Origin: Actinosynnema sp. ALI-1.44
GTDB taxonomy: Bacteria; Actinomycetota; Actinomycetes; Mycobacteriales; Pseudonocardiaceae
NCBI RefSeq assembly: GCF_001984155.1
Contig: NZ_MTQO01000047.1
Location: 310,001-374,000, forward strand
Reading direction: 5' to 3'
Length of the DNA stretch: 64,000 nucleotides
A program made the translations under genes and the position numbers. Every line of letters begins with the position of its first letter. Positions within the stretch are counted from its first letter, which is position 1. Of this stretch, positions 1 to 64,000 are shown piece by piece. Under the pieces are notes generated by a model. The model made no database searches and was not told where the DNA came from. It was given only the letters and a program-made list of their open reading frames with translations.

Positions 1-106
1 GGCCGGGCGGCAGGCCGTGGGAGAGGATCGTGCTCTCCAGTGCCACGACGGCCTGGCCCGATTCGAGCGCGGTACGGACTTCGTCGGAGATGGCGATAGC
101 GGTCAT
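1..106 (-). CDS. psuG: Pseudouridine-5'-phosphate glycosidase, N-terminal end only
   Basis: This minus-strand gene starts with ATG at position 106 and runs off the window, so only about 35 codons are visible. The peptide starts MTAIAISDEV and contains VALESTILSHGLP, the characteristic N-terminal strand of the PsuG family. PsuG reversibly cleaves pseudouridine 5'-phosphate to uracil and ribose 5-phosphate in pseudouridine catabolism, in the cytoplasm. The partner kinase (PsuK) is not in the visible part. The call rests on this one conserved motif, which is distinctive. Confidence 0.8.
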   Translation of the reverse strand, partial: MTAIAISDEVRTALESGQAVVALESTILSHGLPPG

Positions 107-156
107 GGGACGCATTCTTTACGCCCCAGTAGCGGGAGGTCCACTTTCCGCCGCGG

Positions 157-540
157 CTACCGCCTGGCGTCGATCACGAAGTCGCGGTCCAAGTCGAGTA
201 GTACGTGGTCCGCGGTGAGCAGTTCGAGCCCGCCGAGGTCGGCCTGGGCGATGATCAGGCGATCGAACGGGTCGTGACGCGCCAGTTCGGGAAACGCGCG
301 CAGACCCTCGGCGTGTTCGGCGGTGATGGACAGCAACGAGAGACCTTGCTCGGTGAGACGGGAACCCAGGTCGTCGGGGACCGTGAGCTTGCCGAGCATC
401 GCCTTGATCGTGAGCTCCCAAACCGTCGCGACGGACACGTGTACTTCGTCGGCCGCGAGGATTCTTTTGCGGGCGAGTGGCCCCAGCTTCGGGTTGTCGT
501 CGAGCAGCCACAGCACCGCCTGGCTGTCAAGAAGCGGCAC
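157..540 (-). CDS. VapC-family PIN-domain toxin
   Basis: 127-residue PIN-domain endoribonuclease, the toxin half of a type II toxin-antitoxin module. The expected acidic metal-binding residues are visible: Asp5 (LLDSQAVLW), Glu42 (VWELTIK), Asp93 (DPFDRLI) and Asp111 (LLTAD). The chosen start is the GTG at 540, which lies inside the 3' end of the antitoxin gene. A longer reading frame upstream gives low-complexity residues unlike any PIN protein. The 14-nt overlap with the antitoxin gene implies translational coupling, as is usual in these operons. PIN toxins cleave RNA, often tRNA or rRNA; the target here cannot be told from sequence. Confidence 0.9.
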   Translation of the reverse strand: MPLLDSQAVLWLLDDNPKLGPLARKRILAADEVHVSVATVWELTIKAMLGKLTVPDDLGSRLTEQGLSLLSITAEHAEGLRAFPELARHDPFDRLIIAQADLGGLELLTADHVLLDLDRDFVIDARR

Positions 541-775
541 TGTCGTCCCCGTAGAACATCCGCTGGATGTCCGGGTCGGGCTCCGCGAACGCGTCGTCGT
601 CATAGCGCAGCTCGCCCTTGAGACCGCCGATGACGACCGGGGTGCGCTGGTGCGGTACCAGGTCGGCGACTGGCTTCCCCGCCTTGGAGATGATCACCCG
701 CTCGCCGGTGGCCACGTGCTCCAACAGCCGCGACAGGTGCGTCTTGGCCTCATGGATGTTGACGTTCACGGTCAT
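527..775 (-). CDS. Phd/YefM-type antitoxin
   Basis: 82-residue antitoxin. The N-terminal part (VNVNIHEAKTHLSRLL, then GERVIISKAGKPVADLVP) is the standard Phd/YefM DNA-binding fold; the acidic C-terminus (YDDDAFAEPDPDIQRMF) would wrap the toxin. It is the first gene of a two-gene operon with the VapC toxin and overlaps it by 14 nt. Antitoxins of this family repress their own promoter. The 84 bp between it and the spo0M gene contain an AT-rich stretch (position 795-812, with TTGACTAAAC), a reasonable place for that promoter and operator. Confidence 0.9.
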   Translation of the reverse strand: MTVNVNIHEAKTHLSRLLEHVATGERVIISKAGKPVADLVPHQRTPVVIGGLKGELRYDDDAFAEPDPDIQRMFYGDDSAAS

Positions 776-859
776 GCGGCCAGTGTAGTCGGGTTGACTA
801 AACTTAGTCTAGTTCTGCGATCTGGTGTACCGGACCCGATGCGGGCGACCCGGACGCGC

Positions 860-1669
860 TCAGTCGAAGATCGCGCGCGGCCTGGCCGCCTCGCGCAGCC
901 AGCCCTCGATCTGCTGCTCCCAGTTCACCGAGCCCACCTTGGCGTAGTCGACGGGGAAGGCGCCGATGGACGGCCTGCCCTGCGGGCCGAGGCCGCTGCC
1001 CTTGCCCACCCGGACCTTCTTCTGCACGTCCAGCACCACCCGCATCCCGCCGGACCCGGCCAGGAACGTGACCGCGACCTCGAAGAACGCCTGCGCGAAC
1101 GCGGGCGGCGGGGTGAACCGGATCTCCTGGAAGAACGGCAACTGCTGGTCCAGACCGGTGATCTTGTTCTTCTCCAGCCCGCCGGTGCGGAACTGGAAAC
1201 CCAGCCGGGCGAACGCGTCGAGGATCCGGTGCTGCGCGGGCAGCGGCTCGACCGCCACCGCGTCGATGTCCTGCGGGTCGGCCATCGAGCCGCCGAGGTC
1301 GAGCATGGTCTGCAGGCCGATGGCCATCCCCGACAGGTGCTTGCCGAGCACGGTGGTGATCGGCGTCTCCCACGGCAGGTGGACCTCGAACGGCACAGTC
1401 AGCTGCTGGCCCGCGCGGACCACGGCGTTGCTGGCCAGGTTGACGTTCTGGAACGGCATGTCGACCAGCGTCACGGCGCCGCGGTCGTCGGTCTGCTCCA
1501 CCCTGGCCAGCAGCGCCACGCCGAGCCCGTCGACGTTCTGGTCCACCTGGCCGCCCATCAGGACGACCTGCCCGCGCAACGGGCCGCCCGGCCGGACGTC
1601 GCGGTCGAGCAACTGGGCGTCGACCTTGGCACCGCCCTGCCCGAAACTCGCCAGCACCTTGGAGAACAT
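860..1669 (-). CDS. Spo0M-family sporulation-control protein
   Basis: 269 residues from ATG at 1669 (MFSKVLASFGQGGAKVD), matching the usual start of the SpoOM/arrestin-like family (PF07070). The N-terminal half has the GG-rich beta-sandwich pattern (PGGPLRGQVVLMGG, then VPFEVHLPWETPIT); the C-terminal half has the conserved TPPPAFAQAF region. In Bacillus Spo0M affects sporulation; in actinomycetes the role is unknown, and the family also occurs in non-sporulating species. It is divergent from the DUF3039 gene, with 48 bp between the two starts. A longer frame reaching 1795 crosses that gene and is not used. Confidence 0.85.
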   Translation of the reverse strand: MFSKVLASFGQGGAKVDAQLLDRDVRPGGPLRGQVVLMGGQVDQNVDGLGVALLARVEQTDDRGAVTLVDMPFQNVNLASNAVVRAGQQLTVPFEVHLPWETPITTVLGKHLSGMAIGLQTMLDLGGSMADPQDIDAVAVEPLPAQHRILDAFARLGFQFRTGGLEKNKITGLDQQLPFFQEIRFTPPPAFAQAFFEVAVTFLAGSGGMRVVLDVQKKVRVGKGSGLGPQGRPSIGAFPVDYAKVGSVNWEQQIEGWLREAARPRAIFD

Positions 1670-1717
1670 GCGCGCATCTAACCAGGATCGCGGTGGGTTT
1701 GATGCAGAATTGGTGCT

Positions 1718-1966
1718 GTGAGTACCTCCACCCAGACGCTGCCTGACGTCGACACCAGGGATTCGACCGGTGACGACACCCCGAAGATGTTCCACTACGT
1801 GCAGAAGAACAAGATCGCCGAAAGTGCCGTGATGGGCACCATGGTGGTCGCGCTGTGCGGCGAGGTGTTCCCGGTGACCCGGTCACCGAAGCCGGGCTCG
1901 CCGGTCTGCCCGGACTGCAAGCAGATCTTCGAGGGCCTGAAGCCGGGCCCCGGCGGCGGCGAATAA
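1718..1966 (+). CDS. DUF3039 family small protein
   Basis: 82-residue protein starting with GTG. It has the DUF3039 core: FHYVQKNKIAESAVMG followed by ALCGEVFPV and CPDCKQIFE. The spaced cysteines (ALCG, then CPDC) suggest a small metal-binding domain. Members are common single-copy actinobacterial proteins of unknown function. It lies divergent to spo0M and converges with the exporter gene 21 bp away. Confidence 0.85.
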   Translation: MSTSTQTLPDVDTRDSTGDDTPKMFHYVQKNKIAESAVMGTMVVALCGEVFPVTRSPKPGSPVCPDCKQIFEGLKPGPGGGE

Positions 1967-1987
1967 CCTTCTCGTGCGCTTTCGCCG

Positions 1988-4900
1988 TTAGTCGACGCCT
2001 GCCGGGATTCGCTCGGTCGGTGCCGTGCGGCCACGCTTGGCCGCGCGCTTGTCGCGTGACCGCTCCTTCACGCGTTCGACCATCGTGTAGAGCGTCGGCA
2101 CGAGCACCAGCGTCAGCAACGTCGAGCTGACCAATCCGCCGATCACGACCAGCGCGAGTGGCTTGCCGATGAACGCGCCCTCACCGGTCACCCCGAACGC
2201 CATGGGCGCCAGGGCGAAGATCGTCGCCGACGCGGTCATCAGGATCGGCCGCAGCCTGCGCCTGCCGCCCTCGACGACCGCGTCCTGGATGCTCATGCCC
2301 TGCTTGCGGTACTGGTTGACCAGGTCGATCAGCACGATCGCGTTGGTCACCACGATGCCGACCAGCATCAGCAGGCCGATCATCGCGGGCAGGCCGAGCG
2401 CCGTGCCGGTGATCAGCAGCAGGCCGAACGCGCCGGTCGCCGCGAACGGGATGGACACCAGCAGGATCAGCGGCTGCACGAAGCTGCGGAACGTGGCCAC
2501 CATGATCGCGAAGACGATCACGATCGCGGCGAGCAGCGCCAGGCCGAGGTCACCGAACGCCTCCTGCTGGTCGGCGCTCACGCCACCGATCGCGTAGGTC
2601 GCGCCGCCGCCGAGCTTGAGGGCCTTGAGCGCCGTGTCCAACTCGGTGTTGACCGTGCCGAGGTCCTTGCCGACCGGCTTGGCCGTGATGGTGGCACTGC
2701 GCTCCGACTCACTGCGCTTGACCACCACCGGCCCGTCGACCGTCTCGACCTTCGCGACGCGCTCCAGCGGCACCACACCGGTCGGTGTGAGCAGCGGCAT
2801 CGCCCTGACCGCCGCGACGTCCTTCGGCGCGGCCCCCGACCGCAGCACGATCTGCTGCCGCTTGCCCGCGATGGACACCTCGCCGACCGGGAACCCGGCG
2901 ATCGCCTGGCCGGCGAGCTGACCGACGGTGTCGGCGCTGAGCCCGGCCGCCGCGGCGGCGCGCTCGTTGACGTCGATCTGCACCCGCGGCGCGCTCACCG
3001 CGAGGTCGTTGGTGACCTCCGCGAGGCCCTGCACTCCCTTGACCTTCGTGAGCACCTGTTCGGTGGCCGCGCGCAACGCTTCGTCGTTGGGTGCCTTGAC
3101 GACCACGCTCACGTTGCTGTTGCCGAAGCCGCCGCCGTCCCCGCCTGCCTTGACCTCGCCTGCCGCGGTGTCGCCCTTGAACCGGCTGACCAGGCGGTCC
3201 TGCAACGCCTTGGTGTCGGTGCCCTTGCGCAAGGTCACCTGGAACTGGTTGACCGAGCTGACCTCGCCGCTGAACCCGGGCTCCGAGCCGATCGTGACCT
3301 GGTACGCCTCGATGCCCTGCTCCGACGCCAGCGCGCCCTCGACCTTCTTCGCCGCCTCGTCGCGCGAGGCGATGCTGCTGCCCGGCGGGAGTTTCTGGCT
3401 GACGGTCATGCTGGTGGAGCCGGAGTCGTCGATGAAGTTCGTGTTCAGCCTGGACAGCAGCCCGAACGTGCCGACCAGGATCGCCAGCGCGACCAGCAAC
3501 GTGGTCAGCCTGCGCCGGGTGGCGAACCGGATCACGGGGACGTAGGCGCGCTGCAGCACACTGCGCCGCTCCTTGGCCTCGGCCTGCTCGCGAACCGCGG
3601 CGAGGTCCGTGCCTGCCTTGGGCGGCTTGAGGAACCAGTAAGCCAGCACCGGCACGATCGTCAACGACACGATCAGGGACGCCAGCAGTGCGACGGTGAC
3701 GGTGATCGCGAACGGCGAGAACAACTGCCCGGTGATCCCGCTGACGAACGCGATCGGCAGGAACACCGCGACCGTGGTCAACGTGGACGCGGTCACCGCA
3801 CCCGCGACCTCGCGAACGCCGTCGAGCACCGCGCGTTGTTTGCCTTCGCCGTATTCCAGATGCCGTTTTATGTTCTCCAGCACCACGATCGAATCGTCGA
3901 CCACACGGCCGACGGCGATCGTCAACGCCCCGAGTGTCAACAGGTTCAGCGAGAGGTCACCGGTCCACAACGCGAGCAGGGCGACGAGCACCGACAACGG
4001 GATGGACACCGCGGTGACCAGAGTGGACCGCACCGACAGCAGGAACAGCAGGATCACCACGACCGCGAACACCAGGCCCAGCAGGCCTTCCGTGGTCAGT
4101 CCCTTGACCGCCTCCTGGATGTACGGACCCTGGTCGAAGATCACCGTCAGCTCCGCGCCGACTGCCGCACCGATGCCGGGCAGCTTGTCCCGCACCGATT
4201 TCGAGATGTCGACGGCGTTTCCGTTGGCCGTCATCATGATCGAGATGCCGAGGCTCGGCTTGCCGTTGGTGCGCGTGAGCGACGTCGCGGCGGCCAGTCG
4301 TGGCTCCACGGTCGCGACGTCGGCCAGCCGCACCGGCTGCCGCTGCCCGGCCAGGTACATGTTCCGCAGCGCGTCGACGGACGCCAACTGGCCGCCGACC
4401 TGGACGGTCAGCGTCCGGTCGCCCTCGGTGAGCGATCCGGCCGGAACCGGCTTGCCCGCCGACTGCAGCGCCGTGATCAACGCGGTCGGCTCGACGCCCG
4501 CCCCCGCGAGCTTGGCGTAGTCCACTGTGATCGTCACGGTTTCCTTGGCCGCGCCGGTCACCCGCACGTCACGCACGCCCGTGATCTTCTTCAGCTCGGG
4601 CACCGCACCGGTGGCCAACTGGTCCGCGAGCTTCTGCTGGTCCCCGGTCGTGCCCGCGGCGAGCACCACGGCGGGGAAGTCCTCGGTGCTGCCCGCGGTG
4701 ACCGTCGGCCGCACGTCCTTGGGCAACTGCGTGCCGAGGCGGTTGACGGCCTGCTGCATGCGGTCGGCCGCGCGGTCCATGTCCGTGCCGAACTTGAACT
4801 GCGCCACGATCGACGAGATGCCCTCCGCCGATTCCGAGCTCAGCTTCTCCAGGCCCTCGGTGCCCTGCAGCCCCGCCTCGATCGGTTCAGTGACCTGTGA

Positions 4901-5083
4901 GCTGACCACGTCCGGTGCCGCGCCGGGGTACGGCGACACGATCATCGCCGTCGGTGGCTGGATGGACGGGAACAGCTGCTGTTTCAGCGAAGGCACGGCG
5001 AACGCGCCGAACCCGATGACCGCGAGCGTGATCAAGCCGATCAAACTCCGGTTGGCAAGGCTTAACCGCGCCAGCAACCACAC
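1988..5083 (-). CDS. RND-superfamily efflux transporter (HAE1-like)
   Basis: 1031-residue inner-membrane exporter of the AcrB/hydrophobe-amphiphile type. It starts with GTG at 5083 behind a GAGGGGGA ribosome-binding site 8 nt upstream. The N-terminus (WLLARLSLANRSLIG) enters the first membrane segment. The large extracytoplasmic loops carry AcrB-type PN/PC subdomains. The proton-relay helix has VGRVVDDSIVVLENI, with the paired aspartates needed for coupling. The C-terminus is Arg/Lys rich. It has the length of AcrB (about 1040), not of MmpL proteins. No membrane-fusion or outer-membrane partner is encoded nearby, as expected in a monoderm host. Substrate unknown. Confidence 0.92.
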   Translation of the reverse strand: MWLLARLSLANRSLIGLITLAVIGFGAFAVPSLKQQLFPSIQPPTAMIVSPYPGAAPDVVSSQVTEPIEAGLQGTEGLEKLSSESAEGISSIVAQFKFGTDMDRAADRMQQAVNRLGTQLPKDVRPTVTAGSTEDFPAVVLAAGTTGDQQKLADQLATGAVPELKKITGVRDVRVTGAAKETVTITVDYAKLAGAGVEPTALITALQSAGKPVPAGSLTEGDRTLTVQVGGQLASVDALRNMYLAGQRQPVRLADVATVEPRLAAATSLTRTNGKPSLGISIMMTANGNAVDISKSVRDKLPGIGAAVGAELTVIFDQGPYIQEAVKGLTTEGLLGLVFAVVVILLFLLSVRSTLVTAVSIPLSVLVALLALWTGDLSLNLLTLGALTIAVGRVVDDSIVVLENIKRHLEYGEGKQRAVLDGVREVAGAVTASTLTTVAVFLPIAFVSGITGQLFSPFAITVTVALLASLIVSLTIVPVLAYWFLKPPKAGTDLAAVREQAEAKERRSVLQRAYVPVIRFATRRRLTTLLVALAILVGTFGLLSRLNTNFIDDSGSTSMTVSQKLPPGSSIASRDEAAKKVEGALASEQGIEAYQVTIGSEPGFSGEVSSVNQFQVTLRKGTDTKALQDRLVSRFKGDTAAGEVKAGGDGGGFGNSNVSVVVKAPNDEALRAATEQVLTKVKGVQGLAEVTNDLAVSAPRVQIDVNERAAAAAGLSADTVGQLAGQAIAGFPVGEVSIAGKRQQIVLRSGAAPKDVAAVRAMPLLTPTGVVPLERVAKVETVDGPVVVKRSESERSATITAKPVGKDLGTVNTELDTALKALKLGGGATYAIGGVSADQQEAFGDLGLALLAAIVIVFAIMVATFRSFVQPLILLVSIPFAATGAFGLLLITGTALGLPAMIGLLMLVGIVVTNAIVLIDLVNQYRKQGMSIQDAVVEGGRRRLRPILMTASATIFALAPMAFGVTGEGAFIGKPLALVVIGGLVSSTLLTLVLVPTLYTMVERVKERSRDKRAAKRGRTAPTERIPAGVD

Positions 5084-5118
5084 TGGAAAATCCCCCTCAT
5101 GACGGCGATATACAAGAC

Positions 5119-5164
5119 GGAGCCTGCGTCGCGCGGGTTGCCCTCCCGCAGCGACGCAGGCTCC
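5119..5164 (-). terminator. Hairpin terminator downstream of the BrkB-like gene
   Basis: A perfect 14-bp inverted repeat (GGAGCCTGCGTCGC at 5119-5132 and its complement at 5151-5164) is extended by an inner GCGGG/CCCGC pair, with one unpaired A at 5150. It lies between the stop of the BrkB-like gene (5263) and the start of the RND gene (5083), both on the minus strand, so it probably ends the upstream transcript and insulates the exporter. Confidence 0.7.
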
Positions 5165-5262
5165 TGCAAAAACATCGCCCGGTGCCCCTTGGGCGATGCC
5201 TCAAAGCGTGGCACAGCGGACGCGTGTGGACATGCACCCGTGGCGTGACTTCCGGGTCGTCC

Positions 5263-6366
5263 CTAGGGATGAGTCCGCGTTGACCGCGAGGATGACCCAC
5301 CGGTCCGCTTCGGGGACTCTTGCCCCGGTTGCGTGGGCGTTTGCCCGGAACCGCCCAACTGGCCCGCGTCCCGGCTGTCCACACTGGCCCCGCCGCCACC
5401 GGCGTTGTCCGAGCGGATGTGCTCGGCCACGCGCTCCATCTCCAGGCGCCGCCAGCGCCGCCGCTGCCGCCTGGTCATCTTGGCGGGCCACAGGTCCTGG
5501 ATGGCGGCGTTGAAGTGCGCACCGAGGACGATGGCGAACCCGATGAAGAAAGTGAACAACAGCAAGGCGATCGGTGTTGCCAGCGCGCCGTAGGTGTACC
5601 CCGTCGTGGTGATCCACGATATGTACAACCGCAGCAAGCTGCTGGCGAGCATGAACACCGCTACCGCGAGTACAGCGCCGGGCACGCCTCGATGCCACGG
5701 CAGCTTCCGCGGCAGTGCGAGCTTGTACAACGTCGTTACGGCAAGGAGTGCCAAGATGCCGAGAGCGGGGTAGTACAGCAGGTTCACGTAGAACGAGACC
5801 TGTTCACGCCATGACGCCGGGAAGAAGTTCGGCAGGATGTCCGGGCCCAGTGCCAGCAGCGGCAGGCCGACGATCAGACCGATCAGGCTGACCATGTACA
5901 GCAGCAGCGCGAAGATCCGCTGCCACACCGGGTTGCGCACGGTGTACTGGTCGTGCGCGGAGGTGATCGCGTCGACGAAGGACGACATGGCCGACGAACC
6001 GGCCCACAGCGACAGCAGGAAACCGATCGACACGACCTCGCCGCGGCCGGTGAGCAGGATGTCCTGGACCGTCGGCCGGACGATGTCCTCGACCACGTTG
6101 CCGCTGAAGATCGTGTACGAGAAGCTGATGATGCGGGCTTGGACCTCGTCGAGCACGCGCTGGCCGAACCAGCCGGAGACGTAGCCGAGGCTGCCGAGCA
6201 GGCCGAGCAGCAGCGGCGGCAGCGACAGCGTCTGCCAGAACGCGGCCTCCGCGGCCTCGGAGAAGATGCTGCCGTTCCACGCCCGCTTCAGGGTTTGTTT
6301 GACCAGCCCACCAGGACCCCGGCGCGCGGGCGCGCCGTCGGCGGGAAGCGGATGCTGGTCGCTCAT
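5263..6366 (-). CDS. YihY/BrkB-family integral membrane protein
   Basis: 367 residues from ATG at 6366 (MSDQHPLPADG). After a short hydrophilic N-terminus (TLKRAWNGSIFSEAAEAAFW, typical of the YihY/BrkB family) there are about six membrane segments, including LSLPPLLLGLLGSLG, LLYMVSLIGLIVGLPLLAL and LLLFTFFIGFAIVLGAHFNA. A basic patch (MTRRQRRRWRRLEMERV) precedes a disordered Gly/Ser/Thr tail of about 50 residues. The family was once called RNase BN, but it is a membrane protein of unsettled function. The upstream extension to 6597 lacks family similarity. Confidence 0.88.
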   Translation of the reverse strand: MSDQHPLPADGAPARRGPGGLVKQTLKRAWNGSIFSEAAEAAFWQTLSLPPLLLGLLGSLGYVSGWFGQRVLDEVQARIISFSYTIFSGNVVEDIVRPTVQDILLTGRGEVVSIGFLLSLWAGSSAMSSFVDAITSAHDQYTVRNPVWQRIFALLLYMVSLIGLIVGLPLLALGPDILPNFFPASWREQVSFYVNLLYYPALGILALLAVTTLYKLALPRKLPWHRGVPGAVLAVAVFMLASSLLRLYISWITTTGYTYGALATPIALLLFTFFIGFAIVLGAHFNAAIQDLWPAKMTRRQRRRWRRLEMERVAEHIRSDNAGGGGASVDSRDAGQLGGSGQTPTQPGQESPKRTGGSSSRSTRTHP

Positions 6367-6534
6367 AACGCACCAAGCATGGTGCATGGACCGTGATTTG
6401 GCCGACTCGACCCGCCCGTGAACCGGCGACCGGGCGGCACGCGCGTCCGGCGGAAGGTAGGCTGCGAGAGCCCTCAACGAGTCCAGCGGGACGCGCCCTG
6501 AGGGTATTTCTGCGAGAAAGGAGCCGAGAGACAC

Positions 6535-8313
6535 GTGGTAGCACCGGACTACGCGCCCCCGGCTCAGCAGCCGCCAGCCCAGCAGTCCCCGGCACACCAG
6601 CCACCGTCACCGGCCCAGCGCCCCCTGCGCGCGTGGCAGCGCCGCGCGATCACGAAGTACCTGGCGGCCAAGCCGAAGGACTTCCTCGCGGTGGCGACGC
6701 CGGGCGCGGGCAAGACCGTGTTCGGCCTGCGGCTGGCGCTGGAGCTGTTGTCGGACCGGACGGTCGAGTCGATCACCATCGTGGCGCCGACCGAGCACCT
6801 CAAGCACCAGTGGGCCGAGTCGGCGACCAACTTCGGCATCCCGATCGACTCGAACTTCACCAACGGCCAGGGCCAGACCTCCCGCGACTACCGCGGTGTG
6901 GCGGTCACGTACGCCCAGGTGGCCGCGCACCCGACGTTGCACCGCGTGCGCACGGAGAACCGCAAGACCCTGGTGATCCTCGACGAGGTCCACCACGGCG
7001 GCGACGCGAAGTCCTGGGGTGACTCGATCCGTGAGGCCTTCACCCCGGCGGTGCGCCGTCTGGCGCTGACCGGGACACCGTTCCGCAGTGACGACTCGCC
7101 CATCCCGTTCGTCAACTACGAGCCGGACGGCGCAGGGCACATGCGCAGCGTCTCGGACCACACGTACGGCTACTCCGACGCGCTGCGCGACGGCGTGGTC
7201 CGTCCCGTCATCTTCATGGCTTACTCGGGCGAGGCCTCCTGGCGCACGAGCGCGGGGGAGGAGTTCACCGCCCGCCTCGGCGAGCCGTTGACGCAGGAGC
7301 AGACCGCGCGGGCCTGGCGCACGGCGCTGGACCCGAGCGGTGAGTGGATGCCCGCGGTGCTCAACGCGGCGGACGTCCGCCTGCGGCAGCTGCGCGACGG
7401 TGGCGTGCCCGACGCGGGCGGTCTGGTGATCGCCTCCGACCAGACCACGGCCCGGGAGTACGCCAGGATCCTGGCGACGACCACCGGGCAGGAGCCGACG
7501 GTCGTGTTGTCGGACGATCCGAAGGCGTCGGGGAACATCAAGAAGTTCGCCGAGTCCGACGACCGCTGGATGGTCGCGGTCCGGATGGTGTCCGAAGGCG
7601 TCGACGTCCCGCGCCTCGCGGTCGGTGTCTACGCCACCAGTGCGTCGACCCCGCTGTACTTCGCACAGGCGATCGGCCGGTTCGTGCGCGCCAGGCGCCA
7701 GGGCGAGACGGCCAGCGTCTTCCTGCCGAGCGTGCCGGTGCTGCTGGAGCTGGCCAGCCAGATGGAGGCGCAGCGCGACCACGTCCTCGGCAAGCCGCAC
7801 CGCGAGAAGGACGGCTGGGACGACGAGCTGCTCGCGGCGGCCAACCGGACCGAGGACGAGCCGGGGGAGGACGAGAAGCCGTTCACCTCGCTGGGCGCGT
7901 CCGCCGAGCTCGACCAGGTCATCTACGAGGGCTCGTCGTTCGGCACGGCCGCCGGTGTCGGCTCGGAGGAGGAGCAGGACTACCTCGGCCTGCCCGGTCT
8001 GCTCGAGCCCGAGCAGGTCCGGACTTTGTTGCAGCAGCGCCAGGAGAAGCAGCTGGCGTCCCGGACCCGCAAGCACGCCGAGGACGCCGCGCGCCCCGCC
8101 GTGCCGGTGGAGAACCGGCCGCAGACAGTTCAGGAACGCCTGACCGGCCTGCGCAAGGAGCTGAACACGCTGGTCGCGATGTTCCACCACCGCACAGGCA
8201 AGCCGCACGGCGTCATCCACGGCGATCTGCGCAGGCAATGCGGCGGCCCGCCGACCGCGATGGCTTCCGTGGAGCAGCTGGAAGAGCGGATTGTCACCCT
8301 GCGCTCGTGGTGA
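6535..8313 (+). CDS. DEAD/DEAH-box superfamily II helicase
   Basis: 592 residues, GTG start with GAAAGGAG about 11 nt upstream. A Pro/Gln-rich disordered head (residues 1-30) is followed by the Q-like segment LRAWQRRAI, Walker A GAGKT (57-61), DEVHH (150-154) and TGTPFR (179-184). The second RecA domain ends with the arginine-finger motif AIGRFVRARR near residue 380. The C-terminal 200 residues are acidic and coiled, and finish with a short HGDLRRQCGG module. DExH proteins of this layout resemble the helicase domain of restriction/repair enzymes (XPB/RecG-like), but this is an orphan common in actinobacteria. Predicted cytoplasmic ATP-dependent nucleic acid translocase; substrate unknown. Confidence 0.88.
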   Translation: MVAPDYAPPAQQPPAQQSPAHQPPSPAQRPLRAWQRRAITKYLAAKPKDFLAVATPGAGKTVFGLRLALELLSDRTVESITIVAPTEHLKHQWAESATNFGIPIDSNFTNGQGQTSRDYRGVAVTYAQVAAHPTLHRVRTENRKTLVILDEVHHGGDAKSWGDSIREAFTPAVRRLALTGTPFRSDDSPIPFVNYEPDGAGHMRSVSDHTYGYSDALRDGVVRPVIFMAYSGEASWRTSAGEEFTARLGEPLTQEQTARAWRTALDPSGEWMPAVLNAADVRLRQLRDGGVPDAGGLVIASDQTTAREYARILATTTGQEPTVVLSDDPKASGNIKKFAESDDRWMVAVRMVSEGVDVPRLAVGVYATSASTPLYFAQAIGRFVRARRQGETASVFLPSVPVLLELASQMEAQRDHVLGKPHREKDGWDDELLAAANRTEDEPGEDEKPFTSLGASAELDQVIYEGSSFGTAAGVGSEEEQDYLGLPGLLEPEQVRTLLQQRQEKQLASRTRKHAEDAARPAVPVENRPQTVQERLTGLRKELNTLVAMFHHRTGKPHGVIHGDLRRQCGGPPTAMASVEQLEERIVTLRSW

Positions 8314-8772
8314 GTGAGCCCGGCCGAGTTTGTTGCGGCTCTCCGGAACGCTGCTCCCGCCGCAAGCTCGGCTGCGGTCGGCTCAGGCTTGTGACCAGGG
8401 TTTTGATGCCCGGAACTCGGTCTGGGCGGAGCCCTCGACGACAAACCTGTTTCCGGTGATCAGCCACCTCCATCGCCGGTATTCCGTGCCTTTTGGTCGG
8501 CCTCCGCAACAAATTCTTGATCTCGGTGCAACGGGTGTGTGTGGTACCGCTCTCATGGGAGCGCTTCCCCAGTGGATCACTCACCGCTGGTGACGAGGTT
8601 GTTACTGTTCAGCAGACTGAAGCCCTTCAGTTAGATCGTCGTTGCCAGTTCGTGTCCAATCGGAGCGACTGAATCGATGCAGTGTGCTTCCGGTCACGCG
8701 GGTACCCGACATATGTTGTGGCGCACAACATTTCCAAGCGACTTCACAGTCCCACTGGAAGGACAACGACGA
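8314..8772 (+). promoter_or_regulatory. Long leader region of the xylose-type ABC operon
   Basis: 459 bp without a credible gene, ahead of the importer operon. It contains a perfect inverted repeat (8713-8731, listed separately). It also holds a LacI-like near-palindrome TGGGAGCGCTTCCCC at 8556-8570 (one base off the usual GGGAGCGCTCCC), an ACTGAA/TTCAGT repeat at 8616-8631, and an AT-rich CAACAAATTCTTGATCT block at about 8506-8522. The ribosome-binding site of the binding-protein gene is GGAAGGA at 8757-8763. Short reading frames here look like chance. Confidence 0.55.
8713..8731. promoter_or_regulatory. Candidate operator: ATGTTGTG-gcg-CACAACAT
   Basis: A perfect 8-bp inverted repeat with a 3-bp spacer, ending 41 bp before the binding-protein start. 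Its position close to the start and dyad symmetry fit a repressor site. The ROK regulator encoded at the end of the same operon is the natural candidate to bind it; this is inference. Confidence 0.55.
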
Positions 8773-9897
8773 ATGCGCAGCAAGACCCTTGCCCTCGCCG
8801 CCGTGGGTGCGGGTGTCGCCCTCGTGCTCTCTGCTTGCGGGGCCAACGAGGCACCGGCGCCCGCTGGCGGTGGCTCCACTTCGGGGGCGCCCGCACCGTC
8901 AGGCGGCATGAAGGTCGGCGTGATCCTTCCGGAGACCGCCACCTCCGCCCGGTGGGAGGGCTTCGACAAGCCGATGCTCAAGGCCGCGATGCAGGCGCAG
9001 GGCCTCGACGCGGACATCCAGAACGCGCAGGGTGACACCGCCACCTTCACCCGCCTGGCCGACAGCATGATCACCCAGAAGGTCAAGGTCCTGGTGATCG
9101 CGTCGATCAACAGCGAGCTCGGCAAGACCGTCGCGGCCAAGGCCGCCACCGCCAACATCCCGGTCATCGACTACGACCGCCTCAACCTCGGCGGCAGCTC
9201 GAAGTACTACGTGTCGTTCGACAACACCAAGGTCGGCGAGCTGCAGGGCGAGGCGCTGGCCTCCGCGCTGAAGGGCAAGCAGGGCGCGCAGGTGATCGAG
9301 ATCGAAGGTGCGCCGACGGACAACAACGCGACCCTCTTCTACAACGGTCAGCAGAAGGTCCTCAAGCCGCTGTACGAGAACGGCACGCTGAAGCTGGTCA
9401 AGTCGCAGAAGATCGACAACTGGGACAACCAGGCGGGCGGCCGGACCTTCGAGCAGTTCCTGACCCAGAACGGCGGCAAGGTCGACGGCGTCGTCGCCGC
9501 CAACGACGGCCTCGCGGGCGCGATCATCACCGTGCTGGCCAAGAACGGGCTGAAGGTCCCGGTCACCGGCCAGGACGCCACCCCGGCCGGTCTGCAGGCC
9601 GTGCTGCGCGGCGACCAGTACATGACCGTCTTCAAGCCGATCAAGGAAGAGGCCGAGGCCACCGCCAAGCTGGCCGCCGCGCTGGCCAAGGGTGACACCA
9701 GCGCCGCCGACGGGATCGCCAAGCAGACCGAGAAGGACCCGGTCGGCAACCGCGACGTCAAGTCCGTGCTGCTCACGCCGCAGACGATCACCAAGGCGAA
9801 CGTCAAGGACGTGATCACCGCCGGGTACGTCAAGGCATCCGAGGTCTGCACCGGCGACGTCCAGCCGCTGTGCGCCGCGGCAGGTATCTCCCAGTAG
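8773..9897 (+). CDS. xylF: Xylose-type sugar ABC transporter, substrate-binding lipoprotein
   Basis: 374 residues from ATG at 8773, with GGAAGGA upstream. A lipoprotein signal peptide ends in the lipobox LSAC with Cys22, so the mature protein should be anchored outside the membrane. The periplasmic-binding fold carries VIDYDRLNLG and YYVSFDNTKVGELQG, the segments expected in XylF, and VAANDGLAGAI in the second lobe. It heads a binding protein-ATPase-permease-ROK operon. The likely ligand is D-xylose or a related pentose; exact sugar specificity is inferred from family resemblance. The upstream extension to 8677 has no lipoprotein features and is rejected. Confidence 0.88.
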   Translation: MRSKTLALAAVGAGVALVLSACGANEAPAPAGGGSTSGAPAPSGGMKVGVILPETATSARWEGFDKPMLKAAMQAQGLDADIQNAQGDTATFTRLADSMITQKVKVLVIASINSELGKTVAAKAATANIPVIDYDRLNLGGSSKYYVSFDNTKVGELQGEALASALKGKQGAQVIEIEGAPTDNNATLFYNGQQKVLKPLYENGTLKLVKSQKIDNWDNQAGGRTFEQFLTQNGGKVDGVVAANDGLAGAIITVLAKNGLKVPVTGQDATPAGLQAVLRGDQYMTVFKPIKEEAEATAKLAAALAKGDTSAADGIAKQTEKDPVGNRDVKSVLLTPQTITKANVKDVITAGYVKASEVCTGDVQPLCAAAGISQ

Positions 9898-9911
9898 CAG
9901 TGCCCGAATCT

Positions 9912-9950
9912 CCGGGGCTGGTGCCTGCCCCCGACTGGCACCAGCCCCGG
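9912..9950 (+). terminator. Intercistronic GC hairpin between binding protein and ATPase genes
   Basis: A perfect 14-bp stem (CCGGGGCTGGTGCC at 9912-9925 with its complement at 9937-9950) and an 11-nt loop, with no T-run. It lies 14 nt after the binding-protein stop and 22 nt before the next ATG. In such operons a hairpin here protects the upstream mRNA or attenuates the downstream genes, making binding protein in excess. That role is inferred from position. Confidence 0.7.
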
Positions 9951-9972
9951 GCCCAGCACGGAGCGAACAACC

Positions 9973-10749
9973 ATGAGCAGTGATCCGATCCTCGAGATCA
10001 AGGGTCTGAACAAGACCTTCGGCCCGGTCCACGTCCTGCACGACGTGGACTTCACCGTGCGCGCGGGCGAGGTCACCGCGCTCGTCGGCGACAACGGCGC
10101 CGGGAAGTCCACTTTGGTCAAGTGCATCGCCGGGATCTACGGTCACGACTCGGGAACCGTCACATTCCAGGGCAACGAGGTGCACATCCGCGGGCCGAAG
10201 GACGCCGCGCAGCTCGGCATCGAGGTCGTCTACCAGGACCTCGCACTGGCCGACAACCTCGACATCGTGCAGAACATGTTCCTCGGCAGGGAGCGTGGTT
10301 CGCGCTGGATGCTCGACGAGTCCGCGATGGAGAAAGCCGCACGGGAGACGCTCGCGTCGCTGTCGGTCCGCACGGTCAAGTCCGTGCGCACGCCGGTCGC
10401 GTCGTTGTCCGGCGGGCAGCGGCAGACCGTGGCGATCGCCAAGGCGGTGCTGTGGAACAGCAAGGTCGTGCTGCTCGACGAGCCGACCGCCGCGCTCGGC
10501 GTCGCGCAGACCCGCCAGGTGCTCGACCTCGTCCGCAGGCTGGCCGAACAGGGCCTCGGCGTCGTGCTGATCAGTCACAACATGGCCGACGTGTTCGAGG
10601 TCGCCGACCGGATCGCGACGCTCTACCTCGGCCGGATGGTCGCGCAGGTGCCGACCAAGGAAGTGACGAACACCCAGGTGGTCGAGCTGATCACCGCGGG
10701 GCGGTCCGGCGAGCTCGGCCTCGCCCGTCCCGACGCCGTGACCATCTGA
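9973..10749 (+). CDS. xylG: Xylose-type sugar ABC transporter, ATP-binding protein (single domain)
   Basis: 258 residues with one complete ABC domain: Walker A GDNGAGKST (39-47), signature LSGGQR (145-150), Walker B VVLLDEP (165-171) and switch His202. Enteric XylG/RbsA/MglA proteins are double-domain and about 500 residues; this one is half that length and must dimerise. Such single-domain forms are usual in actinobacterial members. GGAG ribosome-binding site about 10 nt before ATG. It powers import through the adjacent permease at the cytoplasmic membrane face. Confidence 0.9.
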   Translation: MSSDPILEIKGLNKTFGPVHVLHDVDFTVRAGEVTALVGDNGAGKSTLVKCIAGIYGHDSGTVTFQGNEVHIRGPKDAAQLGIEVVYQDLALADNLDIVQNMFLGRERGSRWMLDESAMEKAARETLASLSVRTVKSVRTPVASLSGGQRQTVAIAKAVLWNSKVVLLDEPTAALGVAQTRQVLDLVRRLAEQGLGVVLISHNMADVFEVADRIATLYLGRMVAQVPTKEVTNTQVVELITAGRSGELGLARPDAVTI

Positions 10750-10799
10750 CGCTGACGATCCGACTCGGCTACCTTCAGACACGAACTGGACCCCACGCG

Positions 10800-12251
10800 A
10801 TGACTGACAAGCCTTCCGCGACCGGCACGCAGAGCGCGCCGGAGGAAGCGAAACGCACCGGTGGCGCGATCTCCGACTTCGGGATCGACACCACGTCGAA
10901 GACGACGGGCGAGGCGATCGGCGACTACTTCGCCAGAGTGCGCGGCGGGGAGCTCGGCTCGTTGCCCGCGCTGGCCGGCCTGATCGTGCTCGTGATCTAC
11001 TTCGCCGCGCAGTCGGAGTTCTTCCTGACGCTCGGCAACGTCGCGAACCTGTTCCAGCAGGGCGCGGGCACGATCATCATCGCGATGGGCCTGGTGTTCG
11101 TGCTGCTGCTCGGTGAGATCGACCTGGCCGCGGGCACCGCGTCCGGTGTCTGTGCCGCCGTCATGGCGTTGCACGTGGTGCGCAACGGCAACCTGCTCGG
11201 CGGCATGGGCACCACGGTGTTCTACGTGTTCTGCGCGCTGGTGGTCGTCGCGCTCGGCCTCGCGTTGCTGATGCGGATCTGGGCAGGCGCGGCCCTCGCG
11301 CTGATCGCGTTGCTGATCACGCTGATCGGCGTGCCCGCCAACGCCTGGCTGGAGATGCTGCTCGCGATCGCCGTCGGTGGCTCGATCGGCTGCATCACCG
11401 GCTTCCTCGTCGCCAAGATCGGCATGCCGTCGTTCGTGGTGACGCTGGCGCTGTTCATCACCTGGCAGGGCGTGATCCTCAAGCTGATCGGCGAGGGTGG
11501 CACGCTGCCGATCGGCGCGGCGTCGCCGACGCTCAACGCGGTCGCCAACGGCAACCTGAGCATCACCGGCAGCTGGGTCTTCTGCGTGGTCGTGGCAGGC
11601 GGGTACGCCGCCGTGACGCTCGGCCAGCACTTCAAGCGGCTCAACAGCGGCCTGGTCACCCAGCCGACGCCGATCGCGCTCGCCAAGGTCGCCGCGATCG
11701 GCGCGCTCACGATCGTCGGGACGTACCTGTTCACGATCAACCGTTCGCAGACCGACATCCCCAACGTGGGCGTGCCGTACGTCGTGCCGATCGTGCTTGG
11801 CATCATGGTCATCGGCATGTACGTGCTCAACCGGACCCGCTACGGGCGGCACATCTACGCGGTGGGCGGGAACGCTGAGGCGGCCCGGCGCGCCGGTATC
11901 AACGTGTCCAAGATCAAGGCCAGCGTGTTCGTGGTGAGCTCGTCGCTCGCCGCGATCGGCGCGATCGTGTACTCGTCGAAGATCGGTTCGGTCGACCCGC
12001 AGGCCGGTGCGTTGAACACGCTGCTGTTCGCGGTCGGTGCCGCGGTCATCGGTGGCACGTCGCTGTTCGGTGGCAAGGGCAAGATCACCGACGCGGTGAT
12101 CGGTGGCACCGTGATCGCGGTCGTGCAGAACGGACTGATCCTGCTGAACTACGGAGCCGCCGAGATCAACATCATCACCGGCATCGTGCTCCTGGTCGCG
12201 GCGACGGTCGACGCCCTGTCCCGCCGTCGCGCGGCGGCCGTCAAGTCCTGA
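10800..12251 (+). CDS. xylH: Xylose-type sugar ABC transporter, permease
   Basis: 483 residues from ATG at 10800. A hydrophilic, Thr/Ser-rich N-terminus of about 60 residues precedes roughly ten to twelve membrane segments. The conserved BPD_transp_2 signature is visible: GLVFVLLLGEIDLAAGT early, and NRTRYGRHIYAVGGNAEAA followed by GINVSKIK late, where the ATPase docks. It is longer than enteric XylH (about 390) because of the N-terminal extension and an extra hydrophobic stretch. It is separated from the ATPase gene by 50 bp and from the ROK gene by 5 bp. An in-frame extension upstream of 10800 is not used. Confidence 0.9.
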   Translation: MTDKPSATGTQSAPEEAKRTGGAISDFGIDTTSKTTGEAIGDYFARVRGGELGSLPALAGLIVLVIYFAAQSEFFLTLGNVANLFQQGAGTIIIAMGLVFVLLLGEIDLAAGTASGVCAAVMALHVVRNGNLLGGMGTTVFYVFCALVVVALGLALLMRIWAGAALALIALLITLIGVPANAWLEMLLAIAVGGSIGCITGFLVAKIGMPSFVVTLALFITWQGVILKLIGEGGTLPIGAASPTLNAVANGNLSITGSWVFCVVVAGGYAAVTLGQHFKRLNSGLVTQPTPIALAKVAAIGALTIVGTYLFTINRSQTDIPNVGVPYVVPIVLGIMVIGMYVLNRTRYGRHIYAVGGNAEAARRAGINVSKIKASVFVVSSSLAAIGAIVYSSKIGSVDPQAGALNTLLFAVGAAVIGGTSLFGGKGKITDAVIGGTVIAVVQNGLILLNYGAAEINIITGIVLLVAATVDALSRRRAAAVKS

Positions 12252-12256
12252 TCGCC

Positions 12257-13432
12257 GTGACGACATCGCCGATCGCGGGGGCCCGGCCCGACGAGGTACG
12301 CAGGCACAACAGGACAGCCCTGTTGCGACGCCTGCACGTCGACGGGCCGTGCACCCGCGCGGCGCTGACCACGGAACTGGGCCTCAACCGCAGCACCATC
12401 AAGGCACTGGTGGACGGCCTGGCCGAGGCGGGCGTCGTCGAGGAACGCGTACCGCTGCAGCGCAGCGGCGCCGGACGGCCGTCGCTGCTCGTGCTGCCCC
12501 AGCCGCACTCGGCGGTCGTGCTCGCGATCGACATCCGCGTGGAGGGCGTCGCCATCGCGCTGGTCGGCCTCGGCGGGCAGATCCTCGGCCGCAACAGCTG
12601 GAACCTCTACGGCCGCGCCAGCCAGCCCGAGGAGGTCGTCACGCACATCGTCGAGTCGACCCGGTGGCTGGCCGGCGAGTTGAAGGTGGAGACGGCCGCG
12701 GTCGGCGTGTCCGTGCCGGGCGTGGTGCGCGGCACCGACGGTCTGGTGCACGAGGCGCCGAACCTGCACTGGACCGACATCCCGTTGGGGGAGTGGCTGT
12801 CCACCGGGCTGGGCATGCCTGTGCGGCTCGGCAACGACGCGGAACTGGGTGTGCTGGCCGAACACGTCCGCGGGGCCGCTCGGGGCGCGTCTGACACGGT
12901 GTACGTGGGTGCCGACGTCGGTGTCGGTGGCGGCGTGATCGCCAACGGCTCCCTGATGCGCGGCAACAGCGGGTACTTCGGCGAAATCGGGCACATGGTG
13001 GTCAAGCCCGGCGGACGGCCGTGCTACTGCGGCAGCCACGGCTGCTGGGAGACCGAGATCGGCGAGGCGGCCATGTGCCGCGCGCTGGACCTGCCGGAGG
13101 GATCCCCGCGCGGTGCGATCGTGGCGGCGTTGAAGGAACTGGCCGCGCACTCGGCGCTGGCGCGGGAACAGCTCGGCGAGCTGGTCGACTGGCTGGCGCT
13201 CGGCCTGGTCAACGTGGTCAACGTGCTCGGTCCCGAACTGGTCGTGCTCGGCGACCTGTTCACGTCCTTGCCCGCCGCCGTGATCGCGGACATCGGCCGT
13301 GAGGTGCGCACGCGCAGCCTGGTCAGCCGGGCGATCGGCGGGACGCGGATCGTGCCGTCCGTGCTCGGCGGCGACGCGAAGCTGATCGGCGCGGCGGAAC
13401 TGGCCTTCGAACCGGTCCTCGGCACGATGTAG
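12257..13432 (+). CDS. ROK-family transcriptional regulator (xylose-repressor type)
   Basis: 391 residues, GTG start 5 nt after the permease stop. The N-terminal winged helix-turn-helix (about residues 18-62, including TRAALTTELGLNRSTIKALV) is followed by a full ROK sugar-kinase-like domain. That domain has GNDAELG, GADVGVGGGV, the zinc site CYCGSHGCWE (Cys256, Cys258, Cys263) and EIGH (His246). The HTH marks it as a repressor, not a glucokinase. Its place at the end of the importer operon suggests it senses the imported sugar and controls the operon, with the inverted repeat at 8713-8731 as a candidate site. Confidence 0.9.
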   Translation: MTTSPIAGARPDEVRRHNRTALLRRLHVDGPCTRAALTTELGLNRSTIKALVDGLAEAGVVEERVPLQRSGAGRPSLLVLPQPHSAVVLAIDIRVEGVAIALVGLGGQILGRNSWNLYGRASQPEEVVTHIVESTRWLAGELKVETAAVGVSVPGVVRGTDGLVHEAPNLHWTDIPLGEWLSTGLGMPVRLGNDAELGVLAEHVRGAARGASDTVYVGADVGVGGGVIANGSLMRGNSGYFGEIGHMVVKPGGRPCYCGSHGCWETEIGEAAMCRALDLPEGSPRGAIVAALKELAAHSALAREQLGELVDWLALGLVNVVNVLGPELVVLGDLFTSLPAAVIADIGREVRTRSLVSRAIGGTRIVPSVLGGDAKLIGAAELAFEPVLGTM

Positions 13433-13448
13433 GCACTGGGACACGCAG

Positions 13449-13483
13449 AAGGGCCAGGACTCACGCTCCGAGTCCTGGCCCTT
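13449..13483. terminator. Bidirectional terminator between ROK and DUF7455 genes
   Basis: A perfect 14-bp stem (AAGGGCCAGGACTC at 13449-13462 and its complement at 13470-13483) with a 7-nt loop lies between two convergent genes, 17 bp after the ROK stop and 23 bp from the DUF7455 stop. It can serve both transcripts. Confidence 0.8.
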
Positions 13484-13505
13484 GACTACGTCGTGGCTGG
13501 TGGTC

Positions 13506-13685
13506 TCAGCCCTTCTGCAGCTCTGCCTCCAACTCCTTCAGGCGCGCCTCGTGCTCGCGCGCGTGGTGACCGCAGAACAGCAGTTCTCCTCCTGAGGGCA
13601 GGATCGCCCGAACCTGTGCGGCTGCCCCGCAGCGGTCGCAGCGATCGGCGGCTGTCAGTTCGGGGCGGGTGAGCGTGGTGTTCAT
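13506..13685 (-). CDS. DUF7455 family zinc-ribbon-like small protein
   Basis: 59-residue protein starting at ATG 13685, with a strong GGAGGGAG ribosome-binding site 8 nt upstream. It reads MNTTLTRPEL, then LTAADRCDRCGAAAQVRA, LPSGGELLFCGHHAREHE and a charged helix. The CDRCG and CGHH clusters form a likely zinc site. This matches the small actinobacterial DUF7455 family (Rv2708c in M. tuberculosis, from memory), which there also lies near sigA. Function unknown. Confidence 0.88.
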   Translation of the reverse strand: MNTTLTRPELTAADRCDRCGAAAQVRAILPSGGELLFCGHHAREHEARLKELEAELQKG

Positions 13686-14156
13686 GGTAAATCTCCCTCC
13701 GTCCCGGCACCGTGGTCGGTGCCCTCGTCAGGCTGCGACCACTTGGTCTCCGCCGACTTGGTTGCCGGGCGGATACCCGATGTTCGCTACCTCTACTCTT
13801 GCAGACGTTTTGGCGATCGTCAGTGTTCCCGCGCCCGAGAGAGACAGCCGTAACAATTGGTTCGCCCGGTTGTCGTAACCGCTGTCCCGGCATTCAGGAT
13901 CTTGTGGTGCGGCGGCCGATGCGCGTGGTAAAAGCGCCGGTCGGGGCGCGATCCCAGGTCAACGGGGGTTCGGCGCCCGGCGGAACCGTCCGCAGGCGCC
14001 CGCGGCGCGCTCCAACCCTGTCCGTGTGATGAATGTCGCTCTCGGACGGGTGATCGCGTAGCGCTATGTATCGGGGGACTCGAGCGGCGAGACTTTGTCA
14101 GGTTGTGCGTCGGCGGGCCCGCCCCCTCAGGCGCGAGCCCGCCGAAACCGCCGTTC
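13686..14156. other. 471-bp spacer between DUF7455 and FKBP genes
   Basis: No supportable gene is seen on either strand. It must hold the promoter of the DUF7455 gene (minus strand) and the end of the FKBP transcript. It contains a possible FKBP terminator (14111-14144). The rest is unremarkable GC-rich sequence with a somewhat AT-richer patch at 13781-13870. Confidence 0.5.
14111..14144 (-). terminator. Weak hairpin after FKBP gene
   Basis: CGGCGGGC (14111-14118) pairs with GCCCGCCG (14137-14144) around an 18-nt loop, 13 bp past the FKBP stop on the minus strand. There is no T-run, so it is only a possible terminator. Confidence 0.4.
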
Positions 14157-14528
14157 TCAGCTGACGCCGAGCAGGTCGACCACGAAGATCAGGGTCTCGT
14201 TCGGCTTGATCGCGGCACCGGCGCCGCGCGCGCCGTAGCCCAGGTGCGGCGGGATGGTCAGCTTGCGCCTGCCACCGACCTTCATGCCTGCCACGCCCTG
14301 GTCCCAGCCCTGGATGACGCGGCCGCCACCCAGCGGGAACTGGAACGTGTCGCCGCGGTCCCACGACGCGTCGAACTGCTTGCCCGTCGAGTGCGAGACG
14401 CCGACGTAGTGCACGGTCACCGTGTGGCCGGCCTGGGCCTCGGGACCGTCGCCGACGGTGATGTCCTCGATTTCCAGCTCGGCGGGCGGGTTTCCGGTGA
14501 TCGGGCCGATCTCAGGCTTCGTGGCCAC
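14157..14528 (-). CDS. FKBP-type peptidyl-prolyl cis-trans isomerase
   Basis: 123-residue single-domain FKBP without a signal peptide, so cytoplasmic. Family landmarks are GHTVTVHYVGV, GKQFDASWDRG, FPLGGGRVIQGWDQGVAGM and IPPHLGYGARGAGAAI. These include the aromatic floor Trp of the rapamycin-binding pocket and the GYG loop. It catalyses proline isomerisation in protein folding. ATG at 14528 has AGGACACC just upstream. It is downstream of sigA but separated from it by a strong terminator, so it is probably expressed independently. Confidence 0.93.
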   Translation of the reverse strand: MATKPEIGPITGNPPAELEIEDITVGDGPEAQAGHTVTVHYVGVSHSTGKQFDASWDRGDTFQFPLGGGRVIQGWDQGVAGMKVGGRRKLTIPPHLGYGARGAGAAIKPNETLIFVVDLLGVS

Positions 14529-14614
14529 GAGGTGTCCTCCAGGAAAAGATGCTCGTCAAGTACCAGGACAACGTACTCAACAGCGCTGGTCAGCGCTGAA
14601 CAGGTGCACGGAAA

Positions 14615-14640
14615 AGCCCCCGGCCGCCTGGCCGGGGGCT
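14615..14640 (-). terminator. Rho-independent terminator of sigA
   Basis: An 11-bp perfect stem (AGCCCCCGGCC at 14615-14625 with GGCCGGGGGCT at 14630-14640) and a 4-nt loop, followed on the minus strand by TTTTCC. It lies 15 bp after the sigA stop codon. Confidence 0.88.
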
Positions 14641-14654
14641 CCCGCGTGGTCGAC

Positions 14655-16025
<1,371 letters not shown>

Positions 16026-16123
16026 GTACGCCCTTTCGAAACGGTCGACAACGGCAACACGGCGGGGGTCGAGTTGCCGGGAGTTCGGGGAGAGCCTCCG
16101 GGCTTTGCCGAAGGCGCTGTTCC

Positions 16124-16129
16124 ATTGTA
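16124..16129 (-). promoter_or_regulatory. Candidate -10 element of sigA promoter
   Basis: On the minus strand the sequence reads GTTACAATGG, with a good TACAAT hexamer about 100 nt upstream of the sigA start. No clear -35 element is seen at 17-18 bp spacing, so this is a weak proposal. Confidence 0.35.
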
Positions 16130-16211
16130 ACGACGCCCGGCGAGTGAGGTGACACAACAAGGGCGTTCCGGCGGTTCCTACTGCCGCGAACAACCGTGGA
16201 TCAGCGGCGGA

Positions 16212-16973
16212 TCAGTGCTGGACGCCGATATCCGCCGCCACCGCGGCACCGACGATCCCGGCGTCGTTGCGCAGTTCGGCCGCCACGACTTTGGTACGAA
16301 CGTCCAACAATGGCAGCCACTTGTCCGCCTTCTTGCTCACGCCGCCACCCGCGATGATCAGGTCGGGCCAGATCAGGTCCTCGAGCCTGCGCAGGTAGCG
16401 GGTGACGCGCTTGGCCCACTCCTCCCACGACAGGTCGTGCTCCTCCTTGACCGACGCCGCCGCCTTGGTCTCCGCGTCGTGCCCGTCGACCTCGAGGTGG
16501 CCGAACTCGGTGTTCGGAACGAGCTGCCCGTCGAGGAAAACCGCGCTGCCGATACCGGTGCCGAAAGTCAACAGCACCACCACGCCGGACCGGTCGATAT
16601 CCGATCCATAACGGATTTCCGCCATACCGGCCGCGTCGGCGTCGTTGAGAACCACGATCTCGTGCGGCTGCCTGCCGAGTCGTTCGGTGAACAACGCGTG
16701 CGCGTCGGTGCCGATCCATTTCTTGCTGATGTTCGCCGCCGACAGCGCCTTGCCGTGCTTGATCACGGTCGGCAGCGTCACGCCGACCGGGCCGTGCCAG
16801 TCGAACTGCTCGACCGTCTTGGCCACCACGTCCGCGACGGCGTCCGGTGTCGAGGGCTGCGGGGTGCTCGTCCTGATCCGCTCGCCGACGAGCGCTCCGG
16901 CCTGGAGGTCGACCACGCACCCCTTGATCCCGGAACCGCCGATGTCTACCCCGAAGCCGCGGGTGCCAGCCAT
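16212..16973 (-). CDS. ppgK: Polyphosphate glucokinase
   Basis: 253 residues from ATG 16973 (MAGTRGFGVDIGGSGIKG). This ROK-fold kinase phosphorylates glucose with polyphosphate or ATP as donor, feeding glycolysis in the cytoplasm. The phosphate-binding GVDIGGSGIKG, the catalytic-base segment VLNDADAAGMAE and LLTFGTGIGSAVF match PpgK. The ROK zinc cluster is absent, as expected for this branch. The short C-terminal GGGVSKKADKWLP motif is also typical. It lies directly upstream of sigA on the same strand and is divergent from suhB, as in mycobacteria. Confidence 0.93.
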   Translation of the reverse strand: MAGTRGFGVDIGGSGIKGCVVDLQAGALVGERIRTSTPQPSTPDAVADVVAKTVEQFDWHGPVGVTLPTVIKHGKALSAANISKKWIGTDAHALFTERLGRQPHEIVVLNDADAAGMAEIRYGSDIDRSGVVVLLTFGTGIGSAVFLDGQLVPNTEFGHLEVDGHDAETKAAASVKEEHDLSWEEWAKRVTRYLRRLEDLIWPDLIIAGGGVSKKADKWLPLLDVRTKVVAAELRNDAGIVGAAVAADIGVQH

Positions 16974-17028
16974 CCCCGTGGTCCTTCCTTCTCGATTCAG
17001 TTCGCAGGTGATGGGGGGACGATAACGG

Positions 17029-17871
17029 ATGTGGTCCGATGTACCCATGGTCCATCTGCGGGACAGCCTGCGTCAGGTCGCCGTCCGAGTGGCGACGGAG
17101 GCGGCCGAACTGGTCGAGACGACCCGCCGTTCGGCTGTACGGCACGTCGAGACGAAGTCCAGCGCCACCGACCCCGTCACCGCGGGCGACCGGGCGGCCG
17201 AGCGCCTCATCCGCGAGCGGCTGGCACGGCTGCGGCCCGGTGACCCGGTCCTCGGCGAGGAAGAGGGCGCCGACGGTGCCGACGGGGCTGACGGGGCCGT
17301 CCGGTGGGTGGTCGACCCGATCGACGGAACCGTGAACTACCTGTACGGCCTGCCCTGGTACAGCGTCTCGGTCGCGGCGCAGGTGGACGGGGTGACCGTG
17401 GCGGGAGCGGTCGTCGAACCCGCCAGCGGCCGCGTCTGGTCGGCCGCGCGGGGAGCGGGCGCCACGCTGGACGACGCGCCGCTGCGGGTCAGCGCCGCGC
17501 GGGAGTTGGCCCTGACTCTCGTCGCCACGGGATTCGCCTACCGGCAGGAGCGACGGGCCCAGCAGACCGAGGTGCTCGCCCGCCTGCTGACGCGGGTACG
17601 TGACATCCGTCGCACCGGCTCGGCCGCACTGGACCTGTGCCTGGTCGGCGCCGGATGGGTGGACGCGTACTTCGAGGTCGGTCTCAGCCCGTGGGACTGG
17701 GCGGCCGGGTCGCTGATCGCCGAGGAGGCGGGCGCTGTCGTGCACCTGCCGGGAACGGGTGACCTCGGGAACGCGGTCTTCGCGTCGGCACCCGGCGTCG
17801 CCGACCCGCTCAAGCGGCTCCTGCGCGACGCCGGGCTGCGAAACGTGACCTGTGATCCTGACCCGCGCTAG
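17029..17871 (+). CDS. suhB: Inositol-1-monophosphatase family protein
   Basis: 280 residues. ATG at 17029 is favoured by a GGGGGGA ribosome-binding site 9 nt upstream; an in-frame ATG at 17047 (MVHLRDSL) is the alternative. It carries the Li-sensitive phosphatase metal sites: GEEEG (Glu pair), WVVDPIDGTVNYLYG (DPIDGT) and SPWDWAAG. It hydrolyses myo-inositol 1-phosphate or similar sugar phosphates, relevant to mycothiol and phosphatidylinositol synthesis. Its stop codon TAG shares CTAG with the stop of the convergent cei gene. Confidence 0.92.
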   Translation: MWSDVPMVHLRDSLRQVAVRVATEAAELVETTRRSAVRHVETKSSATDPVTAGDRAAERLIRERLARLRPGDPVLGEEEGADGADGADGAVRWVVDPIDGTVNYLYGLPWYSVSVAAQVDGVTVAGAVVEPASGRVWSAARGAGATLDDAPLRVSAARELALTLVATGFAYRQERRAQQTEVLARLLTRVRDIRRTGSAALDLCLVGAGWVDAYFEVGLSPWDWAAGSLIAEEAGAVVHLPGTGDLGNAVFASAPGVADPLKRLLRDAGLRNVTCDPDPR

Positions 17872-18584
17872 CAGGGTGCCCGGCGGATGGCCTCGATCAG
17901 CGCGGGATCCAGTTGCGGGCCCCCGCCGCCCTCCGCCGACTGCAGCCCGCCGGTCTGCGGCGGGTGCTGCGCGCCCCACTCGGCCAGCACCCGCAGGACC
18001 TGGCGGGTCTCGGCCTTGATCGGCAACTCGTCGAACTTGTCCCCGATGACCACGTCGACCGACGCGTCCTGCCGGTTGTCCTTGATCAGCTCCAGGCACG
18101 GGTCGAGCAGGCTCACCGTCCGCGCGGCGGACGAACCCTGCTGGCCGAACCGGATCTGGCCCCGGCACTTCATGTCCTTCGACGGGTAGAAGACCGGATC
18201 GTCGCTGGGTTGACCCACCTGGGTGAAACCGAGTTGTTTCAGCCCTTCCGACACCAGCCCGGCCTTGCCGCGCTGGGTGCCCGCGTTCAGCACCTTGACC
18301 CCGACCTGGTCGGGCGGTGCGCCCGCGGTCTGGTCAAGCCCTGCCTGATCCACGTGCTGACCGGCCTCCGGTCGCGGCGGGGGTGCGGACTGTCCGGACG
18401 TCGCTGTCGCCGGTGCGCCCGGCTCGCAGCGCACGCCCTGCGCCTGCGGCTCCTTGTTCGCCACGTTCAGCCACACGACGGTGGCCACCAAACCGAGTAA
18501 CCCAAGCATGATCAGCGCAGGAAGCGGCCGCCGCTTGCGATATCTGGGGGCCCGCTCACCCCCGTTGAAGCTCCCCGCTGTCAC
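17868..18584 (-). CDS. cei: Cei-like envelope integrity protein with LytR C-terminal domain
   Basis: 238 residues from GTG 18584, preferred because GGAGGG lies 9 nt upstream; a longer frame to 18626 lacks such a site. Layout: short cytoplasmic basic N-terminus (RYRKRRPLP), one membrane helix (ALIMLGLLGLVATVVWL), a Pro/Gln linker, then a LytR_C-type domain starting VKVLNAGTQRGKAGLV and a Cys pair (MKCRGQ, LDPCLELI). It corresponds in position and layout to M. tuberculosis Rv2700 (Cei), which is needed for cell-envelope integrity. The convergent overlap with suhB is 4 nt. Confidence 0.85.
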   Translation of the reverse strand: MTAGSFNGGERAPRYRKRRPLPALIMLGLLGLVATVVWLNVANKEPQAQGVRCEPGAPATATSGQSAPPPRPEAGQHVDQAGLDQTAGAPPDQVGVKVLNAGTQRGKAGLVSEGLKQLGFTQVGQPSDDPVFYPSKDMKCRGQIRFGQQGSSAARTVSLLDPCLELIKDNRQDASVDVVIGDKFDELPIKAETRQVLRVLAEWGAQHPPQTGGLQSAEGGGGPQLDPALIEAIRRAPC

Positions 18585-19094
18585 GTGTGCCCGCCCTCCA
18601 ATGCCGGCCAGATTCCCCTGCTGCATCTGTCGACTGGCTGTTGACTTTTGTTGCTGCTGATCAGCCTAGGCGTTTCCGCCGGACTGCGGGCATCGGGGCG
18701 AGTGCGCGCCGTCACGCTCGCTCGATGCGACTCGTTGATCGCGGACAGTGAGACCTCGCAGGTATCGGACCATGACGGGCGTCGGGCGGCAAGTCCGCTC
18801 CCCGCCGAGATCGCCTGGTCGGACCGGTTCGGACGTGTCCAACCGGTCTGCGGGGCGCAACCGGGAACACACCCGGACGGGTGATGCGTTGACTGAACGG
18901 GCGTGGGATGGGCTACCCTCTGCGCGCTCCGGTCGCCGAGGACTCCGGGCCGAATCGATTCGGTTGGCCAAGAAATCCTTCGCGACCAGGGGAGACGTCC
19001 GTCACTCCAATGGCGGGCACAAAATCGGGCCCTGGAACGTTGACCAGCGGCACGAGTGCATGGGTGATGATTTGACCGCAGGGGTGAAACAAAG
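18585..19094. promoter_or_regulatory. Divergent regulatory region between cei and DUF4193 genes
   Basis: 510 bp between two divergent conserved genes, with no credible gene inside. On the plus strand TTGACT (18889-18894) and TACCCT (18914-18919), spaced 19 bp, form a plausible though over-spaced sigma-A promoter about 175 nt before the DUF4193 start. The DUF4193 ribosome-binding site is GGGGTG at about 19081. Near 18650-18720 lies a run of GC-poorer sequence that may carry the cei promoter. Confidence 0.4.
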
Positions 19095-19403
19095 ATGGCG
19101 ACCGACTACGACGCTCCTCGCCGCAGCGAGGCCGACGACCTCGCCGAGGACTCCCTGGAGGAGTTGAAGGCGCGCCGCAACGAGACGCAGTCCGGTGTTG
19201 TCGACGTCGACGAGTCGGATACCGCTGAGAACTTCGAGCTCCCCGGTGCCGACTTGTCAGGACTGTCCGGCGAGGACCTGACCGTCAAGGTGATTCCGAA
19301 GCAGGCGGACGAGTTCACGTGTTCGCACTGTTTCCTCGTCCACCACCGCAGCAGGCTCGCGGAAGAGCGCGACGGCCTGTACGTGTGCCGCGACTGCGCC
19401 TGA
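19095..19403 (+). CDS. DUF4193 family zinc-ribbon protein
   Basis: 102 residues, ATG start. The N-terminal 60 residues are acidic and probably disordered; the C-terminal DUF4193 core is [19 protein letters not shown] followed by LYVCRDCA, giving two CxxC knuckles that should bind one zinc ion. It corresponds to Rv2699c of M. tuberculosis in order and content. The family resembles RNA polymerase- or ribosome-associated zinc ribbons in appearance, but no role is established. Confidence 0.9.
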
Positions 19404-19425
19404 TTCCCGGAATCCGTTCCGGGAA
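19404..19425. terminator. Hairpin immediately after the DUF4193 stop
   Basis: TTCCCGGAA (19404-19412) and TTCCGGGAA (19417-19425) form a 9-bp stem with a UCCG tetraloop, right at the end of the DUF4193 gene. Confidence 0.65.
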
Positions 19426-19451
19426 CGACAACACCAGAGGGAAATTTCGAT

Positions 19452-19482
19452 CCGGGTACCTGACAGCCGGTCAGGTACCCGG
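19452..19482. terminator. 13-bp hairpin overlapping the DUF3093 stop
   Basis: CCGGGTACCTGAC (19452-19464) and its perfect complement (19470-19482) enclose a 5-nt loop. The stem includes the DUF3093 stop codon, and with the hairpin at 19404 forms a double bidirectional terminator between convergent genes. Confidence 0.75.
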
Positions 19483-19947
19483 CTGCGTGTGCGCGTTCTG
19501 CCGCAGCAGGGCGGCCAGCTTGTCCGGAGACCTGGTGCTGAAGATCCAGTACGGCGTCGGGTCGTCCGGGTCGGTCAGGTGAACCCGCAGCGCGGTGGGT
19601 ATCCAGCCGCGGTGCAGGACGAACGCGGCCGGGTCGAAGTCGCGGCCGAGCGCTCGGCGTTTGTCGTGCGGGTTGTCGAGCACCTCGACCTCGCCGACGA
19701 ACTCGAGCGGCAGGTGCGCGTCGCCGACGCGAAGCTCGCCGTCGGCCACCTTGACCCTGGCGCGGCCTGCCCAGAACAGCAGGAACGCCATCAGCGGCAG
19801 CAGGATGACGTACGGCAGCCACGACCGGATCCCCTGGTAGCCCATGTGGACGGTCGCGGCCATCAGCGCCGCGCCGATCATCGGCAGCGGCCAGCTCAAC
19901 CAGGGGACCGAGAGCCGCTCGGCGTAGGCGTTCGAGGTGTCCGGCAC
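19471..19947 (-). CDS. DUF3093 family membrane protein
   Basis: 158 residues from GTG 19947 ([16 protein letters not shown]). The conserved YxERLxVPW opening is followed by two membrane helices ([17 protein letters not shown] and [15 protein letters not shown]). Then comes a cytoplasmic beta-rich domain with [14 protein letters not shown] and [14 protein letters not shown]. It corresponds to Rv2698 in the same neighbourhood. The divergent dut gene starts 25 bp away, so the promoters are back to back. Function unknown. Confidence 0.88.
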
Positions 19948-19971
19948 GCCACCAGGGTAGTCTCGCCGCTC

Positions 19972-20451
19972 GTGCCCAGCGTGCAGGTCCTGATTTCCCG
20001 GCTCGACCCGGGTGTGCCCATCCCGTCCTACGCCCGGCCCGGTGACGCCGGCGCCGATCTGGTGGCCACGTCGGACGTGGCCATCGCGCCCGGTGAACGG
20101 GCGATCGTCGGCACCGGGGTGGCGATCGCGCTGCCCGACGGCTTCGCGGCGTTCGTGCACCCGCGCTCCGGCCTCGCGGCCAGAGTGGGGCTGAGCGTGG
20201 TGAACACGCCGGGCACGATCGACGCGGGCTACCGGGGCGAGATCAAGGTCTGCCTGATCAACCACGACCTTCGCGAGCCGATCCGGCTGCGCCGCGGCGA
20301 CAGGATCGCGCAACTGGTCGTGCAGCGGGTCGAACATGCGGTATTCCAAGAGGTGGAGGAACTCGGCGACTCGGCCCGCGGCGCGGGTGGGTACGGGTCG
20401 ACCGGCGGGCATGCTGTTCTCGCGTCCACTCGCGGGAAGACGGAGGAATAG
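19972..20451 (+). CDS. dut: dUTP diphosphatase
   Basis: 159 residues, GTG start at 19972. All five trimeric dUTPase motifs are visible: [40 protein letters not shown] and GAGGYGSTG at the C-terminal flap. It hydrolyses dUTP to dUMP and diphosphate, keeping uracil out of DNA and feeding dTMP synthesis. Its stop codon overlaps the GTG of the DUF3710 gene by 1 nt, so the two are co-translated. Confidence 0.96.
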
Positions 20452-21131
20452 TGGGACTTTTCGGACGACGCCGGGCAAAACGCGACGAGCCGGCCGACGA
20501 CTACGCCGACCACGGCGAGTACGACGACGCCGGTGACGAGCCCGAGGCTCTCGGCGACGCCGGTTCGGCGGACTACGAGCCCACGCAGGGCGACCTGGGG
20601 GCGATGTCCGGTCCCTTCGACGAGGACTCACCGGACGACGGCCTGCCGCGACTCGACCTCGGCTCCGTGCGGCTGCCGGTGCCGGACGGCGCGCAGTTGC
20701 AGGTCGAGATGGAACAGCCGGGTGTGGTCAAGGCGATCCACATCATGACGCCGAGCGGCCAGATGACCGTCACCGCGTACGCCGCCCCCAAGTCCGGTGG
20801 ACTGTGGGAAGAGGTCTGCGGCGACCTGGCCAACGAGCTGAAGACCAACGGCGCGCAGGTGCGCAGCGCGGCGGGGGAGTGGGGCCAGGAGCTGATGGCC
20901 ACCCTCAACGGGATGTCGCTGCGGTTCATCGGTGTGAACGGGCCGCGCTGGATGCTGCGCGGTGTCGTGGCCGGTCCGCCGGAACAGGCTGCGCAGGCGG
21001 CACACGGGCTGCGCGCGCTCATCCGAGGCGCGGTCGTCGTCCGCGGCACCCAGCCGATGCCCGTCGGCCTGCCGTTGCCGATCGAACTGCCCGAGGAGAT
21101 CGCGCAGCACATCCAGGCCCAGGGAGGCTAG
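20451..21131 (+). CDS. DUF3710 family protein
   Basis: 226 residues, GTG start overlapping the dut stop by one base. It starts MGLFGRRRAKRD, then an acidic stretch of about 40 residues (DDYADHGEYDDAGDEPE). The conserved core includes LDLGSVRLPVPDGAQLQVE, SGQMTVTAYAAPKSGGLW and RWMLRGVVAGPPE. It corresponds to Rv2696c, which also follows dut. No catalytic motif is evident. Confidence 0.9.
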   Translation: MGLFGRRRAKRDEPADDYADHGEYDDAGDEPEALGDAGSADYEPTQGDLGAMSGPFDEDSPDDGLPRLDLGSVRLPVPDGAQLQVEMEQPGVVKAIHIMTPSGQMTVTAYAAPKSGGLWEEVCGDLANELKTNGAQVRSAAGEWGQELMATLNGMSLRFIGVNGPRWMLRGVVAGPPEQAAQAAHGLRALIRGAVVVRGTQPMPVGLPLPIELPEEIAQHIQAQGG

Positions 21132-21149
21132 GCCTGGCGGCCACGACCG

Positions 21150-22244
21150 CTAGCTCCGGTGGCGTGCGGCGATCTTCGCGGCCGCGCCCGCTCCGAGGAT
21201 CAGCACGATGGTGGTCACGGCCCAGCGCCGCTTCTTCTCGGTGTCCGGTTTCGCCCGTGCCGCAACGGGTTTCGCCGATGGTGGCGGGGTCTTGCGTGGC
21301 TTGCTCGGCTGCGGCGGTGCCGGTGGGGGCGGTGGGGGCGGTGGCTGGACCACCTGGTTGACCGGCGGGGGCGTTGTCGTGGATGTCGTCGTGCCCGGTG
21401 GAGTGGGCCGTGTCGTGGTGGGTGGCGGGATCGGTGGTTTCGGCGGGACCGGCGGCGGGGGCACCGGAGGCTCGACCACCGGGGGCGCGGTCAGGCATCC
21501 GGCCGCGTCGGTGGTGGTGGCTGCCGCGTACGAAGCGACCTCGGTGAAGGTCTTCGGCGCGGCCAGGGAAATCCGGTACAGCCTGCTCTTGCCTTTCTCC
21601 TTGTTGTTGATCGCGTAGAGGACTCGGCCCGGTGCCATCAGCACGGCGCCGTAGGTCCCCCACGGCAACCCGTGCGGCTTGGCCACCGTGTGCACTTTGC
21701 CGTTGCCCGGGTTGACGCTGACAACTACACCGAAGCTTGTCACGCCGTAGAGCAGTGCGTCCGAACCGAAGTCCCAGTCGTCGACGTCGGCCAGCCACGA
21801 CAGCCACTTCTTCTTCACGGCTTTCAGGTAGGTCGGGCTCGCCGGGTTGACGTCCAGCGACACCAGTTGCAACCCGTCGCGCAGGTACAACGTGGTGCCC
21901 GAGATGGCGCCCGCGGTCGCGTTGCGGACGCCGTGCACCTTGCCCCGGTCGACCGCGTTGCCGCCGCGGTCGAGCGTCACCACGTGCGATCCGGACGACA
22001 CGCCGTAGAGCAGGTTCTGGCCCGCCGAGTACCCGATCGCGTTCAGGTGGAAGCCGAACTTGCGCAGTTCCGTGCCGCTGCCGGACGGCAGCGACAGCTT
22101 CACCAAGGTGGACGCCGAGCCGTGTTTCGGCGTGTACACCTCGAACGCCTCGCACGCGCCCTGCGCGTCGGCCGTGCCGGCGACGCCGATCAGGCCGCTC
22201 GTCACCAGCAGCGACGCGGTCAGCGCCAAGTTGGGCAGCCGCAT
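21150..22244 (-). CDS. Secreted/anchored beta-propeller-like protein with Pro-rich stalk
   Basis: 364 residues. A signal peptide (MRLPNLALTASLLVTSG, Ala-rich end near residue 27) precedes about 220 residues of short repeats such as LNAIGYSAGQNLLYGVSSG and LLYGVTSFGVVVSVNPGNG, as in DUF6923-type propellers that bind sugars or surface polymers. A Pro/Thr stalk (about 265-335) follows. A final membrane helix (AVTTIVLILGAGAAAKIAA) with a basic tail anchors it to the membrane, although no LPXTG is present. Its ATG overlaps the stop of the upstream DUF4239 gene by 1 nt, so the two surface proteins are coupled. Ligand unknown. Confidence 0.75.
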   Translation of the reverse strand: MRLPNLALTASLLVTSGLIGVAGTADAQGACEAFEVYTPKHGSASTLVKLSLPSGSGTELRKFGFHLNAIGYSAGQNLLYGVSSGSHVVTLDRGGNAVDRGKVHGVRNATAGAISGTTLYLRDGLQLVSLDVNPASPTYLKAVKKKWLSWLADVDDWDFGSDALLYGVTSFGVVVSVNPGNGKVHTVAKPHGLPWGTYGAVLMAPGRVLYAINNKEKGKSRLYRISLAAPKTFTEVASYAAATTTDAAGCLTAPPVVEPPVPPPPVPPKPPIPPPTTTRPTPPGTTTSTTTPPPVNQVVQPPPPPPPPAPPQPSKPRKTPPPSAKPVAARAKPDTEKKRRWAVTTIVLILGAGAAAKIAARHRS

Positions 22245-23014
22245 CAGCTCAGCCGGTCCAGCACGGCGGCGAACGCGTCAGGACCGACCGCGGCGCCGCC
22301 GCTGAACGGGTTCTGCAACTGGTAGATCGCGAACAGCAGCATCGTGATCGCGGCCGCGAGCGTGCCCGCGATCAACGCGTGCGACAGCACTTTCGGCCCG
22401 CCGTGCAGGTAGATCAGCCCCATCACCATCACGCTGCCGATGATCAGCGCGAACCACACGACCGTGCTCACCCCACCGCCCTCGGCCGCGTCCAGCCGGG
22501 CCTGCCGGGCTTGGTAGACCTCCCACAACTGGTCGGAGGCTGCCGCCTTGCGGCTCTCCTGCCACGTGTCGTCCGGCGTGGTCGGGGCCTTGGCGATGGT
22601 GTCGCGCAACTGGTCGAGCTGTTGCCAGCCCGCGGTGCTGTCCACCGATCCCTTGTCGCTCATCTGCGGCCATTCCTGCCGCACGACCGTGTCGGAGTAC
22701 GCCGTGGTCAGCTCACGGACCTTGGCGCCGACCTGATCGGACAGCGCGTCGGCCGACCACGAGGCCGCGACCAGGTTGTTGGCTTCCCGTTGGGAGTCGT
22801 CCTGTGCCGTGCTCACGCTGTCGAACAAGGAGATCAGCACGAACGCCAGCAGCACCGCGTGCAGCCCGGCGACGATCGTGAACACCTGGCCGGCTACTTC
22901 GTTGTTGCCGCTCAGTCCCGCCCTCGCGGGTATCCGGTGGACCAGAACCGCGCCAACCGCCGCGACGACACCGGCACCGATGATCCACAACGCGCCACTG
23001 AGATAGATGTTCAC
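22244..23014 (-). CDS. DUF4239 (bestrophin-like) membrane protein
   Basis: About 256 residues from GTG 23014; TTG 23023 is three codons earlier, and neither has a good ribosome-binding site. Two N-terminal helices (ALWIIGAGVVAAVGAVLV, VFTIVAGLHAVLLAFVLIS) are followed by a soluble helical domain with QREANNLVAASW and WQQLDQLRD. Two C-terminal helices (WFALIIGSVMVMGLIYLHG, LIAGTLAAAITMLLFAIY) complete the DUF4239 fold, distantly related to bestrophin channels. It is coupled to the propeller gene. The pair interrupts an otherwise conserved gene order. Confidence 0.8.
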   Translation of the reverse strand: MNIYLSGALWIIGAGVVAAVGAVLVHRIPARAGLSGNNEVAGQVFTIVAGLHAVLLAFVLISLFDSVSTAQDDSQREANNLVAASWSADALSDQVGAKVRELTTAYSDTVVRQEWPQMSDKGSVDSTAGWQQLDQLRDTIAKAPTTPDDTWQESRKAAASDQLWEVYQARQARLDAAEGGGVSTVVWFALIIGSVMVMGLIYLHGGPKVLSHALIAGTLAAAITMLLFAIYQLQNPFSGGAAVGPDAFAAVLDRLS

Positions 23015-23119
23015 GGCGCGCAACGCTGATACAACGCACTGTCGCCGGACAAGAGCCGACCGTGATTACCACTCTTCGACTACTCCGGTTTCGCCGATTC
23101 GGAGCAACGCGAACTGGCG

Positions 23120-23869
23120 CTACTGCTCCATCCGCGTGATCCCGCCCGCGCCGAGCCAGGCCAGAACCGTCGCGCGCCCAAGGGATTCGCGATCTTCACC
23201 CAACGCGGCCAGCGTCGTGGCGCACACCTTCGCGCGCGGGATCGCCGCCGCCCACGTCCTGGCCACCTCGATCGGGTGGACCGGGTCGTCCGAGCAGCCC
23301 GCGATCCCGGTCGGCACGCCGATCCCGCTCAGGTCGGCCGGTTCCGGCGCCGGGCGACTCGCCGCCACGTCCAGCGAGCCCGCCAGGCCGGGCCCGGCCC
23401 GCCGCCACGCGCGGTTCAGTTCGGCCGTGAGCCACGGCTCGGTGTCGACGGCCGCGAGCGTCGCGTCGAGACCGTGCTCGCGGACGGCCTGTGCGCTCAA
23501 CCGGGCGGACACGGCAGCGGGTGCATCGCCGGGCAGGCCGTTCCACGCGGGCAGGGCGAGCAGCAGCCCGGCGCACCGCTCCGGGTTCGCCAGCGCCCAC
23601 TCCACCGCCACATGCGCCCCCAGCGAGACGCCGCCGAGCAGAACGGGCGTGGCGCTGGCCGCGTCCAGCGCCGCCATGTACCCCTCGACCAGGCGATCGC
23701 CGGGGCGGGGGCGGGGTGCGACCAACCGGATACCGACCGCGCGAAGCGGACCTTCGAACACCGACCGGACAAATACCTCGTCAGAGGCGGTACCCGGCAA
23801 AAGAACCGCCGTCTGAATCGTGTCCGGACGGGAACGCCCAACCGCCACCTCGCGTTGGTGTACTGACAC
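23120..23869 (-). CDS. Alpha/beta-hydrolase-fold protein
   Basis: 249 residues, GTG start. The nucleophile elbow is GGVSLGAH (Ser near residue 82), and a late DDPVHPIE carries the acid/His-like region. Strand AVLLPGTASDEVF near the N-terminus forms the oxyanion region. It matches the Rv2695-type hydrolase found at this place in mycobacteria. Substrate unknown; esterase or lipase-like activity is inferred from the fold only. Confidence 0.75.
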   Translation of the reverse strand: MSVHQREVAVGRSRPDTIQTAVLLPGTASDEVFVRSVFEGPLRAVGIRLVAPRPRPGDRLVEGYMAALDAASATPVLLGGVSLGAHVAVEWALANPERCAGLLLALPAWNGLPGDAPAAVSARLSAQAVREHGLDATLAAVDTEPWLTAELNRAWRRAGPGLAGSLDVAASRPAPEPADLSGIGVPTGIAGCSDDPVHPIEVARTWAAAIPRAKVCATTLAALGEDRESLGRATVLAWLGAGGITRMEQ

Positions 23870-23949
23870 GGTTCCGGCCTCCTGCCTACGGTTACGCTTG
23901 ATTGTGCACGGGTCGGAGTCGGGGCCGATCCCACCACTGAGGAGCAGGT

Positions 23950-24330
23950 ATGGGTGTCGACAAGGGGGACGGATATTGGCGCCGTCTTGTCCGCAAACTC
24001 ACCACTGACGTCGAGGAACTCGACGCCGACGACCTGTCAGCGAGCGTGGCGGCCCAGGGTGCGCAGCGGGCGTGTGACTGCCGCTCCGGTCAGGAGGTCA
24101 CGGTGCTCGGCAGGCTGCGCAGTGTCGAACTCTCCCCTGGCGACGCGGTCGCCACGCTGGAGGCGGAGCTGTTCGACGGAACCGAGGGTGTGACATTAGT
24201 CTGGCTCGGCCGACGGCGGATTCCCGGGATCGAGCCGGGCAGGACGGTGAAGGCGAAGGGCCGGATCGCGGTGCGGGACGGCCGCAAGGTCCTCTACAAC
24301 CCCTACTACGAGCTGCAGACGACTACATGA
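23950..24330 (+). CDS. OB-fold nucleic acid-binding protein
   Basis: 126 residues with a clear GAGGAGCAGGT ribosome-binding site before ATG. The OB-fold region is SGQEVTVLGRLRSVEL, then ATLEAELFDGTEGVTLVW and VKAKGRIAVRDGRKVLYNP, as in RecG-wedge or aspartyl-tRNA-synthetase-type OB domains. Overlaps the DUF3159 gene by 4 nt (ATGA). It corresponds to Rv2694c; single-stranded nucleic-acid binding is inferred from the fold. Confidence 0.85.
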   Translation: MGVDKGDGYWRRLVRKLTTDVEELDADDLSASVAAQGAQRACDCRSGQEVTVLGRLRSVELSPGDAVATLEAELFDGTEGVTLVWLGRRRIPGIEPGRTVKAKGRIAVRDGRKVLYNPYYELQTTT

Positions 24331-25076
24331 CTGAAGAGACGCCCGAAAAGCAGGCGACCCAGAACAAGGCCGCACAGGACGACCCGCGGGCCGAGAAGCC
24401 GATGCCGACGCTCTGGGAGCAGATGGGCGGCATGGTCGGGTTCATCTCGGCGTCCATCCCGGTGGCGGTGTTCGTGATCGTCAACTGGGCCACGAGCTTG
24501 GGACCGGCGATCTGGAGCGCCGTCGGTGTCGCGGTGCTGATCGCCGTGGTGCGCATCATCCGCAAGGAACAGCTGATGCCCGCGGTGTCGGGCATCTTCG
24601 GCGTGGCGATCGCGGCGTTCATCGCGTACCGCGTCGGCGAGGCCAAGGGCTTCTTCCTCTACGGCATCTGGGTCTCCGGCGTGCTCGGCGCGTCGTTCCT
24701 GATCTCGATCTTCGCGCGCTGGCCGTTGGTCGGCGTGATCTGGTCGACGCTCAACGGCCACGGCCTCGGGTGGCGCAAAGACCTCAGGTCACGGCGGGAC
24801 TACGACATCGCCACGGCGGCGTGGACCGTGGTGTTCGCCGCTCGAGTCATTGTGCAGCAATGGTTGTACAACACCGATGAGACGACGCTGCTGGGTATCG
24901 CCAGGATCGCGATGGGCTATCCGCTGACCGCGATCGCGTTGCTGGTGACCGTGTGGGCGGTGCGCCGCGTGGACAAGCGCGACAAGGCTCGTGAGGAAGC
25001 CGAGAAGGCGGAGACCGAGCTCGTCGAGCGCGAGCTACGCGCGAAGTACGACAGGCCAGCTCAGGAATCACCCTAA
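24327..25076 (+). CDS. DUF3159 family membrane protein
   Basis: 249 residues. A hydrophilic N-terminus (about 30 residues) leads to TLWEQMGGMVGFI, typical of DUF3159, and then about six membrane helices. These are interrupted by RIIRKEQLMPAVSG and by LRSRRDYDIATAAWTVVFA. The C-terminus is a charged coiled helix (EEAEKAETELVERELR). The family corresponds to Rv2693c next to the OB protein. Unknown function; the fixed pairing with an OB protein suggests a shared role. Confidence 0.85.
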   Translation: MTEETPEKQATQNKAAQDDPRAEKPMPTLWEQMGGMVGFISASIPVAVFVIVNWATSLGPAIWSAVGVAVLIAVVRIIRKEQLMPAVSGIFGVAIAAFIAYRVGEAKGFFLYGIWVSGVLGASFLISIFARWPLVGVIWSTLNGHGLGWRKDLRSRRDYDIATAAWTVVFAARVIVQQWLYNTDETTLLGIARIAMGYPLTAIALLVTVWAVRRVDKRDKAREEAEKAETELVERELRAKYDRPAQESP

Positions 25077-25093
25077 AGTATTACGGGCTTTCT

Positions 25094-25129
25094 CAGGCGC
25101 CGCACCGGATGTGTCCGGTGCGGCGCCTG
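25094..25129 (+). terminator. Strong terminator after DUF3159
   Basis: A perfect 16-bp stem (CAGGCGCCGCACCGGA at 25094-25109 and its complement at 25114-25129) with a UGUG tetraloop, 17 bp after the DUF3159 stop. It ends the conserved block before the inserted peroxidase gene. Confidence 0.85.
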
Positions 25130-25145
25130 CGCGACGCTGTCCGGC

Positions 25146-27002
25146 ATGAGGAGATCAGCCAGAAAAACCGTGGTGTGCCTGGTGGTCGCCGGGGGCTTGG
25201 TGGCATCCGGTGTCGCCGAGGCCGACACCGCGTTCGAGTACCAGAGTCTGGACGGCAGCGGCAACAACCGGCTCCACCCGGACTGGGGCAAGGCGGGCAC
25301 CGGCTACTTACGCCTGGCGGCGGCGAACTACACGGACGGCATCGGAACGCCGGTCACCGGGCCGAGTGCCCGCCACGTCAGCAACCGCGTGTTCAACGAC
25401 GCCGGGCAGCGGATGTCGTCGCCGCGGGGCACCAGCCAGTGGGCGACGGCGTGGGGCCAGTTCGTCGACCACACCTTCGCCAGGCTCGTGCCGGGACAGA
25501 TGCAGCAACCGCCGCGGATCCCGTACGACAACGACGATCCCATGGAGAGCTTCCGCAGCGACCTGCCCTTCGTGCCGTTCGGCCGGAGCAGGGAGGTCAC
25601 TGGAACGGGCGTCGGCAAGCCACGCGAACAGGTGAATTTCCTGGGATCGTACATCGACGCCTTCGCGGTCTACGGCTCGGCGAACCGGCTGGAGTGGATG
25701 CGGGAGGGCCCGGTCGACGGCGACATGTCCAACAACGGCGCCAAACTGTTGATGCCAGGGGGAAACCTGCCGCGGGCCGACGCGCGCGGGGACATCACCA
25801 AGGCGCCGCCGATGGACGACGCCGCCGGGCGGATGGCGGGCAACGGGATGGTTGCGGGCGACGACCGGGCCAACGAGAACACCGGCCTGCTCGCGGTGCA
25901 GACGCTGTTCGCCCGTGAGCACAACAGGATCGTCGACCGCCTGCCGAAGTCGCTGCCCGAGGAGGAGAAGTTCCAGATCGCCAGGCGCGTGGTGATCGCT
26001 ACGCAGCAGTACATCACCTACAACGAGTTCCTGCCGACGCTCGGCGTGCGCCTCAAGCCCTATCGGGGATATGACCCGAACGTGAACGCGACCGTGGGCA
26101 ACGAGTTCGCGACCGTCGGGTACCGGGGTGCGCACAGCCTGGTCCACGACGACATCCGGTTGAAGGTCCCGGCTTCGCGGTACACGGCAGCGCAGCTGGA
26201 CGCGTTGCGTGCCAAGGGCGCTTTCGTCAAGGTGGTCGGCAACGACGTGGAACTGACGCTGCCCGCGTCCCAGGCGCCCTTCAACCCCGGCCTGTTCGAG
26301 GACCTGCGCCTCGGCCCGGTGCTGCAGGGGCTCGGCCGGTTCCCGTCCGGCGCGGGTGACGAGCTGATGGGTGAACTGGTCCGCAGCATCCCGCTCAGCG
26401 CACAGGGGCAGACCATCATGTTCGACATCACCGCCGTCGACATCGAGCGCGGTCGTGACCACGGGATGCCGACCTACCAGCAGATGCGTGCGGCATACGG
26501 GCTTTCGCCGAAGACCTCGTTCCAGGCGGTCACCGGTGAGGCGACCGAGTCGTTCCCCGCCGATCCGGAACTGACGCCCGGCAACGAGATCAACGACCCG
26601 GACTCGCTTGATTTCATCCGGTTGCGTGACAGGAACGGAAACACCGTCCCGGCGGGGAGCGACCTCGCCGTCACCGGTGAGCGCCGGACAACCACCGCGG
26701 CCCGGCTGAAAGCCCTGTACGGCGGGGACATGGCGAAGCTGGACGCCTTCGTCGGCATGGTGGCCGAACCGAAGGCGCCCGGCAGCGAGTTCGGCGAACT
26801 GCAGACCGCGATCTGGCGCAAGCAGTTCGAGGACCTGCGTGACGGCGACCGGTTCTTCTACGGCAACGACCCCGTGCTGACGACGATCAAGCACAAGTAC
26901 GGCGTCGACTACCGGCAGGACCTCGGCGACGTCATCGCCAACAACACCGACGTGCCGCGCTACGGCCTGGCGGCCAACATCTTCAGGTGCTCATCCTGCT
27001 GA
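25146..27002 (+). CDS. Secreted animal-type haem peroxidase
   Basis: 618 residues. The Sec signal peptide MRRSARKTVVCLVVAGG ends near AEA(26), so the protein is exported. The peroxidase-cyclooxygenase signature is complete in order: distal site WGQFVDHTF (Gln105, His109), DRANEN (Arg241, Glu244, equivalent to the catalytic Arg and haem-ester Glu), FAREHNRIVDRL, proximal GAHSLVHDD (His330) and the late VDIERGRDHGMPTYQQ. The usual Asp after the distal His (DHD), a Ca ligand, is Thr here. These enzymes use H2O2 to oxidise halides or phenols. Its last 43 bp overlap the convergent NmrA-like gene. Confidence 0.9.
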   Translation: MRRSARKTVVCLVVAGGLVASGVAEADTAFEYQSLDGSGNNRLHPDWGKAGTGYLRLAAANYTDGIGTPVTGPSARHVSNRVFNDAGQRMSSPRGTSQWATAWGQFVDHTFARLVPGQMQQPPRIPYDNDDPMESFRSDLPFVPFGRSREVTGTGVGKPREQVNFLGSYIDAFAVYGSANRLEWMREGPVDGDMSNNGAKLLMPGGNLPRADARGDITKAPPMDDAAGRMAGNGMVAGDDRANENTGLLAVQTLFAREHNRIVDRLPKSLPEEEKFQIARRVVIATQQYITYNEFLPTLGVRLKPYRGYDPNVNATVGNEFATVGYRGAHSLVHDDIRLKVPASRYTAAQLDALRAKGAFVKVVGNDVELTLPASQAPFNPGLFEDLRLGPVLQGLGRFPSGAGDELMGELVRSIPLSAQGQTIMFDITAVDIERGRDHGMPTYQQMRAAYGLSPKTSFQAVTGEATESFPADPELTPGNEINDPDSLDFIRLRDRNGNTVPAGSDLAVTGERRTTTAARLKALYGGDMAKLDAFVGMVAEPKAPGSEFGELQTAIWRKQFEDLRDGDRFFYGNDPVLTTIKHKYGVDYRQDLGDVIANNTDVPRYGLAANIFRCSSC

Positions 27003-27799
27003 GCCCACTGGTCGAACGTGGTCGGTGACCGGCGCAGGACTCGCTCCACGTCGCCGGTCACCACCGCGTTCCCACCGTTGCGCATCCGCTCGAAGCTGTC
27101 CAGGACGGCGTCCGCGTCAGCCTCGGGAATGCCCTGCGACAGCAGGTTCTCCCTGGCTTGGGCCCGGGGGACGTCGACGGTCCGCAACGACTTCCCCAGC
27201 ACCTTGCCGAGGATCTCCACCTGCTGCGGCACGCTGAGCAGCTCGGAACCGGTCAACGTGTACGTCTGCTTGTCGTGCTCGTCGGTGAGCAGGGCCGCGA
27301 GCGCGACCTCGGCGATGTCCTTCGGGTCCACCACACCGCTCTGGCCGTCGCCGTAGAGGCTGGGGACTGGTTCGCCCGCTTCGATCTGCGGCAGCCAGGC
27401 GAGCGAGTTCGTCGCGAACGACGACGGCCGCAGCACTGTCCATACCAGATCGCTCGCGGCCAGCGCCCGCTCCCCGGGCAGGTGCCAGGCGCTGGTGGTC
27501 TCGTAACCGGGCTCACCGGTTCCGATCGCGGAGACCTTCACGACCTTGCGCAGCTGCTTGCCCGCGTCGAGCACAGCGAGATCGTGCCGGGCAGCGAAAC
27601 CAGGCGCGGTCAGCAGGAAGACGGTGTCGACACCGTCGAGGGCGAGCCTGAGCGACTCGGGGTCGTCGTAATCACCCCGGACACCGTGGGGAACTCGTCG
27701 CGGATCACGGGACATGGCTTTGTAGTCCACGCCTCGCGCGTCGAGCAGCGGCACGAGTCTGCGGCCGATCGTGCCGGTCGCACCGGTTATCAGAATCAT
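26960..27799 (-). CDS. NmrA-like NAD(P)-binding protein
   Basis: 279 residues from ATG 27799 (MILITGATGTIGRRLVP), an atypical short-chain dehydrogenase. The glycine-rich GATGTIG binds the dinucleotide; AMSRDPRRVPHGVRGDYDD fits the second strand and the NmrA-type sensor region. The catalytic YxxxK is missing, so it may sense NAD(P) or act as a quinone reductase, as in YtfG/NmrA. A GTG at 27808 is an alternative start. Divergent from the AraC-type regulator by 61 bp and probably under its control. The stop lies inside the peroxidase gene. Confidence 0.85.
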   Translation of the reverse strand: MILITGATGTIGRRLVPLLDARGVDYKAMSRDPRRVPHGVRGDYDDPESLRLALDGVDTVFLLTAPGFAARHDLAVLDAGKQLRKVVKVSAIGTGEPGYETTSAWHLPGERALAASDLVWTVLRPSSFATNSLAWLPQIEAGEPVPSLYGDGQSGVVDPKDIAEVALAALLTDEHDKQTYTLTGSELLSVPQQVEILGKVLGKSLRTVDVPRAQARENLLSQGIPEADADAVLDSFERMRNGGNAVVTGDVERVLRRSPTTFDQWAQQDEHLKMLAARP

Positions 27800-27860
27800 G
27801 GTCGCCACGGTGCCAAGAAGTCCGATCAGGACATAGGAAGATTCGGCTAACCTCGCAACC

Positions 27861-28553
27861 GTGAACCCGTGGGACATCAAGGCTGTCTGCGAGCATGAGG
27901 CGCGCGCCCGCTCCGTCACCCGGCCGCCGAGCACGCGCACGTCACTGGTCTTCAGCCTGCGCCCCGGAGGCGAGAGCCACCTGGTCGTCCTCGGGCCGCG
28001 CACCCACGCGTCGTACTTCCCCGGCAAGAAGCTGCCGTTCACGGTCAACGCCGAACTGCACACGGGCTGGGCGCGGACGCTGCTGGGCACCCCGGCCAGC
28101 GACCTGGTCGACCGGGTCGTGCCGGTGAGCGAGCTGTGGGGGAGCACCGAACTGCACGAATCGGTGGCGGCCGAGCCCGCGCGGGCGGTCGAACTGATCG
28201 AGAAGGCGCTGTCGGACCGGATGACCGACAACCCGGCGGGTGACCTGGTCCAGGAGGCAGCTCGGTGGCTGCACCGGGAGCGGTTGCCCCAGACCGCACG
28301 CCGGTTGAACGTGAGCGAACGGCATCTGCGCACGTTGTTCACGGGCGCGGTCGGCGTGTCACCGAAACGGTTCGTTCAGCTCAACCGGGTCCGGTCGGTG
28401 CTGTCGCACGCGGGCACGCGCAAGGGAGCCCGGCTCGCGGCCGACAGCGGGTACTACGACCAGTCACACATGGCCGCCGAGTTCCGCGCAACGATGGGCG
28501 TGCCGCTCAGCGCGTACCTCGCCGGGGACCTGCCGCCCGGTTCAGCCTGCTGA
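27861..28553 (+). CDS. AraC-family transcriptional regulator
   Basis: 230 residues, GTG start. The C-terminal half has two helix-turn-helix units: PQTARRLNVSERHLRTLF and GARLAADSGYYDQSHMAAEF, followed by ATMGVPLSAYL. The N-terminal half (about 1-110) is a compact sensor domain with PRTHASYFPGKKLPFTVN, as in the DUF6597/AraC group. It is divergent from the NmrA-like gene and is the best candidate to control it. Its 3' end overlaps the GNAT gene by 12 nt. Confidence 0.88.
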   Translation: MNPWDIKAVCEHEARARSVTRPPSTRTSLVFSLRPGGESHLVVLGPRTHASYFPGKKLPFTVNAELHTGWARTLLGTPASDLVDRVVPVSELWGSTELHESVAAEPARAVELIEKALSDRMTDNPAGDLVQEAARWLHRERLPQTARRLNVSERHLRTLFTGAVGVSPKRFVQLNRVRSVLSHAGTRKGARLAADSGYYDQSHMAAEFRATMGVPLSAYLAGDLPPGSAC

Positions 28554-29111
28554 CGCCTTCCATTCGCGGGCGAGGACGGCGTAGACGACCTCGTCCACCC
28601 ACTCGCCCTTGACGTACTCGTTCTCGTGGAAGTGCGCTTCCTGGCGCATGCCGAGCTTGGCCAGCACTCGGCCGGACGCCACGTTGCGCGCGTCCAGCCT
28701 GCCGATCACGCGGTGCACCTTCAGCTCCTCGAACGCGATCCGCAGCAACGGCCGGGCCGCCTCGGTGGCGAACCCCTGGCCGTAGTGGTCCGGGTGCAGC
28801 ACGTAGCCGATCTCAGCCTGCTGGTGCGAGCCCGGCAGCCATTCGATGTTGACGTCGCCGACCATCGCGCCGGTGTCCTTGCGCACCACGGCCAGCAGCA
28901 TCGAATCACCCGGCTGGGTCAGCCGGGACATCTTCGCGATCCGCTCGTCCAGCTTGGCTTTGACCTCGTCGCGGGTCAACGCCTCACTGTAGAGGTAGGT
29001 GTTCACTTCCGGCCTCGACCGGACGTCGTACAGCTCGTCGAGGTCGGAGTGGGTGAAGGGACGCAGCCACAGCCGGTCGGTCTCGATCTTGTCGGGTGGG
29101 ACGAACACCAC
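28542..29111 (-). CDS. GNAT-family N-acetyltransferase (RimJ/RimL type)
   Basis: 189 residues, GTG start. It opens IETDRLWLRPFTHSDLDEL, the hallmark of the Acetyltransf_3 (RimJ/L) group. The acetyl-CoA loop is HPDHYGQGFATEA (Q/RxxGxA) and the C-terminus carries NVASGRVLAKLGMR. It would transfer acetyl from acetyl-CoA to an unknown amine or protein N-terminus. Neighbour genes give no substrate clue. Confidence 0.9.
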   Translation of the reverse strand: MVFVPPDKIETDRLWLRPFTHSDLDELYDVRSRPEVNTYLYSEALTRDEVKAKLDERIAKMSRLTQPGDSMLLAVVRKDTGAMVGDVNIEWLPGSHQQAEIGYVLHPDHYGQGFATEAARPLLRIAFEELKVHRVIGRLDARNVASGRVLAKLGMRQEAHFHENEYVKGEWVDEVVYAVLAREWKASAG

Positions 29112-29126
29112 CGGACAGTATCGGGA

Positions 29127-29786
29127 TCACGCGCCCAATGCCGTCCGAATTTCTTCTTCGACACTGTTGGCGGCGGCCACGAAGAGCAGCTCGTCGCCGG
29201 GCTCGAACGTGTCCTCCGGCTGCGGGACGATCACACGCCCGCCGCGCAGGATCGTCACCAGCGCCACGTCACGGGGCAGTGTGACCTCCTGCACCGGCCT
29301 GCCCGCCATCGGCGTGTCCTCCGGGAGGGTCATCTCCACCAGGTTCGCCTGGCCCTGGCGCAGGGTCAGCAGCTGCACGACATCGCCGACGCTGACCGCC
29401 TCCTCGACCATCGCGGCCAGGATCCGCGGCGTGGAGACCGCCACGTCGACACCCCACGCCTCGGTGAACAGCCACTCGTTGGCCGGGTCGTTGACCCTGG
29501 CGACCACCCTGCGCACCGCGAACTCGGTTTTCGCCAGCAGCGACACCACCAGGTTGACCTTGTCGTCACCCGTCGCCGCGATGACGACGTCACACAACTG
29601 CAGACCCGCGTCCTCGAGCGAGGACAGCTCACACGCGTCGGCGAGCACCCATTCGGCCTGCTCGACCGTGTGCGGCTCGAACTGGGCGGCCTGCCGCTCG
29701 ATCAACATGACCTGGTGGCCGTTGGCCACCAGCTCGGCGGCGATGGACCGGCCAACGGCACCCGCCCCGGCGATCGCGACCCGCAT
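29127..29786 (-). CDS. TrkA-family RCK protein (second of pair)
   Basis: 219 residues with an N-terminal Rossmann (RCK_N) domain (MRVAIAGAGAVGRSIAAELV, adenine-pocket LIERQ) and a C-terminal TrkA_C domain (about 135-219: GQANLVEMTLPEDTPMAGR). It is a cytoplasmic NAD(H)/nucleotide-sensing gate for potassium transport, like CeoC of mycobacteria. Its ATG overlaps the stop (TAA) of the first RCK gene by 1 nt, so both are made together. Confidence 0.92.
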   Translation of the reverse strand: MRVAIAGAGAVGRSIAAELVANGHQVMLIERQAAQFEPHTVEQAEWVLADACELSSLEDAGLQLCDVVIAATGDDKVNLVVSLLAKTEFAVRRVVARVNDPANEWLFTEAWGVDVAVSTPRILAAMVEEAVSVGDVVQLLTLRQGQANLVEMTLPEDTPMAGRPVQEVTLPRDVALVTILRGGRVIVPQPEDTFEPGDELLFVAAANSVEEEIRTALGA

Positions 29787-30451
29787 TAGCTTTCCTCCTC
29801 CGGTGGCTGTGCCGCCGCGCTGGTGATGTCGCTGACCGTGCCGGACAGCGCCGCCACGTAGATCACGTCGTCGGCCTGGACGACCGTCCTGGCGTCCGGC
29901 AGTACGCCCGTGCCGAACCGCATGATGAACGCCACACGGGCGCCAGTGGCCTCCTCAAGCGCCTGCACGCGCTTGCCCGCCCACGACTCGTGCACCGGCA
30001 GTTGCAGCACGGCGACCTTGCCCGACGGCTCACGCCACGCCGACGCCACCCCGTCCGGCAGCAGCGTCCGCAGGAAGCGGTCCGTCGTCCACGGCACGGT
30101 CGCCACGGTCGGGATGCCCAGGCGCTCGTACACCGCGGCGCGCTTCTCGTCGTAGATCCGGGCCACGACGTGCTCGACACCGAACGTCTCCCTGGCCACC
30201 CTGGCCGAGATGATGTTGGAGTTGTCGCCGCTCGACACGGCCGCGAACGCGCCGGCCCGCTCGATCCCCGCCTTGATCAACACCGTCCGGTCGAAGCCGA
30301 TGCCGACCACCTGCGAGCCGTGAAAATTCTGGCTCAGCCTGCGGAAGGCCTGGACGTCCTTGTCGATCACGGCGACCGTGTGGCCAAGGCGCTCGAGCGC
30401 GGCCGCGAGCGACGACCCGACCCGGCCGCAGCCCATGATCACCACGTGCAC
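29786..30451 (-). CDS. TrkA-family RCK protein (first of pair)
   Basis: 221 residues from GTG 30451 (VHVVIMGCGRVGSSLAAAL). It has the same RCK_N (GCGRVG; acidic VIDKD) plus RCK_C layout as its partner, with conserved SSGDNSNIISARVARETF and a C-terminal VLQLPVHESWAGKRV. The longer frame to 30607 has no RCK similarity. It matches CeoB. The pair is divergent from a KimA-like potassium/APC permease with 94 bp between starts, so the three probably form one potassium-uptake unit. Confidence 0.92.
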   Translation of the reverse strand: MHVVIMGCGRVGSSLAAALERLGHTVAVIDKDVQAFRRLSQNFHGSQVVGIGFDRTVLIKAGIERAGAFAAVSSGDNSNIISARVARETFGVEHVVARIYDEKRAAVYERLGIPTVATVPWTTDRFLRTLLPDGVASAWREPSGKVAVLQLPVHESWAGKRVQALEEATGARVAFIMRFGTGVLPDARTVVQADDVIYVAALSGTVSDITSAAAQPPEEES

Positions 30452-30545
30452 GACCAGCCTCCTCGAAGATGTCTGCTCATCGTCCGGCAAGAACCTACCG
30501 TCCGGTGCTCCACCCGAGTGACGGGAGGACTTACGCTCTGACCCC

Positions 30546-32546
30546 GTGTCGAAGTTCTCAACCGCGGCGAAGCGCCTTCTGGTCGGCAGGCCCTTTCGCA
30601 GCGACACCCTCGGTCACACGCTGCTGCCCAAACGAGTGGCGTTGCCCGTGTTCGCCTCGGACGCCCTGTCCAGCGTGGCCTACGCGCCGCAAGAGATCTT
30701 CCTGACCCTCAGCATCGCGGGCATCGCGTCGTTCGCGTTCGCGCCGTGGATCGGCCTGGCGGTCATCATCGTGCTGCTCACGGTGGTCATGAGCTACCGG
30801 CAGAACGTGCACGCCTATCCGAGCGGCGGCGGCGACTACGAGGTCGCCACGGTCAACCTGGGGCCCAAGGCGGGCCTCACGGTCGCCAGCGCGCTTCTGG
30901 TGGATTACGTACTTACTGTCGCGGTGTCCATTTCGTCCGCTGCGGAGAACCTCGGCGCGCTCGTGCCGTGGATCGGGCAGAACAAGGTGCTGTTCTCGGT
31001 CATCGCGATCGTCCTGCTGACCGCGATGAACCTGCGGGGCGTGCGCGAGTCCGGCACGGCCTTCGCGATCCCCACCTACGCGTTCATGGTGGGCATCTTC
31101 GTGATGCTCGGCTGGGGCTTCTTCCGCACCGCGGTGCTCGGCGACGACGTGCGCGCGCCCAGCGCCGGGCTGGAGCTGCACGCCGAGAACGACCACCTGA
31201 TGGGATTCGCGTTCGTCTTCCTGGTACTGCGGGCGTTCACCCAGGGCTGCGCGGCGCTCACCGGTGTCGAGGCGATCAGCAACGGCGTGCCCGCGTTCAA
31301 GAAGCCGAAGTCGCGCAACGCGGCCACCACGCTGCTGATGCTCGGCACGATCTCGGTCGCGATGTTCATGGGCGTGATCTACCTGGCCAGGCAGACCGGC
31401 GTGGTGCTGGCCGAACACCCGGAGACCCAGCTGACCAACGCCCCGGCCGGTTACCGGCAGGACACCGTGATCGCGCAGCTGTCGCAGGCGGTGTTCGCGG
31501 GCTTCCCACCCGGCTTCTTCTTCGTCATCGGGTTCACCGCGCTGATCCTGGTGCTGGCGGCGAACACCGCGTTCAACGGCTTCCCCGTGCTCGGGTCGAT
31601 CCTGGCGCAGGACCGCTACCTGCCGCGCCAGCTGCACACCCGCGGCGACCGGCTGGCGTTCTCCAACGGCATCCTGTTCCTGGCCGGGTTCGCCATCCTG
31701 CTCGTGGTCGCGTTCGAGGCCGACCCGACCAAGCTGATCCCGCTGTACACCGTCGGCGTGTTCGTGTCGTTCACACTCAGCCAGAGCGGCATGATCCGGC
31801 ACTGGAACCGCCTGTTGCGCAACGAATCCGACCCGAACGCGCGGCGCAGGATGCGGCGTTCGCAGGGGATCAACGCGTTCGGCCTGGCGATGACCGGGAC
31901 CGTGCTCGTGATCGTGCTAATCACCAAGTTCCTCGTCGGCGCGTGGATCGCGATCGCCGCGATGACCGCGATCTTCGCGTTGATGATGGGGATCAAGAAG
32001 CACTACGACCGGGTCGCCGACGAACTGCGCGAGGCCGAGGAGGACCGCCCGACGGTGATGCCGTCGCGCAACCACGCGATCGTGCTCGTGTCCAAACTGC
32101 ACCTGCCGACCCGGCGCGCACTGGCGTACGCCAAGGCGACCCGGCCGGACGTGCTCGAGGCGGTGACGGTCAACGTGGACGACCGCGACACCCGGATGCT
32201 GGTGAAGGACTGGGAAGCCAACGGGTTCAAGATCCCGCTGAAGGTGATCGAGTCGCCGTACCGGGAGATCACCAAGCCGGTGCTGGACTACGTCAAACGC
32301 ATGCGCAGCAAGAACCCGCGTGACGTGGTCACCGTGTTCATCCCGGAGTACGTGGTCGGCCGGTGGTGGGAACACTTCCTGCACAACCAGAGCGCGCTCC
32401 GGCTCAAGGGGCGGCTGCTCTTCCAGCCCGGCGTGATGGTCACCAGCGTGCCGTGGCAGTTGGCGTCGTCGGAGAAGGTGCACGACAAGGCCGTGATCGC
32501 GCCTGGTTCGGTGCGCCGTGGACTGCATGGCGAGGACACCAAGTGA
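30546..32546 (+). CDS. KimA-like APC-superfamily permease (probable potassium importer)
   Basis: 666 residues, GTG start. About 12 membrane segments occupy residues 35-470. Conserved signatures shared with Bacillus KimA (YdaO) are FASDALSSVAYAPQE, MSYRQNVHAYPSGGGDYEVA, LLVDYVLTVAVSISSAAENL, LTGVEAISNGVPAFK and DRLAFSNGILF. The cytoplasmic C-terminal part (about 190 residues) is like the KimA dimerisation domain that binds c-di-AMP. KimA imports K+ with H+. It is divergent from the RCK pair, and the start codon of the methyltransferase gene overlaps its stop by 4 nt. Confidence 0.85.
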   Translation: MSKFSTAAKRLLVGRPFRSDTLGHTLLPKRVALPVFASDALSSVAYAPQEIFLTLSIAGIASFAFAPWIGLAVIIVLLTVVMSYRQNVHAYPSGGGDYEVATVNLGPKAGLTVASALLVDYVLTVAVSISSAAENLGALVPWIGQNKVLFSVIAIVLLTAMNLRGVRESGTAFAIPTYAFMVGIFVMLGWGFFRTAVLGDDVRAPSAGLELHAENDHLMGFAFVFLVLRAFTQGCAALTGVEAISNGVPAFKKPKSRNAATTLLMLGTISVAMFMGVIYLARQTGVVLAEHPETQLTNAPAGYRQDTVIAQLSQAVFAGFPPGFFFVIGFTALILVLAANTAFNGFPVLGSILAQDRYLPRQLHTRGDRLAFSNGILFLAGFAILLVVAFEADPTKLIPLYTVGVFVSFTLSQSGMIRHWNRLLRNESDPNARRRMRRSQGINAFGLAMTGTVLVIVLITKFLVGAWIAIAAMTAIFALMMGIKKHYDRVADELREAEEDRPTVMPSRNHAIVLVSKLHLPTRRALAYAKATRPDVLEAVTVNVDDRDTRMLVKDWEANGFKIPLKVIESPYREITKPVLDYVKRMRSKNPRDVVTVFIPEYVVGRWWEHFLHNQSALRLKGRLLFQPGVMVTSVPWQLASSEKVHDKAVIAPGSVRRGLHGEDTK

Positions 32547-33778
32547 CCACTGGGGAGAAGCTGAACTGGAAAGGCCGCAGGCTCGACGTGGAGGTCGGTG
32601 TCGTGGCCCACGGCGGCCACTGCATCGCCCGCCACGAAGGCCGTGTGCTGTTCGTGCGGCACGCGCTGCCGGGTGAGCGGGTCATCGCCGAGGTCACCGA
32701 GGACAAAGGCGGTTCGTACTGCCGGGCCGATGCCGTGGAGATCCTGTCCGCGTCGCCCGACCGGGTCGAACCACCGTGCCCGCTGTCCGGGCCGGGAGCG
32801 TGCGGCGGCTGCGACTGGCAGCACGCTTCCGGTGCGGCGCAACGCGACCTGAAGGCAGCTGTGGTCGCGGAGCACTTGGCCAAGGCGACCAAGCGGACCA
32901 TCCCGGTCGTGGTCGAGGAGCTCACCGGCGGACTGCTCGGCTGGCGGACCAGGGTGCGGATGGCCGTCGGCTACGACGGGATGCCCGGTTTCCACCCGCA
33001 CCGCAGCCACGCCGTCGTCCCCGTCGGGCACTGCCCGATCACCGTGCCCGGCCTGGTGGAATCCGTGGCCGGTCAGGACTTCACCAAGGACAGCGAACTG
33101 GAACTGGTCCGAGACGGCCGCGGCCGGATCAACGCCCGCCAGCTCAAGCTGACCCGTGGCCACCGTGGCCGGACGCACTGGCGCCGCACGCCGGTCGCCG
33201 GTGACGGCGAAGCGGTCGAGTTCGCCGCGGGCAGGCACTGGGACATGGACGCCTACAACTTCTGGCAGATCCACCCGGCCGCCGCGGACACCCTCGCACT
33301 GGCGGTGGGGGAGTGGGCGCAGGCATCGAAGGGCGCCTGCGCGTGGGACCTCTACAGCGGCGTCGGGCTCTTCGCGTCCGTGCTGGCCGGGCAGACCGGA
33401 CCGGGCGGCCGGGTCTTCGCGGTCGAGAGCGCCCAGTCCTCTTCGGACTCCCAACGGCTGCTCGCCGACCTGCCGCAGGTCAAGTCGGTGAGCAGGAGAG
33501 TCGAGCACGCGCTACGGGACGAGTTGCTCGACAGTCCGGACCCGGAGGTCGTCGTACTCGACCCGCCGCGCAAGGGCGCCGGACACGACGTCGTCGACGA
33601 CATCGCGGAGCGCCAGCCCGAACGCGTGGTGTACGTGGCGTGCGACCCGGCGGCGCTGGGCCGGGACGTCGCCCGGTTCCAGCAGCACGGGTACCGCCTT
33701 GAACAAGTGCGGGCGTTCGACGCGTTCCCGATGACCCACCACGTGGAAGCCGTCGCGCTCCTCATTCCGGGCGCTTGA
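32543..33778 (+). CDS. Class I SAM-dependent RNA methyltransferase (TrmA/RumA-like)
   Basis: 411 residues, GTG start overlapping the permease stop (GTGA). A TRAM domain (about 1-65) is followed by an iron-sulphur-type Cys cluster (PPCPLSGPGACGGCDWQH). The SAM-binding domain has WDLYSGVGLFASVLA, then LDPPRKGAG and the catalytic-site VYVACDPAALGRD (usually SCNP). Members put a methyl on C5 of uridine in tRNA or 23S rRNA. It is coupled to the permease and corresponds to Rv2689c. It ends 17 bp inside the convergent aldehyde dehydrogenase gene. Confidence 0.9.
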   Translation: MTTGEKLNWKGRRLDVEVGVVAHGGHCIARHEGRVLFVRHALPGERVIAEVTEDKGGSYCRADAVEILSASPDRVEPPCPLSGPGACGGCDWQHASGAAQRDLKAAVVAEHLAKATKRTIPVVVEELTGGLLGWRTRVRMAVGYDGMPGFHPHRSHAVVPVGHCPITVPGLVESVAGQDFTKDSELELVRDGRGRINARQLKLTRGHRGRTHWRRTPVAGDGEAVEFAAGRHWDMDAYNFWQIHPAAADTLALAVGEWAQASKGACAWDLYSGVGLFASVLAGQTGPGGRVFAVESAQSSSDSQRLLADLPQVKSVSRRVEHALRDELLDSPDPEVVVLDPPRKGAGHDVVDDIAERQPERVVYVACDPAALGRDVARFQQHGYRLEQVRAFDAFPMTHHVEAVALLIPGA

Positions 33779-35237
33779 ACCAGTACTGCGGCTGCGGCCG
33801 CAGGTTCTGGTAGATGTGCTTGGCCTCCTGGTACTCGGCCAGACCCGCGCGGCCGAGTTCCCTGCCGACACCGGAACGCTTGAAACCGCCCCATTCCGCC
33901 TGCGGCAGGTACGGGTGGTAGTCGTTGATCCAGATCGTGCCGTGCCGCAGGCGCGCGGCCACGCGCTGCGCCTTGTCACCGTCCTTTGTGAACACGCCAC
34001 CGGCGAGGCCGTAGTGCGTGTCGTTGGCGATGCGGACCGCGTCGTCCTCGTTGGTGAACCGTTCCACGGTCAGCACAGGGCCGAACGCTTCCTCACGCAC
34101 CGCGTAGCTGCCTTGTTTGACGTCGGTGAGCACGGTCGGCAGGTAGTAGAAGCCCTCCTTGAGGTGCTCGTCCTCCGGGCGCCAACCGCCCGTGCGCAAC
34201 GTCGCGCCCTCGGTCATCGCCGCGGCGACGTAGTGCTCGATCTTCTCCAGGTGTGCCGCGGAGATCAACGGACCGGTCTCGGCGTTCGGGTCGAACGGGC
34301 CACCGAGCCGGATCCGCTCGGTGCGCCGGACGATCTCGTCGACCAGTTCGTCGTGCAGCTCGTTCTGCACGATCAGCCGCGCGCCCGCCGAACACACCTG
34401 GCCGGAGTGCAGGAACACCGCGGTGATCGCGTAGTCGACGGCGGTCTCGAAGTCCGCGTCGGCGAACACGATGTTCGGGTTCTTGCCGCCCAGTTCCAGC
34501 GCGACCTTCTTGACCGTCGCCGCGGCCGACGCGGCGATCCTCGTCCCGGTCGCCAGGCCGCCGGTGAACGACACCAGGTCGACATCGGGGTGCTCGGCCA
34601 GCGGCGCGCCCACCTGCGCGCCGGCCCCGAGCACGAGGTTGGCGACGCCGTCGGGCAGATGAGCCTCCTGCAACGTGCGCATGAGCAGGATGGCCGTGCT
34701 CGGCGTGAGCTCGCTCGGCTTGAGCACGAACGTGTTGCCCGCCGCGAGCGCGGGAGCGACCTTCCACACCGCCTGCAGCAGGGGGTAGTTCCACGGCGTG
34801 ATCAGCCCGCACACGCCGACGGGCTCGTAGACGATCTTGCTGGCGACGTCGGGGTTGCCCGCGTCGACGATCCGGCCGGACTCCTGCGCGGCGAGCTTGC
34901 CGAAGTACCGGAAGCAGGAGATCACGTCGGCCATGTCGTATTCGCTCTCGACCAGGCGTTTGCCCGTGTCGAGCGACTCGGCCCGCGCGTAGTCGGCCTT
35001 GTCCCTGTCGATCAGGTCGGCGACCTTGAGCAGCAGGTCGCCGCGCTGCGCGGCGGGGGTGCGCGGCCAGTGACCGGCATCGAAGGCCCGGCGGGCGGCG
35101 TCGATGGCCGACTCGGTGTCGGTGCGGTCGGCCTCGTCGACCGTGGCGACCAGCGAACCGTCGGCGGGGCACCGGATCTCCCGCGTCGCCCCGGCGAGCG
35201 CGGAAACCCACTCGCCCCCGATGAACAGCTCGGCCAT
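33762..35237 (-). CDS. Aldehyde dehydrogenase family protein (betaine/aminoaldehyde type)
   Basis: 491 residues from ATG 35237. It contains the NAD site GLITPWNYPLLQAVWK, VALELGGKNPNIVF (catalytic Glu) and HSGQVCSAGARLIV (nucleophilic Cys), followed by EEAFGPVLTVERF and LPQAEWGGFKRSGVGRELG. Sequence style and length match betaine-aldehyde and gamma-aminobutyraldehyde dehydrogenases (BetB/PatD-type), but substrate cannot be assigned. No choline dehydrogenase neighbour is present. The upstream extension to 35309 is not alike. Confidence 0.9.
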   Translation of the reverse strand: MAELFIGGEWVSALAGATREIRCPADGSLVATVDEADRTDTESAIDAARRAFDAGHWPRTPAAQRGDLLLKVADLIDRDKADYARAESLDTGKRLVESEYDMADVISCFRYFGKLAAQESGRIVDAGNPDVASKIVYEPVGVCGLITPWNYPLLQAVWKVAPALAAGNTFVLKPSELTPSTAILLMRTLQEAHLPDGVANLVLGAGAQVGAPLAEHPDVDLVSFTGGLATGTRIAASAAATVKKVALELGGKNPNIVFADADFETAVDYAITAVFLHSGQVCSAGARLIVQNELHDELVDEIVRRTERIRLGGPFDPNAETGPLISAAHLEKIEHYVAAAMTEGATLRTGGWRPEDEHLKEGFYYLPTVLTDVKQGSYAVREEAFGPVLTVERFTNEDDAVRIANDTHYGLAGGVFTKDGDKAQRVAARLRHGTIWINDYHPYLPQAEWGGFKRSGVGRELGRAGLAEYQEAKHIYQNLRPQPQYWFKRPE

Positions 35238-35350
35238 GCGGCACTCCGATCCTTCTCTCGCGGCACGGCCAACCCTACGGGCTCGCCCGGCGATTGCCGG
35301 AAGACACACGACGTGATGGCACGATACGCAACACCAGCCACGCCGGGCCG

Positions 35351-35746
35351 TCAGGAGCGATGGTTGCCGTAGCCGAACTCACCCTCGTGGAACACGTCGC
35401 TGTTCTCGACGGACTCGTACGTGACCCCGCATTCCTGACTGAGCACCGCATTCCCGAGGTTGGCGAGCGTGAGCCAAGTGGTGACAAGCCCACCGATGAG
35501 CAGGAAGGCCCCTGCCGTGCCAACCCCGGCCCGAAACGCCCACGCGACAACAATCATCAACGCGAGCGTGATAGCCGCGGTGAGCACGGCCCGGATGAGA
35601 TAGGTCCGCCGCTCCCGCATGGTGTCCCTGCGCGACGCCGCGTAGATCGCCACAGTCGCCCCGCACTGCCAGCACTTGACAGCGACGACAGCGGGCTCAG
35701 TGGCGTGCCGAGCCAGCTCGTACACGTCACCACCCGGTTGTCTCAT
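35351..35746 (-). CDS. Small membrane protein with CxxC motif
   Basis: 131 residues from ATG 35746. An N-terminal soluble part has VKCWQCGATVAIYA (single CxxC); the middle has a basic stretch (RRDTMRERRTY). Two membrane helices follow (AVLTAAITLALMIVVAWAF, GAFLLIGGLVTTWLTLANL), and a hydrophilic C-terminus ends EGEFGYGNHRS with an added Cys (LSQECGVTY). No family recognised. Lies between the aldehyde dehydrogenase and Pro-rich protein genes on the same strand, with 113 and 174 bp gaps. Confidence 0.65.
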   Translation of the reverse strand: MRQPGGDVYELARHATEPAVVAVKCWQCGATVAIYAASRRDTMRERRTYLIRAVLTAAITLALMIVVAWAFRAGVGTAGAFLLIGGLVTTWLTLANLGNAVLSQECGVTYESVENSDVFHEGEFGYGNHRS

Positions 35747-35920
35747 GTGTGTCACCCGCGCGGAAATGTGCGTAGCGATCCGGAACAAACGACTCCTCTC
35801 GACTCTCCCCTGTAGTTCGCGTGCGGTCCGGGCGGACGTGCCGAACCCTGAATCCTGCGCGAGCCCACGCGGACAGACAAGCACCCACCCGGACCAGACC
35901 GATGACCGGTGGGTTCGTGG

Positions 35921-37546
35921 CTACTGCGCCTGACCGGGCGGAGGCATCGCCCCTTCCGGCGGCATGCTGCTGACCAGCCCACCAGGCTCAGCCTGCGCGG
36001 ACAGCGGTCCGGACGGCTGCCGGTCCCGAGGCTCGCCACCGACGAGCGGCGGCTGCTGCCCCGGCTGTTGATCGTGCTGTGCCTGCTGTCCGAACTCCGG
36101 CTGGCCAAGCCCGGGGCGAACTCCGGCGGTGGCGCCCCCACTGCCGAACGAATCACCGACCGGCCCGAAAACCATCGACGACGGAAGCGAGGCCCGGCCG
36201 CCCGCGGCGCCGGTGAGCCCCTGCGGCCCACCCTGGCCCGCAGACCCCGGCTGACCTGCGGAGAACGCCGGGTTCGCAGGCCCGGCGGCGTGGCTGCCGG
36301 TGCCGAACGGTGGTTCACCGGATGGAGTGGTCTGGCCCGCCAAGTCGAAACCCAGCGTCGGGGACAACGGCCCACCGAACGCTGAATGCCCAGCGGGCCC
36401 AGGGCCGCGCCTGCCCGCGCCGAACAGGGATTCGTCGCGCCTGGCCTGTTCCGGGGTGCCCGCGAATCCGGGGGATGAGGCAGGTGTGCCACCGGGTGGC
36501 GTGTTCGGCGGGTTGTCCGCTGGCCTGACGCCATGCCTCCCCGCGCTGAACGGCGGTTCACCGGATGGGGTGACTTGGTCCGGGGCGTTGAGCCCCTGTG
36601 GCGGGGGTGATGGCTCGCCGTGGGGCGTGTTGGGCGGGTTGTCTGCGCGGGCACTCGCGTGGCCTTGTGGTGGGGGTGGCGTGCCGCCCGGCGGTGTAGT
36701 CGGTGGGTTGTCGGTTGGTCCGGGGGCGTGGCTGCCGGTGAAGCCTTGTGGCGGGAGCGGTGTGCCACCAGGAGGTGTGTGCGCCTGGCTGCCTGCTGGT
36801 CCGGCGGAGCCGTGCGGCGCCGCCGGTGGGCCGCCGAATCCGGGTCCCCCGGGGCCTCCTGCCGGTCCTTGCGGGCCGGGAGGTGTCGTGCCCTGTGCGC
36901 CTGCTGGACGAGCGGGCGGTTGTCCGCCAGGCAGTGGTCCGCCGGGCGTACCCGGTGGCCTGGCTTGCTGGCCTTGGCCCTGCTGGCCTGGCGCTGGTGC
37001 GTGTTGGCCGGGCGCTGGTGGCTGCTGGCCTGGTGCCGCGGCCTGGTTGACCGGTGCCGGTGCCGGCTGGCCTGTTGGTGCTGCTGGCTGGCCTGTCGGC
37101 GGGGCCTGCGGGGCCTGGTCCGGCAGTGGCGGCAGCCCCGCCCTCGCCCTCAGCCACTCGGGGATGTGGGCATCCTCACGGGGGAACTGGCGCAGCTCGT
37201 CCTGGAAGCCGATCGGCGGCGGCACCCTGCGCCACCTCGGCTCGGTGTCCGGTTCGAACTCCGCGCTGAACTTCGACGGGTGATCCAGCAGGTAGACGCC
37301 GGAAAGCCAGGTTCCTCTGCCCGGCCGGTACATCGCCGCGCGCAGTTCTCCGAACAGGTCGACCACGTCCATCGGCGGCCGGATCGGGTACGGCTGGCCG
37401 TCGTCGCCCGCCACCGTCACGTCCACCTCGATGTGGCGACCGGCCGACCGGTATTCCGCCCTGACCCGCTTCCAGTTCGGCGGCACCGCGCCGAGCAGCG
37501 CCCGGCCGATCCGCCTGATCAGCTGCTGCTGATCACCCTCTGGCAC
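35921..37546 (-). CDS. Pro/Gly-repeat protein with conserved N-terminal domain
   Basis: About 541 residues; GTG 37546 is favoured because GGGGGAG is 6 nt upstream, while ATG 37552 touches that site. The N-terminal 130 residues ([52 protein letters not shown]) form a conserved domain resembling DUF600/YezG-like immunity or type VII-associated modules. The remaining ~400 residues are Pro/Gly/Gln linkers with repeated blocks such as TPSGEPPF and [12 protein letters not shown]. No toxin, signal peptide or membrane helix is seen at the end. Compare with longer homologues that carry C-terminal toxin domains. Confidence 0.7.
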
Positions 37547-37738
37547 GCTCATCTCCCCCGGTCCTCCCTGACCCCCAGCGTTCCTGCTGGGACCTTACAA
37601 CTTCACCGGCGTTCGCCGGTCAGGTTCGTGCCGCCCGGGCCGCACTCGCGCGCCGTCCGTAGACTGGCTGGAAGCCGGTTGGGGCGGGAAGCCGGGCGGA
37701 CGAGTACGGAGTGGAGCGACTCAGACGAGGTGGAAGCA

Positions 37739-39655
37739 GTGACTCTGCTTGAGAACCTGCACGGACCGACCGACTTGAAGCGCCTCGCCGACGAGGAGGT
37801 GGTCCGGCTCGCCGGCGAGATCCGCTCGTTCCTGGTGGACAAGGTGGCCAGGACCGGTGGGCATCTCGGCCCCAACCTGGGGGTCGTCGAGCTGACCCTC
37901 GCGGTGCACCGGGTGTTCGACTCGCCGAACGACGCGATCGTTTTCGACACCGGCCACCAGAGCTACGTGCACAAGATCGTGACCGGCCGCGGTGCCGGGT
38001 TCGACACGCTGCGCCAGCGCGGAGGCATGTCGGGGTATCCGTCGCGTGCCGAGAGCGAACACGACCTGGTGGAGAACAGCCACGCGTCGACCGCACTGTC
38101 CTATGCCGACGGTCTGGCGAAGGCGTTCCAGCTGCGTTCGCAGCGGCGGCACGTCGTCGCGGTCGTCGGTGACGGCGCGCTGACGGGTGGCATGTGCTGG
38201 GAGGCGTTGAACAACATCGCCAGTGACCACACACGGCCGATCGTGATCGTCGTCAACGACAACGGCCGGTCGTACGCGCCGACCATCGGTGGTCTCGCCG
38301 ACCACCTGGCGTCGTTGCGCCTGCAGCCCGGGTACGAGAAGGCCCTCGAAGGCGGCCGCCGGGTGCTGCAGAACACACCTGTCGTCGGCAGGCCGATCTA
38401 CGCGGCGCTGCACGCGGCCAAGCGCGGTATCAAGGACGCGTTGAGCCCGCAGATGATGTTCGAGGACCTCGGCCTGAAGTACGTCGGCCCGGTCGACGGG
38501 CACGACGTGCACGCGATGGAAGCGGCGTTGCGCCGTGCGAAGGAGTACGGCGGCCCTGTCGTCGTGCACGCGGCGACCCGCAAGGGCAACGGCTACGCGC
38601 CCGCCGAGAACCACGAGGCCGACCAGATGCACGCCACCGACGTGATGGACCCCATCACCGGTGAGCCGATCAACCCGAAGAAGAAGACCTGGTCGTCGGT
38701 GTTCTCCGAGGAGCTCGTCCGGCTGGGCGCCGACCGCGAGGACATCGTGGCGATCACCGCCGCGATGCTCGGCCCGACCGGGCTCGACAAGTTCGCCGCG
38801 AAGTTCCCTGGCCGCTGCTTCGACGTGGGCATCGCCGAGCAGCACGCGCTGACCTCCGCCGCCGGTCTGGCGATGGGCGGCATGCACCCGGTGGTCGCGG
38901 TGTACGCGACGTTCCTCAACCGGGCGTTCGACCAGTTGCTGATGGACGTGGCGCTGCACAAGCAGCCGGTCACGGTCGTGCTGGACCGCGCGGGCATCAC
39001 AGGCCCGGACGGCGCCAGCCACCACGGCATGTGGGACATCTCGATCCTCGGCACCATCCCGGGTATCCGGGTCTGCGCGCCGCGGGACGCCAGGACGTTG
39101 TCCGAGTTGCTGCGCGAGGCGACCGACATCGACGACGGCCCGACCGTGCTCCGGTTCCCGAAAGCCGCGGTCGGCGCCGAGATCCCGGCGGTGGACCGCG
39201 TCGGCGGCGTCGACGTCCTTCGCCGCCCGCGGGAGAGCGAGGACATCCTGCTCGTGGCCGTCGGTGTGTTCGCCGAGCTCGGCTTGGCGGCCGCCGAACG
39301 TCTGACCGACCACGGGATCGGCGTCACGGTGGTCGACCCCCGGTGGGTGACACCGGTGGCGTCGTCGCTCGTGGAGATGGCGGCACGGCACCGGCTCGTG
39401 GTGACGATCGAGGACGGCGGCAGGCACGGCGGGTTCGGCTGGGCGCTCGCCGCGGCCATGCGTGACGCCGACGTGGACGTTCCGCTCCGGGACCTCGGTG
39501 TGCCACAAGAGTTCCAGGATCACGGTACGCGTGCCGAAGTGCTCGCGGAGCTTGGCCTGACCGCGCAGGACGTGGCCAGGCGGGTCACCGAGTGGGCCGC
39601 CGGGCGGCTCGGCGAGCCGGCCGCCGACGAAGTCAGAGCGTCCACGAAGGACTGA
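37739..39655 (+). CDS. dxs: 1-deoxy-D-xylulose-5-phosphate synthase
   Basis: 638 residues, GTG start at 37739. It catalyses the first step of the non-mevalonate isoprenoid pathway, from pyruvate and glyceraldehyde 3-phosphate, with thiamine diphosphate. Seen: [32 protein letters not shown], the ThDP motif [19 protein letters not shown] followed by [22 protein letters not shown] (catalytic Glu) and [20 protein letters not shown]. Length equals M. tuberculosis Dxs1 as recalled. An in-frame upstream extension to 36620 is antisense to the Pro-rich gene and is discarded. Confidence 0.96.
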
Positions 39656-39672
39656 GCACAAGGACTGAAGCA

Positions 39673-40350
39673 GTGCGAGTTCTGGTAGTCGAGGACGAAG
39701 AGGCGCTGGCCGAGGCGATCGCCCGCGGCCTGCGCCGGGAGGGCATGGCCGTCGACGTCGCGCTCGACGGCGACGCTGGTCACGAGAAGTCCACGATCAC
39801 GCGGTACGACGTGATCGTGCTCGACCGCGACCTGCCCGGGATGTCCGGCGACGAGCTGTGCCAGGAAATCGTCTCCTCCGGCGCGCTCACCCGTGTGCTG
39901 ATGCTCACCGCGAGCGGCACGGTCGAGGACCGCGTCGAGGGACTGTCCCTCGGCGCGGACGACTACCTGGCGAAGCCGTTCGCCTTTCCCGAACTGGTGG
40001 CCCGCGTGCGTGCGCTGGCACGCCGCGCCACGCCTGCGACCCCGCCGGTGCTGACCGTCGGTGATCTCGAGCTCGACCCGGCCAAGCGCACGGTGAGCCG
40101 GGCAGGCCGTGCCGTCGAACTGACCAGGAAGGAGTTCGGCGTGCTCGAAGTCCTGCTGGCCGCGGGCGGATCCGTGGTGAGCAGCGAGGAACTGCTCGAG
40201 CGCGTCTGGGACGAGAACGCCGACCCGTTCACCACGACGGTCCGGGTGACGGTGATGACGCTTCGCAAGAAGCTGGGCGAACCCGGTCTGATCGACACCG
40301 TGGTCGGCTCCGGCTACCGGGTACCGGTGGCCGGCACCGAAGCGGGGTGA
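39673..40350 (+). CDS. OmpR/PhoB-type response regulator
   Basis: 225 residues, GTG start. Receiver domain: VEDEEALAEAI (acidic pocket), VIVLDRDLPGMSG (phosphoacceptor Asp), TASG and the Lys of ADDYLAKPFAF. The C-terminal winged helix contains VELTRKEFGVLEVLL and TTVRVTVMTLRKKLG. It overlaps its sensor kinase gene by 4 nt (GTGA). It starts 17 bp after dxs and so may be co-transcribed with it. Confidence 0.93.
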   Translation: MRVLVVEDEEALAEAIARGLRREGMAVDVALDGDAGHEKSTITRYDVIVLDRDLPGMSGDELCQEIVSSGALTRVLMLTASGTVEDRVEGLSLGADDYLAKPFAFPELVARVRALARRATPATPPVLTVGDLELDPAKRTVSRAGRAVELTRKEFGVLEVLLAAGGSVVSSEELLERVWDENADPFTTTVRVTVMTLRKKLGEPGLIDTVVGSGYRVPVAGTEAG

Positions 40351-41474
40351 CCACCCAGCGCGGGCTCCGCCTGCGGGTCCGCATCACGTTGCTCGCCACC
40401 GGGTTGGCGGCAGCGGTCAGTGCGATGTTGTTGTGGCTCGGCTGGTTGCTCGCCGGTGACGTGGTCGGCTCGGTGCCGAGCCTGCCGGGAGACACGCCTG
40501 TCGTGGTCGGTGGCAGGCAGGTCGACGCGTCCGAACTCGCCAAGGTGCTCAAGGACGACGCGCGCGAACGAATCCTCGTCTACGGCTCCATCGCCTTCGC
40601 GGCGGTCGTCGCCGCGGCTGCGCTCCTTTCCTGGACCCTCACTGGGCGGATCCTTCGTCCACTGCGGGATGTCACGACGACGGCCCGCAGGCTGTCGGCC
40701 GAGTCGCTCGGCGCCCGCATCGCCTATGAGGGCCCACGCGACGAACTCGCCGAACTGGCTGACACCTTCGACGCCATGCTCGCCCGCCTACAGGCGGCGT
40801 TCGAATCCCAGCGCCGCTTCGTAGCCAACGCCAGCCACGAACTGCGCACACCGCTGTCGGTCATCCGCACGGAGTTGGACGTCACGCTGGTCGACCCAGA
40901 CGCGGACGTAGCGGAACTGCGTCGGATGGCAGGCGTTGTGCGAGCCGCGACCCTGCGATCCGGCCAACTGGTCGACGCCTTGCTCCTACTCGCCCGTACC
41001 GACGGCATGGGGGTAGGCGTCCGTGAACCCGTCGACCTCGCCAGCACGGTGGCCACCGCCTGGCACGGCGTCCGAGCTGAAGCCGAACCCCGCGGCATCA
41101 CCCCGACCTTCCACGCCGCCCCCGCACCAGCAGTGGGCGACCCAGCCCTGCTCGAACGTGTAGCAGGCAACCTCCTGGAGAACGCGGTCCGCCACAACAT
41201 CGACGGCGGTTGGATAGATGTCCGAACGTCAGCCACCCCGGAATGGGCGACGCTGAGAGTGAGCTCCTCCGGCCCGCACATCGACGCAGCCCGCGTCGGC
41301 GAACTCTTCGAGCCCTTCCGCCGAGGAGGAGTCGACCGCACGGCCCACACCGGCACAGGCCTGGGCCTGTCGATCGTAAGGGCCGTCGTGATCGCGCACC
41401 GCGGCCAAGTCAGCGCCTACCCGGTGCCCGATGGCGGCCTGTCAGTCGAAGTCCACCTCCCCGCGAAACTCTGA
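40347..41474 (+). CDS. Two-component sensor histidine kinase
   Basis: 375 residues. One N-terminal helix (ITLLATGLAAAVSAMLLWLG), a small extracellular loop of about 50 residues, a second helix (IAFAAVVAAAALLSWTL), HAMP, then FVANASHELRTPLSVIRTEL with the phosphoacceptor His. The N box is LLENAVRHN and the G box GTGLGLSIVRAV. The D box is not sharp. Because the sensor loop is short, it probably senses an envelope or membrane state. Cognate of the adjacent OmpR-type regulator. Confidence 0.92.
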   Translation: MTTQRGLRLRVRITLLATGLAAAVSAMLLWLGWLLAGDVVGSVPSLPGDTPVVVGGRQVDASELAKVLKDDARERILVYGSIAFAAVVAAAALLSWTLTGRILRPLRDVTTTARRLSAESLGARIAYEGPRDELAELADTFDAMLARLQAAFESQRRFVANASHELRTPLSVIRTELDVTLVDPDADVAELRRMAGVVRAATLRSGQLVDALLLLARTDGMGVGVREPVDLASTVATAWHGVRAEAEPRGITPTFHAAPAPAVGDPALLERVAGNLLENAVRHNIDGGWIDVRTSATPEWATLRVSSSGPHIDAARVGELFEPFRRGGVDRTAHTGTGLGLSIVRAVVIAHRGQVSAYPVPDGGLSVEVHLPAKL

Positions 41475-41796
41475 GTAAGAATCGCTGCCCGAGCCCGGTC
41501 GGTATGCCCGCAGCTCTGGTCGGCTACGCGCTTGCGGAGATCTCTGGGTGATTGTCGGTGATAACGGTCTGGTCTGGTCGCTGTGCACGTAACCGCAGTC
41601 AGCCCTGGCTGGCCCCTAGCCTCCGCAGACCTGGGCCAGCCCCGAGACAACTGCCGCCGGACCACGACTGGCGTCGCCCGCGAAAACCGAGCGCGAACCG
41701 GTCGCCGTGCGCCTCGGCCGCTTCGGTGAGCAGGTCGGCCAGTGACTTGCCGGGGGCCGCCACGAGTAATTGTCAAGACCTGTGGATCAAGATCCT
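41475..41796. other. 322-bp region after the two-component system
   Basis: Contains only a probable acyl-ligase remnant on the minus strand (41599-41763). The rest is non-coding and includes AATTGTCAAGACCTGTGGATCA near 41768-41790, an AT-richer junction. No terminator is obvious after the histidine kinase stop. Confidence 0.4.
41599..41763 (-). pseudogene. Fragment of an AMP-dependent acyl-CoA synthetase/ligase
   Basis: A minus-strand reading frame of 54 codons from GTG 41763 opens GKSLADLLTEAAEAHGDRFA, which has the look of the N-terminus of AMP-dependent ligases (LADLL..AA..HGDR.AL). The frame is then lost after GFRGRRQSW. Switching by one base gives AAVVSGLAQVCGG before another stop, also like the LxxR..A.AL region. 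The remaining ~450 residues of a ligase are absent. Short and degenerate, so the identification is tentative. Confidence 0.35.
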
Positions 41797-42237
41797 TTAG
41801 GAGGGACCGGTGGCCGAGTGCTGTCCGGCGGTGTGTTCGAGATTTTCGGTCATCTGCTGCAGGACGCGTACGGTTGCGTGGTAGTCGTCTTCGGTCAGGC
41901 CGGTAAGGCTGGTGGAGCGGATGGCGTGCACTTTTTCTTCGACTGCGGCGTGTCCGGCCCGGCCGGCTGGCGTGAGGGTGTAGCGCCCGGTGCCGTCTTG
42001 GGTGAGCCAGCCGCGGCGGGTCAGCTCGCTGGTCGTTTCGTCGAGGTTGATCGCGCCAGGGCCCCAGAAGGGGCGCATCGCCTTGGTAAGCGCGACTGCG
42101 TCTTGCGGTGACTCGCGCAGGACGTTCATAGCCTGCCAGTGCCGCCGCGTCAGCTCTTCTGCGGCGAGGACGCGGTTGAACGCCGCCTCGATGAGACGGT
42201 CGAGGTACTTGAGCCAGTAGCCGATGGGCCGTTCCAT
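41797..42237 (-). CDS. MarR/winged-helix transcriptional regulator
   Basis: 146 residues from ATG 42237, 9 nt after GGAAGG; ATG 42243 is two codons longer and too close to that site. Winged-helix features are LTRRHWQAMNVLRESPQ, INLDETTSELTRRGWLTQD and RYTLTPAGRAGHAAVEEKV. The last resembles the beta-wing of MarR-family proteins. It is divergent from a second MarR gene across a 51-bp gap containing AGCATATGCT. No target gene other than each other is close. Confidence 0.8.
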   Translation of the reverse strand: MERPIGYWLKYLDRLIEAAFNRVLAAEELTRRHWQAMNVLRESPQDAVALTKAMRPFWGPGAINLDETTSELTRRGWLTQDGTGRYTLTPAGRAGHAAVEEKVHAIRSTSLTGLTEDDYHATVRVLQQMTENLEHTAGQHSATGPS

Positions 42238-42283
42238 CTCCATACGCCTTCCATGTAGATGTTGTTTAGCAAGTAACTGTATG

Positions 42284-42293
42284 AGCATATGCT
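42284..42293. promoter_or_regulatory. AGCATATGCT palindrome at the second MarR start
   Basis: A perfect 10-bp palindrome overlaps the ATG (42289) of the second MarR gene, in the short divergent spacer with the first. A MarR-type dimer could bind it and shut off one or both genes; the assignment is inference from symmetry and position. Confidence 0.35.
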
Positions 42294-42795
42294 GGGCTCC
42301 ATGGGACGTGACGGCGATGAGCACATCGAGGCGGTGGAACGCGCCATGGTGGCTCTGCGCCGTAGCCAGAGCCGGCGCACCCTCGCCCGTCTTGCCGCCG
42401 CACGTCAGCCGGCCGGATCTGGCGGCGACCGCAGGACAACGGCACCGGGGGCCAGTGCCGACGTGCTGGACGCCATCGAGGAAGCCGAAGACGCGGGCAA
42501 ACCGGCGACCGTCACCAGCGTGGCCGCCGCGCTGGGCATCGACCAGCCACGTGCCAGCAAGCTGGTCGCCACGGCCGTGGCGGCGGGGCTGGTGCGGCGC
42601 AAGGCCGATCAGGCCGATGGCCGCCGTGCCCTGTTGGTGCGCACGCCGGCTGGGCGGCGTCTGTCAGCGGAGGTACATGCCTTCCGGCGGCAGGTCGCCG
42701 ACCAGGCCATGGCCGGCTGGCCGACTGGCGACCGTGCTGAATTCGCCCGCCTGCTCACCAGGTTCGTGGAATCGCTGGGCGCGGTAACCCGCTGA
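42289..42795 (+). CDS. MarR-family transcriptional regulator
   Basis: 168 residues from ATG 42289; ATG 42301 (MGRDGDE) is an alternative. The DNA-binding core is SADVLDAIEEAEDAG, TVTSVAAALGIDQPRASKLV and the wing RRKADQADGRRALLVRTPAG. A basic N-terminal section (RRSQSRRTLARLAAAR) precedes it. Downstream lies only the IS256 relic. Divergent partner: the other MarR gene. Confidence 0.88.
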   Translation: MLGSMGRDGDEHIEAVERAMVALRRSQSRRTLARLAAARQPAGSGGDRRTTAPGASADVLDAIEEAEDAGKPATVTSVAAALGIDQPRASKLVATAVAAGLVRRKADQADGRRALLVRTPAGRRLSAEVHAFRRQVADQAMAGWPTGDRAEFARLLTRFVESLGAVTR

Positions 42796-42804
42796 AGCGT
42801 CCTG

Positions 42805-43408
42805 TCAGGCTGCTTCGGACTGGCCTTGTTCCCCGCCGGGCCGCCGCGAGGACCGGGGCGCGCATGCCACGGCGGGCGCAGTCGCGCAGCAGGTCCGCCC
42901 AGGACTGGACCGATTCGCGGTAGCCGTCGGCCAGGGCGACCAACTCTTTGCGGCCGTCGGCGCACGCCGATCATCACCAGCAGGCAGAGTTTGTGTTCCT
43001 CCAAACGGATGTTGATGTGGATCCCGTCCGCCCACAGATACACGAAGTCCACATCGGACAGATCCCGCTGGCTGAACGCGTGCTGTTCCGGCCTTCCACG
43101 TCTCGGAACCGCTGCCGTTCGCCCGTGTCGGGATCGACGCGCTTGTCGTTGACCCGCGGCATCGTCACCTCGACCGGGCCGGCCGTGGTGGTCACCTCCC
43201 GCGGTTGGTGGTAGCCGTTGCGCACCACCAACCGGTGGCCATGCTCGTCGAGTTCCTCGCGAAACCGGGCGAGGTAGGCCTCGACCTCGGTGTGCACCGC
43301 CTCGGCCAGCATCCGCTGCGCACCCTGTCGCACCAACTCGTCGATCAACGACATCGAACCAACCGGACGGTCATCACCTGCTGCCGGGTCGGGCACTACG
43401 CTGAACAT
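42805..43408 (-). pseudogene. Decayed IS256-family transposase
   Basis: Three reading frames on the minus strand each hold a piece of a Transposase_mut protein. The first (from ATG 43408) has SLIDELVRQGAQRMLAEAVH, HRLVVRNGYHQPREVTTTAG and RVNDKRVDPDTGERQRFRD. The second, near 43090-42975, has SDVDFVYLWADGIHINIRLEE. The third has LVALADGYRESVQSWADLLR and RRGMRAPVLA. About 100 residues between the first two parts, two of the catalytic DDE acidic residues, and the C-terminal third are missing. It cannot make active enzyme. No terminal inverted repeats or target duplications were identified. Confidence 0.85.
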
Positions 43409-44068
43409 GGGGCCGTACCTTCCCGACCGACGCGCCAACGTCGGCCTGCTTGAGAACCTTCACTCGATCACCGGGAAGGTGCGCCCCCTCCCAGCCGATC
43501 CACAGGTTTCAAGCATTGCTCGGCCGCCACCCGCACGCCGACGACTACCTGGGAAACCTGCTGGTGGCTTGCCAGCAGGTCATGCTCCCGGAACATCGTG
43601 TCACCACCAACCACCCTGAGTCGGACCAGGCGAACAACGCTCGCCTGGTCCGGAGGGTGAGCGGTGCTCACCCTCCTGTGGTCGCGATGGGCGGCCGCAC
43701 GGTCAGTGTGTTGTCAGGTCGTGGATCAGCACTCGGGCCGTGGACCCGTGTGCCGTCAACGACGATCAGCCACATCGACCGTGTCGACCTGGTTTTCGCT
43801 GTGCACGCCACGAATAGGTCGAGCCTTGGGCCAACGTTCCTTGTGATGCTGGCGGTCGATCGCATCCGCCAGCATCATGGCCGCGCCGCCAAGGGCTGGG
43901 TCATAACGGAGAGTGGGACCACGGTGGTGGCGTGTGGTCGCAGCATTGCATGGAGTGTCCTTTCTGAACGCCTGGCCCATGGGCGGTGAGGCGTGGCGCT
44001 ACTGTTCTTTGGTGCACATGTGTTGGGCTGTCACCACATCCTGATGGCTGTGTTCATCTGTTCCCACC
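43409..44068. other. 660-bp region without recognisable gene
   Basis: One plus-strand frame is open for 179 codons (43450-43989, TTG start). It includes the plausible helical segment FQALLGRHPHADDYLGNLLV and then AACQQVMLPEH-like residues, but shows no family. On the minus strand several short frames with MWLIVVDGTRVHGPS and TLRYDPALGGAAMMLADAID could be remnants of a DDE transposase but are too weak to name. It follows the IS256 relic and is best read as old mobile-element debris. Confidence 0.45.
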
Positions 44069-44434
44069 TCATTCCCAGACCTGGATGGCTCTCACCACGA
44101 AGGGCGCGTCGGGTATGAACGTGCCGCCTTTGGGGTACGTGGTGAACTCGGCCTCCGTCGAGCAGGCTTCTCCTTGGTAGACAGTGACATCCTTCGTCAG
44201 TCGGTTCGCCATCGATCGTGCTACCAGGCCGTCGAGCGGTAGGCAGTCGCCCGGGTTCGCTGTCTCCAAGGTGTGTCTGGTGGGTGTTCCGCCGTAGTTT
44301 TCTTTGGGCCATAGGCAGAACTCGCCGCGATTGCAGGTGGCGGCCGGGTCCGCCGCGCTGGCGGGGAGGGCTGGTAGGAGGACGCCTGCGGCGAGCAGGC
44401 CGGTGAAAAGGGCGCGCTGAATGAACTTCGACAT
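44069..44434 (-). CDS. Secreted peptidase inhibitor, I36-like
   Basis: 121 residues. Signal peptide: MSKFIQRALFTGLLAAGVLL, cleavage near ASA(27). The mature part has two Cys early (TCNRGEFCLWPKENYGG, typical of the I36/Streptomyces metalloproteinase-inhibitor fold), then GDCLPLDG and YQGEACSTEAEF, giving four cysteines that can form two disulphides. It ends with VVRAIQVWE. Such small crystallin-like proteins are secreted inhibitors of bacterial metallopeptidases. AGGGGATC ribosome-binding site upstream. Confidence 0.85.
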   Translation of the reverse strand: MSKFIQRALFTGLLAAGVLLPALPASAADPAATCNRGEFCLWPKENYGGTPTRHTLETANPGDCLPLDGLVARSMANRLTKDVTVYQGEACSTEAEFTTYPKGGTFIPDAPFVVRAIQVWE

Positions 44435-44543
44435 GTGAGATCCCCTGAGTGAACGCGTTCGTTGATCGCGGCCACCGTTCGGCCGCGCTCTTCAAGATTG
44501 CCCGGGTTGGGGGCTGGTGTCCGCCGTTTTTGAGTTGATCACT

Positions 44544-45380
44544 CTATCGTGTTCGGGGGAGTCGCTTTCGTAACTCTATGGCGTCGCCTGGCGCTTTCAC
44601 CTTGATGTCGTTGTCGAAGTAGACGTACGTGTCCGTGTTCCAGTTCCGGATCCTGTTGGCCCACTTATCAAGCGCGGCATCGGTGTACCCGCTTGCGTAG
44701 ATCTCCGTGTCGCCGTGGAGTCGGATGTAGGTGAAATCCGTTGTTATTTCATCGAAGAAGGGGAACTTTCCGGCGGTGTCCGCGATGACCGACGCGGCTT
44801 CGTGGCGGCGCAGGAGGGCGCTGAAGGCGGGGTCCGCGAAACTCGGATGGCGTACTTCGAACGCGTGGCGAAGCGGACGGTCCGTGATCACGTCGAGCCA
44901 CGAGCGACCGTCCAATCTGGAGTCGTGGCCCGCCGCGAGGTCGGCGGCCTCGGCGGTCGACCGGGGCAGCATGCCGAGGAAACCGGCGAACAGGTCCTCG
45001 TCGAACGGGAAGTTGCCGGGGAACTGCCACAACACCGGCCCGAGTTTGGCTTCGAGTGCGAGCACACCGGACGCGAAGAAGTTGGCCAGCGGCACCTCGA
45101 CGTCACGCAGTCGCTTCATGTGCGTGATGAAACGGCCGCCCTTCACGGCGAACACGAAGTCGTCAGGCGTCTGCTCGGCCCAGCGGAGGTAGCTTGCCGG
45201 CCGCTGCAGCGAGTAGAACGAACCGTTGATCTCGACCGAGTCGACACGGCGGGAGATGTACTCCAGTTCCCGCCGGTGTGGCAGGCCGTCCGGGTAGAAC
45301 ACGCCACGCCACGGCGGGTACAACCAGCCTGAGGTTCCGATCCGGATCACAGGGTGGTTGTACCCGCCGGACCCGGTCAC
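44544..45380 (-). CDS. DUF72 (YecE-like) TIM-barrel protein
   Basis: 278 residues from GTG 45380, whose bases overlap the stop of the PHP hydrolase gene (GTGA); a later GTG at 45350 (VIRIGTSGW) is also possible. Conserved landmarks: IRIGTSGWLYPPWRG, DSVEINGSFYSLQR, VFAVKGGRFITHMKRL, ALEAKLGPVLWQFPG, FEVRHPSF and FTYIRLHGDTEIYASGY. The function is unknown; family structures have a metal-containing TIM barrel. Its coupling to a Tat-exported PHP hydrolase is notable. Confidence 0.88.
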   Translation of the reverse strand: MTGSGGYNHPVIRIGTSGWLYPPWRGVFYPDGLPHRRELEYISRRVDSVEINGSFYSLQRPASYLRWAEQTPDDFVFAVKGGRFITHMKRLRDVEVPLANFFASGVLALEAKLGPVLWQFPGNFPFDEDLFAGFLGMLPRSTAEAADLAAGHDSRLDGRSWLDVITDRPLRHAFEVRHPSFADPAFSALLRRHEAASVIADTAGKFPFFDEITTDFTYIRLHGDTEIYASGYTDAALDKWANRIRNWNTDTYVYFDNDIKVKAPGDAIELRKRLPRTR

Positions 45381-46954
45381 CACACGTCGACGAACACCGG
45401 ATTCGTGTAGCACCACAGGTCTTTGAACGGGTCGGACGCGCCGATGACGTCGGCGATCGGCTCGATCCCGCCGCCTGCGTGGCGGTTTCCGTCCGTACCG
45501 CGGACGCGGGCGTAGAAAGGTGCCCTGACGTTGCGGAAGGTGTGCTGGAAGACCACCGTGTGGCCGGGCCACCACCTGCGCGGCTCGAAGGATTGCGCTA
45601 CTCTGGTCGCGGGGGCAGCGGACACATCCGGTTCAGCGGTGCCTGTGACCTGACCGTGGATCAGGTCGAGGCGACGCAGAGCGGGGACGGATCCGCTTCC
45701 ATTGGGTCGACGGGCCAAGCGTGCGACGATGACGACAGTCACGGACGAGCCCTTGCGGACCCGGATGCGGTCGCCGTATGTGGCGAACTGACCATCGCCA
45801 TGAGCGGCCACTTCGAGGTTGTCGACCAGGCCACCGTGGGTTACCCAGACCCGGCCGGCGCGTAGGGCGGACGCGACGGCTGTATGGGTACGAGCGGTCG
45901 CGCCGACGTAAGTCCGGCTGAACTCGCCCGGGTAGAAGTCGGCGTAGGGCGCGAACAGTTGGGGCACACCGGAGTTGACCGGGTCCGGATATTTCCCGGT
46001 CTTGTCGAAGTAGCCATCGGGCACGGCTGGCCTGGTCAGCACGTCGCCCCTGTTGTAGTGGGAGTCGGAATTGCTCGTGATCCAGAAACCTTTGCCCTCG
46101 GCCAGAAGGGAGTCCCAGACGCCACCCAGTCGCGCGGTCATCCAGTCGAAGCCGCCGTAGGTCCGGTACGCCTCGACCGGGTAACCGGGCCACGAGTCAG
46201 CACCGGGGTTGTTGCCGTACCCGCCGCGCGCGCCGCCGTTCCCCTTGGGCTTGGGGAAGCCGTCGGCCTGTGCACCGGGTGCGCCTTCCATACCGATGAC
46301 AAGACCGGTGTCGCGTAACGCGCGTAGCTCATGCGGAGCGACGCGACCGTTGCGGGTGGGGTGGTTCACGACGACGATGGGGTCGCGTGTGTTCTGTCGT
46401 AGCCAGCGGACGGCGGCGAGTGCCTTGGCCTCGTTCTCGGGCGAAACCGAACCGGAGTCGGTCAGGCGGGAGTCGTACGTGCGCTCGAACGTGCGCAGCA
46501 GAGCGGCTTCGTCGGCACCTGGGGCGAAGAAGACGGTGGCGTGCTCGGCGCCGGGCACGTTCCACTCCATTCCTTGCCACAACAGGACATCGCGGTGCTT
46601 GCGGCGGGCGGCTCGGACGTCCACATTGGTCGGCTCGACGGAGGACTTCTCGTGTGCTGGGTAACCGTGGTCGGTGATGACCAGCCAGTCGACGCCGTGG
46701 AGTCGCGCGCCTGACACCACGTTGTCCACCGTGTACATCGCGTCATACGAGTACTGGGTGTGCGTGTGGTGATCGCCTACGAGCCAACGGTAACGGTCGC
46801 GGCCGAGCAGACGCCCCATCTCACCGGTGATGTCGGCGTCCAGCGGTGCTGCTGGTGTGGCGGCGGCCTCGCCCTGGGCCGCGGTGGTGCCGATCAGTCC
46901 GGCGGCACCGGCGAGCCCGGCGCGTCGCAGGAAGCCTCTTCTGTCGTGATCCAT
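45377..46954 (-). CDS. Exported PHP-domain metal-dependent hydrolase (CehA/McbA-like)
   Basis: 525 residues from ATG 46954. It starts MDHDRRGFLRRAGLAGA, a twin-arginine signal, so it is folded before export. PHP domain: VGDHHTHTQYSYDAMYT, WLVITDHGYPAH, WQGMEWNV and VVVNHPTRNG provide the His/Asp/Glu metal ligands. ITSNSDSHYNRGD and RTYVGATARTHTAVASAL complete the CehA/McbA pattern. The last ~130 residues form a beta-domain. Likely a phosphodiesterase or carbamate-type hydrolase on an extracellular substrate. Coupled to the DUF72 gene by a 4-nt overlap. Confidence 0.88.
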   Translation of the reverse strand: MDHDRRGFLRRAGLAGAAGLIGTTAAQGEAAATPAAPLDADITGEMGRLLGRDRYRWLVGDHHTHTQYSYDAMYTVDNVVSGARLHGVDWLVITDHGYPAHEKSSVEPTNVDVRAARRKHRDVLLWQGMEWNVPGAEHATVFFAPGADEAALLRTFERTYDSRLTDSGSVSPENEAKALAAVRWLRQNTRDPIVVVNHPTRNGRVAPHELRALRDTGLVIGMEGAPGAQADGFPKPKGNGGARGGYGNNPGADSWPGYPVEAYRTYGGFDWMTARLGGVWDSLLAEGKGFWITSNSDSHYNRGDVLTRPAVPDGYFDKTGKYPDPVNSGVPQLFAPYADFYPGEFSRTYVGATARTHTAVASALRAGRVWVTHGGLVDNLEVAAHGDGQFATYGDRIRVRKGSSVTVVIVARLARRPNGSGSVPALRRLDLIHGQVTGTAEPDVSAAPATRVAQSFEPRRWWPGHTVVFQHTFRNVRAPFYARVRGTDGNRHAGGGIEPIADVIGASDPFKDLWCYTNPVFVDVW

Positions 46955-47013
46955 GCGGCGGACCGTAGGAGGGAGAAGTGGATCATTAGTGGCCGTCAGG
47001 TTGACGGCGTCTG

Positions 47014-47295
47014 TCACGTGTGCCGGGTGGTGTCGAGCAGTTCTCTGACGACCTGTCGCGCGGTGTGCACCCGTGCCTTGACCGTGCCTTCGGGAATGTT
47101 CAGCTGCTCGGCGGTCTCGGCGTAGCTGAGCTGTGAGATGTCACGCAGGACGAAGGTGGCGGCCGGGCGGCGAGCTGGTCGTCGACGCCGATACGCGCGG
47201 ACCGGCGCTTGAGCGAGCGGTAGGTGTCCATCGTGTTGTTGCTCACCACGGTGTGCAGCCACGTGCTGACCTTGCTGCGCCATTCGAACTGGGGC
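47014..47295 (-). pseudogene. Broken ECF-type sigma factor
   Basis: Two minus-strand frames together give parts of an ECF sigma. The upstream part has EWRSKVSTWLHTVVSNNTMD and TYRSLKRRSARIGVDDQL (end of region 2). The downstream part, in another frame after about 47170, has ATFVLRDISQLSYAETAEQL and NIPEGTVKARVHTARQVV (region 4). Region 2.1-2.2 and the linker are gone; the missing 5' end is replaced by the head of the kinase fragment. It lies 59 bp from the PHP-hydrolase start. Confidence 0.8.
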
Positions 47296-47731
47296 AGCCG
47301 CTCGGGTCCGAGCAGTCCAGGCCGGGCGCGATTGTGGACGAACGCACGGAGGTCTACGGCCTCGGCGTGCTGGCTCACCGGCTGTTCACGGGCGCGTCCG
47401 TCGGGGAGAGCGGCGGGACGCCGATGCCGCAGGCGGTTGCCAGGACGGTCTCGCGGGCCTTGCGGTCCGACCCTGACAAGCGCTGGCCCGACGTGCGCAC
47501 GGATACCCAGCCGGGCGCGACACCTCTGCCGACTGCCGGTATCACGCCGTCGATCGGAGGCTCGGCCAGCGAGGCGCCGCCGCCGTCCACAGGCGGACCG
47601 CCGTCGACGCCGGTCCCGGTCGATCCCGACACCTGCCGGGCCCGGACCTGGTCACGCTGCCGTGGAAGGGTGGCCCGGTCGGCACCGACGGCCAGGTCGA
47701 GGTCGGTCCGATCAACGCGGCGTCGCAGTAG
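47296..47731 (+). pseudogene. Truncated and frameshifted Ser/Thr protein kinase (C-terminal end)
   Basis: The plus-strand frame begins inside the kinase domain at the APE-like LGSEQSRPGAIVDERTEVYG, then LGVLAHRLFTGASVGESGG and PQAVARTVSRALRSDPDKR, the C-lobe of a PknB-type kinase. A Pro/Ser linker (PPPSTGGPPSTPVPVDPDT) follows. A frame change near 47640 gives GPDLVTLPWKGGPVGTDG and VEVGPINAAS before the TAG at 47729. The ATP-binding lobe and catalytic loop are absent. It starts at the same junction where the divergent sigma gene loses its 5' part. Confidence 0.75.
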
Positions 47732-47825
47732 CCGCGGTGGTGACTCGGGTCACGTGGGGATCTCTCCCATTCCTGCCAGTACGGCGGTCGACCAGAGACG
47801 CTGCGAGATCGGGCCCGGACACGCG

Positions 47826-47857
47826 GTAGGGCGGCCGACCGGAGCCGACCGCCCTAC
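47826..47857 (-). terminator. Terminator of the fadA-fadB operon
   Basis: GTAGGGCGG (47826-47834) and its complement CCGCCCTAC (47849-47857) form a 9-bp stem around a 14-nt loop, 12 bp after the fadB stop on the minus strand. Confidence 0.65.
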
Positions 47858-47869
47858 GAAAGAACCCGC

Positions 47870-49963
47870 TCAGGACGTGGGAACGCTTGCCACACCCTGG
47901 TCGAGGAAACGTTTGCCGGTGACGCGCTCGGAAATCCCGGCACGGTCGAGGTACGGCGTGATGCCGCCGAGCCAGAACGGCCAGCCCGCGCCGAGGATCA
48001 GGCACAGGTCGATGTCCTGAGCCTCGGCCACGACGCCTTCGTCCAGCATGCGGCGGACCTCGTCGGCCAGCGCGACCAGCGTGCGGTCGAGCAACTGCTC
48101 GCCCGTGGACGGCGAGTCGCCCGGCTTCCAGAGCGCCGCGACCTCCGGGTCCAGCGTCTGGTTGCCCTGCGCGTCCCACTGCCACACGGCGGTCTTGCCC
48201 GACTCGACGAAGCGCTTCATGTTCTCGCTCACGCCGAACCGGTCCGGAAACGCGTTGTGCATGATCTCCGCGACGTGCAGACCCACCGCCGGGCCCACCA
48301 GTTGCAACAGGACCATCGGCGTCATCGGCAGGCCGAGCGGGTCGAGTGCGTGGTCGGCGACCTCGAACGGCGTACCTTCGTCCAGCGCCGCGGTGATCTC
48401 ACCGAGGAACCGGGTCAGCAGCCGGTTGACCACGAACGCGGGCGCGTCCTTGACCAGCACCGAGGACTTCTTCAGCTCCTTGCCGACCTTGAACGCCGTC
48501 GCCAGCGTGGCGTCGTCGGTCCGGTCGGCGCGGATGATCTCCAGCAGCGGCATGACCGCGACCGGGTTGAAGAAGTGGAAGCCCACGACCCGTTCCGGGT
48601 GCTTGAGCTTGGCGGCCATGTCCGTGATGGACAGTGACGAGGTGTTGGTCGCCAGCACGCACTCTGCCGAGACGTGCTCTTCGACCTCGGCGAACACCTG
48701 CTGCTTGACTTCGAGGTTCTCGAAGACCGCCTCGATCACGAAGTCCGCGTCGGCGAAGGCGACCTTGTCCAGCGAGCCGGACACCAGTGCCTTCAACCGG
48801 TTCGCCTCGTCCGGCGAGATCCGCTTGCGGCCCGCCAGCTTGTCGACCTCGGTGCGCACGTAACCGACGCCCTTGTCCACACGGGCCTGGTCGATGTCCG
48901 TCAGCACAACGGGAACGTGCAACCGCCGGGCGAACAGCAACGCCATCTGGGACGCCATCAGACCGGCGCCGACGATGCCGACCTTGGTGACCGGCCGCGC
49001 CAGCGACTTGTCCGGCGCACCGGCCGGGCGCCGGGCGCGCTTCTGCACGAGGTTGAACGAGTACAGGCCTGCCCGCAGCTCGTCGGTCATCAACACGTCG
49101 GCCAGCGCCTCGGTCTCGGCCGCGTAGCCCGCCATGAGATCGTTCCGGCGCGCCAACTCCAGCAGCTCGACGGCCTTGGACGCGCCGGGGGACGCGCCGT
49201 GCGTCTTACCGTCCACAATGGCCTTCGCGCGGGCGATCGCCGCGTCCCATGCCTCGCCGCGGTCGATTTCCGGCCGTTTCGGTGTGGTTTTGCCGTTGAC
49301 CACGTCGGCCAGCCACAGCAGCGACTGCTCCAGGTAGTCGGCGGACTCGAGCAGCACGTCGACGATGCCGAGCTCCGCGGCCTGCGCGGGCTTGAGCATC
49401 TTGTTCTGGCTCAACGCGTTCTCGATGATCACCGTGACGGCCTTGTCCGCGCCGATCAGGTTCGGCAGCAGCTGCGTGCCACCCCAGCCGGGGAACAGGC
49501 CGAGGAACACCTCGGGGAACGAGATCGCCGCCGCGTTGCTCGCCAGCGTCCGGTAGTGGCAGGACAGCGCGAGCTCGAGGCCGCCGCCCATCACCGCGCC
49601 GTTGACGAACGCGAAGGTCGGGATCTCCGAGTCGGTGAACCGCCGGAACACGTCGTGGCCGAGCTGGGCGATCTGCAGCGCGGTCGCCCGGTCGGCGACC
49701 TGCTCGACACCGGTCAGGTCGGCGCCGACGGCGAAGATGAACGGCTTGCCGGTCACCGCGATCGCCGCGGGCTTGGCCGCGACGGCCTCCTCGAACGCGG
49801 CGTTCAGGCTGGTCAGGCCGCCGGGGCCGAAGGTGTTCGGCTTGGTGTGGTCGAACCCGTTGTCCAGGGTGATCAGCGCGACCGGGCCGGTGAGGCCCGG
49901 TACGGTGATCAGCCGCGTGGTCGCCTTGGTGACGACCTCGTCGGGAAAGACTGCGGCAGTCAC
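47870..49963 (-). CDS. fadB: Fatty-acid oxidation multifunctional enzyme: enoyl-CoA hydratase/3-hydroxyacyl-CoA dehydrogenase
   Basis: 697 residues from GTG 49963, which overlaps the fadA stop by 4 nt. N-terminal crotonase domain: ALITLDNGFDHTKPNTF, GKPFIFAVGADLTGVEQ and GAVMGGGLELALSCHYRTL (oxyanion hole). From about 350 on comes a Rossmann dehydrogenase: KVGIVGAGLMASQMALLFAR, then SSLSITDMAAKLKHPERVVG with FHFFNPVAVMPLLEI, and the C-terminal 3HCDH domain with NRLLTRFLGE. It converts enoyl-CoA to 3-ketoacyl-CoA in beta-oxidation. Expressed with the thiolase. Confidence 0.95.
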   Translation of the reverse strand: MTAAVFPDEVVTKATTRLITVPGLTGPVALITLDNGFDHTKPNTFGPGGLTSLNAAFEEAVAAKPAAIAVTGKPFIFAVGADLTGVEQVADRATALQIAQLGHDVFRRFTDSEIPTFAFVNGAVMGGGLELALSCHYRTLASNAAAISFPEVFLGLFPGWGGTQLLPNLIGADKAVTVIIENALSQNKMLKPAQAAELGIVDVLLESADYLEQSLLWLADVVNGKTTPKRPEIDRGEAWDAAIARAKAIVDGKTHGASPGASKAVELLELARRNDLMAGYAAETEALADVLMTDELRAGLYSFNLVQKRARRPAGAPDKSLARPVTKVGIVGAGLMASQMALLFARRLHVPVVLTDIDQARVDKGVGYVRTEVDKLAGRKRISPDEANRLKALVSGSLDKVAFADADFVIEAVFENLEVKQQVFAEVEEHVSAECVLATNTSSLSITDMAAKLKHPERVVGFHFFNPVAVMPLLEIIRADRTDDATLATAFKVGKELKKSSVLVKDAPAFVVNRLLTRFLGEITAALDEGTPFEVADHALDPLGLPMTPMVLLQLVGPAVGLHVAEIMHNAFPDRFGVSENMKRFVESGKTAVWQWDAQGNQTLDPEVAALWKPGDSPSTGEQLLDRTLVALADEVRRMLDEGVVAEAQDIDLCLILGAGWPFWLGGITPYLDRAGISERVTGKRFLDQGVASVPTS

Positions 49964-51189
49964 TTCGTGCCCCCGTTCCAGTTCGGGTTCTCCCAGATCA
50001 CGGTGCCGCCCATGCCGATGCCGATGCACATGGTGGTGATGCCGTAGCGGACCTCGGGGTGCTCGGCGAACTGCCGCGACAGCTGCGTCATCAGCCGCAC
50101 GCCGGACGAGGCGAGCGGGTGGCCGGTCGCGATGGCGCCGCCCCACTGGTTGACCCGGGGGTCGTCGTCGGCGATGCCGAAGTGGTCGAGGAACGCGAGC
50201 ACCTGCACCGCGAACGCCTCGTTGATCTCGAACAGGCCGATGTCGTCGATGGTCAGTCCGGCCCGTTTGAGAGCCTTCTCGGTTGCCGGCACGGGGCCGA
50301 CGCCCATCACCTCGGGCTCGACACCGGCGAAGGCGTAACCCACGAGCCGCATGCCGATCGGCAGACCGAGCTCACGGGCGGTCGCCTCGTCGGCCAGCAG
50401 AGCGCCGGTCGCGCCGTCGTTCAGACCGGCGGCGTTGCCCGCGGTCACGCGGCCGTGCGGGCGGAACGGCGTCTTCAGACCCGCCAGGGTCTCGACTGTG
50501 GTGCCCGGCCTCGGCGGCTCGTCCTCGGTCGCCAGACCCCAGCCCAGCTCGGCCGAGCGGGTGGCGACGGGCACGAACTCGGGGCCGATCTTGCCTGCCT
50601 TCACGGCGTCCGCGTACTTCTCCTGCGAGGCCGCGGCGAACTTGTCCGCGCGTTCCTTGGTCAGGTGCGGGAACCGGTCGTGCAGGTTCTCGGCGGTCTG
50701 GCCCATCACGAGCGCAGAGGTGTCCACGAGCTTGTCGGCCAGGAAGCGCGGGTTCGGGTCCACGCCCTCACCCATCGGGTGACGACCCATGTGCTCGACA
50801 CCGCCCGCGATGGCCACGTCGTACGCGCCGAACGCGATACCGCTCGCGGTGGTGGTCACGGCGGTCATGGCGCCCGCGCACATGCGGTCGATGGCGTAGC
50901 CCGGCACCGACTTCGGCAGCCCGGCCAGCAGTGCGGCGGTCCGGCCGATCGTCAGGCCCTGGTCGCCGATCTGGGTGGTCGCGGCGATGGCGACCTCGTC
51001 GACGCGCTCCGGCGGCAGCTGCGGGTGCCTGCGCAGCAGTTCGCGGATCACCTTGACGACCAGGTCGTCCGCGCGGGTCTCGGCGTAGATGCCCTTCTTG
51101 CCCGCCTTGCCGAACGGCGTGCGCACGCCGTCGACGAAGACCACATTGCGAAGGGCGCGCGCAGCACTGGTGGGTGCTGGTGCGGCCAC
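49960..51189 (-). CDS. fadA: Acetyl-CoA C-acyltransferase (3-ketoacyl-CoA thiolase)
   Basis: 409 residues, GTG start. Thiolase landmarks: RNVVFVDGVRTPFGKAG, the nucleophilic Cys in YAIDRMCAGAMTAV, GGVEHMGRHPMGEG, VTAGNAAGLNDGATGALL, EINEAFAVQVLAF, GHPLASSGVRL (His) and TMCIGIGMGG (second Cys). It cleaves 3-ketoacyl-CoA with CoA in the last step of beta-oxidation. It heads the fadA-fadB operon, behind two operator-like repeats. Confidence 0.95.
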   Translation of the reverse strand: MAAPAPTSAARALRNVVFVDGVRTPFGKAGKKGIYAETRADDLVVKVIRELLRRHPQLPPERVDEVAIAATTQIGDQGLTIGRTAALLAGLPKSVPGYAIDRMCAGAMTAVTTTASGIAFGAYDVAIAGGVEHMGRHPMGEGVDPNPRFLADKLVDTSALVMGQTAENLHDRFPHLTKERADKFAAASQEKYADAVKAGKIGPEFVPVATRSAELGWGLATEDEPPRPGTTVETLAGLKTPFRPHGRVTAGNAAGLNDGATGALLADEATARELGLPIGMRLVGYAFAGVEPEVMGVGPVPATEKALKRAGLTIDDIGLFEINEAFAVQVLAFLDHFGIADDDPRVNQWGGAIATGHPLASSGVRLMTQLSRQFAEHPEVRYGITTMCIGIGMGGTVIWENPNWNGGTK

Positions 51190-51215
51190 GGCAAGTCCTC
51201 CCTCGTGTCTGGTGG

Positions 51216-51231
51216 GTTACCCGCCGGTAGG
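51216..51231. promoter_or_regulatory. Imperfect copy of the fadA operator-like box
   Basis: GTTACCCGCCGGTAGG, sharing 13 of 16 bases with the box at 51259-51274, lies 27 bp upstream of the fadA start. The right half-site is degenerate. It probably forms a second, weaker repressor site. Confidence 0.5.
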
Positions 51232-51258
51232 GCGGCCGTGCCGCCAACTCTAGTCCTT

Positions 51259-51274
51259 GTTACCCGCCAGTAAC
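51259..51274. promoter_or_regulatory. GTTACCCGCCAGTAAC operator-like inverted repeat
   Basis: The arms GTTAC/GTAAC are a perfect inverted repeat around a 6-bp centre, 70 bp upstream of fadA. TTAC-N-GTAA palindromes are known operators of TetR-family fatty-acid regulators in actinobacteria; the exact regulator is not encoded in this window. Confidence 0.6.
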
Positions 51275-51536
51275 TACCTTGGTCCCTCTGTCGTGTGTGT
51301 CACGCGTACGTCAAGAGAGCGCCGGCCCTCGATTTCACGTTATCGCCGCGGGTGTTGACGTGCGAGCCCGGTGAGGAGGCCCGGTACGGAGTTGTCCACA
51401 GGCGGCGGTTGTCCCCAGGACGTCCCCCTGCGCACTTCCTTCCCCACCGCCAACCCTCGTAGCCTGGAATCAGGGGTCCCCCTTGCGGGCAGGGGGAGGT
51501 GCGGGGTGGATTGGGAGCGGTTCCAGTGCCCCTTCG

Positions 51537-52778
51537 CTACTCGGACTGAGGCGTCGCGTGCAGCGCCTTGCTCAGCGGCTCTGCCACCAGGTCGACCTGC
51601 CACTCACGCGCATTGCCCGCGCGCAGCGCCGTCGCTGTGCCCTCGACGTCGATGGATGTCGGCGGCGTCCAGCAGATGCGGCGGACCAGGTCGGGCTGGA
51701 CCATGTTCTCGACCGGCAGCCGCAGCGATTCCGCCAGCGCCGAGAGGCTCGCCCTTGCCGCGGACAACCGGGCGGCGGCGGCCGGGTCCTTGTCCGCCCA
51801 GCGGTTGGGCGGGGGTGGGCCGTCCTGTTGCGGGGACGGGTCCGGAAGTTCGTTGCGGGGCAGGTCGGCCGCTGTCTTCAGCGCCCGTGCCCACGTCCCG
51901 GCGAGGCGCCGCTGGGATCGGCCGCGGAACACCGGCAGCTTCACCAGGCCTGTTTCGTCGATCGGGGCGGCGACCGCCGCGTCCACGATCGCGCTGTCGG
52001 GCAGCACCCGGCCGGGCGCCACGTCCCGTTCCCGCGCGATGCTGTCGCGGACTTCCCACACGGCGCGTACGAAGGCCAATGCACGGGCCCCACGGGCCCT
52101 GTGGATGCCCGACGTGCGCCGCCATGGCTCCTTGCGTGGCTCCGGTGGTGCGGCGTCCCTGAGGGCCGCGAACTCCTGCAGCGCCCATTCCAGCTTGCCC
52201 TGGGACGACAGTTCGGCTTCCAGCGCGTCGCGCAGCGGCACGAGCAGTTCGACGTCCAGCGCCGCGTAGTTGAGCCACTCGCGTGGCAACGGCCTGCGCG
52301 ACCAGTCCGCCGCGCCGTGGCCCTTCTCCAGCCGGTAACCGAGGACTCGCTCGACCAGCGTGCCCAACGCGACACGGTCGAAGCCCGCCAGTCGCCCGGC
52401 CAGCTCGGTGTCGAACAACATGCTCGGTCGCAGACCGAGCTCGGCGAGGCACGGCAGATCCTGGGATGCCGCGTGCAGCACCCACTCGGTGTCGGCCAAG
52501 GCCTCGATCAGGGGGTCGACCTCGTCGTTCAGCGCGACGGGGTCGACGAGCACTGTTCCTGCGCCCTCGCGGCGCAGCTGAACCAGGTACGCCCGCTGCG
52601 AGTACCGGTATCCGGACGCGCGTTCGGTGTCGACCGCGACCGGCCCATGACCCGCCGCCAGAGCTGCGGCCGCGCGCCGCAGCTCTGCCGGCTGAGTCAC
52701 CACAGGTGGCGTGCCACCCGCTGGTTCGACCAGAGGAATTGGTTCCGGCTGGTCGCTTGTGGGAGATCCGGGTGTGCT
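51537..52778 (-). CDS. rnd: Ribonuclease D (DEDDy exonuclease with HRDC domain)
   Basis: 413 residues from GTG 52778 (VSTPGSPTSDQPEP), chosen over an upstream GTG at 52820. The 3'-5' exonuclease domain has the three acidic motifs: AVDTERASGYRYSQRAY (DxE), LHAASQDLPCL (Asp) and WLNYAALDVELLVPL (Tyr-x3-Asp, the DEDDy type). An HRDC domain (about 225-300) has FVRAVWEVRDSIARERDV and LPDSAIVDAA. RNase D processes the 3' ends of tRNA and other stable RNAs. It corresponds to Rv2681. Confidence 0.93.
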   Translation of the reverse strand, partial: STPGSPTSDQPEPIPLVEPAGGTPPVVTQPAELRRAAAALAAGHGPVAVDTERASGYRYSQRAYLVQLRREGAGTVLVDPVALNDEVDPLIEALADTEWVLHAASQDLPCLAELGLRPSMLFDTELAGRLAGFDRVALGTLVERVLGYRLEKGHGAADWSRRPLPREWLNYAALDVELLVPLRDALEAELSSQGKLEWALQEFAALRDAAPPEPRKEPWRRTSGIHRARGARALAFVRAVWEVRDSIARERDVAPGRVLPDSAIVDAAVAAPIDETGLVKLPVFRGRSQRRLAGTWARALKTAADLPRNELPDPSPQQDGPPPPNRWADKDPAAAARLSAARASLSALAESLRLPVENMVQPDLVRRICWTPPTSIDVEGTATALRAGNAREWQVDLVAEPLSKALHATPQSE

Positions 52779-52840
52779 CACGGCGGGAAACCCTACGTCA
52801 GGGTCACCCGCCGGTCGCACGCTTTCGGGCGAACAGCGTT

Positions 52841-53557
52841 TCAGCGGATCACGCCGGCACGCATGGCCAGCGCGACCATCTGGGCCCGGTCACCGGTCCC
52901 GAGCTTCCTGCCGATGCGCGACAGGTGGCTCTTGACGGTGAGTGCGGACAAGTTGAGAGCCTCGCCGATCTCCTTGTTGCTCTGGCCATCGGCGACCAAT
53001 TGCAGCACCTCAACCTCACGGGCGGACAACTCACGAGGTGTGTTGTCGGTCCCCGGAACCCGGGTGCCCGTCGCGAGCACGGGAGCGACACTCGGGTCGG
53101 CGTAGACGCCGCCCTCGAGAACTCGCCGCACTCCGTCGGTCACCACCACCGGCGATGCGGACTTCAGCAGGTAGGCCTGGGCCCCTGCCTGGAAGGCCGA
53201 ACGCACGGCGTACGGGTCGTCGGACGACGCCAGCACCACGATCCTGGGCCACCCGTGGCTACGGAGTTCCGTAACCAACTCGATGCCCGAGCCGTCGGGC
53301 AGCCCGAGATCGAGGATCGCCAGGTCGCATGGCCCAGTGGCCAACGCCCGCGCCCTCGCCTCGGCCACCGAAGCGGCCTCGTGCACCGTGCCCGCGCCCA
53401 TCTGGGTCAACCGAGCAGCTATCGCCTCCCTCAACAACGGATGGTCATCGACCACCAACACCGAGAACAACTCTTCCCGCGGGTGCGGGACCATGTTCGC
53501 CGGCAACGCGCCGGCTGGCGTGGTTCGAACGGCCTGACCTAAGCCGACGGCAGCCAC
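52841..53557 (-). CDS. NarL/LuxR-type response regulator
   Basis: 238 residues from GTG 53557, preceded by AGGGAGGT at 6 nt. Receiver: VLVVDDHPLLREAIAAR, LAILDLGLPDGSG (phosphoacceptor Asp), VLASSDDPYAV and AYLLKSAS. The output HTH is ELSAREVEVLQLVADGQ followed by IGEALNLSALTVKSHLSRIG. No histidine kinase gene is adjacent, so it is an orphan regulator here. The 30-residue N-terminal extension before the receiver is unusual. Confidence 0.9.
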   Translation of the reverse strand: MAAVGLGQAVRTTPAGALPANMVPHPREELFSVLVVDDHPLLREAIAARLTQMGAGTVHEAASVAEARARALATGPCDLAILDLGLPDGSGIELVTELRSHGWPRIVVLASSDDPYAVRSAFQAGAQAYLLKSASPVVVTDGVRRVLEGGVYADPSVAPVLATGTRVPGTDNTPRELSAREVEVLQLVADGQSNKEIGEALNLSALTVKSHLSRIGRKLGTGDRAQMVALAMRAGVIR

Positions 53558-53813
53558 GTCACTACCTCCCTGGAGTCGGTCGTGCCCCCCGACCGGCACC
53601 GGGACTTTCCGCCAATCAGCCGCGCCGCTGATGGACCGAAAGTGGTGTCGACGAGGGCAGCCTAGCCGCCCAAGCGGGTCAACGGGACGATCAATCGGGT
53701 ATGTATCCGATCGGGTTGTGACTTTCTGGACGTGTTGTCACACGATCAGGTGACTCCGGTATTGGTGAAGTAACGCAAGCATGCCCCAACGCGATGGAAC
53801 GAGGTCATGGGTA

Positions 53814-54962
53814 ATGAAGTCCGCAGGATTCGACCGTGCGGTGGCCCTTCTCCGAACGACCCAATTGGCTGATGGTCACAACGACCTGCCATGGGCACTG
53901 AGGCTGATCGGTGGTCCGGATCCGGCCACGGCCGTCGGCTCGACCGACCTGACAGTTGCGCAACCGGGGTTGCATACCGACATCCCCCGGCTGCGGCAGG
54001 GCGGAGTGGGGCTGCAGTTCTGGTCGGTGTACGTCCCGTGCCAGTTCGAAGGCCATTCCGCGGTCACCGCCGTGCTCGAGCAGATCGAGGTTGTGTACCG
54101 ACTGGCGGAACGCTACCCCGCCGAACTCGCGATCGCCAGGACCGCCGACGAAGCCGAAGAGGCCTTCCGATCAGGCAAGATCGCCTCGATGCTCGGTGCC
54201 GAGGGCGGTCACTGCATCGCCGAGTCGCTGGGTGTCCTCACCGCGCTGAGGCGGCTGGGGGTCCGCTACATGACCCTCACCCACAACCTCAACACGCCGT
54301 GGGCGGACTCCGCGACCGACGACGAGGTGCACGGCGGGTTGACCGATTTCGGCCGCGACGTCGTGCGCGAGATGAACCGGATCGGCATGATGGTCGACCT
54401 CTCCCACGTGGCCCCGGTGACGATGCGGGCCGCCATTGAAACGTCACAAGCGCCGGTGATCTTCACGCACTCCTCCTGCCGCGCTGTGAACGATCATGTA
54501 CGCAACGTGCCCGACGACGTGCTCGGCTCGCTGAAAGCGAACGGAGGTGTGTGCATGATCACGTTTGTGCCGAGTTTCGTCTCGCCGTCCTTGCGTGAAT
54601 GGGACGAATCGGTCCAATCGGGGATGGCGGCCGAGGGGCTGGACTACCGGGATCTGGACGCCCGGACCAAGTTCGTCGAGACCTGGAACGGACCGGCGGA
54701 GCCCAAGGCGACGCTCGACGAGGTCGTCACCCACCTCGACCACGCGCGCGAGGTCGCCGGGATCGACCACATCGGCCTCGGCGGCGACTACGACGGTGTG
54801 ACGTCGTTGCCCGAAGGGCTTGAGGACGTCTCGAAGTACCCGGCCCTGCTGGGTGCGCTGCTCGACCGCGGCTGGAGCGAGGAGGACTGCGCCAAACTCG
54901 CGGGCCGCAACGCCATGCGGGTGCTCCGCGCGACGGAGGAAGCCGCCGAGCGGCAGTTCTAG
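53814..54962 (+). CDS. M19 (renal/membrane-type) dipeptidase
   Basis: 382 residues from ATG 53814, 8 nt after GAGGT; a start at 53781 is less likely. Zinc ligands and fold motifs: ADGHNDLPW (His22, Asp24), MLGAEGGH (bridging Glu), MVDLSHVA, FTHSSCRAV and IGLGGDYDGV (Asp). It hydrolyses dipeptides, possibly those with D-amino acids at the C-terminus from peptidoglycan turnover. No signal peptide is seen. Shares CTAG with the stop of the convergent DUF3000 gene. Confidence 0.9.
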   Translation: MKSAGFDRAVALLRTTQLADGHNDLPWALRLIGGPDPATAVGSTDLTVAQPGLHTDIPRLRQGGVGLQFWSVYVPCQFEGHSAVTAVLEQIEVVYRLAERYPAELAIARTADEAEEAFRSGKIASMLGAEGGHCIAESLGVLTALRRLGVRYMTLTHNLNTPWADSATDDEVHGGLTDFGRDVVREMNRIGMMVDLSHVAPVTMRAAIETSQAPVIFTHSSCRAVNDHVRNVPDDVLGSLKANGGVCMITFVPSFVSPSLREWDESVQSGMAAEGLDYRDLDARTKFVETWNGPAEPKATLDEVVTHLDHAREVAGIDHIGLGGDYDGVTSLPEGLEDVSKYPALLGALLDRGWSEEDCAKLAGRNAMRVLRATEEAAERQF

Positions 54963-55516
54963 TTCTTGAAGAGGGTCACCCCGACCGGCGGCAACCCGAC
55001 CACGCTGGCCAGCAGGTCGCAGAAGGCCTCGCCGTGTGGTTTCAGGTCCGCCGTTCGGGGGGTCCACGACGCGCGCAGTTCCAGGTCGTCGGTCCTCGCC
55101 GGACCGGCGATGTCGCCGAACCGGGCGGACGACGTCTCGGTGACGGTCCCGCCGAGCGCGGTGAACTGGGCGCCGGACGCTTCGAGCGCGTCGGTCAGCC
55201 ACGACCAGCCGACGGCGGGCAGCAGCGGGTCCGCGGCCAGTTCGGCGTCCAGTTCGGCACGGACGAACGCGACCACGCGCAGCGCTCCGTCCCACGCTTC
55301 CTGGCCCTCCGGGTCGTGCAGCAGCACGAGCCGCCCGGTGGCCAGCACCTCGGCCGGGCCGTTCACCTCCGCCGTGATCGCGAAGGCCCACGGCGCCAGC
55401 CGCTGCGGCGGGCGGACTTCCTCGAGCTGGACCTCGGTGCGCGGCCGGAGCGACCGCAGCGCCGCGACGGCCTGGCGAAAGACCTCGGGTGCTTCGGGAG
55501 CCTGGGACGCAGTCAC
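54959..55516 (-). CDS. DUF3000 family protein
   Basis: About 185 residues from GTG 55516; GTG 55537 is an alternative and neither has a ribosome-binding site, so a leaderless message is possible. Conserved features: [47 protein letters not shown] and [19 protein letters not shown]. Corresponds to Rv2680 next to RNase D and hemE. Unknown function. Confidence 0.85.
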
Positions 55517-55686
55517 GACAGGTAACTGTAGGACCACCCGAGTCAGTGAGCCGGGATGGCACGCCGAGCAGATCCGTATACGTTGGGTCGATCAAGTGGT
55601 TCGGTGTTCGTGACCACGTACATGCGCAAGTGTGGTGCTCGCGCGTGGTCGTCGGGCGTCATTCCGCCGGTTCGGTGTGTGGAACG

Positions 55687-56763
55687 ATGGGGAAGGTGAC
55701 CACCGCATCGCCCGTCCGCCGGGATCTCGCCAACGCTCCGTTGCTCGCCGCCGCGAGCGGTCAGACCCCTGAGCGCACGCCGGTGTGGTTCATGCGGCAG
55801 GCCGGTCGCTCGTTGCCCGAGTACCGCAAGCTTCGCGAGGGCGTGCCGATGCTCCAGGCGTGCTTCACGCCCGAGATGGTCGCCGAGGTCACCCTCCAGC
55901 CGATCCGCAGGCACGACGTGGACGCGGCGATCCTGTTCAGCGACATCGTCGTACCGCTCAAGGCGGCCGGGATCGACCTGGACATCGTGCCGGGCACCGG
56001 GCCTGTGGTGGCCTCGCCGGTGCGTGACGAGCGTGCCGTGAACGCGCTCCCGGTGCTCGACCCGGCCAGCCTCGACCCGGTCGCCGACGCGGTCCGGCTG
56101 TTGACCGCGCAGTTGGGGGACGTGCCGCTGATCGGTTTCGCGGGTGCGCCGTTCACGTTGGCCTCGTACCTGATCGAAGGCGGCCCGAGCAGGCACCACG
56201 AGCGCACGAAGGCGTTGATGAAGGCGCAGCCGGACGTCTGGCACGCGCTGCTGACCCGGATCGGCGACTACACGCTCGAGTTCCTCGGTACCCAGATCGG
56301 TGCGGGCGTCGACGCCGTCCAGCTGTTCGACTCGTGGGCGGGTGCGCTGTCCGAGGCCGACTACCGCGAGTTCGTGTTCCCGCACTCCCAGCGGGTGCTC
56401 GCCGGGCTGGCGTTCGCCGGTGTGCCGCGGATCCACTTCGGTGTCGGCACGGCCGAGCTGCTGCCCGCGATGCGCGAGGCCGGTGCGGACGTGGTCGGCG
56501 TGGACTGGCGCCTGCCGCTGGACGAGGCCGTGCGCAGGCTCGAGGCCGCCGCCCCGGACGCACCGAAGCCGGTAGTGCAGGGCAACCTCGACCCTGCGGT
56601 GCTTTTCGCGGGTTGGGACGTGGTCGAGCGTGAGGTACGGCGGATCGTCGCGGAGGGCAAGGCCGCCGCGGGGCACGTGTTCAACCTCGGCCACGGCGTG
56701 ATGCCGGACACCGACCCGGCCGTGCTGACCCGAGTCGTCGAGCTGGTCCACAGCATCCGCTGA
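55687..56763 (+). CDS. hemE: Uroporphyrinogen decarboxylase
   Basis: 358 residues from ATG 55687. It catalyses decarboxylation of uroporphyrinogen III to coproporphyrinogen III. Motifs: [28 protein letters not shown] (catalytic Asp), [27 protein letters not shown] and [12 protein letters not shown] with [13 protein letters not shown]. It starts a haem operon: its stop overlaps the hemY ATG by 1 nt. Confidence 0.95.
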
Positions 56764-58220
56764 TGTCCGCACGAGTTGTCGCTCCTCGAGTTGTTGTCGT
56801 CGGCGGTGGGATAGCCGGTCTGGCCGCCGCGTACCGGATGCGGGTTCTGCGGCCGGACGCCGAGATCACGGTCGTCGAGTCGTCGGCGCGGCTCGGTGGC
56901 AAGCTCCGCACGCGTGAGTTGGCCGGTTCGGCGGTCGACGTCGGCGCGGAGGCGTTCATCCTGCGCAACCCGGCCGCTGTCCGCCTCGTCGACGAGCTCG
57001 GTCTGAGCGAGCGCTTGGTGCACCCGGTGCTGTCGGCCGCGACCGTGCACGCCGCGGGGCGCACGGTCGCGTTGCCGAAACGCACGTTCCTCGGCCTGCC
57101 TGCCGGGCCCGACGAGGTGCGTGACGTGCTTTCCCCGTCGGCGACGGCGAAAGTGGCCGCCGAACGGGACCTGCCGCCGCTGGCGGTGGAGCAGGACCCG
57201 GCAGCGCCCGACGTGTCGGTGGGGCAGGTGATCGCCGAGCGGTTCGGCCGGGAACTGGTGGACCGTCTCGTCGAACCGCTGCTGGGTGGCGTGTACGCGG
57301 GCCGTGCCGACATGCTCGGTCTGCGCGCCACCATGGCGCCGCTTGTCGGCACGCGTCAGACGTTGACCGAGGCGGTCGGACGCGTTCTCGGGCCGCCACG
57401 GGAAGGCGCTCGGCTCCCGGTGTTCGGCGCGCTGCGCGGCGGAATGGACGTCCTTGTCGACGAACTGGCCAAGCGGTCCACGGCGGATGTTCGCCTGGGT
57501 CTGCCCGTGCGGGCTCTGACGCGGACCGGGCAGCACGGCTGGCGGCTGGAAATCGGCAGCGCGGCGGCGCCGGGGTTCCTCGACGCCGACGCCGTCATCC
57601 TCGCGGTTCCCGCTCCGGCCGCACGCAAGCTGCTTGAGGACGTGGCTCCTGTGGCGTCCGCCGCTTACGGGCGAGTGGAGGTGGCGTCGATGGCAGTGGT
57701 GAGCCTGGCGTTGCCACCGGACGCGGTCCTGCCGGACGCGACGGGCGTGCTGCTGGCCGTGGGGGAGCGGCACGCCGATGGAACCCCGTTTACTGCAAAG
57801 GCTTTCACGTTTTCCAGTCGGAAGTGGGGCCGTACCAGGGGTGAACCGGTGCAGTTGCGCGCGTCCGTCGGGCGCTACGGCGAAGCCGCGACCCTGCAAC
57901 GGGATGACGACGAGCTGGTCGCCGACGTGCGGTCCGATCTGTGCGAACTCACCGGAGTCGACGTTGCGCCAGTCGAGCGAATCGTGACCCGTTGGGGTGG
58001 TGGCCTTCCCCAATACGGACTCGAGCACACCGGGGCCGTCGCAGTGATCATGGACACGGTCGCCGAAATCCCTGGTCTCGCCGTGGCCGGTGCTACTTTG
58101 CGAGGTGTGGGTATACCGGCGACCATCGACTCGGCAACCGCTGCGGCATCGGCGATCGGCGCTTACCTGGCGTCGCGATCGGGCGAAATTGGTGCGCCGA
58201 GTGGCCTAGTGGGTGACTAA
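56763..58220 (+). CDS. hemY: Coproporphyrinogen III/protoporphyrinogen oxidase (HemY/CgoX)
   Basis: 485 residues. FAD-binding N-terminus VVVVGGGIAGLAAAYRM, then VVESSARLGGKLRTRELAG. Middle: LVDRLVEPLLGGVYAGRADM. C-terminus: TRWGGGLPQYGLEHTGAVAV and GLAVAGATLRGVGIPATID. In organisms with HemQ this enzyme oxidises coproporphyrinogen III to coproporphyrin III. It overlaps hemE by one base (TGATG). Confidence 0.93.
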   Translation: MSARVVAPRVVVVGGGIAGLAAAYRMRVLRPDAEITVVESSARLGGKLRTRELAGSAVDVGAEAFILRNPAAVRLVDELGLSERLVHPVLSAATVHAAGRTVALPKRTFLGLPAGPDEVRDVLSPSATAKVAAERDLPPLAVEQDPAAPDVSVGQVIAERFGRELVDRLVEPLLGGVYAGRADMLGLRATMAPLVGTRQTLTEAVGRVLGPPREGARLPVFGALRGGMDVLVDELAKRSTADVRLGLPVRALTRTGQHGWRLEIGSAAAPGFLDADAVILAVPAPAARKLLEDVAPVASAAYGRVEVASMAVVSLALPPDAVLPDATGVLLAVGERHADGTPFTAKAFTFSSRKWGRTRGEPVQLRASVGRYGEAATLQRDDDELVADVRSDLCELTGVDVAPVERIVTRWGGGLPQYGLEHTGAVAVIMDTVAEIPGLAVAGATLRGVGIPATIDSATAAASAIGAYLASRSGEIGAPSGLVGD

Positions 58221-58344
58221 CCGCCTGTGCTACAGTGCGGCACCGTTGTGGTCTTTTTCCTGGTGACTCACAAAAGAGCATCGTGGTGGATCTCTTGCGG
58301 GCGTCGCGCTTTATTTGAAAAGTATTCGACACCGGTGGAGTGAC

Positions 58345-60909
58345 GTGAGATTTCTGGGTGACCGGCACCAGGGCCACGGCTCTATCCGGACGCGACTCAC
58401 GATCGTCGTGGTGTTTTCGGCGGTCGCTCTGCTGGTGATGTGGGTCGCGGTCGCCATGCCCCGGCTGTACGACGCGATCTACTTGCGCAAGGTCAGCGAC
58501 GCGATGCAGGAGATCGTGCCGAAGGCCGTCCGCGCGCTGAGCACGGTGCAGGCCGAACGGGCCCAGAGCCTCGCGGCCGCCGGGTCGGGAGCCGAGCTGG
58601 CCAGCGCCCGCAACCGGACCGACCAAACGCTGCGTGAGGTGCGCGAGCTGGTCGAGCCGCTGATGCCCAGCGCCCCCGATGCCGTGCGTGACCGGCACCT
58701 GACCTTCGTCAGGACTTTCGACGAGCTGCCCGCCGTCCGCGCCCAAGCGGACACGAAGGCGATCACCCGGTCGGAATTGTACGCTTTTTACAACAAAGTT
58801 GCCGATGTCAGCATCGCTGTTTTCGATAGTTTCGCGAGGGCTGTGCCGGATCAGCGGACGGCGTTCAGCGGGGCCGAGGTGATCTCGCTCTTCCGGGCGG
58901 CCGAGCTGATGTCACGAGCGAGTGCGGTGGTCGGTGGCGCTATTACCACCGGTGCTCTCAATCAAGCGGACCACGCCGAATTCGTCCGGCTCTCCGGCGC
59001 CTATCGGCAGCAGCTCGAATTGTCCACACAAAACAGTTCGCGTGATGTCCGGTCCGCCTACCAGGAGTTACTCGGCGGCGACGACTGGAAACGGCTGACA
59101 ACGGTGGAGGGGACGCTGATCAGCCAGGGTCCGTGGACCGTCGTCGCGCAGCGCAACCGGACTGAGGGGCAACTCACCGCGCCTCCGGTGAGTGATCAGG
59201 AGTGGCGTGACGTCACCGGGAAGGTCTACACCAGACTGGAGCAACTCGGTGTCCGCCAGTTCGACGACTCGGCCAGGCTGGCCGACGACGAGTCCAGCTC
59301 CGGGCTGACCGCGGTGATCATCGGCAGCGCGATCGCCTTGCTCGTCGGGCTCCTCACCATCGTCACCGCGTTGCGGATCATGCGGGACACCGCGCGCAGA
59401 CTGACCAGGTTGCGGTACGAGACGCTGGAACTGGCGGTGGAGAAGCTCCCGCCGATCGTCGGCAGGCTGCGCGGCGGCGAACAGGTCGACGTGACCACCG
59501 AACTGCCGGTGCTGGACTTCGGCAAGGACGAGATCGGCCAGGTCGCCAGGGCGTTCAACGCCGCGCACGCCACAGCGGTCGAAGCGGCAGTGCAGGAGTC
59601 ACAGGCACGGGCCGGTGTGCGCAACGTGTTCCTCGGCATCGCGCACCGCAGCCAGGCACTGGTGCACCGGCAGCTCAAGATCCTCGACAAGCTGGAGCGC
59701 GAGCAGGAGGACCCGCAGCAGCTCGACGACCTGTTCACCCTGGACCACCTGGCCACGCGCGCACGCCGCAACGCTGAGAACCTGATCATCCTCGGCGGCC
59801 AGCAGCCGGGCCGGGCGTGGCGCAAACCTGTTCTGCTCGCGGACATCCTGCGTGGCGCGGTCGCCGAAACCACGCAGTACAAGCGAATCCGGCTGCAGGG
59901 TGTGCCGCGTGTGCTGCTTGTCGGCACGGCCGTCGCCGACACCATGCACCTGCTGGCCGAACTGCTCGACAACGCCACGTCGTTCTCCCCGCCGCGGTCG
60001 CACGTGCGGCTGTCCGGCGAGCACGCGGCGAAGGGCATCGTCGTCGAAGTCGAGGACAACGGGCTCGGCATGGGCGACGACGAACGCGACCAGCACAACG
60101 TGGTGCTCGCCGATCCACCGGACTTCGAGTCGATGGCCCTCAAGGGCGACCCGCGCCTCGGCCTGTTCGTGGTCGCGCGACTGGCCGCCCGGCACGGCAT
60201 CAAGGTGGAGTTGCGGTCGTCCTCGTACGGTGGCACCAGGGCGATCGTGTTGATCCCCGCGCCGCTGTTGGTCGAGGCAGGCGACGAGGACACACTCGAG
60301 ACGCTCCCGACGGCGCCGGCGGCGCGGACGGCGTCACCCGACGCGGAGTACGACGACGTGCTGCCGTACCGGGTTTCGCTCTTCAACCCGATGGGCGAGG
60401 CGGTGGACGAACCACAGCCGCCCGCCGAGCACACCGCTGACGCCGCCGCGGAGTACAGCACGAGTTTCGACACGGATTTCGACTCGGACGACGGGACCTG
60501 GTACGGCGAGCACGCCGCGAGCACCGCGAACTTGGCGGACGCCCACTCGACGGACGCACAGCAGTTCCAGTCCCCGGGGACCGAGCCGCGATGGCCGGAA
60601 GAAGACATGGTTGAACCAGAACCGCCCACGCCGAGTGTGCATCCCGTGCACACTCCCCCCGGGCTGAGCCACCCAGCACCGACGCCGCCCCGCGTCCCGC
60701 AGGCAGCGCCCCCGAACCTGGGCCCGCCCGACAGACCCGCGTTGCCGCGCCGCCGCAGGCAGGCCAGCCTCGCGCCGCAGTTGCGCGAGACCTCACCGAT
60801 GCGGCCGGAGGACCACGACCCGGCAGGCGGTCGCTCGCCAGAGGAGATCCGCAGCATCATGTCGGCCTTCCAGCAGCAGACCCGGCGTGCACGGGATGAG
60901 GATCGGTAA
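58345..60909 (+). CDS. cvnA: Conservon sensor kinase-like protein CvnA
   Basis: 854 residues from GTG 58345 (GGTGGAG 4 nt upstream); a TTG at 58315 is less likely. One helix (TIVVVFSAVALLVMWVA), a large extracellular nitrate/nitrite-sensing-like domain (about 40-310: VQAERAQSLAAAGSG, FNKVADVSIAVF-like segments), a second helix (LTAVIIGSAIALLVGLLTIV) and HAMP. Then come IAHRSQALVHRQLKILDKLE and an HATPase domain (LLDNATSFSPPRSHV, DNGLGMGDD, RLGLFVVARLAARHG). The last ~200 residues are disordered Pro/Asp-rich. The usual phosphoacceptor His context is degenerate, as in CvnA proteins. It interrupts the haem operon. Confidence 0.9.
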   Translation: MRFLGDRHQGHGSIRTRLTIVVVFSAVALLVMWVAVAMPRLYDAIYLRKVSDAMQEIVPKAVRALSTVQAERAQSLAAAGSGAELASARNRTDQTLREVRELVEPLMPSAPDAVRDRHLTFVRTFDELPAVRAQADTKAITRSELYAFYNKVADVSIAVFDSFARAVPDQRTAFSGAEVISLFRAAELMSRASAVVGGAITTGALNQADHAEFVRLSGAYRQQLELSTQNSSRDVRSAYQELLGGDDWKRLTTVEGTLISQGPWTVVAQRNRTEGQLTAPPVSDQEWRDVTGKVYTRLEQLGVRQFDDSARLADDESSSGLTAVIIGSAIALLVGLLTIVTALRIMRDTARRLTRLRYETLELAVEKLPPIVGRLRGGEQVDVTTELPVLDFGKDEIGQVARAFNAAHATAVEAAVQESQARAGVRNVFLGIAHRSQALVHRQLKILDKLEREQEDPQQLDDLFTLDHLATRARRNAENLIILGGQQPGRAWRKPVLLADILRGAVAETTQYKRIRLQGVPRVLLVGTAVADTMHLLAELLDNATSFSPPRSHVRLSGEHAAKGIVVEVEDNGLGMGDDERDQHNVVLADPPDFESMALKGDPRLGLFVVARLAARHGIKVELRSSSYGGTRAIVLIPAPLLVEAGDEDTLETLPTAPAARTASPDAEYDDVLPYRVSLFNPMGEAVDEPQPPAEHTADAAAEYSTSFDTDFDSDDGTWYGEHAASTANLADAHSTDAQQFQSPGTEPRWPEEDMVEPEPPTPSVHPVHTPPGLSHPAPTPPRVPQAAPPNLGPPDRPALPRRRRQASLAPQLRETSPMRPEDHDPAGGRSPEEIRSIMSAFQQQTRRARDEDR

Positions 60910-60921
60910 GGGGAGAACTGG

Positions 60922-61341
60922 ATGAAGAAGGCGAACACAGGCGCGGACCTGGACTGGTTGCTCGACGACCTGGTCGGCCGGGTCGTCGGCGCCAGGCACG
61001 CGGTCGTGCTGTCCGCGGACGGTCTGCTCGTCGGGCGATCCGCCGCGTTGTCCAAAGAGGATGGTGAGCACCTCTCGGCTGTGGCTTCGGCGTTCCAGAG
61101 CCTCGCGCGCGGCACCGGCAGGCAGTTCGGCGGCGGCAAGGTGCGCCAGACCATCGTGGAGATGGAACACGCGTTCCTGTTCGTCACCGCGGCGGGCCAG
61201 GGCACGTGCCTCGCCGTGCTCGGCGAGGAGGACGCCGACGTCGGGCTGATCGCGTACGAGATGAACCTCCTGGTCAAACAGGTCGGATCGGTGCTCAACG
61301 CGTCGCCGAGACACGAACACCTTGGCGTGCCGACGTCATGA
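60922..61341 (+). CDS. cvnB: Roadblock/LC7-domain protein CvnB
   Basis: 139 residues, ATG start with AAGGGGAG upstream. A single roadblock/LC7 domain: LDWLLDDLVGRVVGARHAVV, LSADGLLVGRSAAL, HLSAVASAFQSLARGTGRQ and AFLFVTAAGQGTCLAVLG. In conservons this protein partners the small GTPase CvnD as a regulator of its nucleotide state. It overlaps cvnC by 4 nt (ATGA). Confidence 0.92.
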   Translation: MKKANTGADLDWLLDDLVGRVVGARHAVVLSADGLLVGRSAALSKEDGEHLSAVASAFQSLARGTGRQFGGGKVRQTIVEMEHAFLFVTAAGQGTCLAVLGEEDADVGLIAYEMNLLVKQVGSVLNASPRHEHLGVPTS

Positions 61342-61709
61342 TCGCCAGCCGCGACAACTGGGTGGACGACGAGGCCGGGCCGCTGGTGCGCCCGTACGCG
61401 ATGACGCGCGGGCGGACGAGACCGGCGAACCGCGACCTGAATATGATCACGCTCGTGGTCGCGGCCAAGGACGACGTCGACACGGTCACGCTGGACGCCG
61501 ACTACGTGGCGATCCTCGAACTGTGCCGCCACCCGCTGTCGATCGCCGAGCTCGCCGCCCGGCTGGACGTGCCGATCGTGGTTGTCAAGGTCCTGGTGTC
61601 GGACTTGATCGAACTGCGGGAAGTAATAGCCCGCAACCCCTCGCGCGATGTCAGAGTCCCAGACATGAAACTACTGCAGGCGGTGCTCGATGGTGTCCGA
61701 CGACTCTGA
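61338..61709 (+). CDS. cvnC: DUF742 protein CvnC
   Basis: 123 residues from ATG 61338. DUF742 opens with GPLVRPYAMTRGRTRPANRD and has a helix-turn-helix-like core: VAILELCRHPLSIAELAARL, PIVVVKVLVSDLIELREVI. Conservon component of unknown biochemistry. Overlaps cvnB by 4 nt and cvnD by 20 nt. Confidence 0.92.
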   Translation: MIASRDNWVDDEAGPLVRPYAMTRGRTRPANRDLNMITLVVAAKDDVDTVTLDADYVAILELCRHPLSIAELAARLDVPIVVVKVLVSDLIELREVIARNPSRDVRVPDMKLLQAVLDGVRRL

Positions 61710-62274
61710 GGCGATGCCCAGCGCGGTCAAGATCCTCATCGCGGGCGGGTTCGGCGCGGGCAAGACCACGATGGTCGCCGCGGTCAGCGAGATCGCCCCG
61801 CTGTCGACCGAGGAGCTGCTCACCGAGGCCGGGATCGGCGTCGACGACCTCGCCGGCATCGAGAACAAGCTGACCACGACGGTCGCGCTGGACTTCGGCC
61901 GGATCACGCTCAACGACCGGGCGATCCTGTACCTGTTCGGCACGCCGGGCCAGGGCCGGTTCTGGTTCATGTGGGACGAGCTGGCCTTCGGCGCGATCGG
62001 GGCGGTCGTGCTCGCTGACACCCGCAGGCTGGAGACGTGCTTCCCGTCGATCGACTTCTTCGAGAAGCGCGACGTGCCGTTCGTGATCGCGGTGAACTGC
62101 TTCGAGGGTGCCGCGCGCTACGAGATGGCCGAGGTGCGTGAGGCGCTGGACGTCGGGGAGGACGTGCCGATCGCGCTGTGCGACGCGCGTGACCGGGAGT
62201 CCGCCAAGGAGGTGCTGGTCACACTGGTGGAGTACGTGCTGAGCAAGCAGACGTTGGCTCGTGCCACGATGTAG
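61690..62274 (+). CDS. cvnD: Conservon small GTPase CvnD
   Basis: 194 residues. P-loop [19 protein letters not shown], switch region [15 protein letters not shown]3-like [17 protein letters not shown], and [10 protein letters not shown] in place of the usual NKxD. The G3 position reads TPGQG instead of DxxG, typical of MglA/CvnD-type Ras-like proteins. Starts 20 nt before the cvnC stop; its own stop lies 2 nt before hemQ. Confidence 0.92.
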
Positions 62275-62276
62275 GT

Positions 62277-62969
62277 ATGGCTCGCCTCAACTTCGCCGAA
62301 CTCAACGACACGATCCGGTACACCATGTGGTCGGTGTTCCGGGTCGAACCGGGCAAGCTCCCCGATGACCGCGGCCCGGCGGCCACCGAGGCGCAGTCCT
62401 ACCTCGACGCGCTCGACGACAAGGGCGTCGTTGTACGGGGCGTGTACGACGTAGCGGGCCTGCGCGCGGACGCGGACTACATGATCTGGTGGCACGCTGA
62501 GGAGATCGAGCAGGTACAGGCCGCGTACACCGGGTTGCGGCGGACCGCGCTCGGTCGCGTGTCCACGCCGGTCTGGAGCCAGGTCGCGCTGCACCGGCCC
62601 GCCGAGTTCAACAAGAGCCACATCCCGGCGTTCCTCGCCGGTGAGGAAGCCCGCAAGTACGTCTGCGTGTACCCGTTCGTCCGGTCCTACGAGTGGTACC
62701 TGCTGCCGGACGAGGAGCGCCGCAAGATGCTCGCGGAGCACGGTCACATGGCCCGCGACTACCCCGACGTGCGCGCCAACACCGTCGCGTCGTTCGCGTT
62801 GGGCGACTACGAGTGGATGCTCGCGTTCGAGGCGGATGAACTGCACCGGATCGTGGACCTGATGCGTCATCTGCGCGGCAGCACGGCCCGGCGGCACGTG
62901 CGTGAGGAAATCCCGTTCTACACCGGCACGCGGCTGCCCGCGGCCGAGCTCGTGACCAACTTGCCGTGA
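62277..62969 (+). CDS. hemQ: Coproheme decarboxylase HemQ (chlorite dismutase fold)
   Basis: 230 residues, ATG 2 nt after the cvnD stop. It opens [14 protein letters not shown], then [40 protein letters not shown] and [20 protein letters not shown] with [20 protein letters not shown] (proximal His region). The catalytic Tyr lies in the YPFVRS segment. HemQ oxidatively decarboxylates coproheme to haem b as the last step in this pathway. Here it is separated from hemE-hemY by the conservon but likely shares its transcript. Confidence 0.95.
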
Positions 62970-63015
62970 TCAGTTCGGTCGTTTCCCCGGGGCGCCGAGG
63001 CTAATTGGGTAGCGC

Positions 63016-63048
63016 AAAGCCCGAATGGTGGTGAACCATTCGGGCTTT
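63016..63048 (+). terminator. Strong terminator after hemQ
   Basis: A perfect 14-bp stem (AAAGCCCGAATGGT at 63016-63029 and its complement at 63035-63048) with a 5-nt loop, ending in TTT, 47 bp beyond the hemQ stop. It can also terminate the minus-strand peptide gene from the other side. Confidence 0.88.
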
Positions 63049-63069
63049 CGTGGTGCTGTGGGAATTCGA

Positions 63070-63255
63070 TCAGTCGTAGCCCATGCCGTCTGTGTTGGTA
63101 CCGCAGTCGTAGCCCATACCGTTCTGGCAGGTCTGGTCGTAGCCCATGCCGTCGGGGCTCGGTGCCGCGACGGCCGCCGCCGCGCCCGAAAACGCCAGTC
63201 CCGCGACTGCCGCCGCGCCCGCGACCAGCATCACGATGCGAGTGGGTGTCCGCAT
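63070..63255 (-). CDS. Tiny secreted peptide with three GMGYD repeats
   Basis: 61 residues from ATG 63255 with AGGAAATC before it. A signal peptide (MRTPTRIVMLVAGAAAVAGL, cleavage near AVA30) is followed by about 31 mature residues in which GMGYD occurs at 36-40, 46-50 and 57-61. Two of these copies are preceded by Asp and one by Asn. Two cysteines (43 and 51) flank the middle copy and could form a disulphide loop. The protein ends exactly with the third repeat. No family recognised. Divergent from the LAL-type regulator gene. The frame further upstream to 63360 has no ribosome-binding site. Confidence 0.7.
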   Translation of the reverse strand: MRTPTRIVMLVAGAAAVAGLAFSGAAAAVAAPSPDGMGYDQTCQNGMGYDCGTNTDGMGYD

Positions 63256-63442
63256 GATTTCCTCCGCACGCCGATTCTGTGGAGATCGGACGAAAATGTG
63301 CCTACAGAGTGGCAGTGCGGCAGTAATCGGCAATCGAGCGCGCAGTAAATAGTTGGCCAACGATGGGTTGCGGCGCCGAAAAGTGAACAGCGCTGAGCAA
63401 TCGAAACAATTCTACGGCCATTGTTGGGCTGTCGAGCGAGTA

Positions 63443-63471
63443 TTGTTAAGGTCGCGTTCACCCAGTATTAT
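63443..63471 (+). promoter_or_regulatory. Leaderless sigma-A-type promoter for the LAL regulator
   Basis: TTGTTA (63443-63448) and TATTAT (63466-63471) are spaced 17 bp, with the ATG only 7 nt after the -10 hexamer. No ribosome-binding site fits. Transcription would start at or next to the ATG, giving a leaderless message, common in actinobacteria. Confidence 0.7.
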
Positions 63472-63478
63472 CCTGATC

Positions 63479-64000
63479 ATGTCGCGGCCAGGCACGCTCA
63501 TCGGCCGGGGTGCGGAGCTGGCCCGGCTGTCCGGTTGGCTGCGCGCGCTCGGAACCGGTCGCGGCCACGGCGTCCTCGTCGAAGGCGAGCCGGGGATCGG
63601 CAAGTCGATGCTCGTGCGGACGGTCTGCGCGCAGACCGGGTTCCCCGTCTACTGGGGTTCGGGCGACGAACTCGGCCAGGACCTGCCGCTGACGCCGTTG
63701 CTGGACGGATTGCGCGTGCACCGCAACGGCTCCGGCGGGGCCGCGGACACGCGGCGGCAGACGATCGCCCGGTTGATGCGTGGTGAGGAAACCATCGGCC
63801 ACGGTGTGGACGTCGCCACCGCGATGGCCGAACACCTGTTGGCGCTGCTGGAAGAACTGTGCACGGACGGACCGGTCGTCCTCGTGGTCGACGACCTGCA
63901 CTGGGCGGATCGGTACACCGTCGCCCTGTGCGGCAGGCTCGCCCGCCTGGTGCAGCAGATCCCGTTGCTGTTCATCGGGATCACCCGCCCGGTGCCCCGG
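63479..64000 (+). CDS. Large ATPase regulator (LuxR/LAL type), N-terminal part
   Basis: 174 codons to the window edge, ATG at 63479, no stop inside. AAA/NACHT-like ATPase start: LIGRGAELARLSGWLRALG, Walker A VEGEPGIGKSMLVRT, and Walker B with sensor VVLVVDDLHWADRYTV. Between them FPVYWGSGDELGQDLPLTP matches the LAL (large ATP-binding LuxR) regulators. The C-terminal tetratricopeptide and LuxR HTH would lie beyond the window, so LuxR identity is inferred. Divergent from the GMGYD peptide gene. Confidence 0.8.
   Translation, partial: MSRPGTLIGRGAELARLSGWLRALGTGRGHGVLVEGEPGIGKSMLVRTVCAQTGFPVYWGSGDELGQDLPLTPLLDGLRVHRNGSGGAADTRRQTIARLMRGEETIGHGVDVATAMAEHLLALLEELCTDGPVVLVVDDLHWADRYTVALCGRLARLVQQIPLLFIGITRPVPR

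Follow-up and report, generated by a model that had tools for sequence, protein, structure and literature searches.

A complete conservon between hemY and hemQ in Kibdelosporangium, with probable separate promoters for the conservon and hemQ

Introduction

In Mycobacterium tuberculosis, the genes hemE (rv2678c), hemY (rv2677c) and hemQ (rv2676c) are consecutive, as given in a table in PMC7058343 and as stated in the first-pass annotation of the locus described here. In the window (the whole stretch of 64,000 nucleotides that was analysed), the four genes of a conservon lie between hemY and hemQ. This raises the question of whether the signalling unit and the last gene of haem synthesis are controlled together, or whether they are simply neighbours. 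The first-pass annotation proposed that the two likely share one transcript, and that redox or nitrogen-oxide sensing could be tied to haem supply. As discussed below, this interpretation is partly supported.

Gene content of the locus

All of the genes considered here are on the + strand. Upstream of the conservon are hemE (55687-56763; TIGR01464, 403 bits) and hemY, encoding a coproporphyrinogen/protoporphyrinogen oxidase (56763-58220; TIGR00562 above its cut-off), which overlap by 1 nt. The C-terminal tail of HemY, of about 13 residues, is specific to the genus in an alignment of 24 C-termini. Downstream is hemQ (chdC; 62277-62969), the gene for coproheme decarboxylase, a member of a family that binds haem. 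Its product scores 375 bits with the equivalog model HemQ_actino (NCBIfam NF042928, 7e-113; cut-off 235), its nearest solved chains are PDB coproheme decarboxylases (best 7e-105), and a search of 200 family genomes gave one HemQ match in each. After hemQ, an inverted repeat read directly from the sequence, AAAGCCCGAATGGT...ACCATTCGGGCTTT (63016-63048, + strand), is a possible terminator, and is absent from the sites listed by the promoter/terminator scan. A similar repeat follows hemQ in two (L120 and L126) of the seven other loci of the genus.

The conservon itself starts with cvnA (58345-60909, GTG start), encoding a sensor that resembles a histidine kinase. NIT (2.2e-29, residues 67-304) and HATPase_c (2.9e-12) exceed their Pfam cut-offs, while HAMP, at 22 bits, stays below its cut-off of 25; His434 is invariant in the 18 aligned CvnA sequences. 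It is followed by cvnB (60922-61341), for a roadblock/LC7 protein (PF03259, Robl_LC7, 1.9e-24), cvnC (61338-61709), for a DUF742 protein (PF05331, 2.3e-34), and cvnD (61690-62274), whose product resembles a small GTPase (PF03029, ATP_bind_1 in Pfam, 2.7e-31). The P-loop GxxxxGKT can be read in CvnD, and phmmer against solved chains gave no match at E 0.001; by family match, CvnD is the predicted small Ras-like GTPase of the conservon. According to the ORF coordinates, 12 nt separate cvnA from cvnB, cvnB and cvnC overlap by 4 nt, cvnC and cvnD overlap by 20 nt, and 2 nt separate cvnD from hemQ. ORFs and family models thus agree exactly with the gene order and spacings first proposed. With each of the four families matched, the order A-B-C-D (the same in seven other genomes of the genus) and the compact operon, this is confirmed as a complete, ordinary conservon between hemY and hemQ, directly ahead of the latter.

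Distribution of the arrangement

The genus, one of soil actinomycetes and taken from named loci as Kibdelosporangium, was sampled through eight genomes: that of the window and seven others drawn alongside the 200 family genomes. In all eight, the conservon lies between hemY and hemQ, and the cvnD-hemQ junction is 2-3 nt, with CvnA identity down to 64%. Among 80 named hemQ loci, the conservon is at the hemY-hemQ junction in three, all belonging to the genus, and it is ahead of hemQ in none of the 77 outside it. The check for cvnD beside hemQ was scripted on these 77 loci and, over 1.5 kb upstream, on L090-L119; in the remaining family genomes, no cvnD was seen by eye beside hemQ among the matches listed. 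hemY is detectable upstream of hemQ in 74 of the 77 loci, nine of which have less than 9.9 kb of upstream sequence, down to 1.1 kb. There, hemY and hemQ are separated by -32 to 125 nt in 64 loci and by 236-3,489 nt in the other 10, and in other genera unrelated genes also split the junction.

The comparison of hemY-hemQ spacing among relatives that had been suggested therefore places the conservon at a position that does not vary in the genus as sampled and for which no example was found elsewhere. The arrangement is not due to chance, as it is kept in eight of eight sampled genomes, though these represent one ancestral event. A single insertion, in an ancestor of the genus, would account for it. 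In a tree, the CvnB, CvnC and CvnD proteins of the hemQ-side conservon group in a single clade, separate from the other conservons of the genus included; the tree left out five loci without CvnB, CvnC or CvnD matches, among them L004, L005 and L008, which are three of the seven other above-cut-off conservons of the window's genome. The donor site of the insert was not found through the conserved neighbours of the nearest conservons, a marker that was abandoned because it gave only large paralogous families.

A promoter-like motif ahead of hemQ

The -10-like motif of hemQ, GTGCCACGAT (62261-62270, + strand), follows the pattern GTGnnAnnAT and lies 16 nt before the hemQ ATG, where it coincides with the last CvnD codons, R-A-T-M (R-A-T-I in one genome), in a C-terminal alignment. 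The pattern, defined after viewing the same loci, lies 16-17 nt ahead of hemQ in all eight genus loci and in 65 of the 73 from outside the genus, and within -300 to -1 it occurs at no second position. It is kept in seven of eight loci where other sequence sets hemY and hemQ 0.7-3.5 kb apart. It is also found before hemE (7/8 genus but just 14/71 other loci), and before hemY in none of 81 loci. Because the motif sits 17 nt before the GTG at 55696, it favours this codon over 55687 as the true start of hemE. Across the class, a stricter TGnnAnnAT was present in only 14 of 48 loci; the looser A..AT, chosen after that result, was matched at -11/-12 by 35 of the 44 loci that could be used, versus 12 of 340 pseudo-starts.

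Leaderless promoters are described in PMC8079986 as having a hexamer with A in the second position in 94.5% and T in the sixth in 97.4% of cases, about 6 nt from the start. The hemQ hexamer, at -12 to -7, matches this layout in position and conservation, with the first T of TAnnnT mostly missing and usually replaced by G or C. Since the motif is anchored at hemQ, precedes hemE in most genus loci, persists in most loci where hemY and hemQ are split, and is never at hemY, leaderless transcription probably begins at hemQ itself; it is from the motif that we infer both promoter activity and the leaderless start. Alternatively, GTGnnAnnAT could be a translation signal or a protein-binding site, with hemQ read from upstream genes. 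The usual G or C at the first hexamer position would fit this, as would the presence of AGAGGA, a possible ribosome-binding site, within -18 to -4 in 10 of 73 non-genus loci. Furthermore, a scan for sigma-70-type consensus sequences, which required a -35 hexamer, listed neither this motif nor the promoter proposed below for cvnA. Nevertheless, the position of the hexamer fits a leaderless promoter, the motif avoids the internal gene hemY while marking hemE and hemQ, and GGAG lies upstream of hemQ in just 2 of 73 non-genus and none of the eight genus loci. A role other than that of a promoter is thus considered distinctly improbable.

The hemY-cvnA gap

Between the hemY stop at 58220 and cvnA there is a gap of 124 nt, absent from the first-pass annotation, that holds conserved sequence; therefore, spacing does not imply co-transcription of the conservon with hemE and hemY. 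In the alignment of the eight genomes, a conserved stretch runs from the hemY 3′ end into the first part of the gap (58160-58260, + strand), a possible promoter region for the conservon. Over the final 20 codons of hemY, the invariant fraction of third positions is 0.80, compared with a mean of 0.20 for the gene, and conservation is equally high in coding windows of cvnA, cvnB, cvnC, cvnD and hemQ. An extended -10-like motif before cvnA, TGCTACAGT (58228-58236, + strand), is identical in all eight genomes and matches the sequence TGNTANNNT given in PMC3898074. A promoter of its own, overlapping the hemY 3′ end, probably drives the conservon. In an nhmmer search with the element ahead of cvnA, the only match beyond 11 genus sequences (duplicates included) was a weak one (E 1.2) elsewhere in L124.

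The scan also lists + strand terminator-like sites in the gap, at 58229-58252 and 58296-58308; the region has eight such sites, where shuffled sequence gives 2.8. In the other genomes, the first site retains just part of its T-run, and in a consensus fold no pair is changed on both sides and the covariation term is unfavourable. Two weak Rfam matches, both on the opposite strand and below the gathering score, were discarded.

Read-through from cvnD into hemQ

With the conservon immediately before hemQ, a constant junction of 2-3 nt, and no + strand terminator-like site listed by the scan between cvnD and hemQ, read-through is plausible. This part of the shared-transcript idea stands, and could be extended to one functional operon, in which read-through from the cvnA promoter would be a main source of HemQ and would link G-protein signalling to the last haem step. 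Third-position conservation in the last 30 cvnD codons, which is not raised (0.47 vs 0.52), also speaks for it. By contrast, hemQ's own motif is conserved and anchored to the start across most of the family, with or without a conservon, and unrelated inserts are tolerated at the hemY-hemQ junction elsewhere. Such an operon is thus unlikely, and would be compatible with a non-promoter role of the motif. The dependence of hemQ on the conservon transcript finds no support, and the motif inside cvnD is, at the level of sequence, the kind of evidence for a hemQ start there that was to count against a shared transcript. The short junction, kept despite divergence, could reflect selection for linkage; yet eight genomes of one clade amount to one event. 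That signalling and haem supply are jointly controlled is a hypothesis, which hemQ's own motif weakens.

The joint reading that seems reasonably likely is that an ordinary conservon was inserted between hemY and hemQ's own promoter, that each has its own promoter, and that there is no dedicated tie to haem. The conservon would have entered in a single event, in a forebear of all members of the genus, upstream of the -10 element of hemQ, and the cvnD frame would now end inside that element. Its own promoter would overlap the hemY 3′ end, and hemQ would make its own leaderless transcript, plus some read-through from cvnD. The conservon would probably signal as others do, making a specific haem link needless, and we infer that dedicated regulation is absent. 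It is doubtful, though conceivable, that the insertion rewired the last haem step in Kibdelosporangium, with signal-controlled read-through adding to or occluding the leaderless promoter in the end of cvnD, such that a G-protein sensor sets the level of HemQ separately from hemE-hemY.

The NIT domain and its ligand

The NIT domain on which the proposal of nitrate or redox sensing was based is confirmed in CvnA. The CvnA profile matches 4akk (whole-sequence E 3.4e-5, best stretch 2.9e-4). In this match, the Glu-Arg of helix 1, which we take to be nitrate-pocket residues of NasR, is kept, and Ala and Ser stand opposite E175 and R176 of NasR in helix 5, with an inferred numbering offset. In PMC13343842, NIT is described in most CvnA homologues, and its authors think that other ligands may often be sensed. 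NIT is widespread and does not point to nitrate in particular, and nitrate sensing was dropped as a specific inference from it.

Comparison with known systems

At this locus, a signalling cassette is cleanly inserted beside a haem gene that gives one match in each genome. As the ancestral state (hemY beside hemQ), the conservon insert and unrelated inserts all exist, the arrangement lends itself to a straightforward test of whether gene neighbourhood creates function. In addition, the promoter-like motif accompanies hemQ at a fixed place in Pseudonocardiaceae and, in a looser form, among Actinomycetes more widely. It suggests frequent transcription of hemQ separately from hemE-hemY, a point relevant to regulation of the coproporphyrin pathway.

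In the open-access literature, no paper was found that treats a conservon together with hemQ or with coproheme. Conservons, or actinobacterial G protein systems, such as those of Streptomyces coelicolor, share with this one the order A-B-C-D, the expected domains, overlapping frames and a NIT-type CvnA (PMC13343842); here, by contrast, the conservon lies between hemY and hemQ, with hemQ 2-3 nt after cvnD. Five-gene conservons also have an extra gene beside the four core ones, cvnE for a cytochrome P450 or cvnF for a GAF protein. HemQ, encoded directly after cvnD and a haem protein like CvnE, might then be a fifth, accessory component. Nevertheless, it belongs to HemQ_actino and is neither a P450 nor a GAF protein, being a biosynthetic enzyme of ancestral position in the haem cluster with its single match in each family genome. 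Moreover, CvnE and CvnF are described as overwhelmingly accompanying a CvnA without a sensory domain (PMC13343842), whereas this CvnA has the extracytoplasmic sensor domain NIT; an accessory role is highly improbable. In comparison with the hemE-hemY-hemQ cluster of Actinomycetes, the genes, their order and their strand are the same, but in Kibdelosporangium about 3.9-4.1 kb with the conservon separates hemY and hemQ.

Gene content and distribution of the arrangement

On the forward strand, the window carries hemE (55687–56763), hemY (56763–58220), cvnA (58345–60909), cvnB (60922–61341), cvnC (61338–61709), cvnD (61690–62274) and hemQ (62277–62969), and all seven genes are confirmed by Pfam or NCBIfam matches. 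By Pfam, CvnA has NIT and HATPase_c domains, CvnB a roadblock domain, CvnC a DUF742 domain and CvnD an ATP_bind_1 domain, while NCBIfam assigns HemQ to HemQ_actino (375 bits). The complete conservon (the cvnA-cvnB-cvnC-cvnD signalling cassette) that the first-pass annotation described between hemY and hemQ is therefore upheld by family models for each gene; its four spacings from cvnA through hemQ are all correct, and to them can be added the hemY-cvnA gap of 124 nt, which it had left out. Nearby on the reverse strand, 63070–63360 encodes a small, secreted-looking protein with DGMGYD-like repeat units, convergent with hemQ, and 52841–53599, near DUF3000-hemE, encodes a NarL-type response regulator that may resemble WhiI; its best segments are ~91–100% identical in most family loci and 83–88% in Pseudonocardia.

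Loci were compared using HemQ as the anchor, which gives a single match per genome in all 200 Pseudonocardiaceae genomes drawn. Of 587 confirmed candidates, the best 80 named loci were taken, a set consequently biased to close relatives, and the conservon lies between hemY and hemQ in three of them: Kibdelosporangium philippinense, K. persicum and a record carrying the name Rhodococcus rhodnii NRRL B-16535. This last record clusters with Kibdelosporangium, and its label is probably wrong; similarly, a contig labelled Melainabacteria (L048) carries an actinobacterial hemQ and is probable contamination. The draw of 200 included seven genomes of the same genus besides that of the window, and the full hemY-conservon-hemQ arrangement is present in all eight. 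Outside the genus, hemY was detected upstream of hemQ in 74 of 77 named loci, the gap ranging from −32 to 125 nt in 64 of these and from 236 to 3,489 nt in the other 10 (some hemQ starts are approximate), and no conservon match at E 1e-5 was found near hemQ in any of the 77. The same is true of 30 further family loci (L090–L119; 1.5 kb upstream covered) and of 49 class-wide loci, in which the upstream reach was up to 1.5 kb in 29 and about 0.3 kb in 20, with a haem-gene match of some kind in 42. For the remainder of the 200 genomes, coordinates were compared by eye among the matches listed. The arrangement is real, tidy and genus-wide in the sample, and the comparison of hemY-hemQ spacing proposed in the first pass places the conservon beside hemQ in 8/8 genus genomes and 0/77 other loci.

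Other genes also occupy this junction, and they were identified in five of the eight loci having 0.7–3.5 kb between hemY and hemQ. Amycolatopsis anabasis (L033, 6557–10000) carries an antisense subtilase gene at this place, and Umezawaea endophytica (L022, 6512–10000) a gene for a related protein (48% identical), also antisense. Pseudonocardia eucalypti has a PEP-mutase-like protein there, Amycolatopsis marina an RraA-like one, and Nocardia jejuensis a PLP enzyme plus an unnamed protein. In Saccharomonospora iraqiensis and S. halophila (L060 and L061, ~9400–10000), apparently only the hemY 3′ end precedes hemQ, and a putative GntR-like or histidine-kinase-like frame runs into this remnant, as a real fusion or an assembly error.

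Origin and putative promoter of the conservon

A CvnB-C-D tree (FastTree, midpoint root, without support values) was built from 76 loci, including duplicates. Five further loci were dropped for missing parts, and these five include three of the seven additional conservons that score over cut-off in the genome of the window. The hemQ-adjacent genus sequences form one clade with a long stem, beside conservons of other genera and separate from the other genus conservons included, which fits one insertion in the genus ancestor. A source locus was looked for and not found. In addition, hemY has a genus-specific tail of ~13 residues and the cvnD product a genus-specific end (R-A-T-M/I), which would be expected if the two reading frames continue into joined DNA.

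Across the eight genomes, invariance at hemY third positions averages 0.20 but rises to 0.80 across the final 20 codons; this conservation extends into the hemY-cvnA gap, where TGCTACAGT (58228–58236) is present in 8/8. Together, these features point to a putative promoter belonging to the conservon itself. The same level of invariance is reached in coding windows elsewhere in the cluster, the gap overall stands at 0.64, and a sigma-70-type scan does not list the TGCTACAGT site. On either side of TGCTACAGT, and 50 nt apart, lie GTGACTAAC (5/8 genomes) or GTGAGTAAC (3/8) at 58213–58221 and GTGACTCAC (7/8) at 58263–58271, a possible operator pair. The presumed cvnA leader also contains an AAGAG...CTCTT hairpin (58274–58296), kept in most of the eight genomes with one-sided changes and a few broken pairs.

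Relation of the conservon to haem synthesis

The first reading took the nitrate/nitrite-sensing-like domain of CvnA (NIT) to suggest redox or nitrogen-oxide sensing that could be tied to haem supply. According to excerpts of PMC13343842, however, most CvnA homologues have this domain, and other ligands are thought likely for those of S. coelicolor; thus, it gives no pointer to such a tie. In a weak profile alignment with NasR (4akk; E 3.4e-5), CvnA keeps the Glu-Arg of helix 1, and the helix 5 pair of PMC7496416, as excerpted, is absent under an inferred numbering offset. HemQ, encoded directly after cvnD, might instead be an accessory protein of the conservon, but this goes against the reported pattern, in which such proteins accompany CvnA without a sensor. 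Most simply, judging from sequence, this is an ordinary conservon in front of hemQ, which keeps a putative promoter of its own, and read-through from the conservon into hemQ is plausible. No paper in the open-access library searched combines conservons with hemQ or with coproheme.

A promoter-like motif upstream of hemQ

GTGnnAnnAT occurs at −16 or −17 from the hemQ ATG in 65/73 non-redundant loci from outside the genus and in 8/8 from within it, counts that are a description and not a blind test because the motif was derived from the column profile of these loci. The 73 come from 98 with a HemQ match, after exclusion of alignments short of the ATG, scant upstream sequence and duplicates; elsewhere in their 300 nt upstream of hemQ (~20,800 positions) the motif is absent. 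In the window it occupies 62261–62270, within the last cvnD codons. With alternative starts scanned, it is found in 66/84 loci, and it is retained in seven of the eight with 0.7–3.5 kb between hemY and hemQ. Before hemE it is present in 7/8 genus loci and only 14/71 others, and before hemY in 0/81; in control stretches it turned up 5 times over 22,120 positions for hemE and not at all for hemY or hemQ. Within 55687–55700, the hemE start is probably GTG 55696 rather than ATG 55687, since GTGnnAnnAT overlaps that ATG.

Among the class-wide loci (29 best-scoring and 20 hand-picked from other families), strict TGnnAnnAT precedes hemQ in 14/48. A looser A..AT at −11/−12, picked after this result and slightly biased toward matches by several start candidates per locus, is found in 35/44 usable loci versus 12/340 pseudo-starts. 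There is no sign of a longer element in the last 30 cvnD codons, as their third-position invariance is not raised (0.47 versus 0.52). Shine-Dalgarno-like GGAG precedes hemQ in 2/73 non-genus and 0/8 genus loci, and AGAGGA in 10/73 non-genus loci. The hemQ site is not listed by the sigma-70-type scan, which requires a −35 hexamer.

Across L013–L127 and L201–L249, a promoter-like nAnnAT at about −12 to −7 from the start codon is seen before hemQ in most Pseudonocardiaceae loci and, more loosely, in 35/44 usable class-wide loci; it predicts that leaderless hemQ mRNA is widespread. In the open-access library searched, hemQ and leaderless are co-mentioned only in PMC7058343, where the two terms are unconnected. 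As for known systems, 17% of transcripts in S. lividans are leaderless, with a TAnnnT hexamer ~6 nt before the start (excerpts of PMC8079986), and in M. tuberculosis the −10 is located 7–12 nt before the start (excerpts of PMC3898074). The first T of TAnnnT is usually absent from the hemQ hexamer; the layout of the hemQ motif agrees with the leaderless promoters described in these excerpts for both species.
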